From: Longimicrobium sp.
GTDB taxonomy: Bacteria > Gemmatimonadota > Gemmatimonadetes > Longimicrobiales > Longimicrobiaceae
NCBI GenBank assembly: GCA_036389795.1
Contig: DASVWD010000246.1
Span: forward strand, 1 to 64,000
DNA length: 64,000 bases
Reading direction: 5' to 3'
The notes under the pieces are model-generated. The model had not been told where the DNA came from. It did no database searches and was given only the letters and a program-made list of their open reading frames with translations. Of the stretch, positions 1 through 64,000 are shown piece by piece. The position numbers and the translations under genes are program-made. The number at the start of each line of letters is the position of its first letter. Position 1 is the first letter of the stretch.

Positions 1-10
1 ACAGATTGGA

Positions 11-92
11 ATCACACAGAGGACACAGAGAACACGGAGGAACTGAAGACGCGATTGAAGTTTCTCTGTGTCCTCTGTGTCCTCTGTGTGAT
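11..92. repeat. R1 palindromic hairpin repeat, copy 1
   Basis: The left arm (11-40) carries ACACAGAGG/ACACAGAGA/ACACGGAGG-like units. The right arm (61-92) is its near-perfect reverse complement, and a loop of about 20 nt separates them. Relatives lie near 2.2, 3.9, 27.4, 39.9, 44.2 and 47.0 kb. No coding potential is apparent. The rest of 1-288 shows no gene I can support. Confidence 0.85.
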
Positions 93-288
93 GCTCTATC
101 AGAAAGCTGTACCCGAACGATGCTCTGCAAAGTGGTATCAGCCGCCGGGAGGTGCTGGCGGAGCGGGACGCCGCGCCACAGATTCGTAGCGCAACCGAAA
201 TCCGACGTCACCTTCCCCGGCTCCGGCCGCGCCGTCTCATTCCGAGCGCGCGGCCCGGGCCGCGGCGGCACCGCCTGCGCGAGGCAAG

Positions 289-861
289 ATGCTCGACGCG
301 CTCTCCGTCTCCGACCCGCTCACCGGGCTGAAGAACCTGCGCTACTTCCACGCGCGCCTGGAGGAGGCGTGCGCGGCGGCCGCGCGCGACGGCACCCCGC
401 TGTCGCTGCTGGTGGTCGGCCTCGACCGCTTCGAGGCCGTCGCCGACCGCCACGGCCGCTCCGCCGCCGAGCAGGTCCTGGCCGAGGCGGCGCACGCGGT
501 GTCGCGCGCCGTCCGCGGCACCGACACCGCCGCGCGCCTGGGCGGGACGGCCGCCCACACCGGCGGCGAGGAGTTCGCGGTGCTGCTCCCGGGCGCCGGG
601 CTGGTGGCGGCCATCGGTGTGGGCGAGCGGATCCTGCGCGCCGTCCGCGAGGTGCGCGTCGAGCTCCCCGAGGAGGAGGTCCGCGTCACCGCCTCGGCGG
701 GGGTCGCGTCCACCGAGGAGGGATGCACCGCGCCGGGAGACCTGCACGCGCGCGCCGACGCCGCCCTGGAGTCCGCCCGGCGCGCGGGCCGCGACCGGCT
801 GGGGGTGCTGGACGGCCAGGCGGCCGCGCTGTCGGCGGCGCGGTCCGGGGGCGGCGGGTGA
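289..861 (+). CDS. degenerate GGDEF-domain protein
   Basis: A 190-residue protein that is almost only a GGDEF (diguanylate cyclase) domain. It opens with DPLTGLKN (residues 9-16), has an RGTD inhibitory-site motif (76-79) and a GGEEF signature (92-96). Several key positions differ from active cyclases: the first metal-binding Asp is Gly44, the guanine-contacting Asn is Ala52 and the following Asp is Glu61. RLGG (83-86) is followed by about seven extra residues before GGEEF, as if the Gly-Gly had been duplicated. No N-terminal sensor domain is present, and the domain begins right after the start, so an N-terminal truncation is possible. GAGG at 281-284 supports the ATG at 289. The stop overlaps the GTG of the next gene. 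A c-di-GMP-binding or inactive role is more likely than catalysis. Confidence 0.75.
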   Translation: MLDALSVSDPLTGLKNLRYFHARLEEACAAAARDGTPLSLLVVGLDRFEAVADRHGRSAAEQVLAEAAHAVSRAVRGTDTAARLGGTAAHTGGEEFAVLLPGAGLVAAIGVGERILRAVREVRVELPEEEVRVTASAGVASTEEGCTAPGDLHARADAALESARRAGRDRLGVLDGQAAALSAARSGGGG

Positions 862-2090
862 GCGGGGAGCGCGTCCCCCTCACCCCCGCGCAGGCCCTGG
901 CCGCCGAACTGCACCAGCCCGGCGGCCGCATCGTGCTGGTGGTGGCCGACGGGCTGGGCGGGCTCCCCGTGGAGCCCGGGGGGAAGACGGAGCTGGAGAC
1001 GGCCGCCACGCCCAACCTGGACCGCCTGGCCGCCGAGGGCGCCGTGGGGCTCTCCGTCCCCGTGGCGCCCGGGATCACGCCCGGCTCCGGCGTGGGGCAC
1101 CTGGCGCTCTTCGGCTACGACCCGGTGGCCACGCCGGTGGGGCGCGGCGTGCTGGAGGCGCTGGGGATCGGGATGGAGGTGGGACCCGGCGACGTGGCCG
1201 TCCGCGGCAACTTCTGCACGCTGGCCGCGGACGGCACCGTGGCCGACCGCCGCGCCGGCCGCATCCCCACCGAAGAGAACCGGCGCCTGGTCGAGAAGCT
1301 CCGCCCCGTGCTGCGCGCCGAGGGCGTCGAGGTCACCCTCGAGCCCGTGCGCGACTACCGCGTCGCCCTGCGCCTGCGCGGCCCCGGCCTGGGCGACCGC
1401 GTGGAGGACACCGACCCCGAGCGGACCGGCGTCCCCCCGCTGGAGCCGCGCGGCGAGGACGGGCCGTCGCGGCGCACCGCCGGGGTCGCGGCCGCGCTGC
1501 TGGGCCAGGCGCGCGAGGCGCTCGAGGACGAGCACCCCGCCAACTTCCTGCTGCTGCGCGGCTTCTCGCGCCTCCCCCACTTCGTGCCGATGGACGAGGC
1601 GTACGGGCTGAAGGGCGCGGCGCTCGCGCTCTACCCGACGTACCGCGGCCTGGCGCGGCTGGTGGGGATGACGGTGGTCGAGGAAGTGACGACCGTCGAG
1701 GAGCAGACGGCCGCGCTCCGGCGGCTGTGGGGCGGCTACGACTTCTTCTTCGTCCACCACAAGCCCACCGACAGCACGGGCGAGGACGGCGCCTTCCAGC
1801 GCAAGGTGCAGGCGATCGAGGCGCTGGACGCGGCGCTCCCGGCGATCCTGGCGCTGGAGCCCGACGTGCTGGTGGTCACCGGCGACCACTCGACGCCCAG
1901 CCGGATGAAGTCGCACAGCTTCCACCCCGTGCCGCTCCTCCTCTGGGCCCCCGCCACCGTCCTCCCCGACGAGGTGACGGCGTTCGGCGAGCGCGCCTGC
2001 ATCCGCGGCGGGCTCGGCCGCCTGCGCGCCGCCGAGGTGATGCCCCTCGCCCTCGCCCACGCCGGCCGGCTGAAGAAGTATGGGGCGTGA
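858..2090 (+). CDS. apgM: 2,3-bisphosphoglycerate-independent phosphoglycerate mutase (archaeal type)
   Basis: This cytoplasmic enzyme interconverts 3- and 2-phosphoglycerate in glycolysis and gluconeogenesis. It belongs to the alkaline-phosphatase-superfamily archaeal-type iPGM (ApgM) family at the usual length of about 410 residues. Visible signatures are the metal-binding VVADGLGG near residues 28-35, TPNLDRLA, the GITPGSGVGHLALFGYDP block with the nucleophilic Ser (about 77), and near the C-terminus HHKPTD and VVTGDHSTPS, which supply the remaining metal ligands. The GTG at 858 overlaps the TGA of the GGDEF gene, implying translational coupling. The open frame continues far upstream of 858, but that stretch lies under the GGDEF gene and has no ApgM homology. 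An R1 hairpin follows about 80 bp downstream. Confidence 0.93.
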   Translation: MSGERVPLTPAQALAAELHQPGGRIVLVVADGLGGLPVEPGGKTELETAATPNLDRLAAEGAVGLSVPVAPGITPGSGVGHLALFGYDPVATPVGRGVLEALGIGMEVGPGDVAVRGNFCTLAADGTVADRRAGRIPTEENRRLVEKLRPVLRAEGVEVTLEPVRDYRVALRLRGPGLGDRVEDTDPERTGVPPLEPRGEDGPSRRTAGVAAALLGQAREALEDEHPANFLLLRGFSRLPHFVPMDEAYGLKGAALALYPTYRGLARLVGMTVVEEVTTVEEQTAALRRLWGGYDFFFVHHKPTDSTGEDGAFQRKVQAIEALDAALPAILALEPDVLVVTGDHSTPSRMKSHSFHPVPLLLWAPATVLPDEVTAFGERACIRGGLGRLRAAEVMPLALAHAGRLKKYGA

Positions 2091-2167
2091 ACCCGAGGGG
2101 GCATCCAGGGTCGAAGGATGAGCACTGTCTGGTAGAGAACTGTTCAGGGATTGGCTCTGAAAGGATC

Positions 2168-2238
2168 TCACACAGAGAAACAGAGAAACAGAGGAACAGA
2201 GGACTCGGGGTTCTCTGTTCCTCTGTTTCTCTGTGTGA
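2168..2238. repeat. R1 palindromic hairpin repeat, copy 2
   Basis: TCACACAGAGAAACAGAG units on the left and their reverse complement, ending CTGTGTGA, on the right. The arms are about 30 nt with a short loop. The copy occupies the 366-bp gap 2091-2456, which otherwise holds no visible gene. Confidence 0.85.
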
Positions 2239-2456
2239 TTCCAATCTGTTTCCGTTCGGGGAGGGACAGGCGCGCCAGGCGCCGGGGCGGGGGCTGCCGG
2301 CGGCCGCGCTGGAGCCGGCCGAAGCAGAATGACGTTGTTTGTCCTTCCGCGCGCCGAAGCGGCCCCGGATCTCTCGCGCCTTCCGCCCGGGCCGTGTAGA
2401 ATGCGCGTCCGGTGCCCGGGATGGACACGCCTCTCGATTGTCACACGGGGACGACG

Positions 2457-3899
2457 ATGCTCCTGAAGCGCTTCTACGACGACAAGCTGGCGCAGGCGAG
2501 CTGGATGGTGGGGTGCGACGCCACCGGCGAGGCGCTGGTGGTGGACCCCAACCGCGACGTGGAGCGGTACGTGGCCGCCGCGGCGAAGGAGGGACTGCGC
2601 ATCGCGCACGTCACTGAGACGCACATCCACGCCGACTTCGTCTCCGGCGCGCGCGAGCTGGCCGCCCGCACGCAGGCGCGCCTCTACCTCTCCGACGAGG
2701 GCGGCGACGACTGGAGGTACGGCTACGCGAAGGGTGACGGCGCAGTGCTGGTCAGGGACGGCGACCGCATCGACGTGGGCCGGGTGCGCGTGGACGTGCT
2801 GCACACGCCGGGGCACACCCCCGAGCACCTGGCGTTCGTCGTCACCGACACCGCCGCCGCCGACCGGCCGATGGGCGTCTTCACCGGCGACTTCGTCTTC
2901 GTGGGCGACGTGGGGCGCCCCGACCTGCTGGAGCGCGCCGCCCGCGTCGAGGGCACGATGGAGCAGGGCGCCCGCACCCTCTTCCGCTCGCTGCGGCGCT
3001 TCAAGGGCGCGCTGCCGGACTGGGTGCAGCTCTGGCCCGCGCACGGCGCCGGCTCCGCGTGCGGCAAGGCGCTGGGCGCGGTCCCGTCCTCCACGCTCGG
3101 CTACGAGAAGCTCTTCAACTGGGGGCTGGCGGCGGAGGACGAAGACGAGTTCGTGCGCGCCGTGCTGGCCGGCCAGCCCGAGCCGCCGATGTACTTCGCC
3201 CAGATGAAGCGGATCAACCGCGACGGCCCGCCCCCGCTCGGCGGCTTCCATGTCCCGCCGCGCCTCCCCGAGGCGGAGCTGGAGGCGGTCCTGGCCCGCG
3301 GGGCCACGGTGATCGACACGCGCCCGGGAGCCGAGTTCGCGCGCCGCCACGCCGCGGGAACGCTGAGCGCGCCGCTGGTGAAGAGCTTCCCCACCTACGC
3401 CGGCTCGGTGGTCGCCTACGACCGCCCCTTCTACCTGGTCGTGGACGAAGAGCAGCCCGGCGCGGTACAGGCCGCCGTGCGCGACCTGGCGCTGATCGGG
3501 CTGGACCACCCCGTCGGCTGGTTCGGCGCCCGCGCGGTGGACGCCTGGGCGGAGGGGCACGGCCGCCGCGCCGCGATCCCCGACTGGAGCGCCGAAGAGA
3601 TGGAGCGGCGGCGGGTGACGGGCGAGGTCGAGGTGGTGGACGTGCGCAACTCGTCGGAGTTCGAGGCGGGGCACCTCCCCGGCGCGCTGAACTTCCCGCT
3701 GGGGCGCCTGGCCGAGCGCCTGGGCGATCTGCCGCGCGGGAAGACGCTGGTGGTGCACTGCCAGGGCGGCGGCCGCGCCTGGGTGGGCGCCGGCCTCCTC
3801 CAGGCGCACGGCTTCGAGGTGGCGCACCTGGCGGGCGACTTCGCCGGCTGGAAGGCGGCCGGCCGTCCGGTCGAGACCGGAGCCGCCGTCCCCGCCTGA
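2457..3899 (+). CDS. MBL-fold hydrolase with two rhodanese domains (persulfide dioxygenase/sulfurtransferase-like)
   Basis: Three modules are visible. The N-terminal metallo-beta-lactamase domain (about 1-250) has THIHADF (H56, H58, D60), HTPGHTPEH and FTGDFVFVGDVGRPDL, the ETHE1/persulfide-dioxygenase type of metal site. Two rhodanese domains follow. The first (about 270-370) lacks an active-site Cys; the second (about 385-480) has VVHCQGGGRA with the catalytic Cys. Family members commonly start MLLKRFYDD..LAQAS, so the ATG at 2457 is preferred over the ATG at 2412, 15 codons upstream. The likely role is oxidation or transfer of sulfane sulfur (glutathione persulfide or sulfide detoxification) in the cytoplasm. 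The substrate is inferred from the family only. It is a single gene flanked by R1 repeats. Confidence 0.88.
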   Translation: MLLKRFYDDKLAQASWMVGCDATGEALVVDPNRDVERYVAAAAKEGLRIAHVTETHIHADFVSGARELAARTQARLYLSDEGGDDWRYGYAKGDGAVLVRDGDRIDVGRVRVDVLHTPGHTPEHLAFVVTDTAAADRPMGVFTGDFVFVGDVGRPDLLERAARVEGTMEQGARTLFRSLRRFKGALPDWVQLWPAHGAGSACGKALGAVPSSTLGYEKLFNWGLAAEDEDEFVRAVLAGQPEPPMYFAQMKRINRDGPPPLGGFHVPPRLPEAELEAVLARGATVIDTRPGAEFARRHAAGTLSAPLVKSFPTYAGSVVAYDRPFYLVVDEEQPGAVQAAVRDLALIGLDHPVGWFGARAVDAWAEGHGRRAAIPDWSAEEMERRRVTGEVEVVDVRNSSEFEAGHLPGALNFPLGRLAERLGDLPRGKTLVVHCQGGGRAWVGAGLLQAHGFEVAHLAGDFAGWKAAGRPVETGAAVPA

Positions 3900-3914
3900 G
3901 CAAGATCGAAAAGC

Positions 3915-3978
3915 CTCACACGGAGTTAACGGAGTCAACGGAGTTGTTCCTCCGTTAACTCCGTTTACTCCGTGTGAG
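3915..3978. repeat. R1 palindromic hairpin repeat, copy 3
   Basis: CTCACACGGAGTTAACGGAG on the left and ACTCCGTTTACTCCGTGTGAG on the right, with a loop of about 8 nt. It sits between the convergent ends of the MBL-rhodanese gene and the minus-strand YbhN-like gene, so it could also act as a bidirectional terminator. Confidence 0.85.
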
Positions 3979-3998
3979 ACATGCAGTTGCGGTCGTCT

Positions 3999-5186
3999 TC
4001 AGCCCGCCGGAGACCCTTTCGCCCGGCGCGTGGCGGAGCGTTGCTCGGGGAGCGGGGTGCGCACGCGGCGGGTGGCCTGCAGCGCCGGCATCAGCGCGAA
4101 GCCGGCCAGGTTGGGGAACCAGAACGCCAGCACGCGGAAGCCCAGCACCACGGGCGACGCCGTGGCCATGGGCACCCCCACGCCCGTGAAGATGCCGATC
4201 ATCATCACCTCCACCAGCCCCACCCCGCCGGGGATCACCCCCACCTTTCCCACCAGGAGCGGGATCCCGTAGCCCGCCAGCAGCACCCCGAACCCCACCG
4301 GGGTGCGCGCCGCCATGAACATCAGGTACAGGCAGGTGGCGTCGAGCGCAACGCCCAGCGCCGAACCCAGCAGCGGGCCCTTCCACCCGCGGCGCTTGAG
4401 CAGCCCCATGGCGTCGAACATCCCCTCCAGCGTGGTGCGCAGCTGCTCCGGGCGGGCCGGCTTGCGGCGCATGCGCGCCCACCTGGCCTGGATCTTCACC
4501 GCCAGCCGCTCGGCCCCCGCGTGGTGGCGCGATCCCCACCAGGCGAGACTTCCGGCCACGACCACCACCAGCATCGAGAAGATGAACGCCCCCCAGAGCG
4601 CGGTCGTCAGGCGCCGCAGCAGCATGAGCTGGATCATTCCCAGCACCGCCGCGGCCGCCACCACCCCCGCGTTCAGCAGCGCGGGGAGCCAGCCGGCCAG
4701 CACCGCGCCCTCGGCTCGCACCCCGCCGTCGCGCAGCCACCGGTAGCTGGAGCCGCCCATTCCCACCAGCCCGCCGGCCACCAGCCCCACCGCCCCGGCG
4801 GCCACCGTCACCACCACCGCCCGCGCGAGCGGCAGCACCTGCCCGGTGAGCAGCACGATGCGCCGCATCATGTAGCCGAGCGCCACGTAGCTGAGCACCT
4901 CGGCCAGCACGGCGAGCCCCACGTACCCGTAGCGGAAGCTACGCAGCACGCGCACGGAGTCGCGCAGGTTACCCAGCTTGGGGAAGAGCACGTACACGCC
5001 CAGCCCCAGGATGACGATCAGCACCAGGTGGCGCACCCAGTGCGAGCGCCCCTTCTCGACCTCCTCCGCCTCCTCCTCGGTCTCCTCCCAGAAGGCGCGC
5101 AGCTGCTCCACCTCGTCCGGCGGGAGCGGCTCCATCGGCGGGTCCGCCGCCGGGTCGCGATGGAAGGGGTTGCGGTGCGGAGTCAC
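3999..5186 (-). CDS. YbhN/UPF0104-type integral membrane protein (lysylphosphatidylglycerol synthase TM region)
   Basis: A multi-pass membrane protein of the LPG synthase transmembrane-region/YbhN (UPF0104) superfamily. An acidic cytoplasmic N-terminus rich in Glu precedes about eight hydrophobic segments. The conserved late segment carries GVIPGGVGLVEVMMIG, matching the P-G-G-x-G-x-x-E signature of this family. Members are flippase-like or of unknown function. The catalytic aminoacyl-transferase half of MprF is absent, so no lysyl transfer is predicted. The start is uncertain: GTG 5186 or ATG 5135 are both in frame and neither has a clear ribosome site. Longer frames to 5504 run into repeat DNA and are rejected. 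Confidence 0.8.
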   Translation of the reverse strand: MTPHRNPFHRDPAADPPMEPLPPDEVEQLRAFWEETEEEAEEVEKGRSHWVRHLVLIVILGLGVYVLFPKLGNLRDSVRVLRSFRYGYVGLAVLAEVLSYVALGYMMRRIVLLTGQVLPLARAVVVTVAAGAVGLVAGGLVGMGGSSYRWLRDGGVRAEGAVLAGWLPALLNAGVVAAAAVLGMIQLMLLRRLTTALWGAFIFSMLVVVVAGSLAWWGSRHHAGAERLAVKIQARWARMRRKPARPEQLRTTLEGMFDAMGLLKRRGWKGPLLGSALGVALDATCLYLMFMAARTPVGFGVLLAGYGIPLLVGKVGVIPGGVGLVEVMMIGIFTGVGVPMATASPVVLGFRVLAFWFPNLAGFALMPALQATRRVRTPLPEQRSATRRAKGSPAG

Positions 5187-5346
5187 GTCGTCGGCTTCGG
5201 GGGTGGACGGGAGCGCGCGGGCCGGGGCGCGCGAAAGGCAGGCGACGCAGGGAGCGCGCCGGGTGCGTCTACGGAGGGCGGCCCCGCCGCGTTTCGCGGC
5301 CAATCTAGGCGCCCTCTCCGCCGGAAGCGAGCGGGTTTCGCCGACA

Positions 5347-5517
5347 GGACGAACTGCGGGTTTGGGCGTGTCCCTCCGCTGCGCTCCGGGCCGGGCTGCG
5401 CGCGCGGTAGGGCACGATACGACTGTGCCCAACCGCGCCGGGCCCCGGTCGCGCCAAACCCCCGGCGCGCCCGTGTCCCGGCCCTCCGGGCGCGCATCCC
5501 TCACGCAACCTCAGGGG
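5347..5517 (+). repeat. R3 dispersed repeat module, copy 1
   Basis: Contains GCCGGGCTGCGCGCGC, a CCAAC-GCGCCGGGCC block and TCCCGGCCCTCCGGGCGCGC ending CATCCCTCA. The same order of blocks is seen at about 49.07-49.20 kb and, inverted, at about 61.05-61.20 kb. No gene is visible in this stretch. Confidence 0.7.
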
Positions 5518-5563
5518 ACAGGGAACAGGGAACAGCCGACAACCCAATTCCGCGCCAAGCCTC

Positions 5564-5626
5564 GTAAAGTCCACCCTCTCCCGAAGTTGGGAGAGGGTTG
5601 CCGCTCTAAGGCGGCGGGTGAGGGCC
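5564..5626 (+). repeat. R2 dispersed repeat module, copy 1
   Basis: Contains AAGTCCACCCTCTCCCGAAG, a CTCTCCC/GGGAGAGGG hairpin and GCGGCGGGTGAGGG. It is preceded by an ACAGGGAACAGGGAACAG stretch. Near-identical copies lie at 28.98 and 49.28 kb. Together with R3 it fills most of the gap 5187-5673. A short GTACTTTCGTAC stretch (about 5655-5670) resembles the R7 repeats. Confidence 0.8.
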
Positions 5627-5673
5627 CCCCGCCCCGAGCCCCCCGATCCGCAGTTCCGTACTTTCGTACTCCC

Positions 5674-7677
5674 CTACCTCCCCACCGGCCCCACCCCGAT
5701 CGCGGAGTAAAGCGCGTCGGGCTCGTACACCACGCCGTCCTTCACCACCAGCCGCGTGCGGCGGATGTCGGAGATGCGCGTGAGCGGGTCGCCGTCCACC
5801 AGCACCAGGTCCGCCAGCTTCCCCGGCGCGATCGTTCCCAGCCGGTCGTCCTGCTTCGCCACGCGCGCGGCGCCCAGCGTGGCGATGTAGAGCACGTCGC
5901 CGGGCGGGATGCCGGCCTCGGCGTACAGCTCCAGCTCGCGGTGCAGGGTGAAGCCCGCCAGCCCGTCGGTGCCCGCCACCAGGCGCACCCCCGCGCGGTG
6001 CAGGTCGGCCGTCATCTGCATCAGCCGGCGGTGGCTCTCGCGGTAGCGCGCGTCCATCCCGTCGGGAACCGGCAGACCGCCCAGGCGCACCCCGCGCCGC
6101 ACGTTCGGCGGGAAGCGGCCGACCACCGACGCGAACGACGGCGACACCTCCCCCAGCCGCGCCGTGAACATGTCCTCGAACACCGCCAGCGTGGGGTCCA
6201 CCACCACGTCGCGCTCCTTCAGCAGCCGCACGAAGCCGCGCCACGCCTCGCCCCGCAGGTCCAGCCCCGCCGCGCCCCGCGCCACCGCCGTGAAGCGCGC
6301 CGGGGTGCGCGTGTCGAGCGAGTCGCCCAGGAAGTTCAGCGCCAGGAAGTTGGCGTGCTGCAGCTCGTCGATCCCCAGCCGCACCGCCCGCTCCGCCGTC
6401 ATCGGCCAGGGGATGTGCCCGCTCACCCGCAGGCCCCGCCGGTGCGCGTGCTCGATCACCACCGGCAGGAGCGCCGTGTCCAGCGAGCTGTAGACCTTGA
6501 TCTGCTGGAAGCCGAGCCGCGCGTACTCGTCGACCGCCGCGCGCGCCTCGTCGGGCGTCGTCGGCTTCGGTCCCACCGGCCCGGTGAAGGGGCCGGGGCC
6601 GTCGATGAACCCCGCCATCACCGGCAGCCGCGGCCCGAGCGACTCGCCCGCGTCCCAGCGGCGCCTGAGCCCCAGCACCGTGGCCGTGTCGTTGGCCAGG
6701 TCGCGCACCGAGGTGACCCCCGCCGCCAGGTTCAGCGGCCCGTCCAGCGGGCTCACGTGCGCGTGCATGTCCCACAGCCCCGGCAGCAGCGTCTTCCCCC
6801 GCCCGTCCACCACCTCCGCGTCCGCGGGGACGGCGGTCGACGCGTCGGGCCCCACCGCCTCGATGCGGCCGCCGCGCACCACCACCGTCGTCCCGGGCCG
6901 GCTCTGGCGCGACTCGGGGTCGAAGAGCGAGACGCCGCGGAACACCAGCGGCCGCGCGGGCCGCCGCGCCAGGCGGCGGGCCAGCTCGCCCGCGCGCGCC
7001 TCCTCGGCCGCGCGCTGCGCCGCGAAGAGCGCCGGGAGCGCCGCCTCCCACCCCTCGCGCACGGTGGCGATCCACTCGCCGCCGGACATGAAGAACTCGC
7101 CCTCGGGGGTGAGCCACACGGGCTGCGGCTCGAAGCCCAGCCCCGAGACCAGGTACTGCACCACCCGCTGCGTGCGCCCGCCCGCGCTCACCTCCAGCTC
7201 GCCCGCGCGCTCCAGCGTGGCGCGCCCCTCCGGGAGCAGGTCCAGCGCGCCGCCGGCCGCCAGCAGCGCCCGCACCAGCTCGTCTCCGGGCGTGGCGGAG
7301 TAGATCGGCAGGTAGGCCGCCGGCGCGGAGACCGCCTTCTGCCCCTCCTCGGTGCTGTTCTTCCAGCTCGCGCGGCCGTTCTCCAGCGTGAAGCGGTCCG
7401 TCACCGCGTTCTTGTAGTAGTCCACCCCCGACGTCTCGATCAGCACCGGGCGGCCGTCCGCGTCCAGCCGCACGCGCGTCTCCAGCTTCGGCCCGCGCCC
7501 GCGGTCGTTGAACTCGTAGGTGTAGCGCAGCTCCCCGTCCGCCGTCCTCCACGCCCGCCCGCTCCCCGCCGCGCGGGTCCCGCTGCCCATCATCACCGCG
7601 TAGCGCTGGGTGTCCGCCTGGACCGTCGTCGACTCCGCGGGCGAGGCCGCCGCGAGCGTGAGCAGGAGCGCGAGCAT
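5674..7677 (-). CDS. secreted amidohydrolase-family protein
   Basis: An amidohydrolase-superfamily protein of about 667 residues. A short hydrophobic signal sequence (LALLLTLAAASPA) precedes an N-terminal domain of about 230 residues that I do not recognise. The TIM-barrel metallohydrolase follows. GLWDMHAH carries the first metal-binding His pair, then VSGHIPW and ELQHANF supply later His ligands, and AGTDGLAGF the Asp. The C-terminus has the composite-domain signature LGTIAPGKLADLVLVDGDPL. These resemble imidazolonepropionase/prolidase-like exported hydrolases. The substrate cannot be read from sequence. The ATG at 7677 was chosen because it begins the signal peptide; the 44 upstream codons look non-coding. 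Confidence 0.85.
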   Translation of the reverse strand: MLALLLTLAAASPAESTTVQADTQRYAVMMGSGTRAAGSGRAWRTADGELRYTYEFNDRGRGPKLETRVRLDADGRPVLIETSGVDYYKNAVTDRFTLENGRASWKNSTEEGQKAVSAPAAYLPIYSATPGDELVRALLAAGGALDLLPEGRATLERAGELEVSAGGRTQRVVQYLVSGLGFEPQPVWLTPEGEFFMSGGEWIATVREGWEAALPALFAAQRAAEEARAGELARRLARRPARPLVFRGVSLFDPESRQSRPGTTVVVRGGRIEAVGPDASTAVPADAEVVDGRGKTLLPGLWDMHAHVSPLDGPLNLAAGVTSVRDLANDTATVLGLRRRWDAGESLGPRLPVMAGFIDGPGPFTGPVGPKPTTPDEARAAVDEYARLGFQQIKVYSSLDTALLPVVIEHAHRRGLRVSGHIPWPMTAERAVRLGIDELQHANFLALNFLGDSLDTRTPARFTAVARGAAGLDLRGEAWRGFVRLLKERDVVVDPTLAVFEDMFTARLGEVSPSFASVVGRFPPNVRRGVRLGGLPVPDGMDARYRESHRRLMQMTADLHRAGVRLVAGTDGLAGFTLHRELELYAEAGIPPGDVLYIATLGAARVAKQDDRLGTIAPGKLADLVLVDGDPLTRISDIRRTRLVVKDGVVYEPDALYSAIGVGPVGR

Positions 7678-8276
7678 GGGTCGGGTGGGGTGGAGGATGA
7701 TCGGGAGACGGAGGATCGGACCGGCGGTTCCCAAGGTGCCCGCGCGACCGCGCGCGCCGCAAGGGATTCGCGTCCGGACCGGGGGCCCGCGAAACCGGAC
7801 GACGGCCACGGGGTGGCCCTCCCTGGCGGAGGATCCAGCCTTCTCTCCGGTCCCAAACGCATGAATTCTACGGACTCAATGGCATGCTCTTACCATTGCA
7901 TACGGTTTTCTTTCGAGGCGCACGTGGCGCAAAGAGAGTCTTTTCCGTTCCTGGATTGGCTTCTACAAAGGACGAAGCCGTATCACGTCGTGCAGTATGG
8001 CCATCTGTATCCCCGATCTAGCACGCAACCTGCATAGCGGCCCTCGTTTTTTTGTACAGGGGCCTTCCGCCGGCACCCGCCGCAACCTTCTTCTTCATCT
8101 ACAAACCCGGTTCCAGCATCTACTTAGATGATCCCTGGCCGAAGCCGGGGAAGTGCTTGCGGCGCCTGGAATAACCCCTCGGCATGCATGTTGCTTCGCC
8201 GTGCCCGGCGCTTTTGCGGAAACGTCCACCGTGGACACCCGCGCAGGCGGCTCGGACCTCACCCGGCGATCCGGTC
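7678..8276. other. intergenic stretch without a supported gene
   Basis: About 600 bp. Part of it (about 7860-8180) is visibly lower in GC than its surroundings. It holds a 58-codon open frame ending at 8037 with an unusual composition (several Cys, His, Tyr) but no ribosome site or recognisable domain. A poly-T run (TTTTTTT near 8049) lies inside an imperfect GGCCCT/AGGGGCC hairpin. I see no clear regulatory element. Confidence 0.5.
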
Positions 8277-8558
8277 ATGATGCTCAGCACTCCACCTCCG
8301 GTCGAAGCACCCGAAGCGGCGGAGCTGCGCGGCAGGATCTTCACCGACCTCGACCGGCTGGCGTTCGCGCTGGAGATGGAGGCCGCCGAGCACCTCGAGC
8401 AGGGGCGCGAGGCCGAGGCCGCCCGCACGCAGGAGCAGCGCCTGGGCGTGCGGCTGGCGCAGCGGCTGGTGGCCGGCGTGTGGGCCGACGAGGTGGACCT
8501 CCGGCTCCGGCGCTGGGCCGCCGAGTACGAGGCACGCCTGGCCCCGGCGGCGCCATGA
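8277..8558 (+). CDS. small hypothetical protein
   Basis: A hypothetical protein of about 93 residues. It is acidic and Ala/Glu/Leu/Arg-rich with predicted helices (FALEMEAAEHLEQGREAEAA, then LAQRLVAGVWADEVDLRL). There is no signal peptide, Cys pair or recognisable motif. Codon use is strongly G/C in third positions like the neighbours, which supports it being coding. An ATG at 8184 is also in frame, but its first 31 residues look unrelated, so the double ATG at 8277/8280 is preferred. No convincing Shine-Dalgarno is present at either. Function unknown. Confidence 0.5.
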   Translation: MMLSTPPPVEAPEAAELRGRIFTDLDRLAFALEMEAAEHLEQGREAEAARTQEQRLGVRLAQRLVAGVWADEVDLRLRRWAAEYEARLAPAAP

Positions 8559-9020
8559 CCGCCCCGGCGCGGCGGGCGCAGGCGGCGGGGCCGGGTCCCC
8601 GCGTGGAAGCCCACGCGGCGCGCACCCGCGCGGCCGTGTGGGACAACGCGACTTCTCGCGCCGCCCCGGCGGCGGGCCGCCGGGGCCCGCGTCCCGGGCG
8701 GCGCTTCCACATGGGTGGGCGCCACGCCGGGCGCGCCGCGGGTGCGCGCGCCGGCCAGGGTGGGAGAGAGCGCGCGGCGTAGGGCGCCGCGCCGGGGTCC
8801 GCCGCCGGGAGCCGCGGCGGGGGCGGCCGCGACCGGCCGCGCGGGTGTGGGCGAGGTGGCGCGCACGTCGACGGCGCGGGAGCGAGGGACGCCCCGGCCG
8901 AGCATCGCAGCCAGAGGAGAGCGGGGGAGCGCCGGGCCGGTGCAGTGCGGGCCCGGGGAGGGCGGCGTGTTGGGCGGGTCCCGCGCCGAACGGCGTAATC
9001 ACTGCAACGGGAGGGGTGGA
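8559..9020. other. very GC-rich leader upstream of the glycan locus
   Basis: About 460 bp of extremely G/C-rich sequence with several CG-rich palindromic stretches (for example GGCGGGCCGCCGGGGCC near 8673). Open frames cross it only because stops are rare, and none has protein-like composition. It may be a long leader or promoter region for the operon starting at 9021. I see no definable promoter. Confidence 0.4.
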
Positions 9021-10145
9021 GTGGCTCGCAAGGTCCTGGTGACGGGAGGGGCGGGGTTCGTGGGGAGCCACCTGGTGGACGCGCTCCTGGCACGCGGCGA
9101 CCGCGTGCGCATCCTCGACAACCTCGACCCGCAGGTGCACGGCCCCGGGCGGCGGCTCCCCGAGTGGGTCCCCGCCGACGCCGAGACCATGGTGGGCGAC
9201 GTGCGCGACCCCGACGCGGTGCGCCGCAGCCTCTACGGCGTCGAGGTGGTCTACCACCTGGCCGCCGCGGTGGGCGTGGGCCAGTCGATGTACCAGGTGG
9301 CCGACTACACCGCCACCAACACGCTGGGCACCGCGCACCTCCTGCAGGCGCTGGTGGACGACCGCGGTAGCGTGGAGCGCGTGGTGGTCGCCAGCTCCAT
9401 GTCCATCTACGGCGAGGGGCGCTACACCCGCCCCGACGGGAAGGAGCCGCGCGTCAACAGCCGCTCCGCCGACCAGCTGCGCCGCCACGAGTGGGAGCTG
9501 GTGGACCCCGACGGCGTGGTGCTCTCGCCCGCGCCCACCGACGAGGGCAAGCCGCTCGACCCCACCTCCATCTACGCGCTCACCAAGGCCGACCAGGAGC
9601 GGATGGTGCTCCAGATCGGCGCCGCGTACGGCATCCCCGCGGTGGCGCTCAGGTTCTTCAACATCTACGGGCCGCGCCAGGCGCTCTCGAACCCGTACAC
9701 GGGCGTGGCCGCCATCTTCAGCGCGCGGCTCCTGAACGGCGAGCCGCCGCTCATCTACGAAGACGGCGAGCAGCGGCGCGACTTCGTCTCGGTGCACGAC
9801 GTGGTGCAGGGCCTCCTCCTGGCCGCCGACGAGGAGGCCGCGGTGGGGAAGGCGCTCAACCTGGGCTCGGGGCGCGCGGTGAGCGTGCGCGAGGTGGCCT
9901 CCACGCTGGCCCGCGTGCTGGGGAGCGACCTGGAGCCCGTGGTCACCGGGCGCTGCCGGGTGGGCGACATCCGGAACTGCTACGCCGACATCTCGCTGGC
10001 GCGCGAGGTCCTGGGCTACGAGCCGCGCGTCGCGTTCGAGGAGGGGATGGAGGAGCTGGTGGCCTGGCTCGAGGGGCAGGAGCCGCCCGAGACCCACGTG
10101 GAAGCGCACGCGGCCGAGCTCGCCGCCCGCGGACTCACGCTGTGA
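9021..10145 (+). CDS. NAD-dependent epimerase/dehydratase (extended SDR, UDP-glucose 4-epimerase-like)
   Basis: An extended short-chain dehydrogenase/reductase of 374 residues. It has the N-terminal nucleotide-binding TGGAGFVGSHL, the acidic residue after beta-2 (LDNLD), VYHLAAAVGVG, the catalytic Ser region (SSMSIYG) and the YALTK catalytic Tyr/Lys pair. RFFNIYGPRQ and the C-terminal substrate domain are typical of nucleotide-sugar 4-epimerases and dehydratases. The GTG at 9021 is preceded by a strong GGGAGGGG ribosome site, which fixes the start. It is the first gene of the glycan operon, and the next gene starts 11 bp after its stop. The exact sugar substrate is unknown. Confidence 0.88.
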   Translation: MARKVLVTGGAGFVGSHLVDALLARGDRVRILDNLDPQVHGPGRRLPEWVPADAETMVGDVRDPDAVRRSLYGVEVVYHLAAAVGVGQSMYQVADYTATNTLGTAHLLQALVDDRGSVERVVVASSMSIYGEGRYTRPDGKEPRVNSRSADQLRRHEWELVDPDGVVLSPAPTDEGKPLDPTSIYALTKADQERMVLQIGAAYGIPAVALRFFNIYGPRQALSNPYTGVAAIFSARLLNGEPPLIYEDGEQRRDFVSVHDVVQGLLLAADEEAAVGKALNLGSGRAVSVREVASTLARVLGSDLEPVVTGRCRVGDIRNCYADISLAREVLGYEPRVAFEEGMEELVAWLEGQEPPETHVEAHAAELAARGLTL

Positions 10146-10156
10146 GGAGGGGGACG

Positions 10157-11245
10157 ATGAAGGGGAAGCGAGACTGCACGCTCGTCACCGGGGGCGCGGG
10201 GTTCGTCGGCTCCAACCTGGCCGACGCGCTCCTCTCCGAGGGCGAGAAGGTCATCGTGGCCGACAACTTCTCACGCGACGGCGTGCGGCAGAACGCGGCG
10301 TGGCTCAAGCGGAAGCACGGAGAGCGGGTGCGCATCGAGACCGTGGACGTGCGCGACGGGGCCCGCATCCGCTCGCTGGTGCGCGAGTCGAAGCGCGTCT
10401 ACCACCTGGCGGCGCAGGTGGCGGTCACCACCTCGCTCGTGGACCCGCTGGACGACCTGGAGACCAACGTCCTGGGCACCTTCCACGTGCTCGAGGCCGC
10501 CCGCACCATGCTGAACCCGCCGGCGGTCCTCTTCACCTCCACCAACAAGGTGTACGGGGCGATGGAGGACGTGGAGGTGGTGCTCGAGGGCGACCGCTAC
10601 GCCTACGCCGACGGGCGCGAGGGGATCGCCGAGGACGCGCGGCTCGACTTCCACTCGCCGTACGGCTGCTCCAAGGGCGCGGCCGACCAGTACGTGCACG
10701 ACTACGCGCGCATCTACGGACTGCCGACGGTGGTCTTCCGCATGAGCTGCATCTACGGCACCCGGCAGTTCGGCACGGAGGACCAGGGGTGGGTGGCGCA
10801 CTTCGCCCGCTCGCTCCTCTCCGGCGAGCCGGTCACCATCTACGGAGACGGCCGCCAGGTGCGCGACGTCCTCTGGATCGACGACCTGGTGCGGGCGATG
10901 CGCCTGGCGATGGACCGCATCGACACGGTGGCCGGCGAGGTCTTCAACATCGGCGGGGGCGCGGCCAACGCCGTCAGCGTGCGCGGCGTGATCGAGCGCC
11001 TGCGCGAGCTCACCGACTCCGCCGTCCCCGTCTCCCATGCCGACTGGCGCCCGGGCGACCAGCGGATCTACGTCTCCGACACCGCGAAGGCGGAGCGCGT
11101 CCTCGGCTGGCGCGCGGAGACGCCGTGGGAGGAGGGGCTGGGCCGGCTGGTGGAGTGGCTGCACGAGGCCCGGCTGGCCACCCCCGTGCTGGCGCTCTCC
11201 GAGCCGGCGGTGGAGGAGCCCGCGCTCGTCCAGGCCGCCCGCTGA
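10157..11245 (+). CDS. NAD-dependent epimerase, CDP-paratose 2-epimerase-like
   Basis: A second extended SDR (362 residues) with TGGAGFVGSNL, VYHLAAQVAVTTS, TSTNKVYG and the active-site SPYGCSKGAADQYVHDY. The next block, FRMSCIYGTRQFGTEDQGW, is characteristic of CDP-paratose/tyvelose 2-epimerase-type enzymes rather than GalE, so a 2-epimerase or related role is inferred. GAGGAGGGGG just upstream gives a strong ribosome site for ATG 10157. It is co-directional with the previous epimerase and likely co-transcribed. It would supply an activated deoxy- or epimerised sugar to the glycosyltransferases downstream. Confidence 0.85.
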   Translation: MKGKRDCTLVTGGAGFVGSNLADALLSEGEKVIVADNFSRDGVRQNAAWLKRKHGERVRIETVDVRDGARIRSLVRESKRVYHLAAQVAVTTSLVDPLDDLETNVLGTFHVLEAARTMLNPPAVLFTSTNKVYGAMEDVEVVLEGDRYAYADGREGIAEDARLDFHSPYGCSKGAADQYVHDYARIYGLPTVVFRMSCIYGTRQFGTEDQGWVAHFARSLLSGEPVTIYGDGRQVRDVLWIDDLVRAMRLAMDRIDTVAGEVFNIGGGAANAVSVRGVIERLRELTDSAVPVSHADWRPGDQRIYVSDTAKAERVLGWRAETPWEEGLGRLVEWLHEARLATPVLALSEPAVEEPALVQAAR

Positions 11246-11282
11246 CGCATCGACGTCATCATCGACCTCTGCCGACCACGGA

Positions 11283-12269
11283 ATGACGGTCACCGACACG
11301 ATCACCACCACGATGAAGGCCGCGCGGCTCGTGGGCCCCGGCGAGCTGCGCCTCGAGGAGGTGCCGCTCCCCGAGCCCGGGCCGGGGCAGGTGCGCATCC
11401 GCCTGGAGGGGTGCGGCGTCTGCGCGTCGAACCTCGTGCCCTGGGGCGGCGCCGAGTGGATGCGCTACCCGCTGGAGCCCGGCGACCTGGGGCACGAGGG
11501 GTGGGGCGTGGTCGACGCGGTGGGCGAGGGCGTCGAGGGGATCGCCGTCGGGCAACGGGTGGCCGCGCTCTCCTACCGCTCCTACGCCGAGTACGACCTG
11601 GCCGACGCGGCGAGCGTGGTCCCCCTGCCGCCGGAGCTGGACGGGCGGCCCTTCCCCGGCGAGCCGCTGGGGTGCGCGATGAACATCTTCCGCAGGAGCG
11701 GCGTCCACGCCGGGCAGACGGTGGCCGTGGTGGGCGTCGGCTTCCTGGGCGCGCTCCTCGTCCGGCTGGCGAAGGACGCCGGCGCGCGGGTGATCGCCGT
11801 CTCGCGCCGCCCCTTCTCGCTGGACGTGGCGCGCGAGATGGGCGCCGACGAGCTGGTGCCGATGGACGACCACTGGCGGATCATCGAGCGGGTGAAGGAG
11901 CTGACCGGCGGCGCCTTCTGCGAGCGGGTGATCGAGGCGGTGGGGAAGCAGTGGCCGCTGGACCTGGCGGCGGAGATCACGAAGGAGCGGGGGCGGCTGG
12001 TGGTCGCGGGCTACCACCAGGACGGGCCGCGCCAGGTGAACATGCAGCTCTGGAACTGGCGCGGGCTCGATGTGGTCAACGCCCACGAGCGCGACCCGCA
12101 GGTCTACCTGGACGGCATCCGCGCCGCCGTGGACGCCGTCGCCTCGGGGCGCCTGGATCCCACGCCGCTCTACACGCACACCTTCCCGCTCGACCGCCTG
12201 GGCGACGCGCTGGACGCCACGCGGGACCGGCCGGACGGGTTCCTGAAGGCGCTGGTGGTGCCGGGGTGA
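11283..12269 (+). CDS. medium-chain zinc-type alcohol dehydrogenase-like protein
   Basis: An MDR-superfamily oxidoreductase of 328 residues. The N-terminal GroES-like domain has GCGVCASNL (catalytic zinc Cys) and LGHEGWGVV (the GHE motif). The Rossmann domain has VAVVGVGFLGALLVRLAK. The four-Cys structural zinc loop of classical ADHs is missing, and the protein is slightly shorter than usual. Similar MDR proteins act with Gfo/Idh oxidoreductases in sugar or amino-sugar metabolism. The neighbouring epimerases and Gfo/Idh gene support oxidation or reduction of a sugar hydroxyl, but the substrate is inferred from context. ATG 11283 is used; a later in-frame ATG (MKAARLVG) is also possible. Confidence 0.83.
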   Translation: MTVTDTITTTMKAARLVGPGELRLEEVPLPEPGPGQVRIRLEGCGVCASNLVPWGGAEWMRYPLEPGDLGHEGWGVVDAVGEGVEGIAVGQRVAALSYRSYAEYDLADAASVVPLPPELDGRPFPGEPLGCAMNIFRRSGVHAGQTVAVVGVGFLGALLVRLAKDAGARVIAVSRRPFSLDVAREMGADELVPMDDHWRIIERVKELTGGAFCERVIEAVGKQWPLDLAAEITKERGRLVVAGYHQDGPRQVNMQLWNWRGLDVVNAHERDPQVYLDGIRAAVDAVASGRLDPTPLYTHTFPLDRLGDALDATRDRPDGFLKALVVPG

Positions 12270-12271
12270 GG

Positions 12272-12322
12272 AAGTGCGAGGTGCGAGGTGCGAGGTGCGA
12301 GGTGCGAGGTGCAAAGTGCGAA
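12272..12322 (+). repeat. R7 short tandem repeat (GTGCGAG unit)
   Basis: About five direct copies of a 7-nt unit GTGCGAG with drift to GTGCAAA, immediately after the MDR stop codon. A related GTGCGTGA/GTGCGAAA tract follows the glgX stop at about 57.49 kb. ACTAAGGACTAAAGCACCAAGGACT (about 12434-12464) is a further short direct repeat in the same gap. Confidence 0.75.
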
Positions 12323-12343
12323 CGGCCCCCGCGACATCCATCG

Positions 12344-12413
12344 GATGTCATTCCGAGGGAGCCCGCGCGCTGGACTCGCCTCCGCACCGAGCCCTCAGGA
12401 TGACCGCGTTTTG
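12344..12413. repeat. R5 dispersed repeat, copy 1 (short form)
   Basis: Starts ATGTCATTCCGAGGGAGCCC and ends CCCTCAGGATGACCGCGTTTT, i.e. inverted TCATTCCGAGGG / CCTCAGGATGA termini. Longer relatives lie at 40.84, 57.57 and 59.92 kb. Confidence 0.7.
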
Positions 12414-12469
12414 TCGCTCGGGACTCGAGGACTAAAGCACTAAGGACTAAAGCACCAAGGACTTTCGAC

Positions 12470-13525
12470 GTGACCGACACCCTCTCCATCCCAACCGCGT
12501 CCACGCTCGACGCCGACCGCAGCCTCGAACCCTCGGACATCCTCACGCCCCGTCTCGGCTTCCTCGGCGTCGGCTGGATCGGCCGGCACCGCATGGAGGC
12601 GATCGCCAACGCCGGCGTGGCCGAGGTCGCGGCGGTCGCCGACACGTCGCCCGAGATGGTCGCGGCGGCGAGGGAGGCGGCGCCGGACGCGGAGGTGGTC
12701 GAATCGCTCGACGACCTGCTGGCGCTGGGGGTGGACGGCGTCGTGATCGCCACGCCGAGCGCGCTGCACGCCGGGCAGTCGGTGCGCGCGCTCGAGGCCG
12801 GCGCCGCCGTGTTCTGCCAGAAGCCGCTGGGGCGCACGGCCGGCGAGGTCCGCCGCGTGGTCGACGCCGCGGGGGCGGCGGACCGGCTGCTCGCCGTCGA
12901 CCTCTCCTACCGCTGCACCGAGGGGATGCGCGCGATCCGCGAGCGGGTGCGCGCGGGCGAGCTGGGGAAGGTGTTCGCCGTCGACCTGGTCTTCCACAAC
13001 GCGTACGGGCCCGACAAGCCGTGGTTCTACGACCCCGCGCTCTCCGGCGGCGGGTGCGTGATGGACCTGGGCGTGCACCTGGTGGACCTGGCCCTGTGGA
13101 CGCTCGGCTTCCCGCGCGTGGAGGGTGTCGCCGGCCGCCTCTTCGCCGGCGGCGAGCCGCTGGGCCCGAGCCCCGACCGCTGCGAGGACTACGCGGTCGC
13201 CGGCATCTCGCTGGAAGGGGGGACGGAGGTGCGGCTGGCGTGCTCGTGGAAGGTGTCCGCCGGGCGCGACGCGGTGATCGAGGCCGCGTTCTACGGCACG
13301 GGCGGCGGCGCGGCGCTGCGCAACGTCGACGGCTCGTTCTACGACTTCACCGCCGAGCTGTACCGCGGCACCGCGCGCGAGACGCTGGCCGCGCCGCCCG
13401 ACGCGTGGGGCGGCCGCGCCGCGGTGGAGTGGGCGGAGCGCCTGGCCGCCGGCGAGCGCTTCGACCCCGCGTGCGAGCGGCTGGTGGACGTGGCGGAAGT
13501 CCTCGACCGGATCTACGGCCGATGA
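12470..13525 (+). CDS. Gfo/Idh/MocA-family NAD(P)-dependent oxidoreductase
   Basis: A 351-residue protein with an N-terminal Rossmann domain (LGFLGVGWIGRHRMEAI, residues about 29-45), VIATPSALHA and the family's K-P catalytic motif, here as CQKPLGRT instead of the usual EKP. The C-terminal domain has GGGCVMDLGVHLVDL with the conserved Asp/His of the substrate site. Members oxidise or reduce sugars and inositols. Together with the MDR gene just upstream it suggests a two-step sugar modification. The GTG at 12470 lies just after a direct-repeat tract, with no strong Shine-Dalgarno. The stop overlaps the next ATG by 4 bp, so it is co-translated with the glycosyltransferase. Confidence 0.87.
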   Translation: MTDTLSIPTASTLDADRSLEPSDILTPRLGFLGVGWIGRHRMEAIANAGVAEVAAVADTSPEMVAAAREAAPDAEVVESLDDLLALGVDGVVIATPSALHAGQSVRALEAGAAVFCQKPLGRTAGEVRRVVDAAGAADRLLAVDLSYRCTEGMRAIRERVRAGELGKVFAVDLVFHNAYGPDKPWFYDPALSGGGCVMDLGVHLVDLALWTLGFPRVEGVAGRLFAGGEPLGPSPDRCEDYAVAGISLEGGTEVRLACSWKVSAGRDAVIEAAFYGTGGGAALRNVDGSFYDFTAELYRGTARETLAAPPDAWGGRAAVEWAERLAAGERFDPACERLVDVAEVLDRIYGR

Positions 13526-14643
13526 AGATCCTGCTCACCACCGACACCGTCGGCGGCGTCTGGGACCACGGCGTCACCCTGGCGCGCGAGCTGGACGCCG
13601 CCGGCCACGAGGTGCTGCTGGCGGTGATCGGCGAGCCGCGCGACGAGCGGCTGGCGCGCATCCCCGCGGGCGTGCAGGTCGTCTCGCGCCCCTACCGGCT
13701 GGAGTGGATGCAGGGCGCGGAGGCAGACGTCCCCGCCGCGGCCGCCTGGCTGGCCGAGCTGGCGGCGCTCTGGGCGGCCGACGTGGTGCACCTGAACCAG
13801 CTCGCCTACGCCGCGTACGGCTTCCCCGCGCCGGTGGTGACCGCCGCGCACAGCGACGTCCTCTCCTGGTGGACGCACGTGCACGGCTGCGAGGCGCCCC
13901 CCGGGTGGGCCGCGTACGCCCGCTGGGTGGGCGACGGCCTGCGCGCCGCCACCGCCGTCGTCACGCCCACCGGGTACCAGGCGGCGCTGCTACGGGATCA
14001 CTACGGCGTCCGTCCCACGCGCGTGATCCACAACGGCATCGAGCCGCCGCCCGGAGAGCCCGCCGCGCGCGGGGAGACCGTCGTCCTCAGCGTGGGCCGG
14101 CTGTGGGACCGCGGCAAGGGCGTCGACGTGCTGGACGAGGCGGCGGGGATGCTGGGCCCGGACTTCCCGCCCGTGCACGTGCTGGGCGAGACGGTGGCCC
14201 CCCACGGCGAGGTCTTCACCGCGTCGAGCCTCGTCGTCCACGGCCGCGTGGAGCGCGCCGAGGTGGACGCGTGGATGCGGCGCGCGTCGATCTACGTGGG
14301 CCCCTCGCGCTACGAGCCGTTCGGGCTGGCCCCGCTGGAGGCCGCGCTCTCCGGCTGCGCGCTGGTCTTGAGCGACATCGGCACCTTCCGCGAGCTGTGG
14401 GACGGCTGCGCCGAGTTCTTCCCGCCGGGCGACGCACGGGCCCTCGCGGACGTGCTGGCGAAGCTGGCCGCCGACCCGGTGCGCCGCGCCCGCCTGGCCG
14501 AGGGCGCGCGCAAGCGGGCGCTGCGCCGCTACACCGCGCCGCGCATGGCCGAGGAGTACCTGGCCCTGTACCGCCAGCTCGTCCAGCAGCGCGCCGCCGG
14601 CCGCCCCCCCGAGCCGCTCCCCCCGCTGGCGGTGGCCTCATGA
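13522..14643 (+). CDS. family 4 glycosyltransferase (GT-B fold)
   Basis: A 373-residue GT-B glycosyltransferase. The N-terminus has MKILLTTDTVGGVWDHGVTL (donor/acceptor Gly-rich loop). The C-terminal donor-binding domain has VLSVGRLWDRGKGVDVL, a helical segment, and SRYEPFGLAPLEAALSGCALV with the E-x7-E motif of GT4 retaining enzymes. The protein is probably cytoplasmic or membrane-peripheral and transfers an activated sugar onto a glycan or lipid carrier. ATG 13522 overlaps the stop of the Gfo/Idh gene. The donor may be the product of the upstream epimerases and dehydrogenases (inference). Confidence 0.9.
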   Translation: MKILLTTDTVGGVWDHGVTLARELDAAGHEVLLAVIGEPRDERLARIPAGVQVVSRPYRLEWMQGAEADVPAAAAWLAELAALWAADVVHLNQLAYAAYGFPAPVVTAAHSDVLSWWTHVHGCEAPPGWAAYARWVGDGLRAATAVVTPTGYQAALLRDHYGVRPTRVIHNGIEPPPGEPAARGETVVLSVGRLWDRGKGVDVLDEAAGMLGPDFPPVHVLGETVAPHGEVFTASSLVVHGRVERAEVDAWMRRASIYVGPSRYEPFGLAPLEAALSGCALVLSDIGTFRELWDGCAEFFPPGDARALADVLAKLAADPVRRARLAEGARKRALRRYTAPRMAEEYLALYRQLVQQRAAGRPPEPLPPLAVAS

Positions 14644-14697
14644 AGATGAAGTTCCGCGTGAGGCCAGCCCCTCCGCGCCGCCCCCTCGTCCGCGCCG

Positions 14698-14754
14698 AAG
14701 GAGTCCGCGAAGGCGGACTTTGCGCCGTTGTTGCCGCGGATTCATCCGCCCTTC
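14698..14754 (-). repeat. R6 dispersed repeat, copy 1
   Basis: On the minus strand it reads GGCGGATGAATCCGCGGCAA followed by CAACGGCGCAAAGTCCGCCT and TCGCGGACTCC, with GTCCGC/GCGGAC inverted parts. Relatives lie at 24.75, 37.14 and 55.03 kb. It fills the 142-bp gap between two glycosyltransferase genes. Confidence 0.65.
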
Positions 14755-14785
14755 GCCCGGCCTTCCCCCGAGCCCGCCCCTGACG

Positions 14786-15931
14786 ATGCGCATCGTCTTC
14801 TTCGTCCACAGCATCGTCTCGGACTGGAACCACGGGAACGCGCACTTCCTGCGCGGGCTGATGAGCTCGCTCACCCGGCTGGGGCACGACGTCTCCTCGC
14901 ACGAGCCCCGCGGCGCCTGGTCGCTCGCGAACCTGCTGGCCGACCACGGCGTGGGCCCGGTGGTCGAGTTCGCCCGCGCCTACCCGGAGATCGACGTCCA
15001 CGCGTTCGACCCCGCGTCCCCCGCGCTGCAGGAGGAGCTGGCAGCGGCGGCCGCGGGCGCGGACGTGGTGGTCGTGCACGAGTGGAACGAGCCGCACGTG
15101 GTGAACGCGCTCGCCCGCCTCGCGCCGCGGGCCGGGGCGCTCGCCGTCTTCCTCGACACGCACCACCGGCCCTGGAGCCAGCCCGAGGCGATCGCCCGCT
15201 TCGACCTCCTGGCCTTCGACGCCGTGCTCGCCTTCGGGCGCGTGCTGCGCGACGTCTACCGCGCCCGCTTCGGCGTGGCGCGCGCCTGGACCTTCCACGA
15301 GGCCGCCGACGTCGTGCGCTTCCGCCCCCTGGCGCGCGAGAAGGAGCAGGACGTGGTCTGGATCGGCAACTGGGGCGACGAGGAGCGCACCGGGGAGCTG
15401 CGCGCCTTCTGGCTCGACTCCGCGCGGGCGCTGCCGGAGCTCCGGTTCGTCGCGCACGGCGTCCGCTACCCCGAGTACGCGCTCGCCGAGCTGGCGGACG
15501 CCGGGGTGGAGTTCCGCGGCTGGGCGCCCTCGGCCCGCGTCCCGGAGATCTTCGCCCGCAGCCGCGCGACCCTGCACGTGCCGCGGCGCGCCTACGCCCA
15601 GGCGCTGGCCGGGATCCCCACCATCCGCGTCTTCGAGGCGCTGGCGTGCGGCATCCCCCTGGTCAGCGCCCCCTGGCACGACGCCGAGGAGCTCTTCCGC
15701 GCGGGCGACTACGCCGTCGCCCGCACCCCGGCGGAGATGCGCGACGCGCTGAAGCGGCTGGCGGCGGACGAAGACGCGGCGCGCGCGCAGGCCGAGCGCG
15801 GGCTGGAGACGATCCTGGCGCGGCACACCTGCGACCACCGCGCCCTGGAGCTGCTGGACATCGTCGCCGGGCTGGGCGCGGCCGGGAGCGCGGGAACGCT
15901 GGCAGGGACCGCCGTCGCCGCGAGCGGATGA
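14786..15931 (+). CDS. CgeB-like glycosyltransferase 1
   Basis: A 381-residue GT-B-type glycosyltransferase resembling CgeB/spore-maturation-type family members. It starts MRIVFFVHSIVSDWNHGNAH. Mid-protein is DVVWIGNWGDEERT, and the C-terminal domain has HVPRRAYAQALAGIPTIRVFEALACGIPLVSAPW, a donor-site block followed by an extended helix. Its N-terminus aligns with the two later CgeB-like genes (S-x-x-S-W-N-G pattern, R-G-H-x-V, then Glu), so these three are paralogues in one operon. Its ATG follows an R6 repeat, and its stop overlaps the next gene. Confidence 0.82.
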   Translation: MRIVFFVHSIVSDWNHGNAHFLRGLMSSLTRLGHDVSSHEPRGAWSLANLLADHGVGPVVEFARAYPEIDVHAFDPASPALQEELAAAAAGADVVVVHEWNEPHVVNALARLAPRAGALAVFLDTHHRPWSQPEAIARFDLLAFDAVLAFGRVLRDVYRARFGVARAWTFHEAADVVRFRPLAREKEQDVVWIGNWGDEERTGELRAFWLDSARALPELRFVAHGVRYPEYALAELADAGVEFRGWAPSARVPEIFARSRATLHVPRRAYAQALAGIPTIRVFEALACGIPLVSAPWHDAEELFRAGDYAVARTPAEMRDALKRLAADEDAARAQAERGLETILARHTCDHRALELLDIVAGLGAAGSAGTLAGTAVAASG

Positions 15932-16263
15932 TGGCGCGGCTTTCGGAGGCGGAGTTCAGGGCGACGTTCGACGCGCCGATGCAGCGGGTGGGCATGGACG
16001 AAGGGCCGCCGTTCGACTTCTGGCCGTACGTCGACGCCATCCCGGCGGAGGACTTCGAGGGCCACGACTGCTCCCCCGGGTCCGTGACGTACGCCTACCG
16101 CGACGAAAGCGGGCGCTACCAGCACGTGCTGATCGACTCGGAGGCCCGCGACGTCTTCATGGCGGTGGTCCTCGACCTCCGGGCGGAACGGGTGGTCGGC
16201 CATCACCTGCTCGACCTCCCGAAGCTCTACGGTCCCGACGGCGAGAGCGAGGAGCCGGCATGA
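15928..16263 (+). CDS. conserved-looking small hypothetical protein in the glycan operon
   Basis: 111 residues with a double ATG (15928/15931) overlapping the preceding stop codon, so it is translationally coupled. The protein is acidic with many aromatics (FDFWPYVDAIP, SVTYAYRDESGRYQHVLIDS) and has no signal peptide or membrane segment. The strand-rich pattern and a VDxIPxEDFxGHDC segment look like a compact alpha/beta domain, but I recognise no family. The operon position between glycosyltransferases suggests an accessory role. Alternatively, it is an unrelated housekeeping insertion. Confidence 0.75.
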   Translation: MMARLSEAEFRATFDAPMQRVGMDEGPPFDFWPYVDAIPAEDFEGHDCSPGSVTYAYRDESGRYQHVLIDSEARDVFMAVVLDLRAERVVGHHLLDLPKLYGPDGESEEPA

Positions 16264-16288
16264 AATCCACCGCAGCGGCGGAGGCCAC

Positions 16289-17374
16289 GTGGAGCTGACC
16301 TTCTTCGGATCGTCCCTCGTCTCGTCGTACTGGAACGGCGCGGCCACCTACTACCGCGGGCTGCTGCGCGCGCTCTCGGACCGCGGGCACCGCGTCACCT
16401 TCTGCGAGCCCGACGCCTACGACCGCCAGCAGAACCGCGACCTGGCGGAGGACCCGGACTACGCGCGGGTGATCGTCTACCGCTCCGAGGCCGAGCGCGG
16501 CACGCTGGTGGCCGCCGCGTTCGAGACCAGCGACTGGGTGATCAAGTGCAGCGGCGTGGGCGTGTGGGACGCCGAGCTGGAGGAGGCGCTGGCCGAGCGC
16601 TCCGGCGGCCGCGCGCGGACGGCGTTCCTGGACGTGGACGCGCCCGCCACCCTCGCCCGCATGGCCGCCGACGCGGCCGACCCCTTCCGCGCGCACGTCC
16701 CCCGCTACGACCACGTCTTCACCTACGGCGGCGGCCCGCCCGTGGTCGAGGCGTACGAGCGGTGGGGCGCGCGGGGGTGCACCTGCATCTACAACGGCCT
16801 GGACCCCGACGAGCACCGGCCGCTGGAGCGCCCCGAGCGCCCCGGGTTCGACCTGCTCTTCATGGGGAACCGGCTGCCGGACCGCGAGGCGCGCGTCGAG
16901 GAGTTCTTCCTGCGTGCCGCCGCCCTCTGCCCCGAGCACCGCTTCGTGCTGGGCGGCGAGGGGTGGGGCGACAAGCCGATGCCGCCCAACGTCACCTGCC
17001 TGGGCCACGTCCCCACCGCGCGGCACAACGAGGTGAACGCGTCGGCGCGGCTGGTGCTCAACATCCACCGCCAGTCGATGGTGGAGAACGGGTGGAGCCC
17101 GGCCACGCGGATGTTCGAGGCCGCCGGCGCCGCCTGCTGCCAGGTGACCGACGTGATGCGGGGGATCGAGGACTTCTTCGCCCCCGGCGAGGAGATCCTG
17201 CTGGCCGCCGACGGCGCCGAGGTCGCCCGCCTGGTGCGCGAGACGGGCGACGACCAGGCGCGCCGCATCGGCCAGGCGGCCAGGCGGCGGGCGCTCACGA
17301 GCCACACCTACGCCCAGCGCGCCGCGCAGATGGACGCCGTGCTGCGCGCGCCGGTGGCGGAGGGCGTCGCATGA
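16289..17374 (+). CDS. CgeB-like glycosyltransferase 2
   Basis: 361 residues. The N-terminus is FFGSSLVSSYWNGAATYYRG and the protein is collinear with the next gene. It contains FTYGGGPPVVEAYERWGARG, LLFMGNRLPDREARVEEFF and the C-terminal NASARLVLNIHRQSM...GWSPATRMFEAAGAACCQ block typical of CgeB-like glycosyltransferases (GT1-type C-domain). The GTG at 16289 is preceded by GCGGAGGCC, a usable ribosome site. The stop overlaps the ATG of the next paralogue by 4 bp. The product is expected to be cytosolic and to act on a nascent glycan; acceptor and donor are unknown. Confidence 0.83.
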   Translation: MELTFFGSSLVSSYWNGAATYYRGLLRALSDRGHRVTFCEPDAYDRQQNRDLAEDPDYARVIVYRSEAERGTLVAAAFETSDWVIKCSGVGVWDAELEEALAERSGGRARTAFLDVDAPATLARMAADAADPFRAHVPRYDHVFTYGGGPPVVEAYERWGARGCTCIYNGLDPDEHRPLERPERPGFDLLFMGNRLPDREARVEEFFLRAAALCPEHRFVLGGEGWGDKPMPPNVTCLGHVPTARHNEVNASARLVLNIHRQSMVENGWSPATRMFEAAGAACCQVTDVMRGIEDFFAPGEEILLAADGAEVARLVRETGDDQARRIGQAARRRALTSHTYAQRAAQMDAVLRAPVAEGVA

Positions 17375-18447
17375 AGCTGGTGGTCTTCGGCCTCTCCCTC
17401 TCGTCGAGCTGGGGGAACGGGCACGCCACCACCTACCGCGCGCTGCTCCGGGCCTTCGCCGCGCGCGGCCACGAGGTCGTCTTCTGGGAGTGGGACGCGC
17501 CCTGGTACGCCGCCAACCGCGACCACCCCGAGCCCCGCTACTGCGAGCTGAAGCTGTACGCCGACTGGGACGCGGTGGCCGCGGAGGCCGTCGCCGAGGC
17601 GCGCGAGGCGGACGCGGCCATCGTCGGCAGCTACGTGAACGAGGGCCCGCGGGTGATCGACGCGCTGGCCGGGGCCGGCGTGGACCCGCTCTTCTTCTAC
17701 GACATCGACACGCCCGTCACCGTCGCCGCGCTCCGCAGCGGCGGGGCCGAGTACCTGCGCACCGACCAGGTGCCGCTCTTCACCCGCTACCTGTCGTTCA
17801 CCGGCGGCCCGTTCCTGCAGGGCGTGGTGGAGGGCGAGCTGGGCGCGCGCGAGGCGGTGCCGCTCTACTGCTCGGTCGACACCGGGCGCTACCACCCCAC
17901 CGAGCCCGACCCCGAGCTGCGCTGCGACCTGGCCTACATGGGGACGTACGCGGAAGACCGGCAGCCGGTGGTCGAGCGCTTCCTGCTGGAGGTGGCCGAG
18001 CGGCTGCCGCGCCAGCGCTTCATCGTGGCCGGGCCGCAGTATCCGGCGGACATCCTCTGGCCGGGGAACGTGCGGCACCTGACGCACCTGCCCCCGCAGC
18101 GGCACCCGCGCTTCTACAGCAGCGCCGCCTGGCAGCTGAACGCCACCCGCGCCGACATGGTGGCCGCCGGGTGGTCGCCCTCGGTGCGGCTCTTCGAGGC
18201 GGCGGCCTGCGGCGCGGCGATGCTCTCCGACCGCTGGCCGGGCCTGGACCACTTCTTCACCCCGGGGAAGGAGATCCTCCTCCCGGAGTCCACCGGGGAA
18301 GTGGTCGAGATCGTCCGCTCCACGCACCCCGACGACCGCCGCGCCCTCGGCGCCGCCGCCCGCGCGCGCATCCTCGCCGCCCACACCGCCGAGCACCGCG
18401 CCGGGGAGCTGGAGCAGCTGATCACCGCGCCGGCGACGGCGATGTAG
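17371..18447 (+). CDS. CgeB-like glycosyltransferase 3
   Basis: 358 residues, the closest paralogue of the preceding gene. FGLSLSSSWGNGHATTYRAL at the N-terminus and LSFTGGPFL mid-protein are followed by LAYMGTYAEDRQPVVERFLL and a C-terminal SSAAWQLNATRADMVAAGWSPS...LFEAAACGAAMLSDRW block, then an E/D acidic segment. ATG 17371 overlaps the preceding stop. It is the last gene of the glycan locus, and 64 bp downstream the GC content drops at the border of the SIR2/STAND island. It looks functional with all blocks intact. Confidence 0.83.
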   Translation: MKLVVFGLSLSSSWGNGHATTYRALLRAFAARGHEVVFWEWDAPWYAANRDHPEPRYCELKLYADWDAVAAEAVAEAREADAAIVGSYVNEGPRVIDALAGAGVDPLFFYDIDTPVTVAALRSGGAEYLRTDQVPLFTRYLSFTGGPFLQGVVEGELGAREAVPLYCSVDTGRYHPTEPDPELRCDLAYMGTYAEDRQPVVERFLLEVAERLPRQRFIVAGPQYPADILWPGNVRHLTHLPPQRHPRFYSSAAWQLNATRADMVAAGWSPSVRLFEAAACGAAMLSDRWPGLDHFFTPGKEILLPESTGEVVEIVRSTHPDDRRALGAAARARILAAHTAEHRAGELEQLITAPATAM

Positions 18448-18480
18448 CAGGCTATATGGGTTAGTGTGGGGAAAGAAAAA

Positions 18481-18516
18481 GCCGGAGTGGGGTAGCTCAG
18501 CGGCTCAGCGGTCAGA
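18481..18516 (+). other. tRNA 5'-half-like fragment at the island border
   Basis: GCCGGAGTGGGGTAGCTCAG followed by CGGCTCAGCGGTCAGAG looks like a tRNA acceptor 5' strand plus D-arm (TAGCTCAG-CGG-TCAGAG), with an internal 8-nt duplication (CTCAGCGG twice). No anticodon or T arm follows; the sequence runs into the 3' end of the STAND gene. It may be the scar of an integration event or a chance match. No matching direct repeat was found by eye at the other island border. Confidence 0.35.
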
Positions 18517-20905
18517 GAAAACTGAAGAGAAGAACGGTAATACCCAACGCAAGTACTGCGGCACAGTAAAACAACAGATCGGGTACTCTCAGGCTCGTTG
18601 AGTCAGATTCTGCCCTAGCGCGAGTACCAGCGAGTGCATCGTAAGCGGTCTGGTGCTCGGACGTACTGCGAATGATTGCAGGCGAAAGCAGGAGGGTTGG
18701 AATCGCTATGAACAGATCCAGAATAGCCCATATCGTGAACAGGCACTGACGGGCTAGCATACGGCCTCGACTGGGTGAACTCCCTGCCCGGTCTGCAATC
18801 CACAGTCCGGCCATTCTGAATCCGACCGTACTCCCAGCTCGTCGCAGGTACTCGAACTGAATGAATGTGGAGGTACCCACCCCAACCAACAATGCCGCAC
18901 CCTGCATTCCAAACCGAAATAGCGCGAGGGCATCGAAGACTACTACCAGCAGGATCAGAAAACTCCACAGCGCTATAACCACCGTGAGGGCCGCGTCGAT
19001 GTATTCGGCGAAAATCAGGCGAATAATCCATGTTGAGTGTCCCCCTAGCCCGACTCGGTGAGCAACCTGTAGACAGCTCCACAGGTAGAGGGGCATTGTG
19101 ACAAGGGCTACGCACGCCACCATCACCCCCATTCGAGTACCCGAGAAGGGGTCCGTGTCCAGTACCGTGACGGCCGCGATTAGAACGCTCGCCACGGCCG
19201 CTGCGGAGTAGAAAGCGCGGTGAAGTACGGCTAAAAGGATGGTTGTCAGTCCGACGGCGAGCGACAGCCAGAAAACGCCTTCTGCCGCTGGTCCCAGGAT
19301 GAACAGGAGAGCCAAGCCTATGGTGACCATCGGTCCGGCCCCGAGCAGACGCAGTGCCCGTCGCTCCGCTGCGAGTGCCTGTCCCGACCTCTTCCGTTCC
19401 TCTTGGTCCCGCTGCTTTCGCACAGCGATCTCGCCAGCCCGCGCGCGGTCCAGAGTGCGCCACGACCGCACCACCGATCGCACCGCAAAATCGTGTGCGA
19501 GTTCGTAGTGCGTCTGCCCCCCGGCACCGATGTGGGACCGGACCACCCCTCGTTCGAGGAGGGGCTCCAGAGCGGTCCGCAGCAGATCGGCGTCGGGGGA
19601 GGGAAGATCCAGATCGGAAGGCCGAATTGACCGCAGTTCTCGCAGCAGCAGTCGATCCGACAGCGCGCGCCGGTGGCGGACGCGGTCGGTCAGCAGGTAG
19701 AGGCAGTCCAGCCGCAACTCCCTCCAGGCCACGGGCTCGAGCCGCGCGTCGTTCCGCAGTTCCGTGAGCATGTCGTCGATGTAGTGGTCGAGAACCACGT
19801 CGGCGGGTGAAGGCTGCGACGCGGACGGCTGTGATGCGGCACCGGACTCTGTCGCGGACAGGTGTTCCCCGAGGCTGCGGTAGTGTGCCAGTCCGAAAGG
19901 AGTCTCGCACGCGTCCCGGGTGTCCCAGAGGCGCTCCGCCACCACCTGAAGAGCCGGAAGCTCGAGAAACGGATCGTCGGAAGGCGGTGGGGCGAGCCCG
20001 ATTCCGTCGAAGCGGCCTCTCTGAATCTCGCCGTAAGCCTGGATCAGGTCTGCAAGGATTGCATCCCGTGTCTCCTCCGGCAGGGCCAGCCCCAATCGCG
20101 TGAGTGGGACCGTGAGAGCGCTTGCCGCCTGGCTCTTCCGGATCGGGTTCAGCTTGAAGTAGTGCGAGAAGATGTCGGGGATCGCGCTCCGGAACTCGAT
20201 CATGCTGCCCACCGAGTCTTCGCGCATTGAGAAGAGCAGGTGACATTTCAGCGAAGTGTCCTGCCATACCCTCCCGAGTTCCGCGACGAAGTTCTGAAAG
20301 ACGGGCGTGTTGCCGAAGTGGACGAAGAGCTCTTCGAACTGGTCGCAGATGATCAGGATGCGTGCTTCGTCCCCGAGGAAGTTTCGCGTCTCCCGAACGA
20401 ACTCCACCAGCGGGAGGTCACTCCTCTCCAGCATGTGTTTCGCGAACCGTTCCGCGTATGCGGACGTGCTTTTCAGCCGTTCGATCAGCGATTCCAGCCT
20501 GGTGAGGACGGTATCGAGCCCGGGCTGCTCGACTAGCAAGGGCGAGAGGTGCACCCTCACGTCCTGCAGGGACTTCAGGTCCTCGCCTCTGAACAAGGGT
20601 AGCGTGGCTTCGCGGATCACCGATTCCTTGAATGCCCGTACGGGATCGTCCAGGCACCATGGCGGCCGTGGCCGCGTAGTGAATACCGCATAGCCGCGCT
20701 CGCGGAAGAGCGGGACAACGCCCGCGCGAATGAGGGAAGTTTTGCCGTTCCCCGAGAATGAATAGAGAAGCGAGACCCGCGAGGCCGAGATCATGTTGGC
20801 CACGATCGCGAGTTCGTCCGCTCGCGTCAGCCGGATGAGCTCTTGGTCAGCAGGGTTGTCGCTCTCAAGCGCCGTGAGAAAGCGCCAGGGGCTGGTGGAT
20901 GGCAT
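18512..20905 (-). CDS. STAND-type NTPase with C-terminal multi-pass membrane/RDD domain
   Basis: 797 residues. The N-terminal NTPase domain has a Walker A loop SFSGNGKTS (about 49-57, first Gly replaced by Ser) and a Walker B segment ILIICDQFEEL (about 183-193), as in the nSTAND1 group of signal-transducing ATPases. A helical region to about 500 ends in a winged-helix-like LLERGVVRSHIGAGGQTHYELAHD block. Instead of the usual WD40 or TPR sensor repeats, the last 270 or so residues hold several hydrophobic segments. The final part resembles an RDD domain (RLIFAEYIDAAL, GSTVGFRMAGLWIADRAG, TAYDALAGTRAR). The gene lies 145 bp downstream of the SIR2-like gene on the same strand, and its GC is clearly lower than the flanks. 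A membrane-anchored sensor/switch controlling the SIR2 effector is inferred. Confidence 0.82.
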   Translation of the reverse strand: MPSTSPWRFLTALESDNPADQELIRLTRADELAIVANMISASRVSLLYSFSGNGKTSLIRAGVVPLFRERGYAVFTTRPRPPWCLDDPVRAFKESVIREATLPLFRGEDLKSLQDVRVHLSPLLVEQPGLDTVLTRLESLIERLKSTSAYAERFAKHMLERSDLPLVEFVRETRNFLGDEARILIICDQFEELFVHFGNTPVFQNFVAELGRVWQDTSLKCHLLFSMREDSVGSMIEFRSAIPDIFSHYFKLNPIRKSQAASALTVPLTRLGLALPEETRDAILADLIQAYGEIQRGRFDGIGLAPPPSDDPFLELPALQVVAERLWDTRDACETPFGLAHYRSLGEHLSATESGAASQPSASQPSPADVVLDHYIDDMLTELRNDARLEPVAWRELRLDCLYLLTDRVRHRRALSDRLLLRELRSIRPSDLDLPSPDADLLRTALEPLLERGVVRSHIGAGGQTHYELAHDFAVRSVVRSWRTLDRARAGEIAVRKQRDQEERKRSGQALAAERRALRLLGAGPMVTIGLALLFILGPAAEGVFWLSLAVGLTTILLAVLHRAFYSAAAVASVLIAAVTVLDTDPFSGTRMGVMVACVALVTMPLYLWSCLQVAHRVGLGGHSTWIIRLIFAEYIDAALTVVIALWSFLILLVVVFDALALFRFGMQGAALLVGVGTSTFIQFEYLRRAGSTVGFRMAGLWIADRAGSSPSRGRMLARQCLFTIWAILDLFIAIPTLLLSPAIIRSTSEHQTAYDALAGTRARAESDSTSLRVPDLLFYCAAVLALGITVLLFSFL

Positions 20906-21050
20906 TGAGTTGGTCAGTGTAATCCCGAGTAGATCAGACTATGCACTGCGTGCAGCCATCGACCTGCACGCCTCTTCCAGCGACGTTCCACCGTGCCGCA
21001 TCCACAGGATCATCGAACATTTCAAGCGCCCCGGTCTCTCTCCGATTCTT

Positions 21051-22028
21051 TCACGTCCTGTCGGGGGAGGATTCGACCAATTCCTGGACACTTGCGAGCA
21101 GATCCTGCATGAAAGTCGATGCATCAACGTTGATGATGTCTACGTTCTTCTTTCCCCAGAAACCTACTGTGGCGTTCCAGCGCGCGCTCTGGGTCTCGTC
21201 GCCTTCCTTCGGCGTGAAGAGCTGCACCGCATAACTTCTGGTGCCCGAGCGCTCCGCCGTGGCCTTGTAGATGACGCGGAAGTTCCAATCGGAGAGACTG
21301 TAGCCGACGAATAGCGTGGGCCATTCCGTGATGTTGGCCAGCACATAGGGGAGCAAGCGCTTATGCTCATTGTGGCTCAATGCATTGGATAGAAAGTTGA
21401 TGTAGTCCTCCTCCGTGATGACCAAGTTCCTGCCGGTCGCCTGCGAGATGCAGCCGTGCATCTTGTAGAGATACGTCGGCTTCTTCGGGAGCCAGAGATG
21501 GGGGTGGCGGATACCGGGGTGCAGATGAGCGGCGTCGTCGTTTGCATCAGTACCACCATTGTAGATGATCACTTCTGGCCGGTAACCGAACACCTTCTCG
21601 TATGCTCGCTCGAAGTGATCGTCGTAATTGGTTGTGACGATCAATGCCTGGACACCCTTCCGTTCGAACAGAGCTACGAGTTCAACGAGCGTGGTGATCG
21701 TCTTTGAGGGCTTTGCTTTGGGGTTGTTCAGGTTTTCACGCAGGAAAGCATTGAGTTCGTCGCGAGAAAAGAACGATTCGTAATAGAACGCGACGGTGGA
21801 GAGTGGAACGTACTCGTGCCACTCCAACCGGCATTCCTTGGCAAACTTGCGGGACAGGTCACTGGCCGTGGGCAGGCTGGTTCCGTCAACGGTGCCAGCA
21901 GCGGCGCCCGCACCCAGAAAGATTAGTCCTTCACCATTGAGGAGTTGCCGCGCGAGCGACCGCAAGGCACCGCGGTAGTCGAACGTCGGCTTCCCGTCCG
22001 TGTCGAGGATACGCTTGATCTCACCCAT
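21051..22028 (-). CDS. SIR2-like domain protein (predicted NADase effector)
   Basis: 325 residues, essentially one SIR2-like domain of the type found in anti-phage effectors. Visible motifs are FLGAGAAAG (about 37-45, NAD-binding loop), VTTNYDDHF (131-139, with the catalytic-site Asn134), YKMHGCI (His191), VITEEDYINFL (about 203-213) and LFVGYSLSDWNFR (about 239-251). All core residues appear intact, so NAD hydrolysis is plausible. No membrane segment or signal peptide is seen. It is the first gene of a minus-strand pair with the STAND-RDD gene. GC is much lower than in the housekeeping genes, consistent with horizontal transfer. Cellular NAD depletion upon infection is inferred from known SIR2 defence proteins, not shown here. 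Confidence 0.87.
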   Translation of the reverse strand: MGEIKRILDTDGKPTFDYRGALRSLARQLLNGEGLIFLGAGAAAGTVDGTSLPTASDLSRKFAKECRLEWHEYVPLSTVAFYYESFFSRDELNAFLRENLNNPKAKPSKTITTLVELVALFERKGVQALIVTTNYDDHFERAYEKVFGYRPEVIIYNGGTDANDDAAHLHPGIRHPHLWLPKKPTYLYKMHGCISQATGRNLVITEEDYINFLSNALSHNEHKRLLPYVLANITEWPTLFVGYSLSDWNFRVIYKATAERSGTRSYAVQLFTPKEGDETQSARWNATVGFWGKKNVDIINVDASTFMQDLLASVQELVESSPDRT

Positions 22029-22099
22029 TTTGGAAGCTTAACAAGATGCAACCCGGAATGCGCGACTGCTGAGCGAGCACATGCTGACGACAGCGCAAC

Positions 22100-22126
22100 C
22101 TTGTATTCAGAATTCTTGCATGTCAA
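22100..22126 (-). promoter_or_regulatory. possible sigma70-like promoter for the SIR2/STAND pair
   Basis: On the minus strand TTGACA (22126-22121) is followed after 15 nt by TACAAG (22105-22100), about 70 bp before the SIR2 start. The -35 is perfect, but the -10 is weak and the spacing short. The rest of the gap 22029-22320 holds a small AGCGGC/GCCGCT hairpin (22176-22192). Confidence 0.25.
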
Positions 22127-22320
22127 TGCCTTTGTAAGGAAATCCGAGAGCGCCTTCCGGCATTAGCTATTATAAAGCGGCTTCACGCCGCTGCTTGGAG
22201 CCAAGGTGAACTGAGGGCGAGCCAGCGTCTGGCGGCCGATCGTGCGCGCCGGGGGCCGCCCTGCTATCCTTACCTCCAGACTGTGTCCGACCGCTTCACT
22301 TTTCCCGAGCCACGGATCCC

Positions 22321-23658
22321 ATGAAGCCGCAGCGCCCGACGACGTCCGTCATCGCCATCCTCGCCGCCTTCCTCGCCCTCGCCGCGTGCGGGCCGCAGCG
22401 CACGGCCCCGCGCGCGCAGCCCGAGCCCGAGGCGGAGCCCAGCAGGCTCGCGCCGGTGGCGTGGGACTCGGCCTCGGTGCCGGACTCGATCGCCACGTGG
22501 GCGATCAGGGGGTGCCGCAGGGGCGGGGTGAACCAGCGGCGCGACTGCGTGGAGCGGGGGCTGCGCACCGTGCTGGACGCTGCGGGGATCGCCAAGGCGA
22601 TGGCGGCGCTGGACCGCATCGTCGAGCGCGACACCAGCCTGCTCCCCGAGGCGCACGGGCTGGCGCACGGGCTGGGGATCGCCGCCTACCGCTCGCCCGA
22701 GACCGTGGCCGAGACCTTCGCCCAGTGCCCCGACACGCAGATCGCCGGGTGCTACCACGGCGTCATCCAGGGCTACTTCCTCGACGTGCAGCGGCGCGAG
22801 GGCCGGCTCTCCGCCGAGGCGCTGAACGCGCTCTGCGAGCCGCACCGGGCGCGCGGCAACCCGATGTTCGGCGAGTGCTCGCACGGGATGGGGCACGGGA
22901 TCATGGCGGTGGTGGACTACCGCCTCCCCGACGCGCTGGCCGCCTGCGACTCGGTGCGCGACCCGTACGCGCGCCTGGGCTGCCAGGGCGGCGCCTTCAT
23001 GGAGAACATCGTCAGCGCCACGCACCCCGAGCACACCGCCCACTCGCACGCGGCGCTCGGCGAGGGGGAGCACGGCGGCCACGCGGCGCACGGCGGCGGC
23101 GAGGGCCACGGCGACCACGCCGCGGGCGACGGCGCCGCGCGCGAGCCGTGGAAAGCGGTGGACCGGTCCGACCCGCTCTACCCGTGCAACGCGGTCGCGC
23201 ACCAGTACCGCTACGCCTGCTACGGCATCCAGACCTCCGCCATCCTGTTCTTCAACGGGGGCGACTTCCCCGCCACCGCGAAGGCGTGCGAGGGGGCGGG
23301 GAACACGCTGGTGGAGGTGTGCTGGCGCAGCCTGGGCCGCGACATCACCGCCTACGCCCGGCGCGACCCCGCGCGCAGCGCCCAGATGTGCGCCACCGCG
23401 GGCGAGAAGGCCGAGCCCCACTGCGTCAGCGGCGCCGCCACCGCGCTGGTGGACGTGGAGTCGGACCCGGAGGACGGGTTCGCGCTCTGCCGCGTCGTCA
23501 CGCGCCCGGAGTCGAAGACCGAGTGCTACCAGGCCGTGGGCCGGATGGTCGGCTTCGCCAGCGAGCCGGCGCGCCGCGAGGAGGCCTGCGCCACCGTCGA
23601 GGCGGGCTACGTCGAGACCTGCCGCCTCGCCGCCTCCCTCCCCGCGCGGAAGACGTGA
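22321..23658 (+). CDS. Cys/His-rich lipoprotein, paralogue A
   Basis: 445 residues with a lipoprotein signal (FLALAACG, Cys about 23). The mature part has many regularly spaced Cys and His motifs: EAHGLAHGLGIAAY, GCYHGVIQGYF, CSHGMGHGIM and GCQGGAFMENI. A very His/Gly/Glu-rich low-complexity loop (about 235-275) comes next, followed by further Cys pairs in the C-terminal half. The HGxxHG and GMGHG patterns suggest metal or haem ligation, but I know no named family. It is strikingly similar in length and motif order to the gene at 27566-28918. It is probably anchored in the periplasm. Function unknown. Confidence 0.85.
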   Translation: MKPQRPTTSVIAILAAFLALAACGPQRTAPRAQPEPEAEPSRLAPVAWDSASVPDSIATWAIRGCRRGGVNQRRDCVERGLRTVLDAAGIAKAMAALDRIVERDTSLLPEAHGLAHGLGIAAYRSPETVAETFAQCPDTQIAGCYHGVIQGYFLDVQRREGRLSAEALNALCEPHRARGNPMFGECSHGMGHGIMAVVDYRLPDALAACDSVRDPYARLGCQGGAFMENIVSATHPEHTAHSHAALGEGEHGGHAAHGGGEGHGDHAAGDGAAREPWKAVDRSDPLYPCNAVAHQYRYACYGIQTSAILFFNGGDFPATAKACEGAGNTLVEVCWRSLGRDITAYARRDPARSAQMCATAGEKAEPHCVSGAATALVDVESDPEDGFALCRVVTRPESKTECYQAVGRMVGFASEPARREEACATVEAGYVETCRLAASLPARKT

Positions 23659-23894
23659 CGCCGATCTGCTCACACGGAGTCAGCTAAAGAATCGCTGAGA
23701 GTCTGGAAAGTTGTTGTAAATCCTTGATGTTCCGAAAGTGCCTACCGGACTTCGCGGGCCGAAACGCCCGACTTTACCGGCACACCTATCTCATGATCTA
23801 GCCCACTGGCGCGTGTGTCACGCGCCCAAAACTGAAAGCAATTGAACGGCTGCCGAGGTCCGCGCCCGCCGAACATGGTCGTTGTTCCCGGAGC

Positions 23895-24683
23895 TCAGCT
23901 CTTCGGGCAGCGAACAGGACCATGGCCTATCTGGTAGAGCTGGTACTGTCCGGGGGCCAAGGGAATGTAGAGGATGTCGGTGTCCCCGTTGTCAGTATAG
24001 ACGCCGATCAGCCCGAAGCGTCCGACGCGCCGTAACGAAAGGGAGTCGGGAACCGCTCGCGGCAGGCCGTACTTGGTGTACGATCGGTCCTTGAAGTAGA
24101 TCGTCCGGCTCTCCACGTACCAGGGCGCCTCCGCGGCGTAGACCGGCGTGGACGGGAGCGGCAGCACCGTGTCGGGCACCACGTCGTCGCCACGGGAGTA
24201 CCCGAGCACGCGCGGGGACCAGGAGGTCGCGTGACCGAAGGCGGAGACCACCCAGCGGCCATCCTCGCGCCGCCATTGCACGAACATCGGAGACCGCGCG
24301 GATTCTCCCGGCGGCACGAAGCGGTTTCCGGCGACCCGCCGCCAGCGCGTCCCGTCCGCCTCAATCCTCATCTCCAGTTCGGTCCCGTACGGCCCCGAGA
24401 ACCCCTGGAAGGACTCGCACACAGGACCGTAGTGCAAGACGGTCCGCAGCGTCTCCGGGGCCGCGAAGCGCCAGACCGTCAACCCCCGCCCGGGTGGCGC
24501 GCCCTCCACCACCTGCGTCCACGTCCAATCGCCGCGGCGCGGGAAGAACTTCGCCACGCTGTCATTCGGCGCACGCGTCACCGCTCGGAGAAAGGCTTCG
24601 TTCCGGCTCTCGAGCCCATCCTGGGCGGCGGCGCGGAGCGGGATCGCGAGGAGAAGCGGGAGGATGAAGAGGATTCGTGGCAT
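23895..24683 (-). CDS. secreted hypothetical protein
   Basis: 262 residues with a signal peptide ending about AAAQD. The mature protein is beta-strand-rich and aromatic, with no known catalytic motif. The C-terminal part (EAPWYVESRTIYFKDRSYTK, then YGLPRAV, GLIGVYTD, DILYIPLAPGQYQLYQIG) matches, in order, a segment of the small secreted protein at 48597-49106, so both carry one uncharacterised domain. It is a single minus-strand gene. The 236 bp between it and the preceding plus-strand gene contains a partial R1-like TCACACGGAGTCA (about 23669) and nothing else I can name. Confidence 0.75.
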   Translation of the reverse strand: MPRILFILPLLLAIPLRAAAQDGLESRNEAFLRAVTRAPNDSVAKFFPRRGDWTWTQVVEGAPPGRGLTVWRFAAPETLRTVLHYGPVCESFQGFSGPYGTELEMRIEADGTRWRRVAGNRFVPPGESARSPMFVQWRREDGRWVVSAFGHATSWSPRVLGYSRGDDVVPDTVLPLPSTPVYAAEAPWYVESRTIYFKDRSYTKYGLPRAVPDSLSLRRVGRFGLIGVYTDNGDTDILYIPLAPGQYQLYQIGHGPVRCPKS

Positions 24684-24746
24684 GAAGCGCTTCCGGGTTG
24701 CAATGTGGATCGGTGAACGTCACCCGCCCCGGCGGCAGAGGTCCAG

Positions 24747-24791
24747 CCAAGGGCGAATGAATTCGCTGCAACAACCACGCGAAGTCCGCGC
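24747..24791 (+). repeat. R6 dispersed repeat, copy 2
   Basis: GCCAAGGGCGAATGAATTCG, then CTGCAACAACCACGCGAAGTCCGC, a diverged copy of the 14.7-kb repeat. It lies just upstream of the minus-strand secreted-protein gene. Confidence 0.55.
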
Positions 24792-24904
24792 GATATTCGT
24801 TGATCTGGAGCGGATTGCGGGCGTCGAGCACCGGCGCGGACGCTCGTTCTACGGGCTGCGCAGACAGGCGACCGACCCAGCACCCGAATTCTCCCAGGAC
24901 ACGG

Positions 24905-25069
24905 GTGCTTAACAGCATCTCCGGCCACGCCTACAGCGCCACGCGTGAGCAGGTTTATCAGGACAAGGAGAACGAGCGGGTGCGCGCCCGTGCCGCGAAG
25001 ACGCGCAGGTCCATGCGGCAGTACCTGATGGACCCGAACGCGGCGGAGCTCGACGCGATTGCGGCGTGA
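24905..25069 (+). CDS. possible small protein or gene remnant
   Basis: 54 codons from GTG 24905. The sequence (HAYSATREQVYQDKENERVR, then RAAKTRRSMRQYLMDP) has protein-like charge and helix patterns and normal codon bias, but no ribosome site or recognisable family. It may be the 3' remnant of a larger gene. The surrounding 24684-25317 shows no other gene; 25070-25317 has no visible feature. Confidence 0.25.
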   Translation: MLNSISGHAYSATREQVYQDKENERVRARAAKTRRSMRQYLMDPNAAELDAIAA

Positions 25070-25317
25070 TCCAAACCTAGTCCCACAAACAGTACCACCC
25101 GGCCCCATCGACGGAAGAGCCACGACAGCGCATCTCGCTGCTTTGTCTTCACTTACAAGACTTTGCGTCCGCAAGGACCGCGGATGCGCATGGAAATGTC
25201 CTGCAAGGGAAGGCTGCGACCGGGGTACGACATCAAGGTAACGACAAGAGAAGAAAACATCAGGTCTGCAACGTGATATGAAGTAGCGCCTCACCCACGG
25301 TGCGGGGCGGAAAGACG

Positions 25318-25349
25318 AAGGGCGCATCCTCCCGGGGGGATGCGCCCTT
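25318..25349. terminator. strong hairpin downstream of the GHL10 gene
   Basis: Perfect 12-bp stem AAGGGCGCATCC / GGATGCGCCCTT with an 8-nt loop, 28 bp beyond the stop of the minus-strand glycosyl hydrolase. On that strand it is followed by CGTCTTTCC, so it fits an intrinsic terminator. Confidence 0.7.
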
Positions 25350-25377
25350 CGCCGCGCTGGCGCGAGGGGACGTCCGG

Positions 25378-26682
25378 TCAGTGCAGCCACGCCATGCGGG
25401 GGGCGGCGGCGGGCTCGCGGAAAGGGCCCTCGGCCAGGAAGCGCAGGCCGCCGCGGCCGGCCAGGACGCTGTACGAGTAGAAGGCGAAGCCGTTCACCCC
25501 GCGCTCGCGGCCGATGCGGATCTGCTTCTCCATCTCGGCGAAGGGGAGGCCGGCCAGCACGGCGGCGTACACGTGGCGGCCGCTCGGGCGCATCCCGTCC
25601 ACGTGGTCGGCCACCATGCAGTCCCAGTCGGGGACGGCCACCTCGCCGGGGCGGCGCGGCTCGTACGTGCAGCGCCGGTCGGCCACGTAGAAGTAGGTCA
25701 TGGGGACGGCGGCGTCCAGGTAGCCGCCGCTCGCCCACCCCCAGGTGTCCTGGAAGTACTCGGCGATCCCGCTGGACGAGCGCCGCCACCCGAAGCGCTC
25801 GCGGTCGTAGATCGGCCACACGGCCGCGGAGAGGGGCACGGGGCGGACGGCGTGGATGCTGTCGTGGACCTCGCGCACCGCCCGGCTCACCAGCTCGCGG
25901 CGGAAGCGCGCCCACCCGGCCGGGTCGTCCCTGGGGTCGCGCCCGAACGCCGCCAGCGACGCGGGGTCCCACCCGAAGTCGGCCTCGGGGTAGCGGATGC
26001 GGTCCAGGTGCACGCCGTCCACCGCGTAGCGGCGCACCACGTCGGCGGCCACGCGGGCCAGGTGCGTGCGCACGCCGGGGTGGCCGGGGGAGAGGTAGAC
26101 GTACTCCTGGCCGTTGGGGCACCCCTGCGGCCGCCCGCTCCGGGTGTGCATGGCCCACTCGGGGTGGTCCAGCAGCACGTGGTTGGGCTGGCCGGGGGCG
26201 CTCCGCACCAGGGCGCGGCAGTCGTCGGCGCTCTTCGACTCCCACCCGGAGAGCGCGTTGATCCAGGCGTGGAGCTGCAGCCCGCGCGCGTGCGCCTCGC
26301 GCACCGCCACCTCCAGCGGGTCCCAGGTGGGCACCCCGCCCAGCACGCCGCACAGCCGCGGCGAGCACGGGTCCAGCCGCGAGGGGTAGCGCGCGTCGGA
26401 GGGGCCGCGGACCTGGAAGTAGACGATGTTGAAGTGGGCGCGCCGGGCGTTCTCCATCACCTGCCGGATGGTGGCCTCGGAGCCGTAGTCCCAGCGGTTG
26501 ACCCACAGCGCGCGCGCCTCCTCGCGGAGCGCGGGCCGGGCGGGCGGCGCGGCGGCGGCGGCCGGGAGGAAGCCCGGCGCGGGGGCCGCGGCCGCGGGGC
26601 GCAGGACCCTCGTCCCCGCCAGGGTGCCGAGCAGGAGCGCGGGCGCGCAGGCGAGGAGGGCTCGCCTCGGGATGGACTTCAT
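25378..26682 (-). CDS. GHL10/DUF187-type glycosyl hydrolase-like protein, secreted
   Basis: 434 residues beginning MKSIPRRALLACAPALL with a signal sequence or N-terminal anchor, then an Ala/Pro-rich linker. The catalytic-like domain is a TIM barrel of the glycosyl-hydrolase-like 10 (DUF187/YngK) family: EARALWVNRWDY, FNIVYFQVRG, HAWINALSGWES, the conserved YAVDGVHLDRIRYP, then LSAAVWPIYD and PMTYFYV. Family members are thought to act on cell-surface glycans, but no substrate can be assigned. ATG 26682 is chosen because it starts the signal sequence; the upstream 31 codons are not protein-like. A clear terminator hairpin follows. Confidence 0.88.
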   Translation of the reverse strand: MKSIPRRALLACAPALLLGTLAGTRVLRPAAAAPAPGFLPAAAAAPPARPALREEARALWVNRWDYGSEATIRQVMENARRAHFNIVYFQVRGPSDARYPSRLDPCSPRLCGVLGGVPTWDPLEVAVREAHARGLQLHAWINALSGWESKSADDCRALVRSAPGQPNHVLLDHPEWAMHTRSGRPQGCPNGQEYVYLSPGHPGVRTHLARVAADVVRRYAVDGVHLDRIRYPEADFGWDPASLAAFGRDPRDDPAGWARFRRELVSRAVREVHDSIHAVRPVPLSAAVWPIYDRERFGWRRSSSGIAEYFQDTWGWASGGYLDAAVPMTYFYVADRRCTYEPRRPGEVAVPDWDCMVADHVDGMRPSGRHVYAAVLAGLPFAEMEKQIRIGRERGVNGFAFYSYSVLAGRGGLRFLAEGPFREPAAAPRMAWLH

Positions 26683-26923
26683 GCTTTCAACGGGATGGGG
26701 CCGGAGCGGCCACGGGGTCGTGCGGGAGAGCGCCGTCGGCGGCGCGCGTATGCGAGGGGGTTGGATCGCATCCAATCTATACGCGAGTCTCCGCTCCGCG
26801 CGAGGGGCGGCTGAACGGAGGGTTCCGCGGAGGTCCCCGATCAGGGAACAAACCGGCGAGGGCGCCCGGTATCAGCAGCCCGTCCGCGGCGGGAGTTCGA
26901 CCAGCGGCGAAACGGAGGGAACG

Positions 26924-27325
26924 ATGTTGCGTGGCGTTCGCGCGCGGCGCACCGTGCTCCGGGCGGCGGTCTACGGGATTCTCGTCGTGGCGCTCTCCGG
27001 GTGCTCCGACCTCCTCGCCGTGGCCGGGCTCTCCGACCTGTCGGGCTTCTGGGTGGGGCGGTACGACTCCGAGCTGGACTTCTACCTGGACCTGGACGAC
27101 GACGTCTACGGGCTCTACGGCCGGGCCGGCTTCCTCCGCGGCCGGTCGTCGTCCGACCTCTTCGTCGACGGCGAGCGCGACGGGAGCCGCGTCGTCTTCT
27201 ACTCCGACGAAGCCGGCTCCAGCGGCCTGATCGTCTTCGAAGGCCACGTCACCGGCCGCGACCGCATCGAGGGCCTGGTCTACCTGGAGCCGATCCCCAG
27301 GCGCGTCGTCCTCCGCCGGGAGTAG
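26924..27325 (+). CDS. small hypothetical lipoprotein
   Basis: 133 residues with a clear lipobox (ILVVALSGC; Cys about 27). The mature part is acidic, Asp/Gly/Ser-rich and beta-strand-like: GFWVGRYDSELDFYLDLDDD, then SSDLFVDGERDGSRVVFYSD. Family unknown, though the alternation resembles a small beta-barrel such as a lipocalin-like fold. GGAGGGA at 26914-26920 is a strong ribosome site and fixes ATG 26924. The 240-bp gap before it shows no feature. An R1 repeat follows it. Confidence 0.8.
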   Translation: MLRGVRARRTVLRAAVYGILVVALSGCSDLLAVAGLSDLSGFWVGRYDSELDFYLDLDDDVYGLYGRAGFLRGRSSSDLFVDGERDGSRVVFYSDEAGSSGLIVFEGHVTGRDRIEGLVYLEPIPRRVVLRRE

Positions 27326-27350
27326 CCCGCCGCCTTTCAACGGCCCGGCC

Positions 27351-27430
27351 TCGCGCAGAGGAAGCAGAGGGAGCAGAGAGAACCGCGCCGGGCGATGAGT
27401 TCTCTGCTGACTCTGCTCCTCTGCGTGAGA
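27351..27430. repeat. R1 palindromic hairpin repeat, copy 4
   Basis: TCGCGCAGAGGAAGCAGAGG on the left and GCTGACTCTGCTCCTCTGCG on the right, separated by a loop of about 20 nt. This is the most diverged copy, with AGCAGAG units. Confidence 0.75.
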
Positions 27431-27565
27431 TTGCAGTTGCCGTTGGGGTTCCGGTTCGCGTGCCCGGCGCGCGCCCTCCCCGGATTGCGCGCGGGCGTGC
27501 GCGTGCACAGTTTTCCAGGCGTCGGAGTGTCCGGCGAGATCGTTATCTCCAGACCACGCACCATC

Positions 27566-28918
27566 ATGCCGTCGAAGCTCAGGAACGTCGCCCTCGTCGC
27601 TCTCTGCGCCGCGTGCTCGCTCGCCGCGTCGCAGTGCACCGCCTCCCGCGGCTCCTCCGCCCCGGCCGAGGAGGCGCCCGCCGCCAGCCGCCTGGAGGCC
27701 CGCACCTGGACGCGCGGCTCGTCGCCCCGGCAGATCGCCGACTGGGTGCTGGCCGGGTGCCGCGGGGAGGACAAGGGCCAGTGCGTCGAGAAGGCGCTGG
27801 TGTCGGTGATCGAGCCCGCCGGGGTCGACAAGGCCATGGCCGCGCTCCTCCTCATCACCGCCAGGGACCCGGACATCGACCGCGACGGGCACGTCTACGC
27901 GCACGGCATCGGCATCGCCGCCTACAAGGGGCCCGAGACGGTGAGCCAGACCTTCGCGCTGTGCACCACCGATTTCCAGTCCGGCTGCTACCACGGCGTC
28001 ATCCAGGCCTACTTCGCCGACGACCGCGCGGGCGGCGGGGGGGTGACCGCCGAGAAGCTCAACACCCTCTGCACCGACTACCGCACCCCCGAGCGGCGCT
28101 GGCTGGACTTCCAGTGCTCGCACGGGATGGGGCACGGGCTGATGGCCGTCAACGCGCACAACCTCCTCACGGCGCTCGACGCCTGCGACCTGCTCACCGA
28201 GACCTTCGAGAAGCAGGGGTGCTGGGGCGGCGCCTTCATGGAGAACATCATCAACGTCACCCACCCCCACCACACGGCTACCACGCAGCAGGCCGATGGC
28301 GGCCACGGCGAGCACGGAGGGGCGCAGGCGGCGGCGGAGGGCGGACACGCGGAGCACGGCGGGGCGGCGCCCCACGCGCACGGCGAAGCGGCCGCCGAGC
28401 CGTTCAAGGCGCTGGACGAGGCGGAGCCGCTCTACCCGTGCACCGTCGTGCGGGAGCACCACCGCCGGCAGTGCTACCTGATGCAGACCTCGGCCATCCT
28501 GTGGCGCAACGGCGGCGACTTCGCCGCGGCCTCCGAGCAGTGCCTGCGGGCGCCCGAGGACATGCGGCAGACCTGCTTCCAGAGCCTGGGGCGCGACGCC
28601 AACTCGTGGGCGCGCGGCAGCCAGGAGCAGGCCATCGCCTACTGCGGCCAGGCCCCCGCCGACGTGCAGGCGTACTGCATCGTGGGCGTGGTGAAGAACA
28701 TCGTCGACGTCACGGCCAAGGCCTCCGACGGGCTGGGCTTCTGCAAGGAGGTCCCCGACGCAAGCAAGCCGGCGTGCTACCGGGCCGTCGGGCAGCAGAT
28801 CGGCATCCTGCACGCCGCCAGCCCCAGGCGCGAGCGCGAGTGCGCCGCCGCCGAGCGGGGCTACGTCACCGAGTGCCGCTTCGGCGCCGGCCTGGGCCTG
28901 CTCCGGAGCGACGAGTAG
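27566..28918 (+). CDS. Cys/His-rich secreted protein, paralogue B
   Basis: 450 residues, collinear with the gene at 22321-23658. Shared blocks are VYAHGIGIAAYKGPETV, GCYHGVIQAYF, CSHGMGHGLM, GCWGGAFMENI, an HPHHT-started His/Gly/Ala-rich loop (about 230-275), EPLYPCTVV, CYLMQTSAIL and evenly spaced C-terminal Cys. The N-terminus is a hydrophobic signal sequence rich in Cys/Ala; a lipobox is less clear than in paralogue A. Both copies keep nearly all Cys and His positions, which argues for structural or metal-binding roles. ATG 27566 was picked at the signal sequence; the longer frame runs into the R1 repeat. Confidence 0.85.
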   Translation: MPSKLRNVALVALCAACSLAASQCTASRGSSAPAEEAPAASRLEARTWTRGSSPRQIADWVLAGCRGEDKGQCVEKALVSVIEPAGVDKAMAALLLITARDPDIDRDGHVYAHGIGIAAYKGPETVSQTFALCTTDFQSGCYHGVIQAYFADDRAGGGGVTAEKLNTLCTDYRTPERRWLDFQCSHGMGHGLMAVNAHNLLTALDACDLLTETFEKQGCWGGAFMENIINVTHPHHTATTQQADGGHGEHGGAQAAAEGGHAEHGGAAPHAHGEAAAEPFKALDEAEPLYPCTVVREHHRRQCYLMQTSAILWRNGGDFAAASEQCLRAPEDMRQTCFQSLGRDANSWARGSQEQAIAYCGQAPADVQAYCIVGVVKNIVDVTAKASDGLGFCKEVPDASKPACYRAVGQQIGILHAASPRRERECAAAERGYVTECRFGAGLGLLRSDE

Positions 28919-28983
28919 GAACCGCAGGGGCAGGGAACAGGTTCAGGGGACAGCCGGCGCCACACCCACCCTCGCTCCGACTC

Positions 28984-29047
28984 GTAAAGTCCACCCTCTC
29001 CCGAAGTTGGGAGAGGGTTGCCGCTCCAAGGCGGCGGGTGAGGGCCC
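28984..29047 (+). repeat. R2 dispersed repeat module, copy 2
   Basis: Almost identical to the 5.56-kb copy (AAGTCCACCCTCTCCCGAAG...GCGGCGGGTGAGGG). As there, it is preceded by a CAGGGAACAG...GGGGACAG stretch. Confidence 0.8.
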
Positions 29048-29059
29048 CCGCCGCCGCGC

Positions 29060-29533
29060 CGGGATCCGCCGGAACGCGCGAGACGTCCCGCATCCTCTTC
29101 GCCGCGCGAGGCGCCGAGGGGCTCTGATCGACCCTGCAAAACGCCCGCAAACTTTTCACTTTCCGGCAATCCGGTCGTAGACCCCCGATCCCTTCCCTCC
29201 CGCGCCGATTCCTCCCGATCTCGTTCCTCCTCTTCGACTTGCATCGACCGCCGGCATGCCCGGGAGATCCCGGCACGGCGCTGGCATGTCGCGCGCACGT
29301 TCCGGGTACAAGACGAGCCGCCATGTCGCGCCGACACGGACCGCGCACGCCCCGGCGCGCGTTGTTCTTGCGGGCGGCACTGCCGCGCCTTACCATAGAG
29401 CGTTCCCCACACCGTATTGCTCCAGCCCCGGCGCTTCCCGCTGAAGCGCCCGGGATCCCGCGCGGGCGCACTGCGTCCGTCCCCGGCGCCACGCCTTTTC
29501 GAACCCGCCGCACGCACCAGCCTGCGAGGCCAC
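29060..29533. other. non-coding stretch before the LysM gene
   Basis: About 470 bp with mixed composition and several GC-rich palindromes (GCCGGCATGCCCGG near 29250). No frame has protein-like content before the LysM gene's GTG. No promoter can be named. Confidence 0.4.
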
Positions 29534-30613
29534 GTGAGACCCGTTTCCAGAGCCGCCCTGCTCGCCGCCGCCGCGCTCGCCGCCGCGCCGCCGCTCTTCG
29601 CCCAGCGCGACACCGTGCCGCAGCAGCGCGTGCACGTCGTGCAGCCCGGCGAGACGCTGTGGGACCTCGCGCGCGTCTACCTGAACGACCCGTTCCTCTG
29701 GCCGGAGATCTTCCGCCTGAACACCGGCGTGGTCGAGGACCCGGCGCTCATCTACCCGCGCGAGCGCCTGGTGCTGCCCTTCGGCGCCACCGCGGCGGCG
29801 GCCCCCGGCGCCCAGCCCGGCCGCACCATCTTCTTCCGCGGCGAGCGCCAGGTGAAGCAGGAAGACCGGCTCACCGTGCTCCCGCTGGGGACCGCGCAGT
29901 TCCCCGTGGTGCGCGTGGGCGACTTCTACCGCGCCTCGTTCCTGGCCCGCGACGGCGAGGTGCCGGCGGTCGGCCGCCTGGCCGAGCTGATCTCGCCCAC
30001 CGTGGTGCCGCTGGAGCGCCCGCCCGCCATCCAGGTCTACGACAGGGTGTACGTGGCCCTGGCCGGCACGGCCCCGGCCATCGGCGACCGCCTGCAGTTC
30101 GTGCGGCAGGGGCGCGAGCTGCGGCCGCACGGGCGCGTCTACGTCTCCACCGGCGTGGGCACCGTGGCCGCGGTGGAGGAGGGCGTGGCCACCGTGGTGA
30201 TCGTGCGGATGTACGACCAGGTGGCGGTGAACGACCTGGCGGTCCCCTTCGAGCGCTTCCCCGTGGCCGTGGGCGCGCGGCCGGCCCCCTCGCGCGGGCT
30301 GCAGGGCTCCATCCTGGGCTTCGAGAGGCCGCACCCGGTGCAGGCCGTGGAGGAGATCACCTTCCTGGACGTGGGCCGCGAGGCCGGCGTGCGCGAGGGC
30401 GACGAGTTCGAGGTCTACCTCCCGCGCCAGGGCCGCACCTGGGGGACGCGCCCCGAGATCGCCGTCGCGCGCATGCAGGTGGTGAAGGTCACGCGCACCA
30501 CCGCCTCGGCCCGCATCACCTCCATCGAGCAGCCCGCCGTGGCCGTGGGCCTCCCCGTGCGCCGCGTCGCCGCGATGCCGGGGGGCGGGGGCGGGAGCTC
30601 GGGCGGGCGGTGA
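29534..30613 (+). CDS. secreted LysM-domain protein
   Basis: About 359 residues: a signal peptide (ALLAAAALAAAPPLFAQ), then a LysM domain (VHVVQPGETLWDLARVYLND, then PFLWPEIFRLN) that binds peptidoglycan. A large C-terminal part of beta-strand-like repeats follows (RVYVALAGTAPAIGDRLQ, VATVVIVRMYDQVAV), with a Gly/Ser tail. The C-terminal part is not a named peptidase and no catalytic residues are seen. It is likely a periplasmic wall-associated factor. GTG 29534 is preceded by GAGG and begins the signal peptide; the upstream ATG frame looks non-coding. Confidence 0.87.
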   Translation: MRPVSRAALLAAAALAAAPPLFAQRDTVPQQRVHVVQPGETLWDLARVYLNDPFLWPEIFRLNTGVVEDPALIYPRERLVLPFGATAAAAPGAQPGRTIFFRGERQVKQEDRLTVLPLGTAQFPVVRVGDFYRASFLARDGEVPAVGRLAELISPTVVPLERPPAIQVYDRVYVALAGTAPAIGDRLQFVRQGRELRPHGRVYVSTGVGTVAAVEEGVATVVIVRMYDQVAVNDLAVPFERFPVAVGARPAPSRGLQGSILGFERPHPVQAVEEITFLDVGREAGVREGDEFEVYLPRQGRTWGTRPEIAVARMQVVKVTRTTASARITSIEQPAVAVGLPVRRVAAMPGGGGGSSGGR

Positions 30614-30618
30614 CCGAA

Positions 30619-30686
30619 TAGTGCCCAGTCCCCAGTGCCCAGGAACGGCCCGACCGGGCACTGGGCACTTGGAACTGGGCACTGGT
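30619..30686. repeat. R8 inverted repeat (GTGCCCAG / CTGGGCAC)
   Basis: GTGCCCAGTCCCCAGTGCCC is followed by an inverted CCGGGCACTGGGCACTTGGA and a further CTGGGCAC. A CGACGCCC / GGGGCGTCG hairpin (about 30694-30722) follows. Confidence 0.65.
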
Positions 30687-30738
30687 TTTTTCTCGACGCC
30701 CTTCCGAAAGGAGGGGCGTCGTCGCATTTTCGGGGGCG

Positions 30739-31554
30739 ATGACCGCGACGCTCCACCTCGCCGCCCTGGCGCTGTACGCGCTGGCCGCCGCCCTGCTCGG
30801 CCTCTCCCTGGCCAGGAGCCACCGCCGCCTCCCCGCCGTGGCCACCGCGGTGCTGGGCGGCGCGCTGGTGCTGCACGCCGCCGCGCTCGTGCTCTACCGC
30901 GGCGAGCACGGCGTCCTCCCCCTGGTGGGGCTGGGGCCCTCGCTCTCCGTCCTGGCCTTCCTGATCGCCGCCGGGTCGCTGGGGCTGGCCACCCTCGGGC
31001 GCACCGGGCCCGTGGGCCTGGTGCTGGTCCCCGTCGCAGCGGCGATCGCCGCGATCGCCGAGATCGCCGGGGTGCACCCCTCGGGCGACTCGGCGGCGTT
31101 CCGCGGGCCCTGGTTCGTCCTCCACGTGGTGCTCGCCTTCCTGGGCTACGCGGGGCTCACCGTGGCCTTCGCGGCGGGGCTCATGTACCTGGTCCAGTTC
31201 CGCGAGCTCAAGAGCAAGCGCTTCGGCGCCGTCTTCCGCTTCTTCCCCCCGCTCGACACCCTCGACCGCATCGGCCGCGGGGCGCTCCTGGTGGGGATGC
31301 CCGCGCTCACGCTGGCGCTCCTGCTGGGGTGGGCGTGGTCGGCGCAGTTCGGGCCGCCGATGTCGCCCGGGAACCCCAAAGTCGTGTGGGGCGTACTCTC
31401 CTGGCTCGTGTTCGCCGCCGCGCTGGCGGCGCGCGCGGGTGGCGGGCGGCGCGCCCGGCGGGCGGCGCTGGCGAGCGTGCTCGGCTTCGCGGTGGTGGTG
31501 GTCTGGTACCTCCTCCTGCGCGTGGGCGAGGGGTCCGGGGGAGGGTTCCTGTGA
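30739..31554 (+). CDS. HemX/CcsA-like cytochrome c assembly membrane protein
   Basis: 271 residues with about eight transmembrane helices. The CcsA/HemX core is seen: GPWFVLHVVLAFLGYAGLT with the conserved His, and VVWGVLSWLVF near the C-terminus. HemX is found beside HemA in many bacteria and is thought to act in haem supply or regulate HemA; CcsA-like proteins handle haem for cytochrome c. It starts a three-gene operon with a precorrin-2 dehydrogenase and HemA, and the next gene's GTG overlaps its stop, which favours HemX. An alternative is a genuine CcsA; the WWD-type motif is not clear. Confidence 0.82.
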   Translation: MTATLHLAALALYALAAALLGLSLARSHRRLPAVATAVLGGALVLHAAALVLYRGEHGVLPLVGLGPSLSVLAFLIAAGSLGLATLGRTGPVGLVLVPVAAAIAAIAEIAGVHPSGDSAAFRGPWFVLHVVLAFLGYAGLTVAFAAGLMYLVQFRELKSKRFGAVFRFFPPLDTLDRIGRGALLVGMPALTLALLLGWAWSAQFGPPMSPGNPKVVWGVLSWLVFAAALAARAGGGRRARRAALASVLGFAVVVVWYLLLRVGEGSGGGFL

Positions 31555-32189
31555 GCGGGCGCTACCCCGTGCTCCTCGACGTCGCCCGCCTGCGCGTGCT
31601 GGTGGTGGGCGGGGGGCGGGTGGCGCTGCGCAAGGCGGCCGGGGTGGCCGAGGCCGGCGGGGCGCCCGTCGTTGTGGCCCCCGAGGTCCACGACGAGCTG
31701 CGGGCGCTGATCGGGCGCCTGCGGCTCGTCTGGCATCCGCGGGTCTTCCAGCCGGGCGACGCGTCGGGGTACCACCTGGTCTTCGCGGCCACCGACGCGC
31801 CCGGGGTGAACGCCGCGGTCGCGCGCGAGGCCGAGGCCGCCGGCGCGCTGGTGAGCGTGGCCGACGACGGGCCGGGCTCCGCGTTCCACGTGCCGGCCTC
31901 CATCCGCCGGGACGACGTGGTGGTGGCGTTCTCCACCGGCGGCGCCTCGCCGCTCCTGGCGCGGCGGCTGCGCGAGCGGCTGGAGGCGGTCGTCACCCCC
32001 GGCCTGGGCCGCGCCGCCGGGCGCCTGGCGCGCCTGCGCGACCACCTGCGCGCGCGCTTCCCCGGCGACCCCGCCCGGCGCCGGGAGGCCTGGCTCGGCC
32101 TGGTCACCCCCGAGTTCCTCGACGCGGCCATCGCCGGCCGCGACCACGAAGTCGAGTCCCGCATCGCCCGATGCCTGTCGCAGTCGTAG
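31551..32189 (+). CDS. precorrin-2 dehydrogenase / sirohydrochlorin ferrochelatase
   Basis: 212 residues, the SirC/Met8p/CysG-N domain type. The N-terminus PVLLDVARLRVLVVGGGRVA is the NAD-binding fold. VFAATDAPGVNAAVAREAEA and FHVPASIRRDDVVVAFSTGG match the family's conserved Asp region and the STGGxSP signature. It oxidises precorrin-2 to sirohydrochlorin and may insert iron, in sirohaem synthesis. The GTG at 31551 overlaps the TGA of the membrane gene, and its 3' end overlaps hemA by 19 nt, showing tight coupling. Confidence 0.9.
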   Translation: MSGRYPVLLDVARLRVLVVGGGRVALRKAAGVAEAGGAPVVVAPEVHDELRALIGRLRLVWHPRVFQPGDASGYHLVFAATDAPGVNAAVAREAEAAGALVSVADDGPGSAFHVPASIRRDDVVVAFSTGGASPLLARRLRERLEAVVTPGLGRAAGRLARLRDHLRARFPGDPARRREAWLGLVTPEFLDAAIAGRDHEVESRIARCLSQS

Positions 32190-33472
32190 GCCTGAGCCAC
32201 CGCACGACGCCGATCGAGCTGCGCGAGCGGGCCGCCTTCGGGCGCGCCGAGCACGCGGGCGCGCTCGCGGCGCTCGCCGCCGAGGTGGAGGCCGAGGCGG
32301 TGCTGCTCTCCACCTGCAACCGCACCGAGTTCTACCTGGCCTCGCTGGGGGGCGACGCCGGGGTGGAGCGGGCGGCGGAGGTCCTCGCCCGGCGCCTGGG
32401 GCCCGGCGCGAGCCCGTCGCGCCACCTCTACGTGCACCGCGACCGCCAGGCGGCCGAGCACCTCTTCCGCGTGGTGTCGGGGCTCGACTCGATGATCGTG
32501 GGCGAGCCGCAGATCCAGGGGCAGGTGAAGGAGGCGTACGCGCTGGCCCGCGAGGCCACCACCGTGGAGGGGCCCGTCGTGGGCCCGGCGCTCAACCGCC
32601 TCTTCCAGACGGCGCTGGGCGTGGGCGGGCGGGTGCGCAGCGAGACCTCGCTGGGGCAGGGTGCGGCCTCCGTTCCCTCCGCGTCCGTGGAGCTGGCCCG
32701 CAAGATCTTCGGCTCGCTCCGGGGCCGGCGCGCCCTGGTGCTGGGCGCGGGGGAGATGAGCGAGGTGACGCTGGAGTGCCTGCGCGGCGAGGGGGTCGAC
32801 ACCGCGATCGTGGCCAACCGCACCTGGGAGCGCGCCCGCGAGCTGGCCGAGCGCTGGGGCGGCGCGGCGGTGCGCTGGGACGGCTTCGCGGCGGCGCTGG
32901 CGCAGGTGGACATCGTGGTCTCCTCCACCGCGGCCCCGCACCCCGTGCTCACCGTGCAGCGCTTCCGCGAGGCGCTCCCCCAGGGCCCGCGCCGCCCCCT
33001 GTGCATCCTGGACATCGCCGTCCCGCGCGACGTGGAGCCGGCGGTGGGCGACCAGCACAACGTCTTCCTCTACAACCTGGACGACCTGCAGCAGATCGTG
33101 GACGACAGCCTGGGCCGCCGCCGCGCCGAGCTGCCCAAGGCCGAGGCCATCGTCGCGGCGGGGGTGGAGGACTTCTGGAAGTGGTACGCCTCGCTCGCCG
33201 TGGTGCCGACGATCCGGGCGCTGCGCGAGCGGGTCGAGCAGGTGCGGCAGGCTGAGATGGAGCGGGCGCTCAGGCAGCTGCAGCACCTGTCGGCCGACGA
33301 CCAGCTGGCCATCGACGCGCTCACCCGCGCGCTCACCAACAAGCTGCTGCACGCGCCCACCGCGCGCCTGCGCGAGGCCACCAGCAACGGCCGCGGCACC
33401 GGCGTGCTCGACACCGCGCGCTACCTCTTCCACCTCGATGCCGAAGACGCCCACGGCGAGGGCGGCGAATGA
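32171..33472 (+). CDS. hemA: glutamyl-tRNA reductase
   Basis: 433 residues, the family's normal size. It catalyses the NADPH-dependent reduction of Glu-tRNA(Glu) to glutamate-1-semialdehyde, the first step of C5 tetrapyrrole synthesis. Key features are VVGLSHRTTPIELRER at the N-terminus, LLSTCNRTEFY with the nucleophilic Cys49, SGLDSMIVGEPQIQGQVKEA and the NADPH domain ALVLGAGEMSEVT. A C-terminal dimerisation helix ends in a polar tail. ATG 32171 lies inside the previous gene. The start is supported by the conserved N-terminus. Confidence 0.96.
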   Translation: MPVAVVGLSHRTTPIELRERAAFGRAEHAGALAALAAEVEAEAVLLSTCNRTEFYLASLGGDAGVERAAEVLARRLGPGASPSRHLYVHRDRQAAEHLFRVVSGLDSMIVGEPQIQGQVKEAYALAREATTVEGPVVGPALNRLFQTALGVGGRVRSETSLGQGAASVPSASVELARKIFGSLRGRRALVLGAGEMSEVTLECLRGEGVDTAIVANRTWERARELAERWGGAAVRWDGFAAALAQVDIVVSSTAAPHPVLTVQRFREALPQGPRRPLCILDIAVPRDVEPAVGDQHNVFLYNLDDLQQIVDDSLGRRRAELPKAEAIVAAGVEDFWKWYASLAVVPTIRALRERVEQVRQAEMERALRQLQHLSADDQLAIDALTRALTNKLLHAPTARLREATSNGRGTGVLDTARYLFHLDAEDAHGEGGE

Positions 33473-33494
33473 ACGTCTCCCGCCACGGAACCAC

Positions 33495-33625
33495 CGTAGG
33501 GGCGAGGCCTGCCTCGCCCGGCGGGAGGTCGCGCCTGCGAGGGCGGTTGCGAAGGGACGGGATGCCGGCCCGGTCCCCTGCCGATGGCATTCGGCCAGCC
33601 GGGCGAGGCAGGCCTCGCCCCTACG
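33495..33625. repeat. R4 long inverted repeat (GAGGCAGGCCTCGCCCC), copy 1
   Basis: CGTAGGGGCGAGGCCTGCCT plus CGCCCGGC on the left and its near-perfect reverse complement on the right enclose about 75 nt. The arms are about 27 nt, with the look of a small palindromic element or MITE. Part of the same unit occurs at 60924-61028. Confidence 0.8.
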
Positions 33626-33702
33626 AAGATTGTTGCGAGATCGACTCGGGACCCATGCTGCCGGTCCACCCCTCGACCTCTGATTCCTCACCAGCCGAAT
33701 AG

Positions 33703-34401
33703 ATGCTGATCCAGGCCCAAGCCGGGGAGTTCGGGAACGTCTGGCGGATGATCGCCGCCGGGACGCTCTCCACCAAGCTGATCATGCTGCTGCTGGCGGT
33801 CTTCTCCCTGGTCTCCTGGGGGATCATCGTGCTCAAGCTGATCCAGTTCCGCCGCCTCCGCCGCGAGTCGGACCGCTTCGTCGAGCGCCTGGAGCGCTCC
33901 GAGCGGCTGGAAGACGCCTACACCTCCATCATGGCGCTCCCCGAGAGCCCCTTCACCCGCGTCTTCAAGCGGGGGATGACCTTCTACTCGGAGCTGCGCC
34001 CCGCGCGCGGCGGCGAGCTGCGCGGCCTGCTGCCCACCCAGCTCGAGGTCCTCCGCCTCGTGCTCGAGAAGGAGGAGGGCGAGGAGCGCGACTCGCTCAC
34101 GCGCGGCCTCTACTGGCTGGCGATCTTCGCCACCACCTCGCCGCTGCTGGGGCTGCTGGGGACGGTGATCGGGGTGATGAACTCGTTCATCGGCGTGGCC
34201 GAGGCCGGGTCGAGCAACATCACCGCGGTGGCGCCGGGGATCGCCGAGGCGCTGGTGGCGACCGCCGGCGGCCTGGTGGTCGCCATCCCGGCGGCGATGG
34301 GCTACAACTACCTCACCGGCAAGCTGGCCGTGCTGATGGGCGAGCTGGAGGGCTTCTCCAGCGAGTTCATCGGCGCGCTGGCCCGCGAGGGGCGGATCTG
34401 A
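33703..34401 (+). CDS. tolQ: TolQ (MotA/TolQ/ExbB proton-channel family)
   Basis: 232 residues, three membrane segments: about 27-45 (LIMLLLAVFSLVSWGIIVL), then GLYWLAIFATTSPLLGLLGT and EALVATAGGLVVAIPAAMGY. The conserved T-S-P-L-L-G-L-L-G-T-V and A-T-A-G-G-L stretches form the proton channel with TolR. It is the inner-membrane motor of the Tol-Pal system that keeps the outer membrane attached during division. The TGA overlaps the ATG of tolR. A TolQ label rather than ExbB rests on the following tolR, tolB and pal genes. Confidence 0.93.
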   Translation: MLIQAQAGEFGNVWRMIAAGTLSTKLIMLLLAVFSLVSWGIIVLKLIQFRRLRRESDRFVERLERSERLEDAYTSIMALPESPFTRVFKRGMTFYSELRPARGGELRGLLPTQLEVLRLVLEKEEGEERDSLTRGLYWLAIFATTSPLLGLLGTVIGVMNSFIGVAEAGSSNITAVAPGIAEALVATAGGLVVAIPAAMGYNYLTGKLAVLMGELEGFSSEFIGALAREGRI

Positions 34402-34820
34402 TGCCCCGCCGACGCGGCTCGGGCGAGCTCTCGGTGAGCGCGGAGATCAACGTCACCTCGCTGGTGGACGTCGTCCTCACCCTGCTGGTGATCTTCATGA
34501 TCACCGCGCCGATGCTGCAGGGCGGGGTGGAGGTGAGCGTCCCCCGCGCCCGCACCGAGTCGGTCCCCTCCTCCGAGGGCGTCGTGGTCTCGCTCGACCG
34601 CACGGGCGCCATCTTCATCGGCCAGGAGCGGGTGGCCTGGGAGGAGTTCGACACGCGCTTCCCGGAGGCGGTGCGGAGCAGAGGCGCGCGGACGGTGTAC
34701 CTCCGCGCCGACCGGTCGCTCCCCTACGGCCGGGTGGTGCAGGTGCTGGGGGCGATGAAGGCGGCCAACGTCGCCAGCGTCAGCCTGATCGCCGAAGAAG
34801 AAGAACCCGCGCGGAGGTAG
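34401..34820 (+). CDS. tolR: TolR (ExbD/TolR family)
   Basis: 139 residues with one N-terminal membrane segment. INVTSLVDVVLTLLVIFMIT carries the channel Asp of the family (D in SLVDVVL). The periplasmic part ends YGRVVQVLGAMKAANVASVSL, the standard ExbD/TolR fold. The start codon overlaps the tolQ stop, and the TonB/TolA-like gene begins 3 bp after its stop, so all are in one operon. Confidence 0.92.
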   Translation: MPRRRGSGELSVSAEINVTSLVDVVLTLLVIFMITAPMLQGGVEVSVPRARTESVPSSEGVVVSLDRTGAIFIGQERVAWEEFDTRFPEAVRSRGARTVYLRADRSLPYGRVVQVLGAMKAANVASVSLIAEEEEPARR

Positions 34821-34823
34821 CCG

Positions 34824-35792
34824 ATGGACGTGCGGAAGCGGGCGATGGAGATCAAGAAGCGGCAGAAGCGCGGCGCGGTGGAGACCGCCGCGGCCGCGTC
34901 GCTCGGCATCCACCTGCTGCTCGTCCTCCTCGTCGTCCTGGCCGAGGGGGCGGGCCGCGCGCCCCGCGCCCCGCGGATGCGCGTCTACGCCGTCAACATC
35001 GTCTCCCCGCCCCCGAACCTGCGCGGCGACCCCCCGTCGGAGCCGCCCGCCCCGTCCTCCGGCCCCGCGGCCCCCGCGCCCGCGCCGGCTCCCGCGCCGC
35101 CGGCTCCGGCTCCTCCCGCGCCGCCCCCGCCCGCGCCGGAGCCCCCGAAGGCCGCGCCGCCCAGGCCGCCGGCCCGGGAGGAACCCGCGCGGGTCCCCGA
35201 GCCTACAAGGAGGCCGTCTCCACCCCGGACCCCCGAGCGCACCCCCGAGCGCCCCAAGGCGAGCGAGCCGTCGCGGACCACGGACCGGACTCCTGCAAAG
35301 GACCGCACGCCGCCGAAGGACCGGACGCCCTCGACGACGACCGGGAGCCGGACGCAGCCAACTTCGCGCGACCGCACGACGTCCAACGGCTCGGGCGCGC
35401 CGCGGAGCACGGGGACGGGGACGCGCGGGCAGGCGACGGGGCGGAATCCCGATCCCAGCTCCCCCGGCGGCGAGGGGCTCACCATCCGGCAGGCGAGGAT
35501 GGAGTGCCCGAGCGCCGGCTACTGCGAGAACATCGTGCGGCAGGTGCGGCGCTACTTCCGCCGCCCCGAGGGCGTCAACGGGAGCGCCGAGGTGTGCTTC
35601 CGCATCCTGGAAGACGGCGGCGTGGACCAGGACGCCATCACGGTCAACCGCGTGCGCGGCGGCTTCGCCTTCCGGCTGGCCGTGCAGGAGGCCGTGGAGC
35701 AGGCGGGGATGCGCAGGGCGTTCGGCGCGCTCCCCGAGGCCTTCGGCGCCGCCACCCTGCCGGTGTGCGTGGACGTGTCACCCCAGATCTAG
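34824..35792 (+). CDS. TolA/TonB-like energy transducer
   Basis: 322 residues. A cytoplasmic Lys/Arg-rich start precedes a membrane anchor (AAASLGIHLLLVLLVVLAEG), then a Pro/Ala-rich and Thr/Arg/Pro-rich periplasmic spacer (about 60-210) with low-complexity APAPAP-type runs. The C-terminal domain (about 225-322) has a Cys pair (MECPSAGYCENIV) and a TonB-like fold, with the FRILEDGGVDQDAITV signature for a Ton/TolA C-domain. It would link the TolQR motor to Pal or outer-membrane partners. The position between tolR and tolB supports TolA function, though the fold is TonB-type. The ATG has a usable GGAGG upstream. Confidence 0.86.
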   Translation: MDVRKRAMEIKKRQKRGAVETAAAASLGIHLLLVLLVVLAEGAGRAPRAPRMRVYAVNIVSPPPNLRGDPPSEPPAPSSGPAAPAPAPAPAPPAPAPPAPPPPAPEPPKAAPPRPPAREEPARVPEPTRRPSPPRTPERTPERPKASEPSRTTDRTPAKDRTPPKDRTPSTTTGSRTQPTSRDRTTSNGSGAPRSTGTGTRGQATGRNPDPSSPGGEGLTIRQARMECPSAGYCENIVRQVRRYFRRPEGVNGSAEVCFRILEDGGVDQDAITVNRVRGGFAFRLAVQEAVEQAGMRRAFGALPEAFGAATLPVCVDVSPQI

Positions 35793-35795
35793 CGA

Positions 35796-37112
35796 GTGCG
35801 CTTGCGTCGTTCCCCGCTCCTCATCGCCGTCCCCCTCGCGATCCTCTGCGCCGCCGTGGCGCCCGCCGCCGCCCAGGACAGCGTCGGCGTCCGACTCCGA
35901 CTCCGCTACGAGCCCCGCTACGAGCCCGGCTTCGTCGTCCTCCCCTTCGGGGGGAACGACGTGGCCGCCCGGGCCGCGCGCGAGGTCGTGCGGCAGGACC
36001 TGGAGTACAGCGACCGCTTCGAGCTGAAGGACGCCGCCGGCGCCCGCCCCGGCGACCCCGTGGACGCGGCCGCCTGGCGCGAGCGCGGCGCCGACTGGGT
36101 GCTGGACGGCTCGGTCGAGTCCTCGGCCGGCGGGCTCGTGCTCCGGCTCACCCTCACCGACGCCGTCTACGGGCAGCAGAAGGGCTCGGGCACCTTCCCG
36201 CTCCCCGCCATGGGGAGCCGCGGCTTCCGCATGGCCGTGCACGCCGCGTCGGACGCCGTGGTGCGCTGGGCCACCGGCGAGCCGGGGATGGCCGCCTCGC
36301 GCATCGCCTACGTGGTGCAGGGGCGCGGGTCGAAGGAGATCTACGTGGTCGACTCCGACGGCGAGAACCCCACGCGCGTGACCTTGGACGGGTCGATCGC
36401 CCTCTCGCCCGCCTGGTCGCCCGACGGGCGCAAGCTGGCCTACACCTCGTACAAGAGCGGCGCGCCCTTCCTCTACGAGCGCGACCTGGGGACCGGCGCC
36501 GAGCGCGTGGTCTCCAACCGCAGCGGGATCAACATCACCCCCTCGTACTCGCCGGACGGGCGCACCATCGCCTTCGGGACCACGGCGGGGGGGAACACCG
36601 AGATCGCCACGGTGGGGCCGGGCGGGCTCCGGCAGCACACGCAGAGCCGCCGCGCGGAGAACCTCTCGCCCAGCTTCTCGCCCGACGGGGGGCGGATCGC
36701 CTTCGTCTCCGACCGGCTGGGGGAGCCGGGCGTGTACGTGATGGGGATGCCGGGCGGCGAGGCGCGGCTGGTGTCGGAGTACCGCTACGGGCGCGGCGGC
36801 TACAGCACCTCGCCCGACTGGTCGCCCACGGGGCCGTGGATCGCCTACTCGTCGCGGGTGAACGGCGTGCCGCAGATCGTGATGGTGGGCGCCGACGGCG
36901 AGGGCGCGCGGCTGCTGACCGACCGCGGCCGCAACGAGGACCCCAGCTGGGCCCCCGACGGGCGCCACCTGGTGTTCGCCTCGCCCGACCGCGAGGGCGG
37001 CGGCCTGTTCGTGCTCGACACCGTGAGCGGCAAGGTGCGCAGGCTGGCGAGCGGCCGCGTGGGGCTGCCCGACTGGTCGCCGATCCTGGTGCGGGCGACG
37101 GGGACGCGGTGA
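35796..37112 (+). CDS. tolB: TolB
   Basis: 438 residues. A signal peptide (AILCAAVAPAAAQ) is followed by an N-terminal alpha/beta domain (FVVLPFGGNDVAARAAREVV) and a C-terminal beta-propeller of WD40-like/TolB repeats, each with an SPDG- or APDG-type loop: AWSPDGRKLAYTS, SYSPDGRTIAFGT, SFSPDGGRIAFVS, DWSPTGPWIAYSS, SWAPDGRHLVFAS. It is the periplasmic TolB that binds Pal. The GTG at 35796 starts 3 bp after the previous stop. Length is normal. Confidence 0.93.
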   Translation: MRLRRSPLLIAVPLAILCAAVAPAAAQDSVGVRLRLRYEPRYEPGFVVLPFGGNDVAARAAREVVRQDLEYSDRFELKDAAGARPGDPVDAAAWRERGADWVLDGSVESSAGGLVLRLTLTDAVYGQQKGSGTFPLPAMGSRGFRMAVHAASDAVVRWATGEPGMAASRIAYVVQGRGSKEIYVVDSDGENPTRVTLDGSIALSPAWSPDGRKLAYTSYKSGAPFLYERDLGTGAERVVSNRSGINITPSYSPDGRTIAFGTTAGGNTEIATVGPGGLRQHTQSRRAENLSPSFSPDGGRIAFVSDRLGEPGVYVMGMPGGEARLVSEYRYGRGGYSTSPDWSPTGPWIAYSSRVNGVPQIVMVGADGEGARLLTDRGRNEDPSWAPDGRHLVFASPDREGGGLFVLDTVSGKVRRLASGRVGLPDWSPILVRATGTR

Positions 37113-37141
37113 GGTGGGAGCCCGGACCCAGGCCTCCGATC

Positions 37142-37200
37142 CAAAGGCGGGTGAACCCGCGGCAACAACGGCGAGAAGCCTGCCTGCGCAGGCTGGTCCG
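37142..37200 (+). repeat. R6 dispersed repeat, copy 3
   Basis: AAGGCGGGTGAACCCGCGGC, then AACAACGGCGAGAAGCCTGCC. It lies between tolB and the NTF2-like gene, in an otherwise continuous run of Tol-Pal genes. Confidence 0.65.
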
Positions 37201-37264
37201 GCGCGAGGTCGGCCTCCGGCGCCGAAGGCGTGATCTCGACATTCTCCGAGTCAGGAAGATCGCC

Positions 37265-37678
37265 ATGCCTCCCACCACCGAGCAGGACCGGGAAGACGTC
37301 CGTCGCCTGCTGGAGCGGATCAACGGCGCCTGGCTGCGGGGGACGCCGGAGACCGTCGAGGCGGCGCTGGACGGGTGCTTCCACGAGGACGTCGTCTTCC
37401 GCGGCCCCGGCATGGAGCTCCTGGGCCGCGGCCGGGATGTCTGCGCGGGGAGCTACGCCGGCTTCCTCCGCCAGGCGACGGTGCGCGAGTGCACCCTCTC
37501 CGAACCCGAGATCGACCTGGCGGGCGACACCGCGGTCGCCTCGTACAGGTGGGAGATGACGTACGAGCTGGGCGGGACGGAGTACCGGGAATCGGGCCGC
37601 GACCTCTTCGTCGTGGCGCGGGGCGAGGGCGGCTGGCGCGCCGTCTGGCGGCAGATGATTCCCGACCCGGCCGGGTGA
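37265..37678 (+). CDS. NTF2/SnoaL-like small protein (DUF4440-type)
   Basis: 137 residues, a single NTF2-like cone fold. It starts with an N-terminal helix (DREDVRRLLERINGAWLRGT), followed by FHEDVVFRGPGMELLGR, VASYRWEMTYELGG and the end FVVARGEGGWRAVWRQMIPD, typical of SnoaL/DUF4440 relatives. Some of these are isomerases or hydrolases; many have unknown roles. No signal peptide is seen. It lies inside the tol-pal run, surrounded by an R6 repeat, so it may be an insertion. Confidence 0.78.
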   Translation: MPPTTEQDREDVRRLLERINGAWLRGTPETVEAALDGCFHEDVVFRGPGMELLGRGRDVCAGSYAGFLRQATVRECTLSEPEIDLAGDTAVASYRWEMTYELGGTEYRESGRDLFVVARGEGGWRAVWRQMIPDPAG

Positions 37679-37817
37679 AATCTCCCCGACGTGAGTAGCT
37701 GCACCTGTAGTTGTGGCGTCCTTCCCCCCGACCCGCTATATGTAGTAGATTCGCAGGACGCGAGGCCCCGCGCCCGCCGTCCGCAGCCCCCGCGCGAACC
37801 GAGGGAGAGACGACGAG

Positions 37818-38432
37818 ATGAGACTTCGCCGACTGGCTGTGCTCCTCCTGACCCCGCTGGTGGTCCTCGGCTGCCGCAAGCGCCGCCCCGCCGACGGCCC
37901 GGCCCCGAACGACACGACGACGGCCGCGACGGCGGGGGTGGACGGCGGGGACGCGGGCTCCGCCCGGGAGGACTCGATCCGCCTGGCCATGGAAGAGGCC
38001 GAGCGGGAGCGCCTGGAGCGCGAGCGGCGAGGCCGCGAGGCCGCCACCGCCGCGGCGCGCGAGGCGCTCACCGAGATCGTCTTCTTCGACTACGACAGCG
38101 ACCAGATCACCCCCGAGGCCGAGCGGCGCCTGGTGCTGAAGGCCGCCGTGCTGCGCGACAACCCCACGGTGCGCATCCGCATCGAGGGGCACGCCGACCA
38201 GCGCGGCTCCACCGAGTACAACCTGGCGCTCGGCCAGCGCCGCGCCGAGGCGGTGCGCGCCTTCCTGGCCAACTACGGGATCGACGCCGACCGCTTCGCC
38301 ACCATCAGCTACGGCAAGGAGCGCCCGCTGGTGGAGGGCGAGGGCGAAGAGTCCTGGTCGCGCAACCGCCGCGCCGAGTTCGCCATCACCGGCGGCGAGA
38401 TCACCACCGTTCCCGCGGAGCTGAGGCGATGA
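37818..38432 (+). CDS. pal: Pal, peptidoglycan-associated lipoprotein (OmpA-like)
   Basis: 204 residues. The lipoprotein signal is LLTPLVVLGC (Cys about 19), then a charged linker and a C-terminal OmpA-like domain (about 90-195). IVFFDYDSDQITPEAERRL leads to RIRIEGHADQRGSTEYNLAL and GQRRAEAVRAFLANYGI, the peptidoglycan-binding signature of Pal. The gene is anchored by its tol neighbours. The 139-bp upstream gap includes a weak TATATG candidate -10 element (about 37737). Its stop overlaps cpoB's ATG. Confidence 0.93.
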   Translation: MRLRRLAVLLLTPLVVLGCRKRRPADGPAPNDTTTAATAGVDGGDAGSAREDSIRLAMEEAERERLERERRGREAATAAAREALTEIVFFDYDSDQITPEAERRLVLKAAVLRDNPTVRIRIEGHADQRGSTEYNLALGQRRAEAVRAFLANYGIDADRFATISYGKERPLVEGEGEESWSRNRRAEFAITGGEITTVPAELRR

Positions 38433-39220
38433 AGCCCACCCGACTCGCGGCCGGCCTCCTGGCCGTCCCCCTCCTGGCGGGGTGCCTGGCCACCAAGCGC
38501 GACATCGAGGACCTGCGGCTGGAGATGCAGACGAACCGCCAGTCGCAGGAGCAGATGATCCAGCAGCTCATCCGCCGCACCGAGGCCATGCTGGACAGCA
38601 TCGCCGGCCAGAACGTGCGGCTCCGCGGCGACGTGGCCAACCGGCTGGTGCAGATCGAGCGGCAGCTGGTGCAGATCCAGGAGCTCTCGGGGCAGAGCCA
38701 GGCCCAGCTGACGGAGCTGCGCCGCCAGATCGCCCAGCGCGCCGAGGAGGCCCGCCGCGCCGCCGAGGCCGCCGACAGCGCCCGCGAGGCCGGCGCCGAG
38801 ACGGGCGGGACCGGGGGCGCGGGCGCCGCCGCCCCCACCAGCGGCGACGAGGCGTACAACGCGGCGCTCGCCGCCTTCCGCCGCGGCTCGATGGGCACGG
38901 CGCGGCTCGGCTTCCAGGAGTTCCTGCGCGTGGCCCCGCGCGACCGGCGGGCGGCCGACGCGCAGTTCTACATCGGCGAGACGTACGCGCGCGAGCCCGA
39001 CAACGCCATCCCCGCCTACGAGCGCGTGGTCGAGCAGTACCCGACCTCCGCGCGGGCGCCCACGGCGCTGCTCCGGATCGGCCGGCTGGAGCTGGAGCGC
39101 GGGAACCGCACCGAGGCGCGGGCGCGCTTCAACCAGGTGGTGCGCGCCTACCCGCGCAGCCCCGAGGCCGAGGAGGCCCGCACCGAGCTGGCGCGGCTCC
39201 CGCGCGCCTCCAACGACTGA
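38429..39220 (+). CDS. CpoB/YbgF-like TPR protein
   Basis: 263 residues: a lipoprotein signal (AGLLAVPLLAGC), a long coiled coil (about 35-115, Gln/Arg/Leu-rich), a Gly/Ala linker, then a TPR domain (YNAALAAFRRGSMGTARLGF, YIGETYAREPDNAIPAYERVV, RARFNQVVRAYPRSPEAEEA). This matches YbgF/CpoB, which coordinates the Tol machine with peptidoglycan synthesis. The ATG overlaps pal's stop. Here it is predicted to be a lipoprotein rather than a soluble periplasmic protein. Confidence 0.88.
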   Translation: MKPTRLAAGLLAVPLLAGCLATKRDIEDLRLEMQTNRQSQEQMIQQLIRRTEAMLDSIAGQNVRLRGDVANRLVQIERQLVQIQELSGQSQAQLTELRRQIAQRAEEARRAAEAADSAREAGAETGGTGGAGAAAPTSGDEAYNAALAAFRRGSMGTARLGFQEFLRVAPRDRRAADAQFYIGETYAREPDNAIPAYERVVEQYPTSARAPTALLRIGRLELERGNRTEARARFNQVVRAYPRSPEAEEARTELARLPRASND

Positions 39221-39238
39221 CGCCGGAGCACCGACGCC

Positions 39239-39787
39239 GTGCGCTGCCCGTTCTGCCACCACCAGGACGACCGCGTGGTCGACTCCCGCACCAGCCGCGA
39301 GGGGCGGGCGGTGCGGCGCCGGCGCGAGTGCCTGCGCTGCGGGCGGAGGTTCACCACGTACGAGTACATCGAGGAGCGCACCCTCCAGGTGCTCAAGCGC
39401 GACGGCGAGACCGAGCCGTTCGACCACCGCAAGCTGGTGGGGAGCATCGAGGTGGCCGTCGCCAAGCGCCCGATCACCCCCGCCGAGATCGTGACCTTCG
39501 TCGAGGACATCGAGCGCGAGCTGGACCGGCGCGAGAGCGGCGAGGTGACCAGCCGCGAGATCGGCGAGATGGTGATGGAGCGGCTGAAGGCGCGCGACCA
39601 CGTGGCGTACGTGCGCTACGCCAGCGTCTACCGCAACTTCGCCGACGTGGGCGAGTTCGAGGAGGAGCTCAAGGAGCTGCGCAACCTGGCCGCCCTGCGC
39701 GAGATCCGCCGCTTCCAGCGCGAGCTTCCCCTCCCCGACGCCGACGACGAAACCGAGGTTCCCGGCCCCGACCCCTCGCCCTCGTAG
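39239..39787 (+). CDS. nrdR: NrdR transcriptional repressor
   Basis: 182 residues. The zinc ribbon uses C3, C6, C31 and C34 (MRCPFCHH ... RECLRCGRRFTTYE), followed by an ATP-cone (VLKRDGETEPFDHRKLVGSI), the (d)ATP-binding domain. NrdR represses ribonucleotide reductase genes. Its C-terminus is slightly longer than usual (Asp/Pro tail). The GTG start and 18-bp gap to the previous gene are normal. No nrd gene is in this window. Confidence 0.95.
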   Translation: MRCPFCHHQDDRVVDSRTSREGRAVRRRRECLRCGRRFTTYEYIEERTLQVLKRDGETEPFDHRKLVGSIEVAVAKRPITPAEIVTFVEDIERELDRRESGEVTSREIGEMVMERLKARDHVAYVRYASVYRNFADVGEFEEELKELRNLAALREIRRFQRELPLPDADDETEVPGPDPSPS

Positions 39788-39895
39788 CCGGTCGGGGGGT
39801 TCCCCACGGCGGCCCCGGGAGGTCCGGCGATTGCCCCGCCGGGCCTCCCTTCGCACATTTCAGCGGCGTCCGCGACTGGGCAGGTTCCGTGAAGA

Positions 39896-39973
39896 GCCTC
39901 ACACGGAGTCAACGGAGTCAACAGAGGGACTTCCTCGTCGTTCTCCGTTAACTCCGTTGACTCCGTGTGAGGC
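39896..39973. repeat. R1 palindromic hairpin repeat, copy 5
   Basis: GCCTCACACGGAGTCAACGG on the left and CCGTTGACTCCGTGTGAGGC on the right, with ACGGAGT units. It is the longest perfect arm among the copies. Confidence 0.88.
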
Positions 39974-40019
39974 TTTCGGTTTTCTGATCTTACCAGGATC
40001 CGACCTTCAGCAGGGATAG

Positions 40020-40808
40020 ATGGCGAAGTTCGCGAAGACCCCCACCGGCGAGATGCCGTTCCTCGACCACCTCGAGGAGCTGCGCTGGCGCATCCTGTGG
40101 AGCCTGCTGGCCGTCACGGTGTGCGCCGTCGTCGGCTTCTTCCTGGTGACGCGGCTCGACGTGCTGGGGATCCTGGTGGCGCCGATCGAGCCGCTCCTGA
40201 ACGGGACCCGGCTCAAGTACCTGAGCCCCACCGAGCCGTTCTTCATCACCCTCAAGCTGGCGATCCTGGTGGGGCTGGTCCTCGCCTCGCCGATCGTCAT
40301 CTACCAGGTGTGGGCGTTCCTCTCGCCGGCGCTGCTGCCGTCGGAGAAGCGGGTGATCGTGCCGGCGCTGTACATGGGGCTGGTGCTCTTCGCCGCCGGC
40401 GTGGCCATGGCGTACACCGTCGTGCTCCCGGTGACGCTGCGCTTCACCATGGGGTTCCAGACCGAGAGCCTGGAGCAGTCCATCACCATCGGGCCGTACC
40501 TGGCCGTGGTCACGCGGCTCCTGCTGGCGTTCGGCATCGTCTTCGAGCTGCCGGTGGTGGTGCTGATCCTGTCGGCGCTGGGGCTGGTGACGCCGCAGTT
40601 CCTGGCTTCGAAGCGCCGCCACGCCATCGTGGTCATCACCGTGCTGGCCTCGGTGCTCACCCCCGGCGACGTGATCACGGTGACGGTGATGATGATGGTG
40701 CCGCTCGTGCTCCTCTACGAGCTCTCCATCGTCCTCTCCCGCCTGGTCTCGAAGAAGCGCATCGCCGCCGCCGCCGAGGCGGAGGCGGCGGCCTCGGTGG
40801 AAGCGTGA
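40020..40808 (+). CDS. tatC: TatC, Sec-independent protein translocase
   Basis: 262 residues with six predicted membrane segments. The N-terminus MPFLDHLEELRWRILWS is the signature of TatC, and SPTEPFFITLKLAILVGLVL and ASPIVIYQVWAFLSPALLPS follow. It is the receptor for twin-arginine signal peptides in the inner membrane. A short charged Ala/Glu tail ends the protein. tatA is not in the window. Ribosome site AGCAGGG precedes the ATG. Confidence 0.95.
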   Translation: MAKFAKTPTGEMPFLDHLEELRWRILWSLLAVTVCAVVGFFLVTRLDVLGILVAPIEPLLNGTRLKYLSPTEPFFITLKLAILVGLVLASPIVIYQVWAFLSPALLPSEKRVIVPALYMGLVLFAAGVAMAYTVVLPVTLRFTMGFQTESLEQSITIGPYLAVVTRLLLAFGIVFELPVVVLILSALGLVTPQFLASKRRHAIVVITVLASVLTPGDVITVTVMMMVPLVLLYELSIVLSRLVSKKRIAAAAEAEAAASVEA

Positions 40809-40837
40809 GGGAGTGCGGCCCACCTCGTCCCGAACGT

Positions 40838-41018
40838 TGTCGTCCTGAGGAGCCGCCGCGCCGAACCGCCGGAGTGAGCGAACCCGTGGCGGCGACGAAG
40901 GATCCATGGGCAGCCCTGCACGGCCGGCTTCTTCGCAGGGCCGGCCATAGATCCTTCGGCCTGCGTGGATTCGTGCGCACGCGGGTACGGCCTGGCCGGC
41001 CTCAGGATGACACCGTTT
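40838..41018. repeat. R5 dispersed repeat, copy 2 (long form)
   Basis: Starts GTCGTCCTGAGGAGCC and ends GGCCTCAGGATGACACCG, with inner CGAAGGATCCATGG... / ...CCATAGATCCTTCG inverted arms around CAGGGCCGGC-type palindromes. It fills most of the 374-bp gap between tatC and lptD. Confidence 0.8.
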
Positions 41019-41182
41019 CGGATGGAGAAATCGTCCTGAAGACCGCCTTTCCGGGCGCTGGGGTTTGACATGAGGCGCCCGTGAGGTTTCCGTTAAGGGG
41101 CGCCCGCGGCCGTTCCCTCCGCGCGGCGCGCCACGCATACTTGTACCCTGATCCCGAATCTCCCCCCAGCGGGAACGTCCAC

Positions 41183-44092
41183 GTGAAGTCCAGAGCCGTC
41201 CCCGTACTCCTCGCCCTGCTGCTGGCGCTCGGCGCCGCGCGGGCCGCCGCCCAGGTGATCCCCGGGCTGCCGCGGCCGCAGCAGCGTCCGCGCGTGCAGC
41301 CGCCGCGCGAGCAGGTGCGCCCGCGGGAGGGGCAGCGCGCGCCCAACGACACCACCCCGGGCCGGCCCCAGGTGCAGGACACCCTGATCGACCGGCTGCT
41401 GCGGCTGGAGGGGTACGTCCCCGTGCAGTACGAGGCCGACAGCGCCGAGTACCGGGCGGAGGACCGCACGCTCCGGCTGCGCGGCGGCTCGCGGGTGGAG
41501 CGCGAGGGGAACGTGATGACGGCCGAAGACTCCATCGTCTACATGGAGCGCGCCGAGTTGATCGGCGCCTTCGGCAACCCCAGGGGCAACCCGCAGCAGG
41601 GCGAGGAGATCACCGGCGACGTCTTCTGGTACGACCTGGCGCTGCGCCGCTCCACGGTGCGGGGCGCGCGCACCAAGATCACCGAGAGCGCCACCTGGTA
41701 CGTGTCGGGCAACGTCACCGACGAGCGCGGGCAGCGCGTCTACGCCGAGAACAGCACCTTCACCTCCGACGACCGCGAGCAGCCGGCGTACCACTTCCGG
41801 GCCGACAAGATCATGGTGATCCGCAACCGGATCCTGGTGGGCCGGCCCGCCTACCTGTACTTCAAGGACGTCCCCGTGATGGCCCTGCCCTTCATCGTGC
41901 AGGACCTGGAGCGCGGGCGCCGCAGCGGCTTCCTGATCCCCCAGTTCGAGATCAACGACATCGTCCGCACCCGCGGCGGGGGGAGGAACTCGCGGGGGAC
42001 GGGGAGAGAGTTCTCGAACATCGGCTACTACTGGGCCATCAACCAGTACCTGGGCCTGGAGCTGGCCGGCCGCTGGCGCAGCCAGACGTACAGCGCGCTG
42101 CGGGGCAACCTGGGGTTCAACTTCCGCCGCCGCTTCCTGAACGGGAGCATCGGCTTCGAGGAGTTCTGGGAGACCGACGGCGGCACCCGGCTCACGGCCG
42201 ACGGCCAGGCGTCGTGGAAGATGAACGAGCGCACCGACGTGTCCGGGTCGCTGCGCTTCGCCTCGTCGTCGGAGTTCGAGCGGAACCGCACGGTGGACCC
42301 GCTGCGCCAGGTGTCGGACCTCTCCTCGAACGGGGCGCTCACCCGCCGCTTCGACTGGGGGAGCCTGTCGCTGAACGCCGAGCGCCGGCAGTCGATCGCC
42401 GACGACGACGTGACCTTCACGCCGCGCCTCTCGCTGAACGTCAACCCGATCAACATCCTGCCGTCGGTGGTGCTGAACGTCTCGGCCAACGGCAGCCGCA
42501 CCACCAGCACGCCGGGGAGCGCCTTCGAGCGGCGGCTGCAGGGCACCGAGCAGGCCAACCTGGGCGCCGGGCTGGGGCTCACCATCGGCAACCTCACCAT
42601 CAGCGGCAACGCCGCCTACACGCAGAACTCCACCAGGGCGCTGGACTCGATCCCCCGCGAGCTGCTGGACCCCGAGGCCGACACCCTGCGGCTGGGAGCG
42701 CTCCCCGGCTTCGGGAACGAGCGCATCCAGTTCAGCGTGGGGACCGCCTACCAGATCCCGCTCTTCGCCTCCACGCGGCTCTCGCCCAGCGTGAGCTTCT
42801 CGCGCGAGCTGGCGCGGCGCGACACCACGGGGACCATCCTGCCCGGCGACGAGGAGGTCTTCGGCCACCTGGTGGCGGGGCCGGCGCGGCTGAACGTGGG
42901 CGCATCGCTCAGCACCGACCTGTACGGCTTCTTCCCCGGCTTCGGCGGCTACTCGGCGATCCGGCACCACGTCAAGCCGATCTTCACCTGGCGCTACTCG
43001 CCGGCGGCCGAGGAGCGCGACTCGGCGCGCGCGCACGTGCAGCGGAGGATCTTCGGGGCGTTCAGCGGCCGCACCGAGAACACGCTGGAGATCGGGCTGG
43101 ACCAGACCATCGAGGCCAAGGTGCGCGACCCCGAGCCGGTGCGGGGCCCCGCGCAGGCTCGGCCCGTGGGCGACTCGGCGAGCGTCCCCGGCGACACGGC
43201 CAACCTGAACACGGGGAACCAGGCGCAGCCCAGCCAGCCGCGCAAGGTCACGCTGCTGGCCATCAACACCTCGGTGCTCTCGTTCAGCTTCGAGGACCTG
43301 GACTCGCTGGGGACGCGCTTCCGCAACGAGGAGATCAGCAACTCGGTGCGCACCGACCTGCTGGGCGGGCTGCAGTTCACGGTGACGCACGACCTGTTCG
43401 ACGACCGCTTCGAGGGGGCGCGCGTGGTGCGGGGGCGGCTGAGCCCGTTCCTGACCTCGTTCAACACCTCGTTCAGCCTGGGGCAGAACTCGGCGCTCTT
43501 CCGCTGGCTGGGCTTCGCGCGGCAGACCGAGGAGGAGCGCCGCCCCGAGCGCGGGCAGACGCCCGACTCGGCGGGGGTGACGCCGGCCACGCCGCCTGGG
43601 GGGGCCAACTTCACCGGGAACAACCAGCAGGCGGGCGCGGGGGCGTGGAACCTGTCGCTCAACTACTCGCTCACGCGGGCGCGCCGGAGCGTGCGAGACA
43701 CCATCCCGGGGCTCTTCGACCGCGGCAACTCCACGCTGGGCGGCACGCTCTCGTTCACGCCCACCAAGAACTGGGCGGTGAGCTGGAACACGCAGTACTC
43801 GACCACCACCGGCGAGTTCAGCGTGCACCGGGTGAACCTGAAGCGCGACCTGTACCGCTGGCAGGCGAACTTCGACTACATCCTGGCGCCCAACGGGAAC
43901 ACGTCGTTCTCGTTCTCGGTGCACCTGATCGACCTGCCGGACCTGAAGGCCGACTACAACGAGCGCAGCCTGGGCGTGGACCGCCCCGAGGGCACCCGGA
44001 CCGGGTCAAGCGGCCCGGTGTTCAACTGGTCGCGCCCGCCGCCTGCCCTGCCGCCGCCCGTGCTGCCCCAGGACACGACGGCGAAGCCGTAG
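41183..44092 (+). CDS. lptD: LptD-like LPS-assembly outer-membrane protein
   Basis: 969 residues. A signal peptide (LLALLLALGAARAAAQ) precedes an OstA/LptA-like N-terminal domain (VQYEADSAEYRAEDRTLRLR, DSIVYMERAELIG) and a large outer-membrane beta-barrel from about residue 230, with alternating aromatic strands and polar loops. A Gln/Pro/Gly-rich insert occurs near 650-690. LptD inserts lipopolysaccharide at the outer leaflet. I find no well-conserved Cys pairs as in enterobacterial LptD. The GTG at 41183 begins the signal peptide; no strong ribosome site is seen. Confidence 0.86.
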   Translation: MKSRAVPVLLALLLALGAARAAAQVIPGLPRPQQRPRVQPPREQVRPREGQRAPNDTTPGRPQVQDTLIDRLLRLEGYVPVQYEADSAEYRAEDRTLRLRGGSRVEREGNVMTAEDSIVYMERAELIGAFGNPRGNPQQGEEITGDVFWYDLALRRSTVRGARTKITESATWYVSGNVTDERGQRVYAENSTFTSDDREQPAYHFRADKIMVIRNRILVGRPAYLYFKDVPVMALPFIVQDLERGRRSGFLIPQFEINDIVRTRGGGRNSRGTGREFSNIGYYWAINQYLGLELAGRWRSQTYSALRGNLGFNFRRRFLNGSIGFEEFWETDGGTRLTADGQASWKMNERTDVSGSLRFASSSEFERNRTVDPLRQVSDLSSNGALTRRFDWGSLSLNAERRQSIADDDVTFTPRLSLNVNPINILPSVVLNVSANGSRTTSTPGSAFERRLQGTEQANLGAGLGLTIGNLTISGNAAYTQNSTRALDSIPRELLDPEADTLRLGALPGFGNERIQFSVGTAYQIPLFASTRLSPSVSFSRELARRDTTGTILPGDEEVFGHLVAGPARLNVGASLSTDLYGFFPGFGGYSAIRHHVKPIFTWRYSPAAEERDSARAHVQRRIFGAFSGRTENTLEIGLDQTIEAKVRDPEPVRGPAQARPVGDSASVPGDTANLNTGNQAQPSQPRKVTLLAINTSVLSFSFEDLDSLGTRFRNEEISNSVRTDLLGGLQFTVTHDLFDDRFEGARVVRGRLSPFLTSFNTSFSLGQNSALFRWLGFARQTEEERRPERGQTPDSAGVTPATPPGGANFTGNNQQAGAGAWNLSLNYSLTRARRSVRDTIPGLFDRGNSTLGGTLSFTPTKNWAVSWNTQYSTTTGEFSVHRVNLKRDLYRWQANFDYILAPNGNTSFSFSVHLIDLPDLKADYNERSLGVDRPEGTRTGSSGPVFNWSRPPPALPPPVLPQDTTAKP

Positions 44093-44126
44093 CGGAGCCT
44101 GGAAACGCCGGAGACGGACGCGAAGG

Positions 44127-44156
44127 AGCCCGGCCACTCACCCGAGTGGCCGGGCT
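44127..44156 (+). terminator. intrinsic-type terminator after lptD
   Basis: Perfect 13-bp stem AGCCCGGCCACTC / GAGTGGCCGGGCT with a 4-nt loop, then CTTCGCTTCCC. It lies 35 bp after the lptD stop. Confidence 0.75.
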
Positions 44157-44180
44157 CTTCGCTTCCCAACCGATCGAATC

Positions 44181-44242
44181 TCACACGGAGTCAACGGAGT
44201 CAACAGAGAAAACCCTCCGTTGACTCCGTTGACTCCGTGTGA
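44181..44242. repeat. R1 palindromic hairpin repeat, copy 6
   Basis: TCACACGGAGTCAACGGAGT and the inverted ACTCCGTTGACTCCGTGTGA, with a short A-rich loop. It lies between the lptD terminator and the DUF4331 gene. Confidence 0.88.
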
Positions 44243-44402
44243 GGCATCAACTCAGCCGTGCTTGCAACAGGGTTCTTGATCGGGCTCAGAACCCGGCGGT
44301 ACGGCTGGCCGAAGTCTCCCCATGCATCCACCCGCGCCGCGCACTCCGTATCCCCTGCTGTCCCCGGTGAAGGTGCACACCGACAGCGAAAGAGAGGGCG
44401 GT

Positions 44403-45137
44403 ATGAAGATCCCGCGGCACGGGCGCGCCCGCGCGGCGCTCACCCTGGCGGCGGCGCTCGCGTGCGGCGCCGTCGTGATGGTCGGCGAAGGGCTCGGCTC
44501 CGACCACCAGGACACCCCGGAGGTGGAGCTGAGCCCGCGCATGGACATCAACGACGTGTACGCGTTCCCCAGCCCCGCCGGCGCCGACCGCATCGTGCTG
44601 GCGATGACCACCTCGTCGCCGATCACCCCCGCCGAGGCGGCGTCGGCGCGCTTCGACCCCAACCTCCTCTACCAGATCAAGGTCGACAACACCGGCGACG
44701 CCCGCGAGGACCTGGTGTTCCAGGTGACCTTCGAGGGCTCGGACGCCGACCAGCGCGTGGTGGTGCGCGGCCCCGTGGCCCCGGCCTCGGTGGGCAGCCG
44801 CAACACCCTCGTGCGCGCCGCCCCGTCGCTCCGCGGCCCGGTCGACACCAGCCTGGGCTCGGCCGCGGGGATGCAGGTGTTCGCCGGCATCCGCGACGAC
44901 CCGTTCTTCATCGACCTCGAGCAGTTCTTCCGGATCGTCCCCGACCGGCGCCCCTCGCACGGGGCGCTCTCGCAGCTGCCGGCCACGCCTAGCGCGTCGT
45001 CGTTCCGCCCCGCGGGGCAGGCGGTGGACTACCTGCGCACCTTCAACGCGCTGGCCATCGTCATCGAGCTCCCCGAGTCGCAGCTCACCGGCGGCGGCAC
45101 GGGCAGGATCGGCGTGTGGGGGACCATCAGTCGCTGA
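44403..45137 (+). CDS. DUF4331-family protein, N-terminal half (secreted)
   Basis: 244 residues. After a hydrophobic signal sequence it carries the family's N-terminal block (GSDHQDTPEVELSPRMDIND, then VYAFPSPAGADRIVLAMTTS) and NLLYQIKVDNTGDAREDLVF with VFAGIRDDPFFIDL. Typical DUF4331 proteins are about twice this long and continue with the segment now found in the next gene (45189-45734). The gene ends cleanly with TGA and the next gene has its own signal peptide, so the two look like a split pair. Function of the family is unknown. ATG 44403 is preceded by GAGAGGGC. Confidence 0.82.
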   Translation: MKIPRHGRARAALTLAAALACGAVVMVGEGLGSDHQDTPEVELSPRMDINDVYAFPSPAGADRIVLAMTTSSPITPAEAASARFDPNLLYQIKVDNTGDAREDLVFQVTFEGSDADQRVVVRGPVAPASVGSRNTLVRAAPSLRGPVDTSLGSAAGMQVFAGIRDDPFFIDLEQFFRIVPDRRPSHGALSQLPATPSASSFRPAGQAVDYLRTFNALAIVIELPESQLTGGGTGRIGVWGTISR

Positions 45138-45188
45138 GAGCGGCTTTCGCATCGACCGAACGAATTCTCTGAACCGAAGGAGACCGCC

Positions 45189-45734
45189 ATGTGGACGAGG
45201 AAGACGCCCGCCGTGCTCGCCGCCTGCCTGCTCGCGCTGGCCGCGGCGGCGTGCGACGACGGGGACGACGGCCTGACGGGAACCAGCTTCGACCGCGTGT
45301 ACGTGCAGGTGGAGCGGCTGGGCAACCCGCTGGTGAGCGAGGTGACGATCGAGAAGCGCGAGCACGCGCACCACAACGCCGACATCCCCAGCGAGGACGC
45401 GGCGAACTTCAAGGACGACGTGGAGGGCTTCGTCCGCAACGTCGCCGGGCGGAATCAGACGGTGGCCACCACGCTCTCGACGGTGCTGCTGCCCGACATG
45501 CTGATCGTGCAGACCGACAGGCAGGCGAGCACGGCCGGGTGGCTCAGCTGGGCGCTGGCCGACGGCTACGGCGGCCGCAGGCTCACCGACGACGTGGTCG
45601 ACGCCGGGCTGATGGCGATCTTCGGCCCGCTGCTGGACGCGAGCAACGTCACGCCGGGGCTCACCACCGACAACGTGGGCGCCAACGACAAGCAGTTCTC
45701 CGCCACCTTCCCGTACCTCGCCCCCGCAAGCTGA
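45189..45734 (+). CDS. DUF4331-family lipoprotein, C-terminal half
   Basis: 181 residues. It has a lipoprotein signal (LLALAAAACDD), then YVQVERLGNPLVSEVTIEKR, matching the DUF4331 block often written VSRLGNPLVNEVVIP, then HHNADIPSEDAANF and the C-terminal LPDMLIVQTDRQASTAGWLS followed by LADGYGGRRLTDDVVDAGL. Together with the upstream gene it makes one full DUF4331. It is probably membrane-anchored, partnering the exported N-half. GAAGGAGAC at 45176-45184 is a strong ribosome site. Confidence 0.8.
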   Translation: MWTRKTPAVLAACLLALAAAACDDGDDGLTGTSFDRVYVQVERLGNPLVSEVTIEKREHAHHNADIPSEDAANFKDDVEGFVRNVAGRNQTVATTLSTVLLPDMLIVQTDRQASTAGWLSWALADGYGGRRLTDDVVDAGLMAIFGPLLDASNVTPGLTTDNVGANDKQFSATFPYLAPAS

Positions 45735-45759
45735 CGGGACGAACCCCTTTGATCTCATA

Positions 45760-46947
45760 CGGAATCCGGAAAAAGACTAGGAGTACTTTCGTAACCTGCT
45801 TAGAATAGCTCCGGACGAAGCAGCATCTGCCCGCTACCCTCGTCAGGAGCGACCTCATGGGCCGCCGGATCCGAGTGGCAGAAGAGCACTTGAGCACGGA
45901 GGAGTTGCACGAGCGGTATCGCAACGCGCGGCATGCGACGGAGAAGACGCACTGGCAGGTGTTGTGGTTGATCGCGTCAGGAAAGCCCAGCGAGGAGGTG
46001 GCGCAGGTTACCGGCTACACGATCAACTGGGTCCGGGAACTGGTAGGTCGCTATAACCGCGGTGGACCCGCAGCGCTCAGCGACGGCCGCCGTGGCCATT
46101 CGGGTCGGCAGCGGCTCCTTTCGCAGGAGCAACAGAAGGAACTGGAGCAGGCGCTCGGCGGGGCGGCACCGCGCGGCGGACTGTGGAGCGGGCCGGAAGT
46201 AGCGCACTGGATGAGCGAGAAGCTCGGCAAGAAAGTGCGGCCGCAACGCGGGTGGGAGTATCTGCGCAAGGCGGGACAGACTCCGCAGATCCCGCGACCC
46301 AAGCACGGGGATGCCGATCCCGAGGCCCAGGAGGCGTTTCAAGCAAGAACTCCCCGGGCGCGTAGCCCAGGAACGCCGAGCGCATCCCGAGGCCGTGATC
46401 GAGCTCTGGGGGATGGATGAGCACCGGATCGGCCTGATCCCCATTCTGCGGCGCGTGTGGGCACCGCGGGGCAAGCGCCCCAGAGCTGTGGTCAGACCCC
46501 GATACGAATGGCTGTACCTGATCGCCTTCGTTCACCCGGAGAGCGGGCGCACCTCGTTCTGGATCGTCCCCTGCCTCACCGCAGCGGTCTTCGCAGCCGT
46601 CTTGGCCGCCTTCATCGAGGAGCAGGGGTTTGACGAGCGCAAACGACTGCTGCTCGTCCTGGACGGCGCCGGCTGGCATACGGGCGAACCGGTGCGCGCC
46701 CCACCGGGGACTACCCTGATCCCGCAGCCGCCCTACTCCCCGGAACTGCAGCCTACGGAGAGGCTCTGGTCGATCAGCGACGAACCCCTCGCCAACCGTT
46801 GCTTCCGGTCCATTCAGGAGCTCGAAGAAGTGCTTGCGCAGCGTTGCCGCGAGATGGCAGAGATGCAGGATTTTCTGCGCGGCCTCACCTTCTATCACTG
46901 GTGGCCTTCTACGCTGCCGGATTCACACAGTGTTTAACCGGATTCCG
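45760..46947 (+). mobile_element. IS630-family insertion sequence
   Basis: A 1,188-bp element. The terminal inverted repeats are CGGAATCCGG (45760) and CCGGATTCCG (46947), each flanked by TA (45758-45759 and 46948-46949), the TA target duplication typical of IS630/Tc1-mariner. It contains the transposase in two frames. The right end directly abuts an R1 repeat. It sits between the DUF4331 pair and the TPR gene. Confidence 0.85.
45857..46937 (+). CDS. IS630-type transposase, two frames with probable +1 frameshift
   Basis: Frame 1 (45857-46420) holds the helix-turn-helix domain: VLWLIASGKPSEEVAQVTGY, then TINWVRELVGRYNRGG. Frame 2 (46311-46937) has the DDE catalytic part: WGMDEHRIGL, LVLDGAGWHTG and YSPELQPTERLW. 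A +1 slip at GCG-TTT-C (46334-46340) would join ...QEAF to KQELPGRVAQ and give about 360 residues, the normal IS630 length. This can be programmed frameshifting (Phe-tRNA slipping from TTT to TTC), as used by some IS630 elements, or a disabling mutation. Given the intact ends and DDE residues, programmed expression is favoured. Confidence 0.8.
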
Positions 46948-46949
46948 TA

Positions 46950-47033
46950 TCACACGGAGAAACGGAGAAACAGAGAAACAGAGAAAAACCTCGGGATGAC
47001 CGGTGTTCTCCGTTTCTCTGTGTCTCTGTGTGA
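46950..47033. repeat. R1 palindromic hairpin repeat, copy 7
   Basis: TCACACGGAGAAACGGAGAA and the inverted TCTCCGTTTCTCTGTGTCTC...TGTGTGA, with ACAGAGAA units. It starts where the IS630 target duplication ends, so the IS inserted at the edge of this repeat. Confidence 0.85.
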
Positions 47034-47070
47034 GCCATGCAGTGAACCCGCGTCGGGAGAGGTGGGAGCG

Positions 47071-48600
47071 ATGAAGAGCAGATGGAGCTGGGCGGTGGGC
47101 GCACTCGTCGCCTCGGTGATTGCGATAACGGCCGTCGGGGCAGCGGTCTCGGGAGACGCGGAGCCGGCGCTGGCGGGGACGCTGGAGCCGGTGGCGGAGC
47201 TCGCCCGGCGCGACGCCGACATCGCCTTCTTCCGGGCGCGCGCGGCGGAAGACCCGTGGGGCGCGGCGGACCGCTCGCGGCTGGCGCAGCTCTACCTCCA
47301 GCGCGGGCGCGAGGGCGGCGGCCTGGACGACTTCCGCCGCGCCGAGCGCGCCGCCCGCGAGGCGCTGACGCTGCGCGCCGGCCGCAACACGGGCGCCCGC
47401 CTCACCCTGGCCTCCAGCCTCCTCGCGCAGCACCGCTTCGCCGAGGCGCGGACGGCGGCGGAGGCGCTGGTTGCCGAGGCGCCGGACAGGGCGTCGTACC
47501 AGGCGCTCCTGGGCGAGATCCAGATGGAGCTGGGCGACTACGGCGCCGCCGCGGCCACCTTCGGCGCGCTGGAGGCCGAGCGCGGCAACCTGGCCGTGGC
47601 GCCGCGGCTGGCGCGCTGGGAGGAGGTGCGCGGCAACCCCGTGCGGGCGCGGGCCATCCTCTACGCCGCGCGCGACCAGGCGGCGGCGCGCATCGACCTG
47701 CCGCGCGAGCAGGTGGCCTGGTTCCACCTGCGCGTGGCCGACCTGGAGCTGCGCACCGGCCGGCTCGGCGCCGCGGACGAGGCGCTCCGTGCCGGGCTCG
47801 CTGTCGAGCCGAACGACCCGCGCCTCTGGGCCGCCCGGGCGCGCCTGGCCGCGCTCCGCCACCGCTGGCGCGAGGTCGCGCGGATCGGCGCGCGGCTGGG
47901 CGACGGGGCCGACCTGGCCACGCTCGCGCTGGTCGGCGACGCGTGGGCCCAACTCGGCCGCGCAGGCGAGGCGGAGCGCTGGTACGCGCGGCTGGAGGCG
48001 AAGAACGCCGCGCGCCCGGAGCCGTTCGCGCGCCAGTGGACGCAGTTTCGCGTGGACCACGGAAGGCATCTCCCCGAGACGCTCGCCCTCCTGCGCCGCG
48101 AGGCCGGCGAGCGGCGCGACGTGCTCGGCTGCGACCTGCTCGCCTGGGCGCTCCACCGCGCGGGCGACGACGCGGCCGCGCGCGAGGCGATGCGGCAGGC
48201 GCTCCGGATGGGGACGCGGGACGCCACGCTCCACTTCCACGCCGGGATGATCGAGCGGGCGCTGGGCGACCGCGCCGCCGCGCGCGCGCACCTGCGGCGG
48301 GCGCTGGGGCTCAACCCGCGCTTCCATCCCACCTTCCCCGACACCGCCCGCGCCGCCCTGCGCGAGCTGGAGCATTCCGCGCCCCGGCCGCTCTCCGGGC
48401 GCCTGAGCGTCGGGGCCGCCGCGGAGGCGCTGCTGGTGACGGGCGGCCGCCCCCCCGCGGGCGTTCGCGGCCGCCGCCGACGCGCGGCGGGCGGGATCGT
48501 AGACGGGGGGCGTGACACGCGGGGGAAATCGTCCTACCATCCGGGGGAGAGACCGCAAGCATTGGACGGTGGACGCCCAGCCGGAGGGACCGGCCCATGA
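47071..48600 (+). CDS. TPR-repeat protein with N-terminal membrane anchor/signal
   Basis: 509 residues. An N-terminal hydrophobic segment (VGALVASVIAITAVGAAVSG) precedes an array of TPR-like helical pairs (SRLAQLYLQRGREGGGLDDF, ALLGEIQMELGDYGAAAATF, ADLELRTGRLGAADEALRAG, HAGMIERALGDRAAARAHLR). TPR proteins are frequent neighbours of DUF4331 genes, so it probably worked with the pair now separated from it by the IS. The last 50 residues (about 460 onward) are Arg/Gly/Pro-rich and unlike TPR, possibly a 3' frameshift or a natural tail. ATG 47071 follows GGTGGGAG. Confidence 0.82.
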   Translation: MKSRWSWAVGALVASVIAITAVGAAVSGDAEPALAGTLEPVAELARRDADIAFFRARAAEDPWGAADRSRLAQLYLQRGREGGGLDDFRRAERAAREALTLRAGRNTGARLTLASSLLAQHRFAEARTAAEALVAEAPDRASYQALLGEIQMELGDYGAAAATFGALEAERGNLAVAPRLARWEEVRGNPVRARAILYAARDQAAARIDLPREQVAWFHLRVADLELRTGRLGAADEALRAGLAVEPNDPRLWAARARLAALRHRWREVARIGARLGDGADLATLALVGDAWAQLGRAGEAERWYARLEAKNAARPEPFARQWTQFRVDHGRHLPETLALLRREAGERRDVLGCDLLAWALHRAGDDAAAREAMRQALRMGTRDATLHFHAGMIERALGDRAAARAHLRRALGLNPRFHPTFPDTARAALRELEHSAPRPLSGRLSVGAAAEALLVTGGRPPAGVRGRRRRAAGGIVDGGRDTRGKSSYHPGERPQALDGGRPAGGTGP

Positions 48601-49106
48601 ACGCCCGCGTGCTGATCGGACTCGCGCTCCTCCTCGTGGTGCTCCCCGCATCGCCGGCGGCGGCGCAGCAGCGGGAGGTGCGCGTCTGCGTGGTTCGCGA
48701 CGGTGAGCTGGCGACGGAGACGCGGATGTACGACCCGGCGATCCCCGACACGGCGGTGTCCGGCCCCCATCCTCCCGCGTCGCGCCCTCCGATGCCGGGG
48801 TACGCGATCCGCGAGGCGTTCTACGTCGACCGCGAGCCGATCACCTTCGACGGGCGCCGGTACCTGCACCACGGGCTGCCGCGCGTCCTGGAGATCGGCC
48901 GGGTGGTCCGGGTCGGCACGTACCACGGCCTCGGGGTTTACGCCGACGCCGGCACGACGGGCCGTCCGTCCGTCGTCTACCTCCCGGTGCGGCCCGGGTG
49001 CGAGTTCCAGCCGTACGCCCTCGAAGAGAAGGTTGCGGCCGGAACGGCTTCCGGACGGCGCTTCGGGCATGTCCCCCTGGCGGGGGCCGGGCTGCGCGCG
49101 CCGTAG
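48597..49106 (+). CDS. small secreted hypothetical protein
   Basis: 169 residues with a signal peptide ending AAAQQ. ATG 48597 overlaps the TPR stop, so it is coupled. The central segment (EAFYVDREPITFDGRRYLHH, then GLPRVL and VYLPVRPGCEFQPY) corresponds in order to the C-terminal part of the secreted protein at 23895-24683. Two Cys remain in the mature protein. Function unknown. Confidence 0.75.
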   Translation: MNARVLIGLALLLVVLPASPAAAQQREVRVCVVRDGELATETRMYDPAIPDTAVSGPHPPASRPPMPGYAIREAFYVDREPITFDGRRYLHHGLPRVLEIGRVVRVGTYHGLGVYADAGTTGRPSVVYLPVRPGCEFQPYALEEKVAAGTASGRRFGHVPLAGAGLRAP

Positions 49107-49203
49107 GCCTGCAAACCACGCAGGCCAACGGCGCCGGGCCACCGCGGCCACGATACCCCCGTGGCCGCGGCGTCCCGGCCCTCCGGGCGCGCATCCCTCA
49201 TGC
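49068..49203 (+). repeat. R3 dispersed repeat module, copy 2
   Basis: CGGGCATGTCCCCCTGGCGG, then GCCGGGCTGCGCGCGCCGTA and, further on, TCCCGGCCCTCCGGGCGCGC with CATCCCTCATGCAA. It begins inside the 3' end of the secreted-protein gene, whose last residues may therefore come from the repeat. Confidence 0.75.
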
Positions 49204-49280
49204 AACTGCAGGGGACAGGGCACAGGGTACAGGGTACAGGGAACAGCCGGCGATAGCCCCGTCCCCCTCGCACCGGTCCG

Positions 49281-49340
49281 TCAAGTCCACCCTCTCCCGA
49301 AGTCGGGAGAGGGTTGCCGCTCTAAGGCGGCGGGTGAGGG
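49281..49340 (+). repeat. R2 dispersed repeat module, copy 3
   Basis: CAAGTCCACCCTCTCCCGAA, then GTCGGGAGAGGGTTGCCGCT and CTAAGGCGGCGGGTGAGGGG. It is preceded by ACAGGG-type direct repeats (about 49210-49248), as in copy 1. Confidence 0.8.
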
Positions 49341-49462
49341 GCTCTCCGCCGCCGCGCCGAGGCCCGCTCCTCGCCGCGAGCGCGCCCGCGCAGCTTGATG
49401 CGGCCGGGAGGCGCCGGTACATTGCGCCCGTCTCCCGGCGATCCCCAGGGGTGAATCCGCGC

Positions 49463-50092
49463 GTGGCTCCCACGGCGTACAATTCCACAAGAGCCAACGA
49501 GATATCCGGCCCCGCCGCGGCCGCCTCCGCCGACGTCGACCGCGAGCTGGTGCGGCGCATGGCCGCGGGCGACGAGGCCGCGCTGGGAGCGCTGTACGAC
49601 CGCTTCTCGCCGCTGCTGCACTCGGTGCTCCGCCGCATCCTGGACGACGACGGCGACGCCGAGGAGGTGCTGGAGGAGACCTTCTGGCAGGCGTGGCGGC
49701 AGGCGGCGCGCTACGAGGAGTCGCGCGGCGGCATCTCCACCTGGCTGGTGATGATGGCCCGGAGCCGCGCCCTGGACCGCGTGCGCTCGCGCCGCCGCTT
49801 CCGCGAGGAGGCCCGCGGCGAGCTCCCCGAGCCGGCGGACGAGGAGCGCGGCGAAGCCGACCCGCTGGGCGCGGCAGAAGACGAAGAGGTCCGGCGGATC
49901 GTCAAGGAGGCGGTGGCCACGCTGCCGCCCGAGCAGCGGCAGACGGTGGAGATGGCCTACTTCCGCGGGATGAGCCAGTCGGAGATCGCGGAAGCCACCG
50001 GCCAGCCGCTGGGGACGGTGAAGACCCGGGCCAGGCTGGCCCTGATGAAGCTCAGGGAGGCGCTGGCCGTGCTGCGCGAGGACGCCCCATGA
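49463..50092 (+). CDS. ECF-type RNA polymerase sigma factor
   Basis: About 209 residues with sigma-70 region 2 (DEAALGALYDRFSPLLHSVL ... EEVLEETFWQAW ... ISTWLVMMARSRALDRVR) and region 4 (LPPEQRQTVEMAYFRGMSQS, then EIAEATGQPLGTVKTRARLA with the DNA-binding helix). The spacer is long and acidic. It is a group 4 sigma factor, regulated by the anti-sigma factor whose ATG overlaps its stop. The start is uncertain between GTG 49451 and GTG 49463; AGGGG at 49447-49451 fits the latter better. The N-terminal 25 residues are not conserved. Confidence 0.9.
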   Translation: MAPTAYNSTRANEISGPAAAASADVDRELVRRMAAGDEAALGALYDRFSPLLHSVLRRILDDDGDAEEVLEETFWQAWRQAARYEESRGGISTWLVMMARSRALDRVRSRRRFREEARGELPEPADEERGEADPLGAAEDEEVRRIVKEAVATLPPEQRQTVEMAYFRGMSQSEIAEATGQPLGTVKTRARLALMKLREALAVLREDAP

Positions 50093-50970
50093 GTCTCGAC
50101 ATGACGCACGACGACGTGCGGGCCGCGCTGGCCGCCGAGGCTCTCGACGCCCTCGACGGCGAGGAGGCCCGGGCCGTGCGCGCACACCTGGAAGGGTGCG
50201 AAGAGTGCCGCCGCGAGCTGGCCGCGCTGCGCGAGAGCGCCGCGCTCCTGGCCCACGCCGCGCCGCACCGCCCCATGGACCCCGCGCGCTCCGACCGCCT
50301 GCGCGCGCGCCTGCTCGCCCGCGCCCGCGCCGACCGCGAGGCCTCCGCCGCCGCGCCCGAGGCCGCCTCCCCCACGCCGGCTCCCGCCGCGTCCGCGCCG
50401 CCCGAGCCGGGCGTGGTCCCGCTCGCGCGGGCGCGGGAGGCGCGCGCGCGCCGGTTCGACGTCGGCTGGCTGGCCGCGGCGGCGTCCATCCTCCTGCTGC
50501 TGGCCGTGGGCGCGTACGCGCTGTCGCTCAGGGGCCGCTACGAGGTCGAGCGCGGCCGGGCGGCCTTGCTGCGGGCGGAGCGCCAGGAGCTGGCCCGCGC
50601 GCTCGGCGAGCGCGACGCCACCATCGCCGAGCTGTCGAACCCCGGTGTACGGGTGATCGACCTGGCGTCCACGCAGCAGCGGGCGCCGTCCGGGCGGATG
50701 TACTGGGACCCGCGCACCGACCGCTGGACCTTCTTCGCGCAGAACCTGCCGCGGCTGCGCCCCGGGCGCGACTACCAGCTCTGGCTGATCACCCCCGCCG
50801 GCCCCGTCGGCGCCGGCACCTTCAAGCCCGGGCGCGACGGGCGCGCGGCCGTCCAGGCCACCTACCGTCTCCCCCCCGGCCAGCTCCGCGCCGTCGCCGT
50901 CACCGAAGAGCCCGAGGGCGGCCTCCCGCAGCCCAGCGGCACCCCGATCATCGTCGGCACGACGGAGTGA
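50089..50970 (+). CDS. anti-sigma factor (zinc-finger plus RskA-type C-domain)
   Basis: 293 residues. The N-terminal anti-sigma domain is ALDGEEARAVRAHLEGCEECRRELAALR, with the HxxxCxxC zinc motif of zf-HC2 anti-sigma factors. An Ala/Pro linker follows, then one membrane segment (LAAAASILLLLAVGAYALSL) and a short coiled coil (ERGRAALLRAERQELARALG). The C-terminal RskA-like extracytoplasmic domain (MYWDPRTDRWTFFAQNLPRL, DYQLWLITPAGPV) completes it. It would hold the ECF factor at the membrane until released by a signal. Confidence 0.92.
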   Translation: MSLDMTHDDVRAALAAEALDALDGEEARAVRAHLEGCEECRRELAALRESAALLAHAAPHRPMDPARSDRLRARLLARARADREASAAAPEAASPTPAPAASAPPEPGVVPLARAREARARRFDVGWLAAAASILLLLAVGAYALSLRGRYEVERGRAALLRAERQELARALGERDATIAELSNPGVRVIDLASTQQRAPSGRMYWDPRTDRWTFFAQNLPRLRPGRDYQLWLITPAGPVGAGTFKPGRDGRAAVQATYRLPPGQLRAVAVTEEPEGGLPQPSGTPIIVGTTE

Positions 50971-51122
50971 CGGCGGCTCATCGTCGATCCAGATCTGACA
51001 GAGTTGACAAACCTGACAGCCTTCGATAGCTTGGTATCAACACGTCAGGCGCAGCCGGAAGTGGGCACCGCACCAGCGGAGCCCCAGCGAAAGCTCCGGC
51101 TGCGCACGTGTTTTTGTATACC

Positions 51123-51848
51123 CTACGGCCACACCCTCCCGCGCCACACCCGCGGCTCCACCACCTGCCACAGCCGCTGGACCTCCCTCGCCGAAGCCGT
51201 CTCCTTGTCCCGGTCGCGCCGGTACCGCTGGCACAGGTACACGCAGCAGTCCGCGAGCTGCAGCAGCCGGCTGTCGTGGGACCTGACCCAGTGCACGTTG
51301 TCCACGATGCGGGTGAGGTCGATGGGCTTGTGGCCGAACGAGGTGCCCAGCTCCTCGTAGCGGGGCAGGTCCTCGATCACCTGCTGCTCGACCGACTTCT
51401 CCTCGTCCGAGACCAGCAGCCCGTACTCCCGCGGGTCGCGCAGGAACCTCTCCACGTCTTCCGCCAGGTAGAGGAACGCCAGCTTGTGCGGGTGCAGCGG
51501 GCGGACGTAGCGGGCCGCCAGGCGCGGCTTGTCGATCCCCTGCCAGAGCACCCAGGCGTCGTGCTCCACGACGAGCCGGACCAGGTCGTGGTAGAGCGCC
51601 GTGCGGTCTCCGGGCGGCATCGCCGCGCACGGCCCCTCCCCGCGGTACATGTCGCTGCCCTTGCACTCGAACGCGGGCGCGCGGCAGGCGGAGCCGAAGC
51701 GGCGCTCGAGGACCCGGGTGATCCGGTCCTCGAGCGAGCGCGCGTTCTCGCCCGGGACGGCGAGCGCGAGGAGGTAGTGGACGGTGCTGGTGGGGTGCGC
51801 CAGGTCCGCGCCGGTGTTGCCGGCGCCGTCGAGGAAGATCAGGTACAT
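51123..51848 (-). CDS. DUF3800-family protein
   Basis: 241 residues beginning MYLIFLDGAGNTG. The DUF3800 signature (hydrophobic strand, then D-x-A/S-G) is followed by HYLLALAVP and, near the C-terminus, DLTRIVDNVHWVRSHDSRLL and LADCCVYLC, the family's conserved D-x-H and Q/LAD blocks. DUF3800 has an RNase-H-like fold; some members are linked with mobile or defence elements, most are unknown. It is downstream of treY on the same strand. ATG 51848 was chosen; the upstream 15 codons look non-coding. Confidence 0.82.
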   Translation of the reverse strand: MYLIFLDGAGNTGADLAHPTSTVHYLLALAVPGENARSLEDRITRVLERRFGSACRAPAFECKGSDMYRGEGPCAAMPPGDRTALYHDLVRLVVEHDAWVLWQGIDKPRLAARYVRPLHPHKLAFLYLAEDVERFLRDPREYGLLVSDEEKSVEQQVIEDLPRYEELGTSFGHKPIDLTRIVDNVHWVRSHDSRLLQLADCCVYLCQRYRRDRDKETASAREVQRLWQVVEPRVWRGRVWP

Positions 51849-51954
51849 CGGCCGCGGTGTCGGGAGAGCCGGGCGGGACGGCCGAAAATACACGAAGTGA
51901 ACGGCGGCGCAACGTCGGCGGGATCGGCTCCTTCTCCTCGAACGGGCTCGCGGC

Positions 51955-54849
<2,895 letters not shown>

Positions 54850-55025
54850 CCGTCCGCTGGTCTACGGGTTGGGGCCCGCGCGGGGACCGGGCGGCGCGGG
54901 CGGCCCCGGCGCTGGCGCAAGAAGCGGGCGCGGCAGGGGGCAGTCCGCACGGCGCCGGACCCGAAGGGGATCGTCACAACTCCCAGAGAGCACCGACACC
55001 TGCCGCGACGCGCGGATCGCGACGC

Positions 55026-55086
55026 GAGTCCGCGCAGGCGGACTTTGTGCTGTCGCAGCCCCCGGTTTCGACCGGGGTGAAGCGGC
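55026..55086 (-). repeat. R6 dispersed repeat, copy 4
   Basis: On the minus strand the copy has CCGGTCGAAACCGGGGGCTG and CGACAGCACAAAGTCCGCCT, with GCGCGGACTCGCG. It precedes the glgX start; reading frames across it should not be taken as glgX. Confidence 0.6.
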
Positions 55087-55112
55087 GGCGGAACGGAAAA
55101 TTCACCGCACGG

Positions 55113-57486
<2,374 letters not shown>

Positions 57487-57494
<8 letters not shown>

Positions 57495-57527
57495 GTGCGT
57501 GAGTGCGAAAGTGCGAAAGTACGGGAG
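57487..57527 (+). repeat. R7 short tandem repeat (GTGCGTGA/GTGCGAAA)
   Basis: Direct units GTGCGTGAGTGCGTGAGTGC, then GAAAGTGCGAAAGTACGG, starting at the glgX stop codon. Another partial GTGCGAAGTCTGAAAGTGC lies at about 57709. Confidence 0.7.
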
Positions 57528-57573
57528 CGCGAGACCTGATGCCGGGTCCGGCGGAGGAATCCATCGCCCGCGA

Positions 57574-57650
57574 CGATGTCATCCCGAGGGGCGCGGTAGC
57601 GACCCGAGGGATCTACTCGCCTCCGCGGGCGGGTCGCTCCCGGAGCGGGA
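57574..57650. repeat. R5 dispersed repeat, copy 3
   Basis: ATGTCATCCCGAGGGGCGCG, then GTAGCGACCCGAGGGATCTA with CTCGCCTCCGCGGGCGGGTCG. It lies between glgX and treZ. Confidence 0.65.
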
Positions 57651-57708
57651 GCTCGTCAGCATCGTTCGCTGACCCGACGTTCATTCGGATCTGATCTGAG
57701 GGGTGATA

Positions 57709-59709
57709 GTGCGAAGTCTGAAAGTGCCGGTCGAGCGCGGCGGCGGCCGCGGGTCTCCATCATCGACTGATTCTCGAGCGCGGGAGTCCGGCGAAGCGGA
57801 GGTGGGCGAGGCGAAGTGGCGGCTGCCCTTCGGGGCGAACGTGAGGGACGGGGGGACGGAGTTCCGGGTGTGGGCGCCGGGGCACGACCGCGTCGAGGTG
57901 GTGATCTACGGACCCGACGCGGAGAGGCTGCACCCGCTGCAGGCGGAGGAGGACGGCTGGTTCTCCGGGTTCGTCGCGGACGTGGGCGCGGGGGCGCATT
58001 ACAGGTATCGGCTCGACGGGAAGCACGCCTTCCCCGACCCGGCCGGCCGCGCGCTGCCGGAGGGGGTGCACGGGCCCTCGCTGGTGGTGGACCCCGCGCC
58101 GTTCCGGTGGACGGACCAGGGGTGGCGGGGAGTGGCGCTCGAAGACCTGGTCGTCTACGAGCTGCACGTGGGCGCGGCGACGGCGGAGGGGACGTTCGAC
58201 GCGCTCGTCGGGCGGCTGGACGAGCTGGCTGCGCTGGGGGTGACGGCGATCGAGCCGATGCCGGTGGCCTCCTTCCCCGGCCGCCGCAACTGGGGGTACG
58301 ACGGGGTGGGGCTCTTCGCGCCGGCCGACGTCTACGGCGGGCCGGAGGGCCTCAGGCGGCTGGTGGACGCGGCGCACGCGCGGGGGATCGCCGTGGTCTT
58401 CGACGTGGTCTACAACCACCTGGGGCCGGAGGGGAACTACCTGCCGGCCTTCACCTGCGGGCGCTACTTCACCGACCGCCACCACACGCCCTGGGGCGAC
58501 GCGGTGAACTTCGACGGGCCCGGCAGCGCGGCGGTGCGCGAGTTCGTGATCCAGAACGCGCTGCACTGGGCGCACGAGTACCACGTCGACGGGCTGCGGC
58601 TCGACGCCACGCACGCCATCCTCGACGACTCGCCGGTGCACGTGCTCACCGAGATGGAGACGCGGGTGCGGGCCTCGCTCCCGGAGGGGCGCCGCTTCGT
58701 CTTCATCGCCGAGGACGAGGGGAACGAGCGGCGGCTGATCACGCCGTCGGACCGCGGAGGGCTGGGGATCGACGCGGTGTGGGCCGACGACTTCCACCAC
58801 CAGCTCCGCCGCCACCTGGCCGGTGACCACGAGGCGTACTTCGCCGACTACACGGGGACGGCCGGCGACCTGGCGGAGACGCTGCGCAAGGGGTGGTTCT
58901 ACGAGGGGCAGCCCTCGCGCAACAAGGGGCGCCCGCGCGGCACGCCGGGGGGCGACCTCCCCCCGCCCTCGTTCGTGCACTGCATCCAGAACCACGACCA
59001 GGTGGGCAACCGCGCGCTGGGCGACCGGCTGACGGAGTCCGTCTCGCTGTCCGTCTACCGGGCGGCGTCGGCGCTGCTGCTGCTGTCGCCGTACACGCCG
59101 CTGCTGTGGATGGGGCAGGAGTGGGCGGCCACCACGCCGTTCCTCTACTTCACCGACCACCCGCCGGAGCTGGGGCGGCTGGTGACGGAGGGGCGGCGCA
59201 AGGAGTTCGGGAAGTTCTCCGCCTTCCGCGACCCGGCCTTGCGCGAGCGCATCCCCGACCCGCAGGCGCCGGAGACCTTCGCGCGCTCCAGGCTGCGCTG
59301 GGACGAGGCGGAGCGGATGCCGCACGCCGGGGTGCGCGCGCTCTACCGCGAGCTGCTGGCGCTCCGCCGGAGCGACCCCGCGCTCCGGCGGCGCGGCCGC
59401 GACTCGTTCGCCGTGGCGGCGCTGGGCGAGCACGCCCTGGCGCTGCGCCGCACGGGAGAGGACGGGAGCGCGCTCCTGCTGGTGGTCTCCTTCGCCGGCG
59501 CCCTCGCCGCCGACCCCGCCGCCCGCGAGGAGACGCGCGCGCCCCGGGGGCAGAGGTGGGAGCTGCTGCTCTCGACGGAGGAGGGCCGCTTCGGCGGGGG
59601 CCGGGAGGGCGAGGTGGCCCGCCTGCACCCGGACGGGCGGCTGGAGCTGGGCGGCGCGGGCGCGGTGGTGCTGCGGGCCAACGTCCATTCGCAATTCAGG
59701 GGAGAATGA
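57709..59709 (+). CDS. treZ: malto-oligosyltrehalose trehalohydrolase
   Basis: About 666 residues. It releases trehalose from malto-oligosyltrehalose (GH13). Visible are KWRLPFGANVRDGGTEFRVW (N-terminal beta-sandwich), VYELHVGAATAEGTFDALVG, NWGYDGVGLFAPADVYGGPE, GLRLDATHAILDD (catalytic Asp), FIAEDEGNER (catalytic Glu) and IQNHDQVGNRALGDRL (third Asp). The start is unsure: GTG 57709 has an AGGGG ribosome site but its first 30 codons look unlike TreZ; GTG 57802 (VGEAKWRL) would give the conserved N-terminus directly. It overlaps the next small gene's ATG. Confidence 0.94.
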   Translation: MRSLKVPVERGGGRGSPSSTDSRARESGEAEVGEAKWRLPFGANVRDGGTEFRVWAPGHDRVEVVIYGPDAERLHPLQAEEDGWFSGFVADVGAGAHYRYRLDGKHAFPDPAGRALPEGVHGPSLVVDPAPFRWTDQGWRGVALEDLVVYELHVGAATAEGTFDALVGRLDELAALGVTAIEPMPVASFPGRRNWGYDGVGLFAPADVYGGPEGLRRLVDAAHARGIAVVFDVVYNHLGPEGNYLPAFTCGRYFTDRHHTPWGDAVNFDGPGSAAVREFVIQNALHWAHEYHVDGLRLDATHAILDDSPVHVLTEMETRVRASLPEGRRFVFIAEDEGNERRLITPSDRGGLGIDAVWADDFHHQLRRHLAGDHEAYFADYTGTAGDLAETLRKGWFYEGQPSRNKGRPRGTPGGDLPPPSFVHCIQNHDQVGNRALGDRLTESVSLSVYRAASALLLLSPYTPLLWMGQEWAATTPFLYFTDHPPELGRLVTEGRRKEFGKFSAFRDPALRERIPDPQAPETFARSRLRWDEAERMPHAGVRALYRELLALRRSDPALRRRGRDSFAVAALGEHALALRRTGEDGSALLLVVSFAGALAADPAAREETRAPRGQRWELLLSTEEGRFGGGREGEVARLHPDGRLELGGAGAVVLRANVHSQFRGE

Positions 59710-59894
59710 TGACCGTTCGACTTTCTCCGGAAGGCGTTCGGGAGATCCTGGAGGAGTTGGAGAAAGGTTCGCCCGACACACCGGAGAGGAGGGCGGCCTT
59801 CGAGCGTGCGCGGGCGATGTCGGCCCTGGTCGAACGCGAACTCGAGCAGGCGAAAGAGAGCCGCGGTGATGGGTGGCACCGACCGCCCTCGTAA
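59706..59894 (+). CDS. small hypothetical protein
   Basis: 62 residues starting MMTVRLSPEGVREILEELEK, a compact helical, highly charged protein with no signal or Cys. A double ATG (59706/59709) overlaps the treZ stop and has GGGGAGA just upstream, a strong ribosome site, so translation is likely. No family recognised. Confidence 0.6.
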   Translation: MMTVRLSPEGVREILEELEKGSPDTPERRAAFERARAMSALVERELEQAKESRGDGWHRPPS

Positions 59895-59921
59895 ATGCGT
59901 GTGAGCCGCGGCTACAGAACG

Positions 59922-60122
59922 GTGTCATTCTGAGGGAGCGTCTGACGTAAACCGCGTCTGCACCGGAGCCTGGACGCGACCGAAGAATCTACTCAGCCAG
60001 CGATGAGGCCGGCTCCATTGGGGCGGACCTCGCATGGGTCGAGTAGATTCTTCGGTCGCCGCCCGGCTTTGTCTCGCTCGCAGGTCCGGCTCAGGCGGCT
60101 CCCTCGGAATGACAGCGTTTTG
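59922..60122. repeat. R5 dispersed repeat, copy 4 (long form)
   Basis: Inverted ends GTGTCATTCTGAGGGAGC and GCTCCCTCGGAATGACAGCG, with inner ACCGAAGAATCTACTC / GAGTAGATTCTTCGGT arms (14+ nt). This is the clearest example of the family. It fills most of the 381-bp gap 59895-60275; the remainder shows no gene. Confidence 0.85.
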
Positions 60123-60275
60123 CGAAGGCCGAAACCCGCTCTTTCCACTACGCGCATCTGCCTTTTTGACCAGAGAGGTAGGTGCGTTTTTTGCATATCC
60201 GCAGGGCGCGTCCCGCACGTGGCGGGGCGCTTCTCAAGGAGAAAGGAGCCTGGATCGAACGCTAGGAGGTGAGCG

Positions 60276-60905
60276 ATGAGGTACTTCCTTCGCGCGGCCA
60301 TGGCCGCCACGCTGCTGGGGACCACGGCGGCCCCGGCGCTCTCGCAGTCCCAGCCGCGGCCGTCCGGCCGCGAGCCTCGCGGGTCCTTCGAATACTTCGC
60401 CACCAGCGTCCGGACGGACATCGGCTCCCAGGCGCAGGGCTGGGGCGGCCGCCTGCTGCTGCCGCTGACGCGCGACGCGGCCTCGCCGCTCTCGCGCGTG
60501 GAGGTGGGCGCGTCGGTGGCGTGGTGGCCCGACGACGACCTCTCCACCCGGATGCTGCGCTACGGCGGCGAGGCCGGCGTGCGCCTGCTCTCCGCGCGGG
60601 CCGTGGAGCCGGTGCTGTCGCTGGGGGTGGGGGCGGTGCGCCGCGCGGAGCCGGACGTGCGCTGGCGCTTCTTCACGGGCGGGCTCACTCCCAGGGACCT
60701 GTCGGCCAGGGGCGAGCCGTCGCGCGTGGTCTCCGTCTCGGAGCGGATGGAGACGGCCCTGGCGGTGGCGCCCGGGGTGGGCGCGCGGGTGCGGCTGGCC
60801 TCGGGGCTGGCGCTGCGCGGCGACCTGCGGCGCGTCTTCGAGCTGGGCGACGGCCACGACGGGATGGAGCTGTCGGGCGGGGTGAGCCTGCCGCTCAGGC
60901 TCTGA
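60276..60905 (+). CDS. small outer-membrane-like beta-barrel protein
   Basis: 209 residues with a signal peptide (ATLLGTTAAPALSQ). The mature part has alternating hydrophobic beta-strands (GWGGRLLLPLTR, VEVGASVAWWPDDD, GGEAGVRLLSARAV, VLSLGVGAVRRAE, MELSGGVSLPLRL) with a C-terminal hydrophobic strand, as in small outer-membrane barrels. No function can be assigned. AGGAGGTGAGCG just upstream is a near-perfect ribosome site for ATG 60276. The stop precedes R4 and R3 repeats. Confidence 0.75.
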   Translation: MRYFLRAAMAATLLGTTAAPALSQSQPRPSGREPRGSFEYFATSVRTDIGSQAQGWGGRLLLPLTRDAASPLSRVEVGASVAWWPDDDLSTRMLRYGGEAGVRLLSARAVEPVLSLGVGAVRRAEPDVRWRFFTGGLTPRDLSARGEPSRVVSVSERMETALAVAPGVGARVRLASGLALRGDLRRVFELGDGHDGMELSGGVSLPLRL

Positions 60906-60923
60906 CGCCGGGCCCGGTCAGGC

Positions 60924-61028
60924 TGTAGGGGCGAGCCTGCGAGTCCGGACGGAGCCGGCATCGGCGCGTGAGGCTGCTTGCCGCGCGCGGGCCGGGATCC
61001 GCCGGGCGAGGCAGGCCTCGCCCCTGCG
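60924..61028. repeat. R4 inverted repeat, copy 2
   Basis: TGTAGGGGCGAGCCTGCGAG ... CCGGGCGAGGCAGGCCTCGC CCCTGCG: the same terminal arms as the 33.5-kb copy with a different centre; the left arm is eroded. Confidence 0.7.
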
Positions 61029-61049
61029 TCCTTCGCCGAGCGGTGAGCT

Positions 61050-61203
61050 GCATGAGGGATGCGCGCCCGACAGGGCCGGGACGCCGCCGCCATGGGGGGT
61101 ATCGTGGCGGCGGTGGCCCGGCGCCGTTGGGCTGCGTTGTTTGCAGCCCTACCGCGCGCGCAACCCGGCCCCGCGACAGCGGGGACATGCCCGAATCCGC
61201 AGT
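61050..61203 (-). repeat. R3 dispersed repeat module, copy 3 (inverted)
   Basis: Reads on the minus strand as GGCATGTCCCCGCTGTCGCG, then GGGCCGGGTTGCGCGCGCGG and, later, CCGGCCCTGTCGGGCGCGCA with TCCCTCATGCAG. It sits between convergent genes. Confidence 0.75.
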
Positions 61204-61223
61204 TGCAGTTCTCTGGAAGTTCG

Positions 61224-63422
61224 TCAGCCCTGGCGCGGCGGCTCGGGGCGCAGGGGAAGGGTGAAGAAGAAGGTGGTGCCCTGGCCGGGGGCGCTCTGCA
61301 CCCAGATGCGCCCGCCGTGCGCCTCCACGATCCCGCGCGCGATGGCGAGCCCCAGCCCCAGCCCCTGGCGGTCGCCACGCTCGGCCCGCCAGTAGCGCTC
61401 GAAGACGTGCGGGAGCTGCTCGGGCGCGATCCCCGGGCCGGTGTCGCTCACGAAGAAGCCCACTCCGCCCTCGCGGGGGGCGGCGCCCAGGGTGACGGTG
61501 CCGCCGCCGGGGGTGAACTTGATGGCGTTGCCCAGCAGGTTGGCCAGCACCTGCAGCAGCCGCGCGCGGTCGGCCTGCACCGCGGGGAGCCCCGGTGCGG
61601 CCTCGGGCTCCAGCGCGATCCCCTTCTGCTGGGCCAGCCCCCGGTGCAGCTCCACGGCGTCGGTCAGGAGACGCGCGGGCTCCACCGCCTCCAGGTGCAG
61701 CGCCCGCTGGCCGCTCTCCAGCGCCGCCGCCTCCATCAGGTCGCGGATCAGCGCCGACATCTGCTGGGCCGAGCTGCGGATGGCGCGCAGCTGCTTGCGC
61801 TCGCGCTCGCTCCACTTCGCGGCGCCGCTGTACTCGTCCAGCACGGTGGCCGCCAGGAGCACGGCGTGCAGCGGGTTGCGCAGGTCGTGCGAGACCACGG
61901 CCAGCACTTCCTCGCGGGCGCGGGTGGCCTGGCGCGCCTGCTCGTAGGCGCGCGCGTTCTCCAGCGCCAGCGCCGCCCGCCGGGCCAGGTCGGCCGCCAC
62001 GGCCAGGTCGGCGGCGTCGTACGGGGCGCCGCCGGTGCGGGCGAAGGTGAGGGCGCCCAGCGTGCGCCCCCCGGCGCGCAGCGGGGCCACCATGGCCGAG
62101 CGGATGCCGAGCGCCAGCAGCATCTCCAGGTGCTCGGGCTCGGCGGCCGCCTCCTCCAGCAGCGCGCGGGGGACTTCGGAAAGGAGCTGCGGCTCGCCGG
62201 TGCGCAGCGCGGCCGTCACCGGGCCGGGGCCCACGGGGTCCACGGGGAAGCGGCGCAGCGTCCCGCGCAGCAGCTCCAGCCGGGTGGGGTCGGCGTGGGC
62301 CACGCCGGCGGCGCGCACGGCGCCGCCCTCCGCCACGTGGACGATGCAGCAGTCGGCCAGGGTGCCGGCGGCCACCTCGGCCACCTGCTGCAGGGTCGCG
62401 GCGGGGTCCAGGGTGCCGGCCAGCACCTCGCTGGCGCGGCCGAGGAGCCGGTCGGCCTCTTCGCGGCGTCGGCGCTCGTGCACGTCGCGGAAGAAGACGG
62501 AGAGCCCCTGGTCGACGGGGAAGGCCTCCACCTCCGCCCAGCGCCCCAGCACCGGCGAGACCACCTCCACCCGCAGGGTGCGGCGCTCGGCCATGGCCCG
62601 GCGCAGCGCCCGCCCGGACTCGCTCGCGCCCGCCTCGGGGAAGCACTCCCACAGGGTGCGCCCCAGTAGGTCGGCGCGCGGGCGGTCCCACAGCCGCTCG
62701 GCGCAGCGGTTCACGTAGGTGATGCGCCAGTCGAAGTCGACGCTGAAGAAGGCGTCGCTGGTGCCCTCCAGCACGGCGGCCAGGCGGCGCTGCCCGGCCT
62801 CGGCCTCGGCGCGGGCGGCGCGCTCGGCCTCCAGCCGCCGCCCGCGCTCTTCGGCGGCGCGCCGCTCGGTGACGTCGCGCAGGAGCCAGCGCAGCCCCCG
62901 GGCGAGGCCCGCCCGGTCGCGCTCCACCGCCACGGTGCAGCTCACCTCCACCGCCTCGCGCCCGCGCGGGTGCAGCCGCAGGTCCCACCCCTCCACGCGG
63001 TCGTGCGCGGGGAGGCGGGCCAGCGCGGTGCGGAAGGCGCGCGCCTGGGGCGGGGCCACGTACACGGCCAGCGGCTTCCCCGCCAGCCGCGACTCGCGGA
63101 CTCCCAGCAGCTCGCCGGCGGCGCGGTTGGCCTCGCGCACCACGCCGTCCAGGTCGGTCACCAGGTAGGGGTCGGGGGCGAAGTGGAAGAGCGCCAGGTA
63201 GCGGTGGTGCTCCTCTTCGACGCGCGCCTGCCCGGCGGCCACCGCGTCGATCTGCCGCCGGAGCTCCTCCTCGGTGACGCGCAGCTCCTCGAGCGCGGTG
63301 AGCAGCTCCTCCAGCGCCTCTTCCAGCAGCGGGGCGGGGGAGTGGGCCGCGCGCTCGCGCAGCGCGTCGACGCGGCGGACGGCTGCGTGGAGCTGGTCGC
63401 GGAGCTCGGTGTGCGACGCCAT
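61224..63422 (-). CDS. PAS-PAS-GAF sensor histidine kinase
   Basis: 732 residues with no membrane segment. Order: coiled coil (1-70); PAS 1 (about 75-195, APDPYLVTDLDGVVREANRA); coiled coil; PAS 2 (about 215-320, TSDAFFSVDFDWRITYVNRC); GAF (about 345-495); HisKA with the phospho-acceptor H-box VVSHDLRNPLHAV (about 505-517); HATPase_c with N-box LGNAIKFTPGG, G1 DTGPGIA and G2 GLGLGLAI. A soluble hybrid-like sensor for a small-molecule or redox signal; no response regulator is adjacent. Start ATG 63422 is followed by an unusually long coiled coil; no clear ribosome site. Confidence 0.93.
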   Translation of the reverse strand: MASHTELRDQLHAAVRRVDALRERAAHSPAPLLEEALEELLTALEELRVTEEELRRQIDAVAAGQARVEEEHHRYLALFHFAPDPYLVTDLDGVVREANRAAGELLGVRESRLAGKPLAVYVAPPQARAFRTALARLPAHDRVEGWDLRLHPRGREAVEVSCTVAVERDRAGLARGLRWLLRDVTERRAAEERGRRLEAERAARAEAEAGQRRLAAVLEGTSDAFFSVDFDWRITYVNRCAERLWDRPRADLLGRTLWECFPEAGASESGRALRRAMAERRTLRVEVVSPVLGRWAEVEAFPVDQGLSVFFRDVHERRRREEADRLLGRASEVLAGTLDPAATLQQVAEVAAGTLADCCIVHVAEGGAVRAAGVAHADPTRLELLRGTLRRFPVDPVGPGPVTAALRTGEPQLLSEVPRALLEEAAAEPEHLEMLLALGIRSAMVAPLRAGGRTLGALTFARTGGAPYDAADLAVAADLARRAALALENARAYEQARQATRAREEVLAVVSHDLRNPLHAVLLAATVLDEYSGAAKWSERERKQLRAIRSSAQQMSALIRDLMEAAALESGQRALHLEAVEPARLLTDAVELHRGLAQQKGIALEPEAAPGLPAVQADRARLLQVLANLLGNAIKFTPGGGTVTLGAAPREGGVGFFVSDTGPGIAPEQLPHVFERYWRAERGDRQGLGLGLAIARGIVEAHGGRIWVQSAPGQGTTFFFTLPLRPEPPRQG

Positions 63423-63575
63423 CGCCAGGGTGTTGCAGGGAACCGCGCCGCCGGGGAACGTCCATTCCCTTCCGGAGCAAGCGTTGCGCCACGCGGGGCG
63501 ACAGGCGCGCGGGAGGTGTCGCGGGGCGGCCGCACCGGGAGCCTGCCGCGGGATCGATCGAAATACCGACGTGGT

Positions 63576-63737
63576 GTGAACGGCGGGATGGGGCTCGCCG
63601 AGCGGCGCGACGTGCGGCTGGCGTGGGGGCGCGAGCGGCCGGCGGTGTTCTGGCGGGCCTCGGCGGAAGGGCGGGCGGCGCGGGTGCTGGAGTGGCGCGA
63701 GCCGGGGGAGGGGGACGACGACGCGGAGGGCGGGTGA
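63576..63737 (+). CDS. possible small protein
   Basis: 53 codons from GTG 63576, or 49 from ATG 63588. Sequence (RRDVRLAWGRERPAVFWRAS, then ARVLEWREPGEGDD) has protein-like charge and G/C third positions. No family or strong ribosome site; it overlaps no other supported gene. Confidence 0.35.
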   Translation: MNGGMGLAERRDVRLAWGRERPAVFWRASAEGRAARVLEWREPGEGDDDAEGG

Positions 63738-63750
63738 GGCGGCCGCACGG

Positions 63751-64000
63751 CTACAGCTCGCGATCCCGCAGCTCGCGCGCGGCGAGCAGCGCGTCGAGCG
63801 TCCGCTGCACCTCGCGCATCACCTCCATCTGGTGCTCGTAGCGCTGCTGGAGCTGCGCCACCTCCCGGCGCGCGGCCTCGGCGTCCCGTCGGGCGGCTTC
63901 CGCCACCCGCCGCGCCTCCTCGGCCACGTGGCGCGCCTGCTCGGCCGTCTCGCGCAGCCGCTCGGCCTCGGTGCGCCTCCACTCCGAGAGCGCCCGCACC
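63751..64000 (-). CDS. coiled-coil protein, cut by window edge
   Basis: At least 82 residues of almost continuous heptad-like coiled coil (ETAEQARHVAEEARRVAEAA, then LQQRYEHQMEVMREVQRTLD). Highly charged, no membrane segment. The frame remains open to the window end; a GTG at 63999 could be the start or the gene may extend further. Function unknown. Confidence 0.55.
   Translation of the reverse strand, partial: VRALSEWRRTEAERLRETAEQARHVAEEARRVAEAARRDAEAARREVAQLQQRYEHQMEVMREVQRTLDALLAARELRDREL

Follow-up and report, generated by a model that had tools for sequence, protein, structure and literature searches.

An undescribed superfamily of exported Cys/His-rich helical-repeat proteins with a putative five-histidine, one-methionine metal site

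Results

Two paralogous genes in Longimicrobium sp.

The window analysed here, a stretch of 64,000 nucleotides from Longimicrobium sp. (contig DASVWD010000246.1, positions 1 to 64,000), contains two genes whose products, P0001 and P0002, carry the following features.

22321–23658, forward strand: P0001, predicted exported lipoprotein of 445 aa and member of an unnamed superfamily (profile match in its own genome, E 1.0e-125)
22378–22389, forward strand: P0001 lipobox LAAC, residues 20–23, read directly from the sequence
22654–22677, forward strand: P0001 HxxxHxxG motif (H112, H116, G119)
22747–22770, forward strand: P0001 GCYHGVIQ
22876–22899, forward strand: P0001 CSHGMGHG
22978–23010, forward strand: P0001 GCQGGAFMENI (Met invariant, Glu near-invariant)
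23023–23118, forward strand: P0001 His-rich loop, probably accessory
23185–23622, forward strand: P0001 C-terminal Cys-pair helical hairpin repeats, as predicted
27566–28918, forward strand: P0002, predicted exported paralogue of 450 aa (AlphaFold pLDDT 85.8, pTM 0.82)
27566–27658, forward strand: P0002 signal-peptide-like N-terminus, from the sequence (model pLDDT <50 over residues 1–28)
27890–27913, forward strand: P0002 HxxxHxxG (H109, H113, G116), helix 108–119
27983–28006, forward strand: P0002 GCYHGVIQ (H143), helix 140–155
28115–28138, forward strand: P0002 CSHGMGHG (H186, H190), helix 175–195
28220–28246, forward strand: P0002 CWGGAFMEN (M225, E226), helix 213–232
28262–28381, forward strand: P0002 His-rich disordered loop, residues 233–272, probably accessory (pLDDT <50 at 245–273; unconserved in divergent members)
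28439–28876, forward strand: P0002 five C-terminal Cys-pair hairpin repeats, as predicted

An earlier note on this DNA had described two paralogous exported proteins at 22321–23658 and 27566–28918 that share an order of motifs and regular Cys pairs continuing to the end, one of them with a clear lipobox, and this description held. Open reading frames are present at both positions, their products are 46% identical over nearly full length (E 3.9e-104 in the own-genome search), and the end-to-end alignment contains, in the same order, HGLAHG in P0001 or HVYAHG in P0002, GCYHGVIQ, CSHGMGHG, GC[QW]GGAFMENI, the His-rich loop and the Cys pairs. The pairs ahead of the loop are 65/73, 133/141, 169/184 and 207/219, and the five that follow it in P0002 (292/303, 326/337, 360/371, 393/404 and 426/437) have a spacing of 11. 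The lipobox belongs to P0001, and the N-terminus of P0002 is signal-like without a standard lipobox (AASQC), so that, as judged from these N-termini, P0001 is exported as a lipoprotein and P0002 is exported as well. No third full copy could be found in the 7.5 Mb of the same genome that was searched. In the tree, P0001 and P0002 belong to different clades of the genus, both well supported, which indicates a duplication at genus level.

An undescribed superfamily in at least three phyla

Profile and sequence searches with P0001, P0002 and their relatives gave no match in Pfam, NCBIfam or PDB sequences; the divergent members likewise gave nothing credible in Pfam or NCBIfam and no PDB-sequence match. 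Together with an equally matchless structure search, this bears out the previous statement that the proteins belong to no named family. Sub-threshold matches to phytase, TerB and haem-degrading families were dismissed as chance. No description of the family was found in literature searches, no relatives were found on viral contigs, and phages gave no credible match. By sequence comparison, P0001 and P0002 are members of a large, undescribed superfamily of exported bacterial proteins.

A scan of bacterial and archaeal genomes yielded 168 encoding stretches, 80 of which were kept, and the records of these are named Gemmatimonadota or Nitrospirota with the single exception of L099, a record titled uncultured Nitrosospira sp. 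whose protein is at least 90% identical to those of Nitrospira. Profile searches detected the superfamily in 92 of 395 Gemmatimonadota genomes and in 26 of 296 Nitrospirota genomes. It is near-universal in the genus of Nitrospira defluvii (28 of 29 genomes), a nitrite oxidiser, and in the genus of the window it was detected in 9 of 10 genomes, including all seven of good quality. Both Gemmatimonadota and Nitrospirota also have divergent members, with identities as low as about 20%, and plasmid-borne ones were found in Gemmatirosa kalamazoonensis and in Kitasatospora purpeofusca (Actinomycetota). The superfamily thus spans at least three phyla, yet is absent from Pfam and NCBIfam.

Predicted fold

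The AlphaFold models of P0002 and of the N. defluvii protein (L097; pLDDT 87.1, pTM 0.84) are both essentially all-helical and consist, according to DSSP, of a run of hairpins in which a short helix A is followed by a long helix B; the motif-bearing helices agree between the two models, which come from different query sequences. When profiles were cut at the hairpins, HHalign matched them to one another (probabilities of 94% for repeats 6–7, 92% for 7–8, 88% for 6–8, 88% for 0–8 and 84% for 4–6), which indicates that a large part of the chain consists of tandem repeats, and repeats 1–3 are too diverged to be linked by this comparison. Overall, the chain is predicted to curve through about ten such short-helix/long-helix hairpins.

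Exported alpha-alpha hairpin repeats in which disulfides clip successive helices are known from the Hcp proteins HcpB and HcpC of Helicobacter (PMC3851747). Like these and the Sel1-like repeats, which have tandem hairpins of about 34–38 residues, the models have tandem hairpins of about 36 residues whose successive helices would be clipped by disulfides, the pairing being taken from co-variation. The nearest local Foldseek matches are armadillo/TPR-type repeat proteins and Sel1 proteins; for the Nitrospira model the best among the matches listed are the armadillo/TPR-type alpha-solenoids 9ijj, 7sqc and LGN 4wne. It is therefore conceivable, if improbable, that the family are metal-free alpha-alpha repeat adaptors of Sel1/Hcp or TPR type for a peptide or protein, with the conserved His and Gly being structural or lining a groove. 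However, 17 close and 10 divergent members gave no Sel1 or TPR match in Pfam at E up to 10, and the armadillo/TPR matches are weak (E 0.002 at best, TM about 0.2 and RMSD about 19 Å among the matches listed). At E <= 0.001 Foldseek matched the models to no PDB or viral structure; there was no overall PDB match, and the best TM among the matches listed is about 0.31, or 0.26 for the N. defluvii model. A likeness to the HcpC superhelix did not emerge, since HcpC is not among the matches listed. Compared with Hcp, the family has Cys spacings mostly of 11–15, asymmetric hairpins and an invariant His/Met cluster; the armadillo and TPR families, unlike this one, do not have Cys pairs or a His cluster as defining features, and binding grooves do not typically carry five strictly invariant His and a Met.

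Paired cysteines

Conservation was examined in an alignment of 99 sequences sharing as little as about 20% identity, whose rows are related and do not represent independent events. In this alignment Cys columns come and go as pairs: agreement is perfect for 393/404, 360/371 and 108/137, phi is 0.95 for 426/437, 0.91 for 133/141 and 0.78 for 65/73, and these six rank highest among all variable Cys column pairs, while 169/184, 207/219 and 292/303 do not vary. In most pairs one Cys stands where helix A ends and the other where helix B begins, and in ten divergent members the replacement pair 108/137 anchors the H109 helix to the stretch that immediately precedes the H143 helix. Gain and loss as pairs is what the disulfides of an exported protein would show, and the Cys pairs are accordingly most likely disulfides rather than ligands. 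The previous suggestion that both Cys and His are metal ligands is thus rejected for the Cys and sustained for the His, five of which are invariant together with one Met in all 99 sequences.

Invariant residues and the candidate metal site

These residues are H109, H113, H143, H186, H190 and M225 (P0002 numbering); the neighbouring position 226 is E in 95 sequences, Q in three and D in one. They lie in the motifs HxxxH, CxHG, CxHxxGH and CxxGxxM[E/Q/D], and among 17 diverse relatives 22 positions are at least 94% fixed, comprising 10 Cys, six Gly, five His and one Met. Such a motif pattern is conserved far beyond chance, and no described family with this five-His/Met residue set was found, although the scaffold type is already known from Hcp proteins.

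The earlier note had named structure prediction as a check on whether these residues are arranged like ligands. In the models all six fall within helix B of four hairpins that follow one another (108–119, 140–155, 175–195 and 213–232), confidently modelled and on matching faces. H143 and H186 both stand two residues after the hairpin Cys, and H190 and M225 both six residues after it; from this register we infer that the side chains would meet in one buried site.

The site may be compared with known copper proteins. In the PHM/DBM dicopper enzymes, CuM is bound by two His and one Met. Three His bind CuH in peptidylglycine alpha-hydroxylating monooxygenase (PMC6123673). The ligand count of PHM and dopamine beta-hydroxylase, five His and one Met, equals the invariant set found here, where metal and geometry are putative, and the agreement may be coincidence; PHM/DBM are beta-rich whereas both models are all-helical, and there is no sequence relation or Pfam match. 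In tyrosinase and haemocyanin (type 3 copper) the dinuclear site, with six His, is carried by helices and includes an HxxxH motif. The family resembles them in having HxxxH on helices and differs in its five His plus Met, its different repeat fold and the absence of a tyrosinase profile match.

The His-rich loop

The loop behind the fourth motif is modelled as disordered in P0002. It has a median length of about 50 residues in Gemmatimonadota, where Met-His motifs occur in 20 of 64 loops, and of about 28 residues in Nitrospirota, with no Met, the Nitrospira loops having His; in divergent members it is absent or contains few His, which indicates that it is accessory. A role as metal store or sensor, as once suggested, could thus apply to the loop solely in an accessory capacity, the loop being short in Nitrospira as well. 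The same evidence bears on the idea that these are lipoproteins that bind or scavenge metal without being enzymes, with the loop as their functional part. It would fit the lipobox of P0001 and the His-rich loop in P0001, P0002 and most close relatives, but we consider it improbable, because the loop of divergent members is missing or His-poor, in contrast to the five core His, which are invariant throughout.

Gene neighbourhoods

Neighbour clustering of about 80 loci of the main family gave no conserved operon partner across lineages. The inspected clusters were mostly housekeeping genes (glutaminyl/glutamyl-tRNA synthetase, PriA, RsgA, TatA/B/E), and an apparent large shared cluster was discarded as largely antisense shadow ORFs. 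In Kitasatospora, the divergent homologue is followed immediately, after about 100 bp, by Caa3_CtaG, and an M56/BlaI-type pair, CcsB and CopC-CopD are close by; of the other divergent members, L113 (Nitrospirota) has a cupredoxin gene two genes upstream, and L121 and L122 have Nramp transporter genes nearby. As single cases, these neighbourhoods may favour a metal role, and copper somewhat. CtaG occurs in 306 of 395 Gemmatimonadota genomes, and in Longimicrobium sp. it is on other contigs. It is present in 85 of 92 superfamily-positive and in 221 of 303 negative genomes, figures not corrected for kinship. Being so common in Gemmatimonadota, CtaG is uninformative by co-occurrence.

The CcsB gene, which serves cytochrome c assembly, and the many His could suggest a protein that binds haem through axial His, as the earlier note had also considered. 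Nevertheless, the CxxCH haem attachment motif of c-type cytochromes is absent from P0001 and P0002, there is no match to a haem family, and the Cys behave as disulfide pairs, so that this idea found no specific support and is very improbable.

Zinc, manganese or iron in the same fold and site, serving a hydrolase or another non-copper enzyme, would be a more serious, though still unlikely, alternative. HxxxH plus Glu is a common ligand pattern of zinc or di-iron; the Nramp transporters would be in keeping with it, and the Met-His motifs of the loop are confined to part of the family. On the other hand, zinc or iron sites do not usually have a strictly invariant Met, and the clearest metal-gene neighbourhoods are copper-related.

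Discussion

Our favoured reading, which we hold to be evenly poised, is that the superfamily comprises envelope metalloproteins in which a disulfide-locked alpha-alpha repeat scaffold carries a putative five-His/Met/Glu site, most likely for copper. The exported proteins would fold into a chain of hairpins, most of them clipped by one disulfide between the end of helix A and the start of helix B, and in four successive hairpins the second helix would present, at corresponding depths, HxxxH, H, HxxxH and M-E to one buried site. This site would probably hold two adjacent metal ions, one bound by H109, H113 and H143 and the other by H186, H190 and M225 or E226. Copper is tentatively put forward as the most likely metal, given the CtaG/CopC neighbourhood in Kitasatospora, the cupredoxin gene near L113 and the Met-His loops of some members; the case is weakened by CtaG being common anyway, by the Nramp genes near L121 and L122, which suit manganese or iron equally, and by the Met-free loops of Nitrospira. 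In the cell envelope such a metalloprotein may act as a redox enzyme or a copper-handling protein, and in many Gemmatimonadota the flexible His-rich, sometimes Met-rich, loop beside the site may capture or deliver metal.

A bolder extension, doubtful at present, is that these proteins represent a class of all-helical, disulfide-locked envelope metalloenzymes in which four consecutive hairpins supply HxxxH + H and HxxxH + Met/Glu to a dinuclear, probably copper, site, a class that is conserved in Nitrospira and many Gemmatimonadota and lacks structural precedent. Six invariant ligand-type residues are here combined with a fold that has no whole-structure PDB match among the matches listed, and if these proteins bind copper or another metal, they would provide a new metalloprotein architecture.

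Gene neighbourhoods of the family

The genes flanking and separating P0001 (exported lipoprotein) and P0002 (its exported paralogue) in the window are as follows.

Neighbouring genes (window coordinates)
14720-18447, (+): glycosyltransferase cluster, at least two Glyco_trans_1_2 genes
14720-15931, (+): Glyco_trans_1_2 glycosyltransferase (Pfam match)
17365-18447, (+): Glyco_trans_1_2 glycosyltransferase (Pfam match)
18512-22028, (-): nSTAND1 NTPase gene and adjoining SIR2-like gene (Pfam and PADLOC matches)
23895-24683, (-): 262-aa exported-looking protein, between P0001 and P0002
25378-26775, (-): glycosyl-hydrolase-like protein matching GHL10 (PF02638, E 9e-30), between P0001 and P0002

Between both Glyco_trans_1_2 genes, the ORF at 16289-17374 resembles them by appearance. 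The NTPase (nSTAND1, PF20703, E 1.7e-23) and its SIR2-like neighbour (PF13289, E 4e-24; PADLOC ThsA, E 6e-15), which lie with the glycosyltransferase cluster on one side and P0001 on the other, are a candidate anti-phage defence pair. The 262-aa protein had no match in Pfam or PADLOC.

In a Gemmatimonadaceae MAG (L038:9860-12734), two family genes stand in tandem, about 70 bp apart.

Metal-related genes lie near two divergent family members. On Kitasatospora plasmid pKP058 (L133:8969-19308), a family member sits together with carbonic anhydrase, CtaG, an M56/BlaI-type pair, CcsB and CopC-CopD. In a Nitrospirota genome (L113:2155-5702), a cupredoxin, a 570-aa exported/membrane protein with no Pfam match and a divergent family member follow one another on a single strand, and these three genes possibly form an operon.
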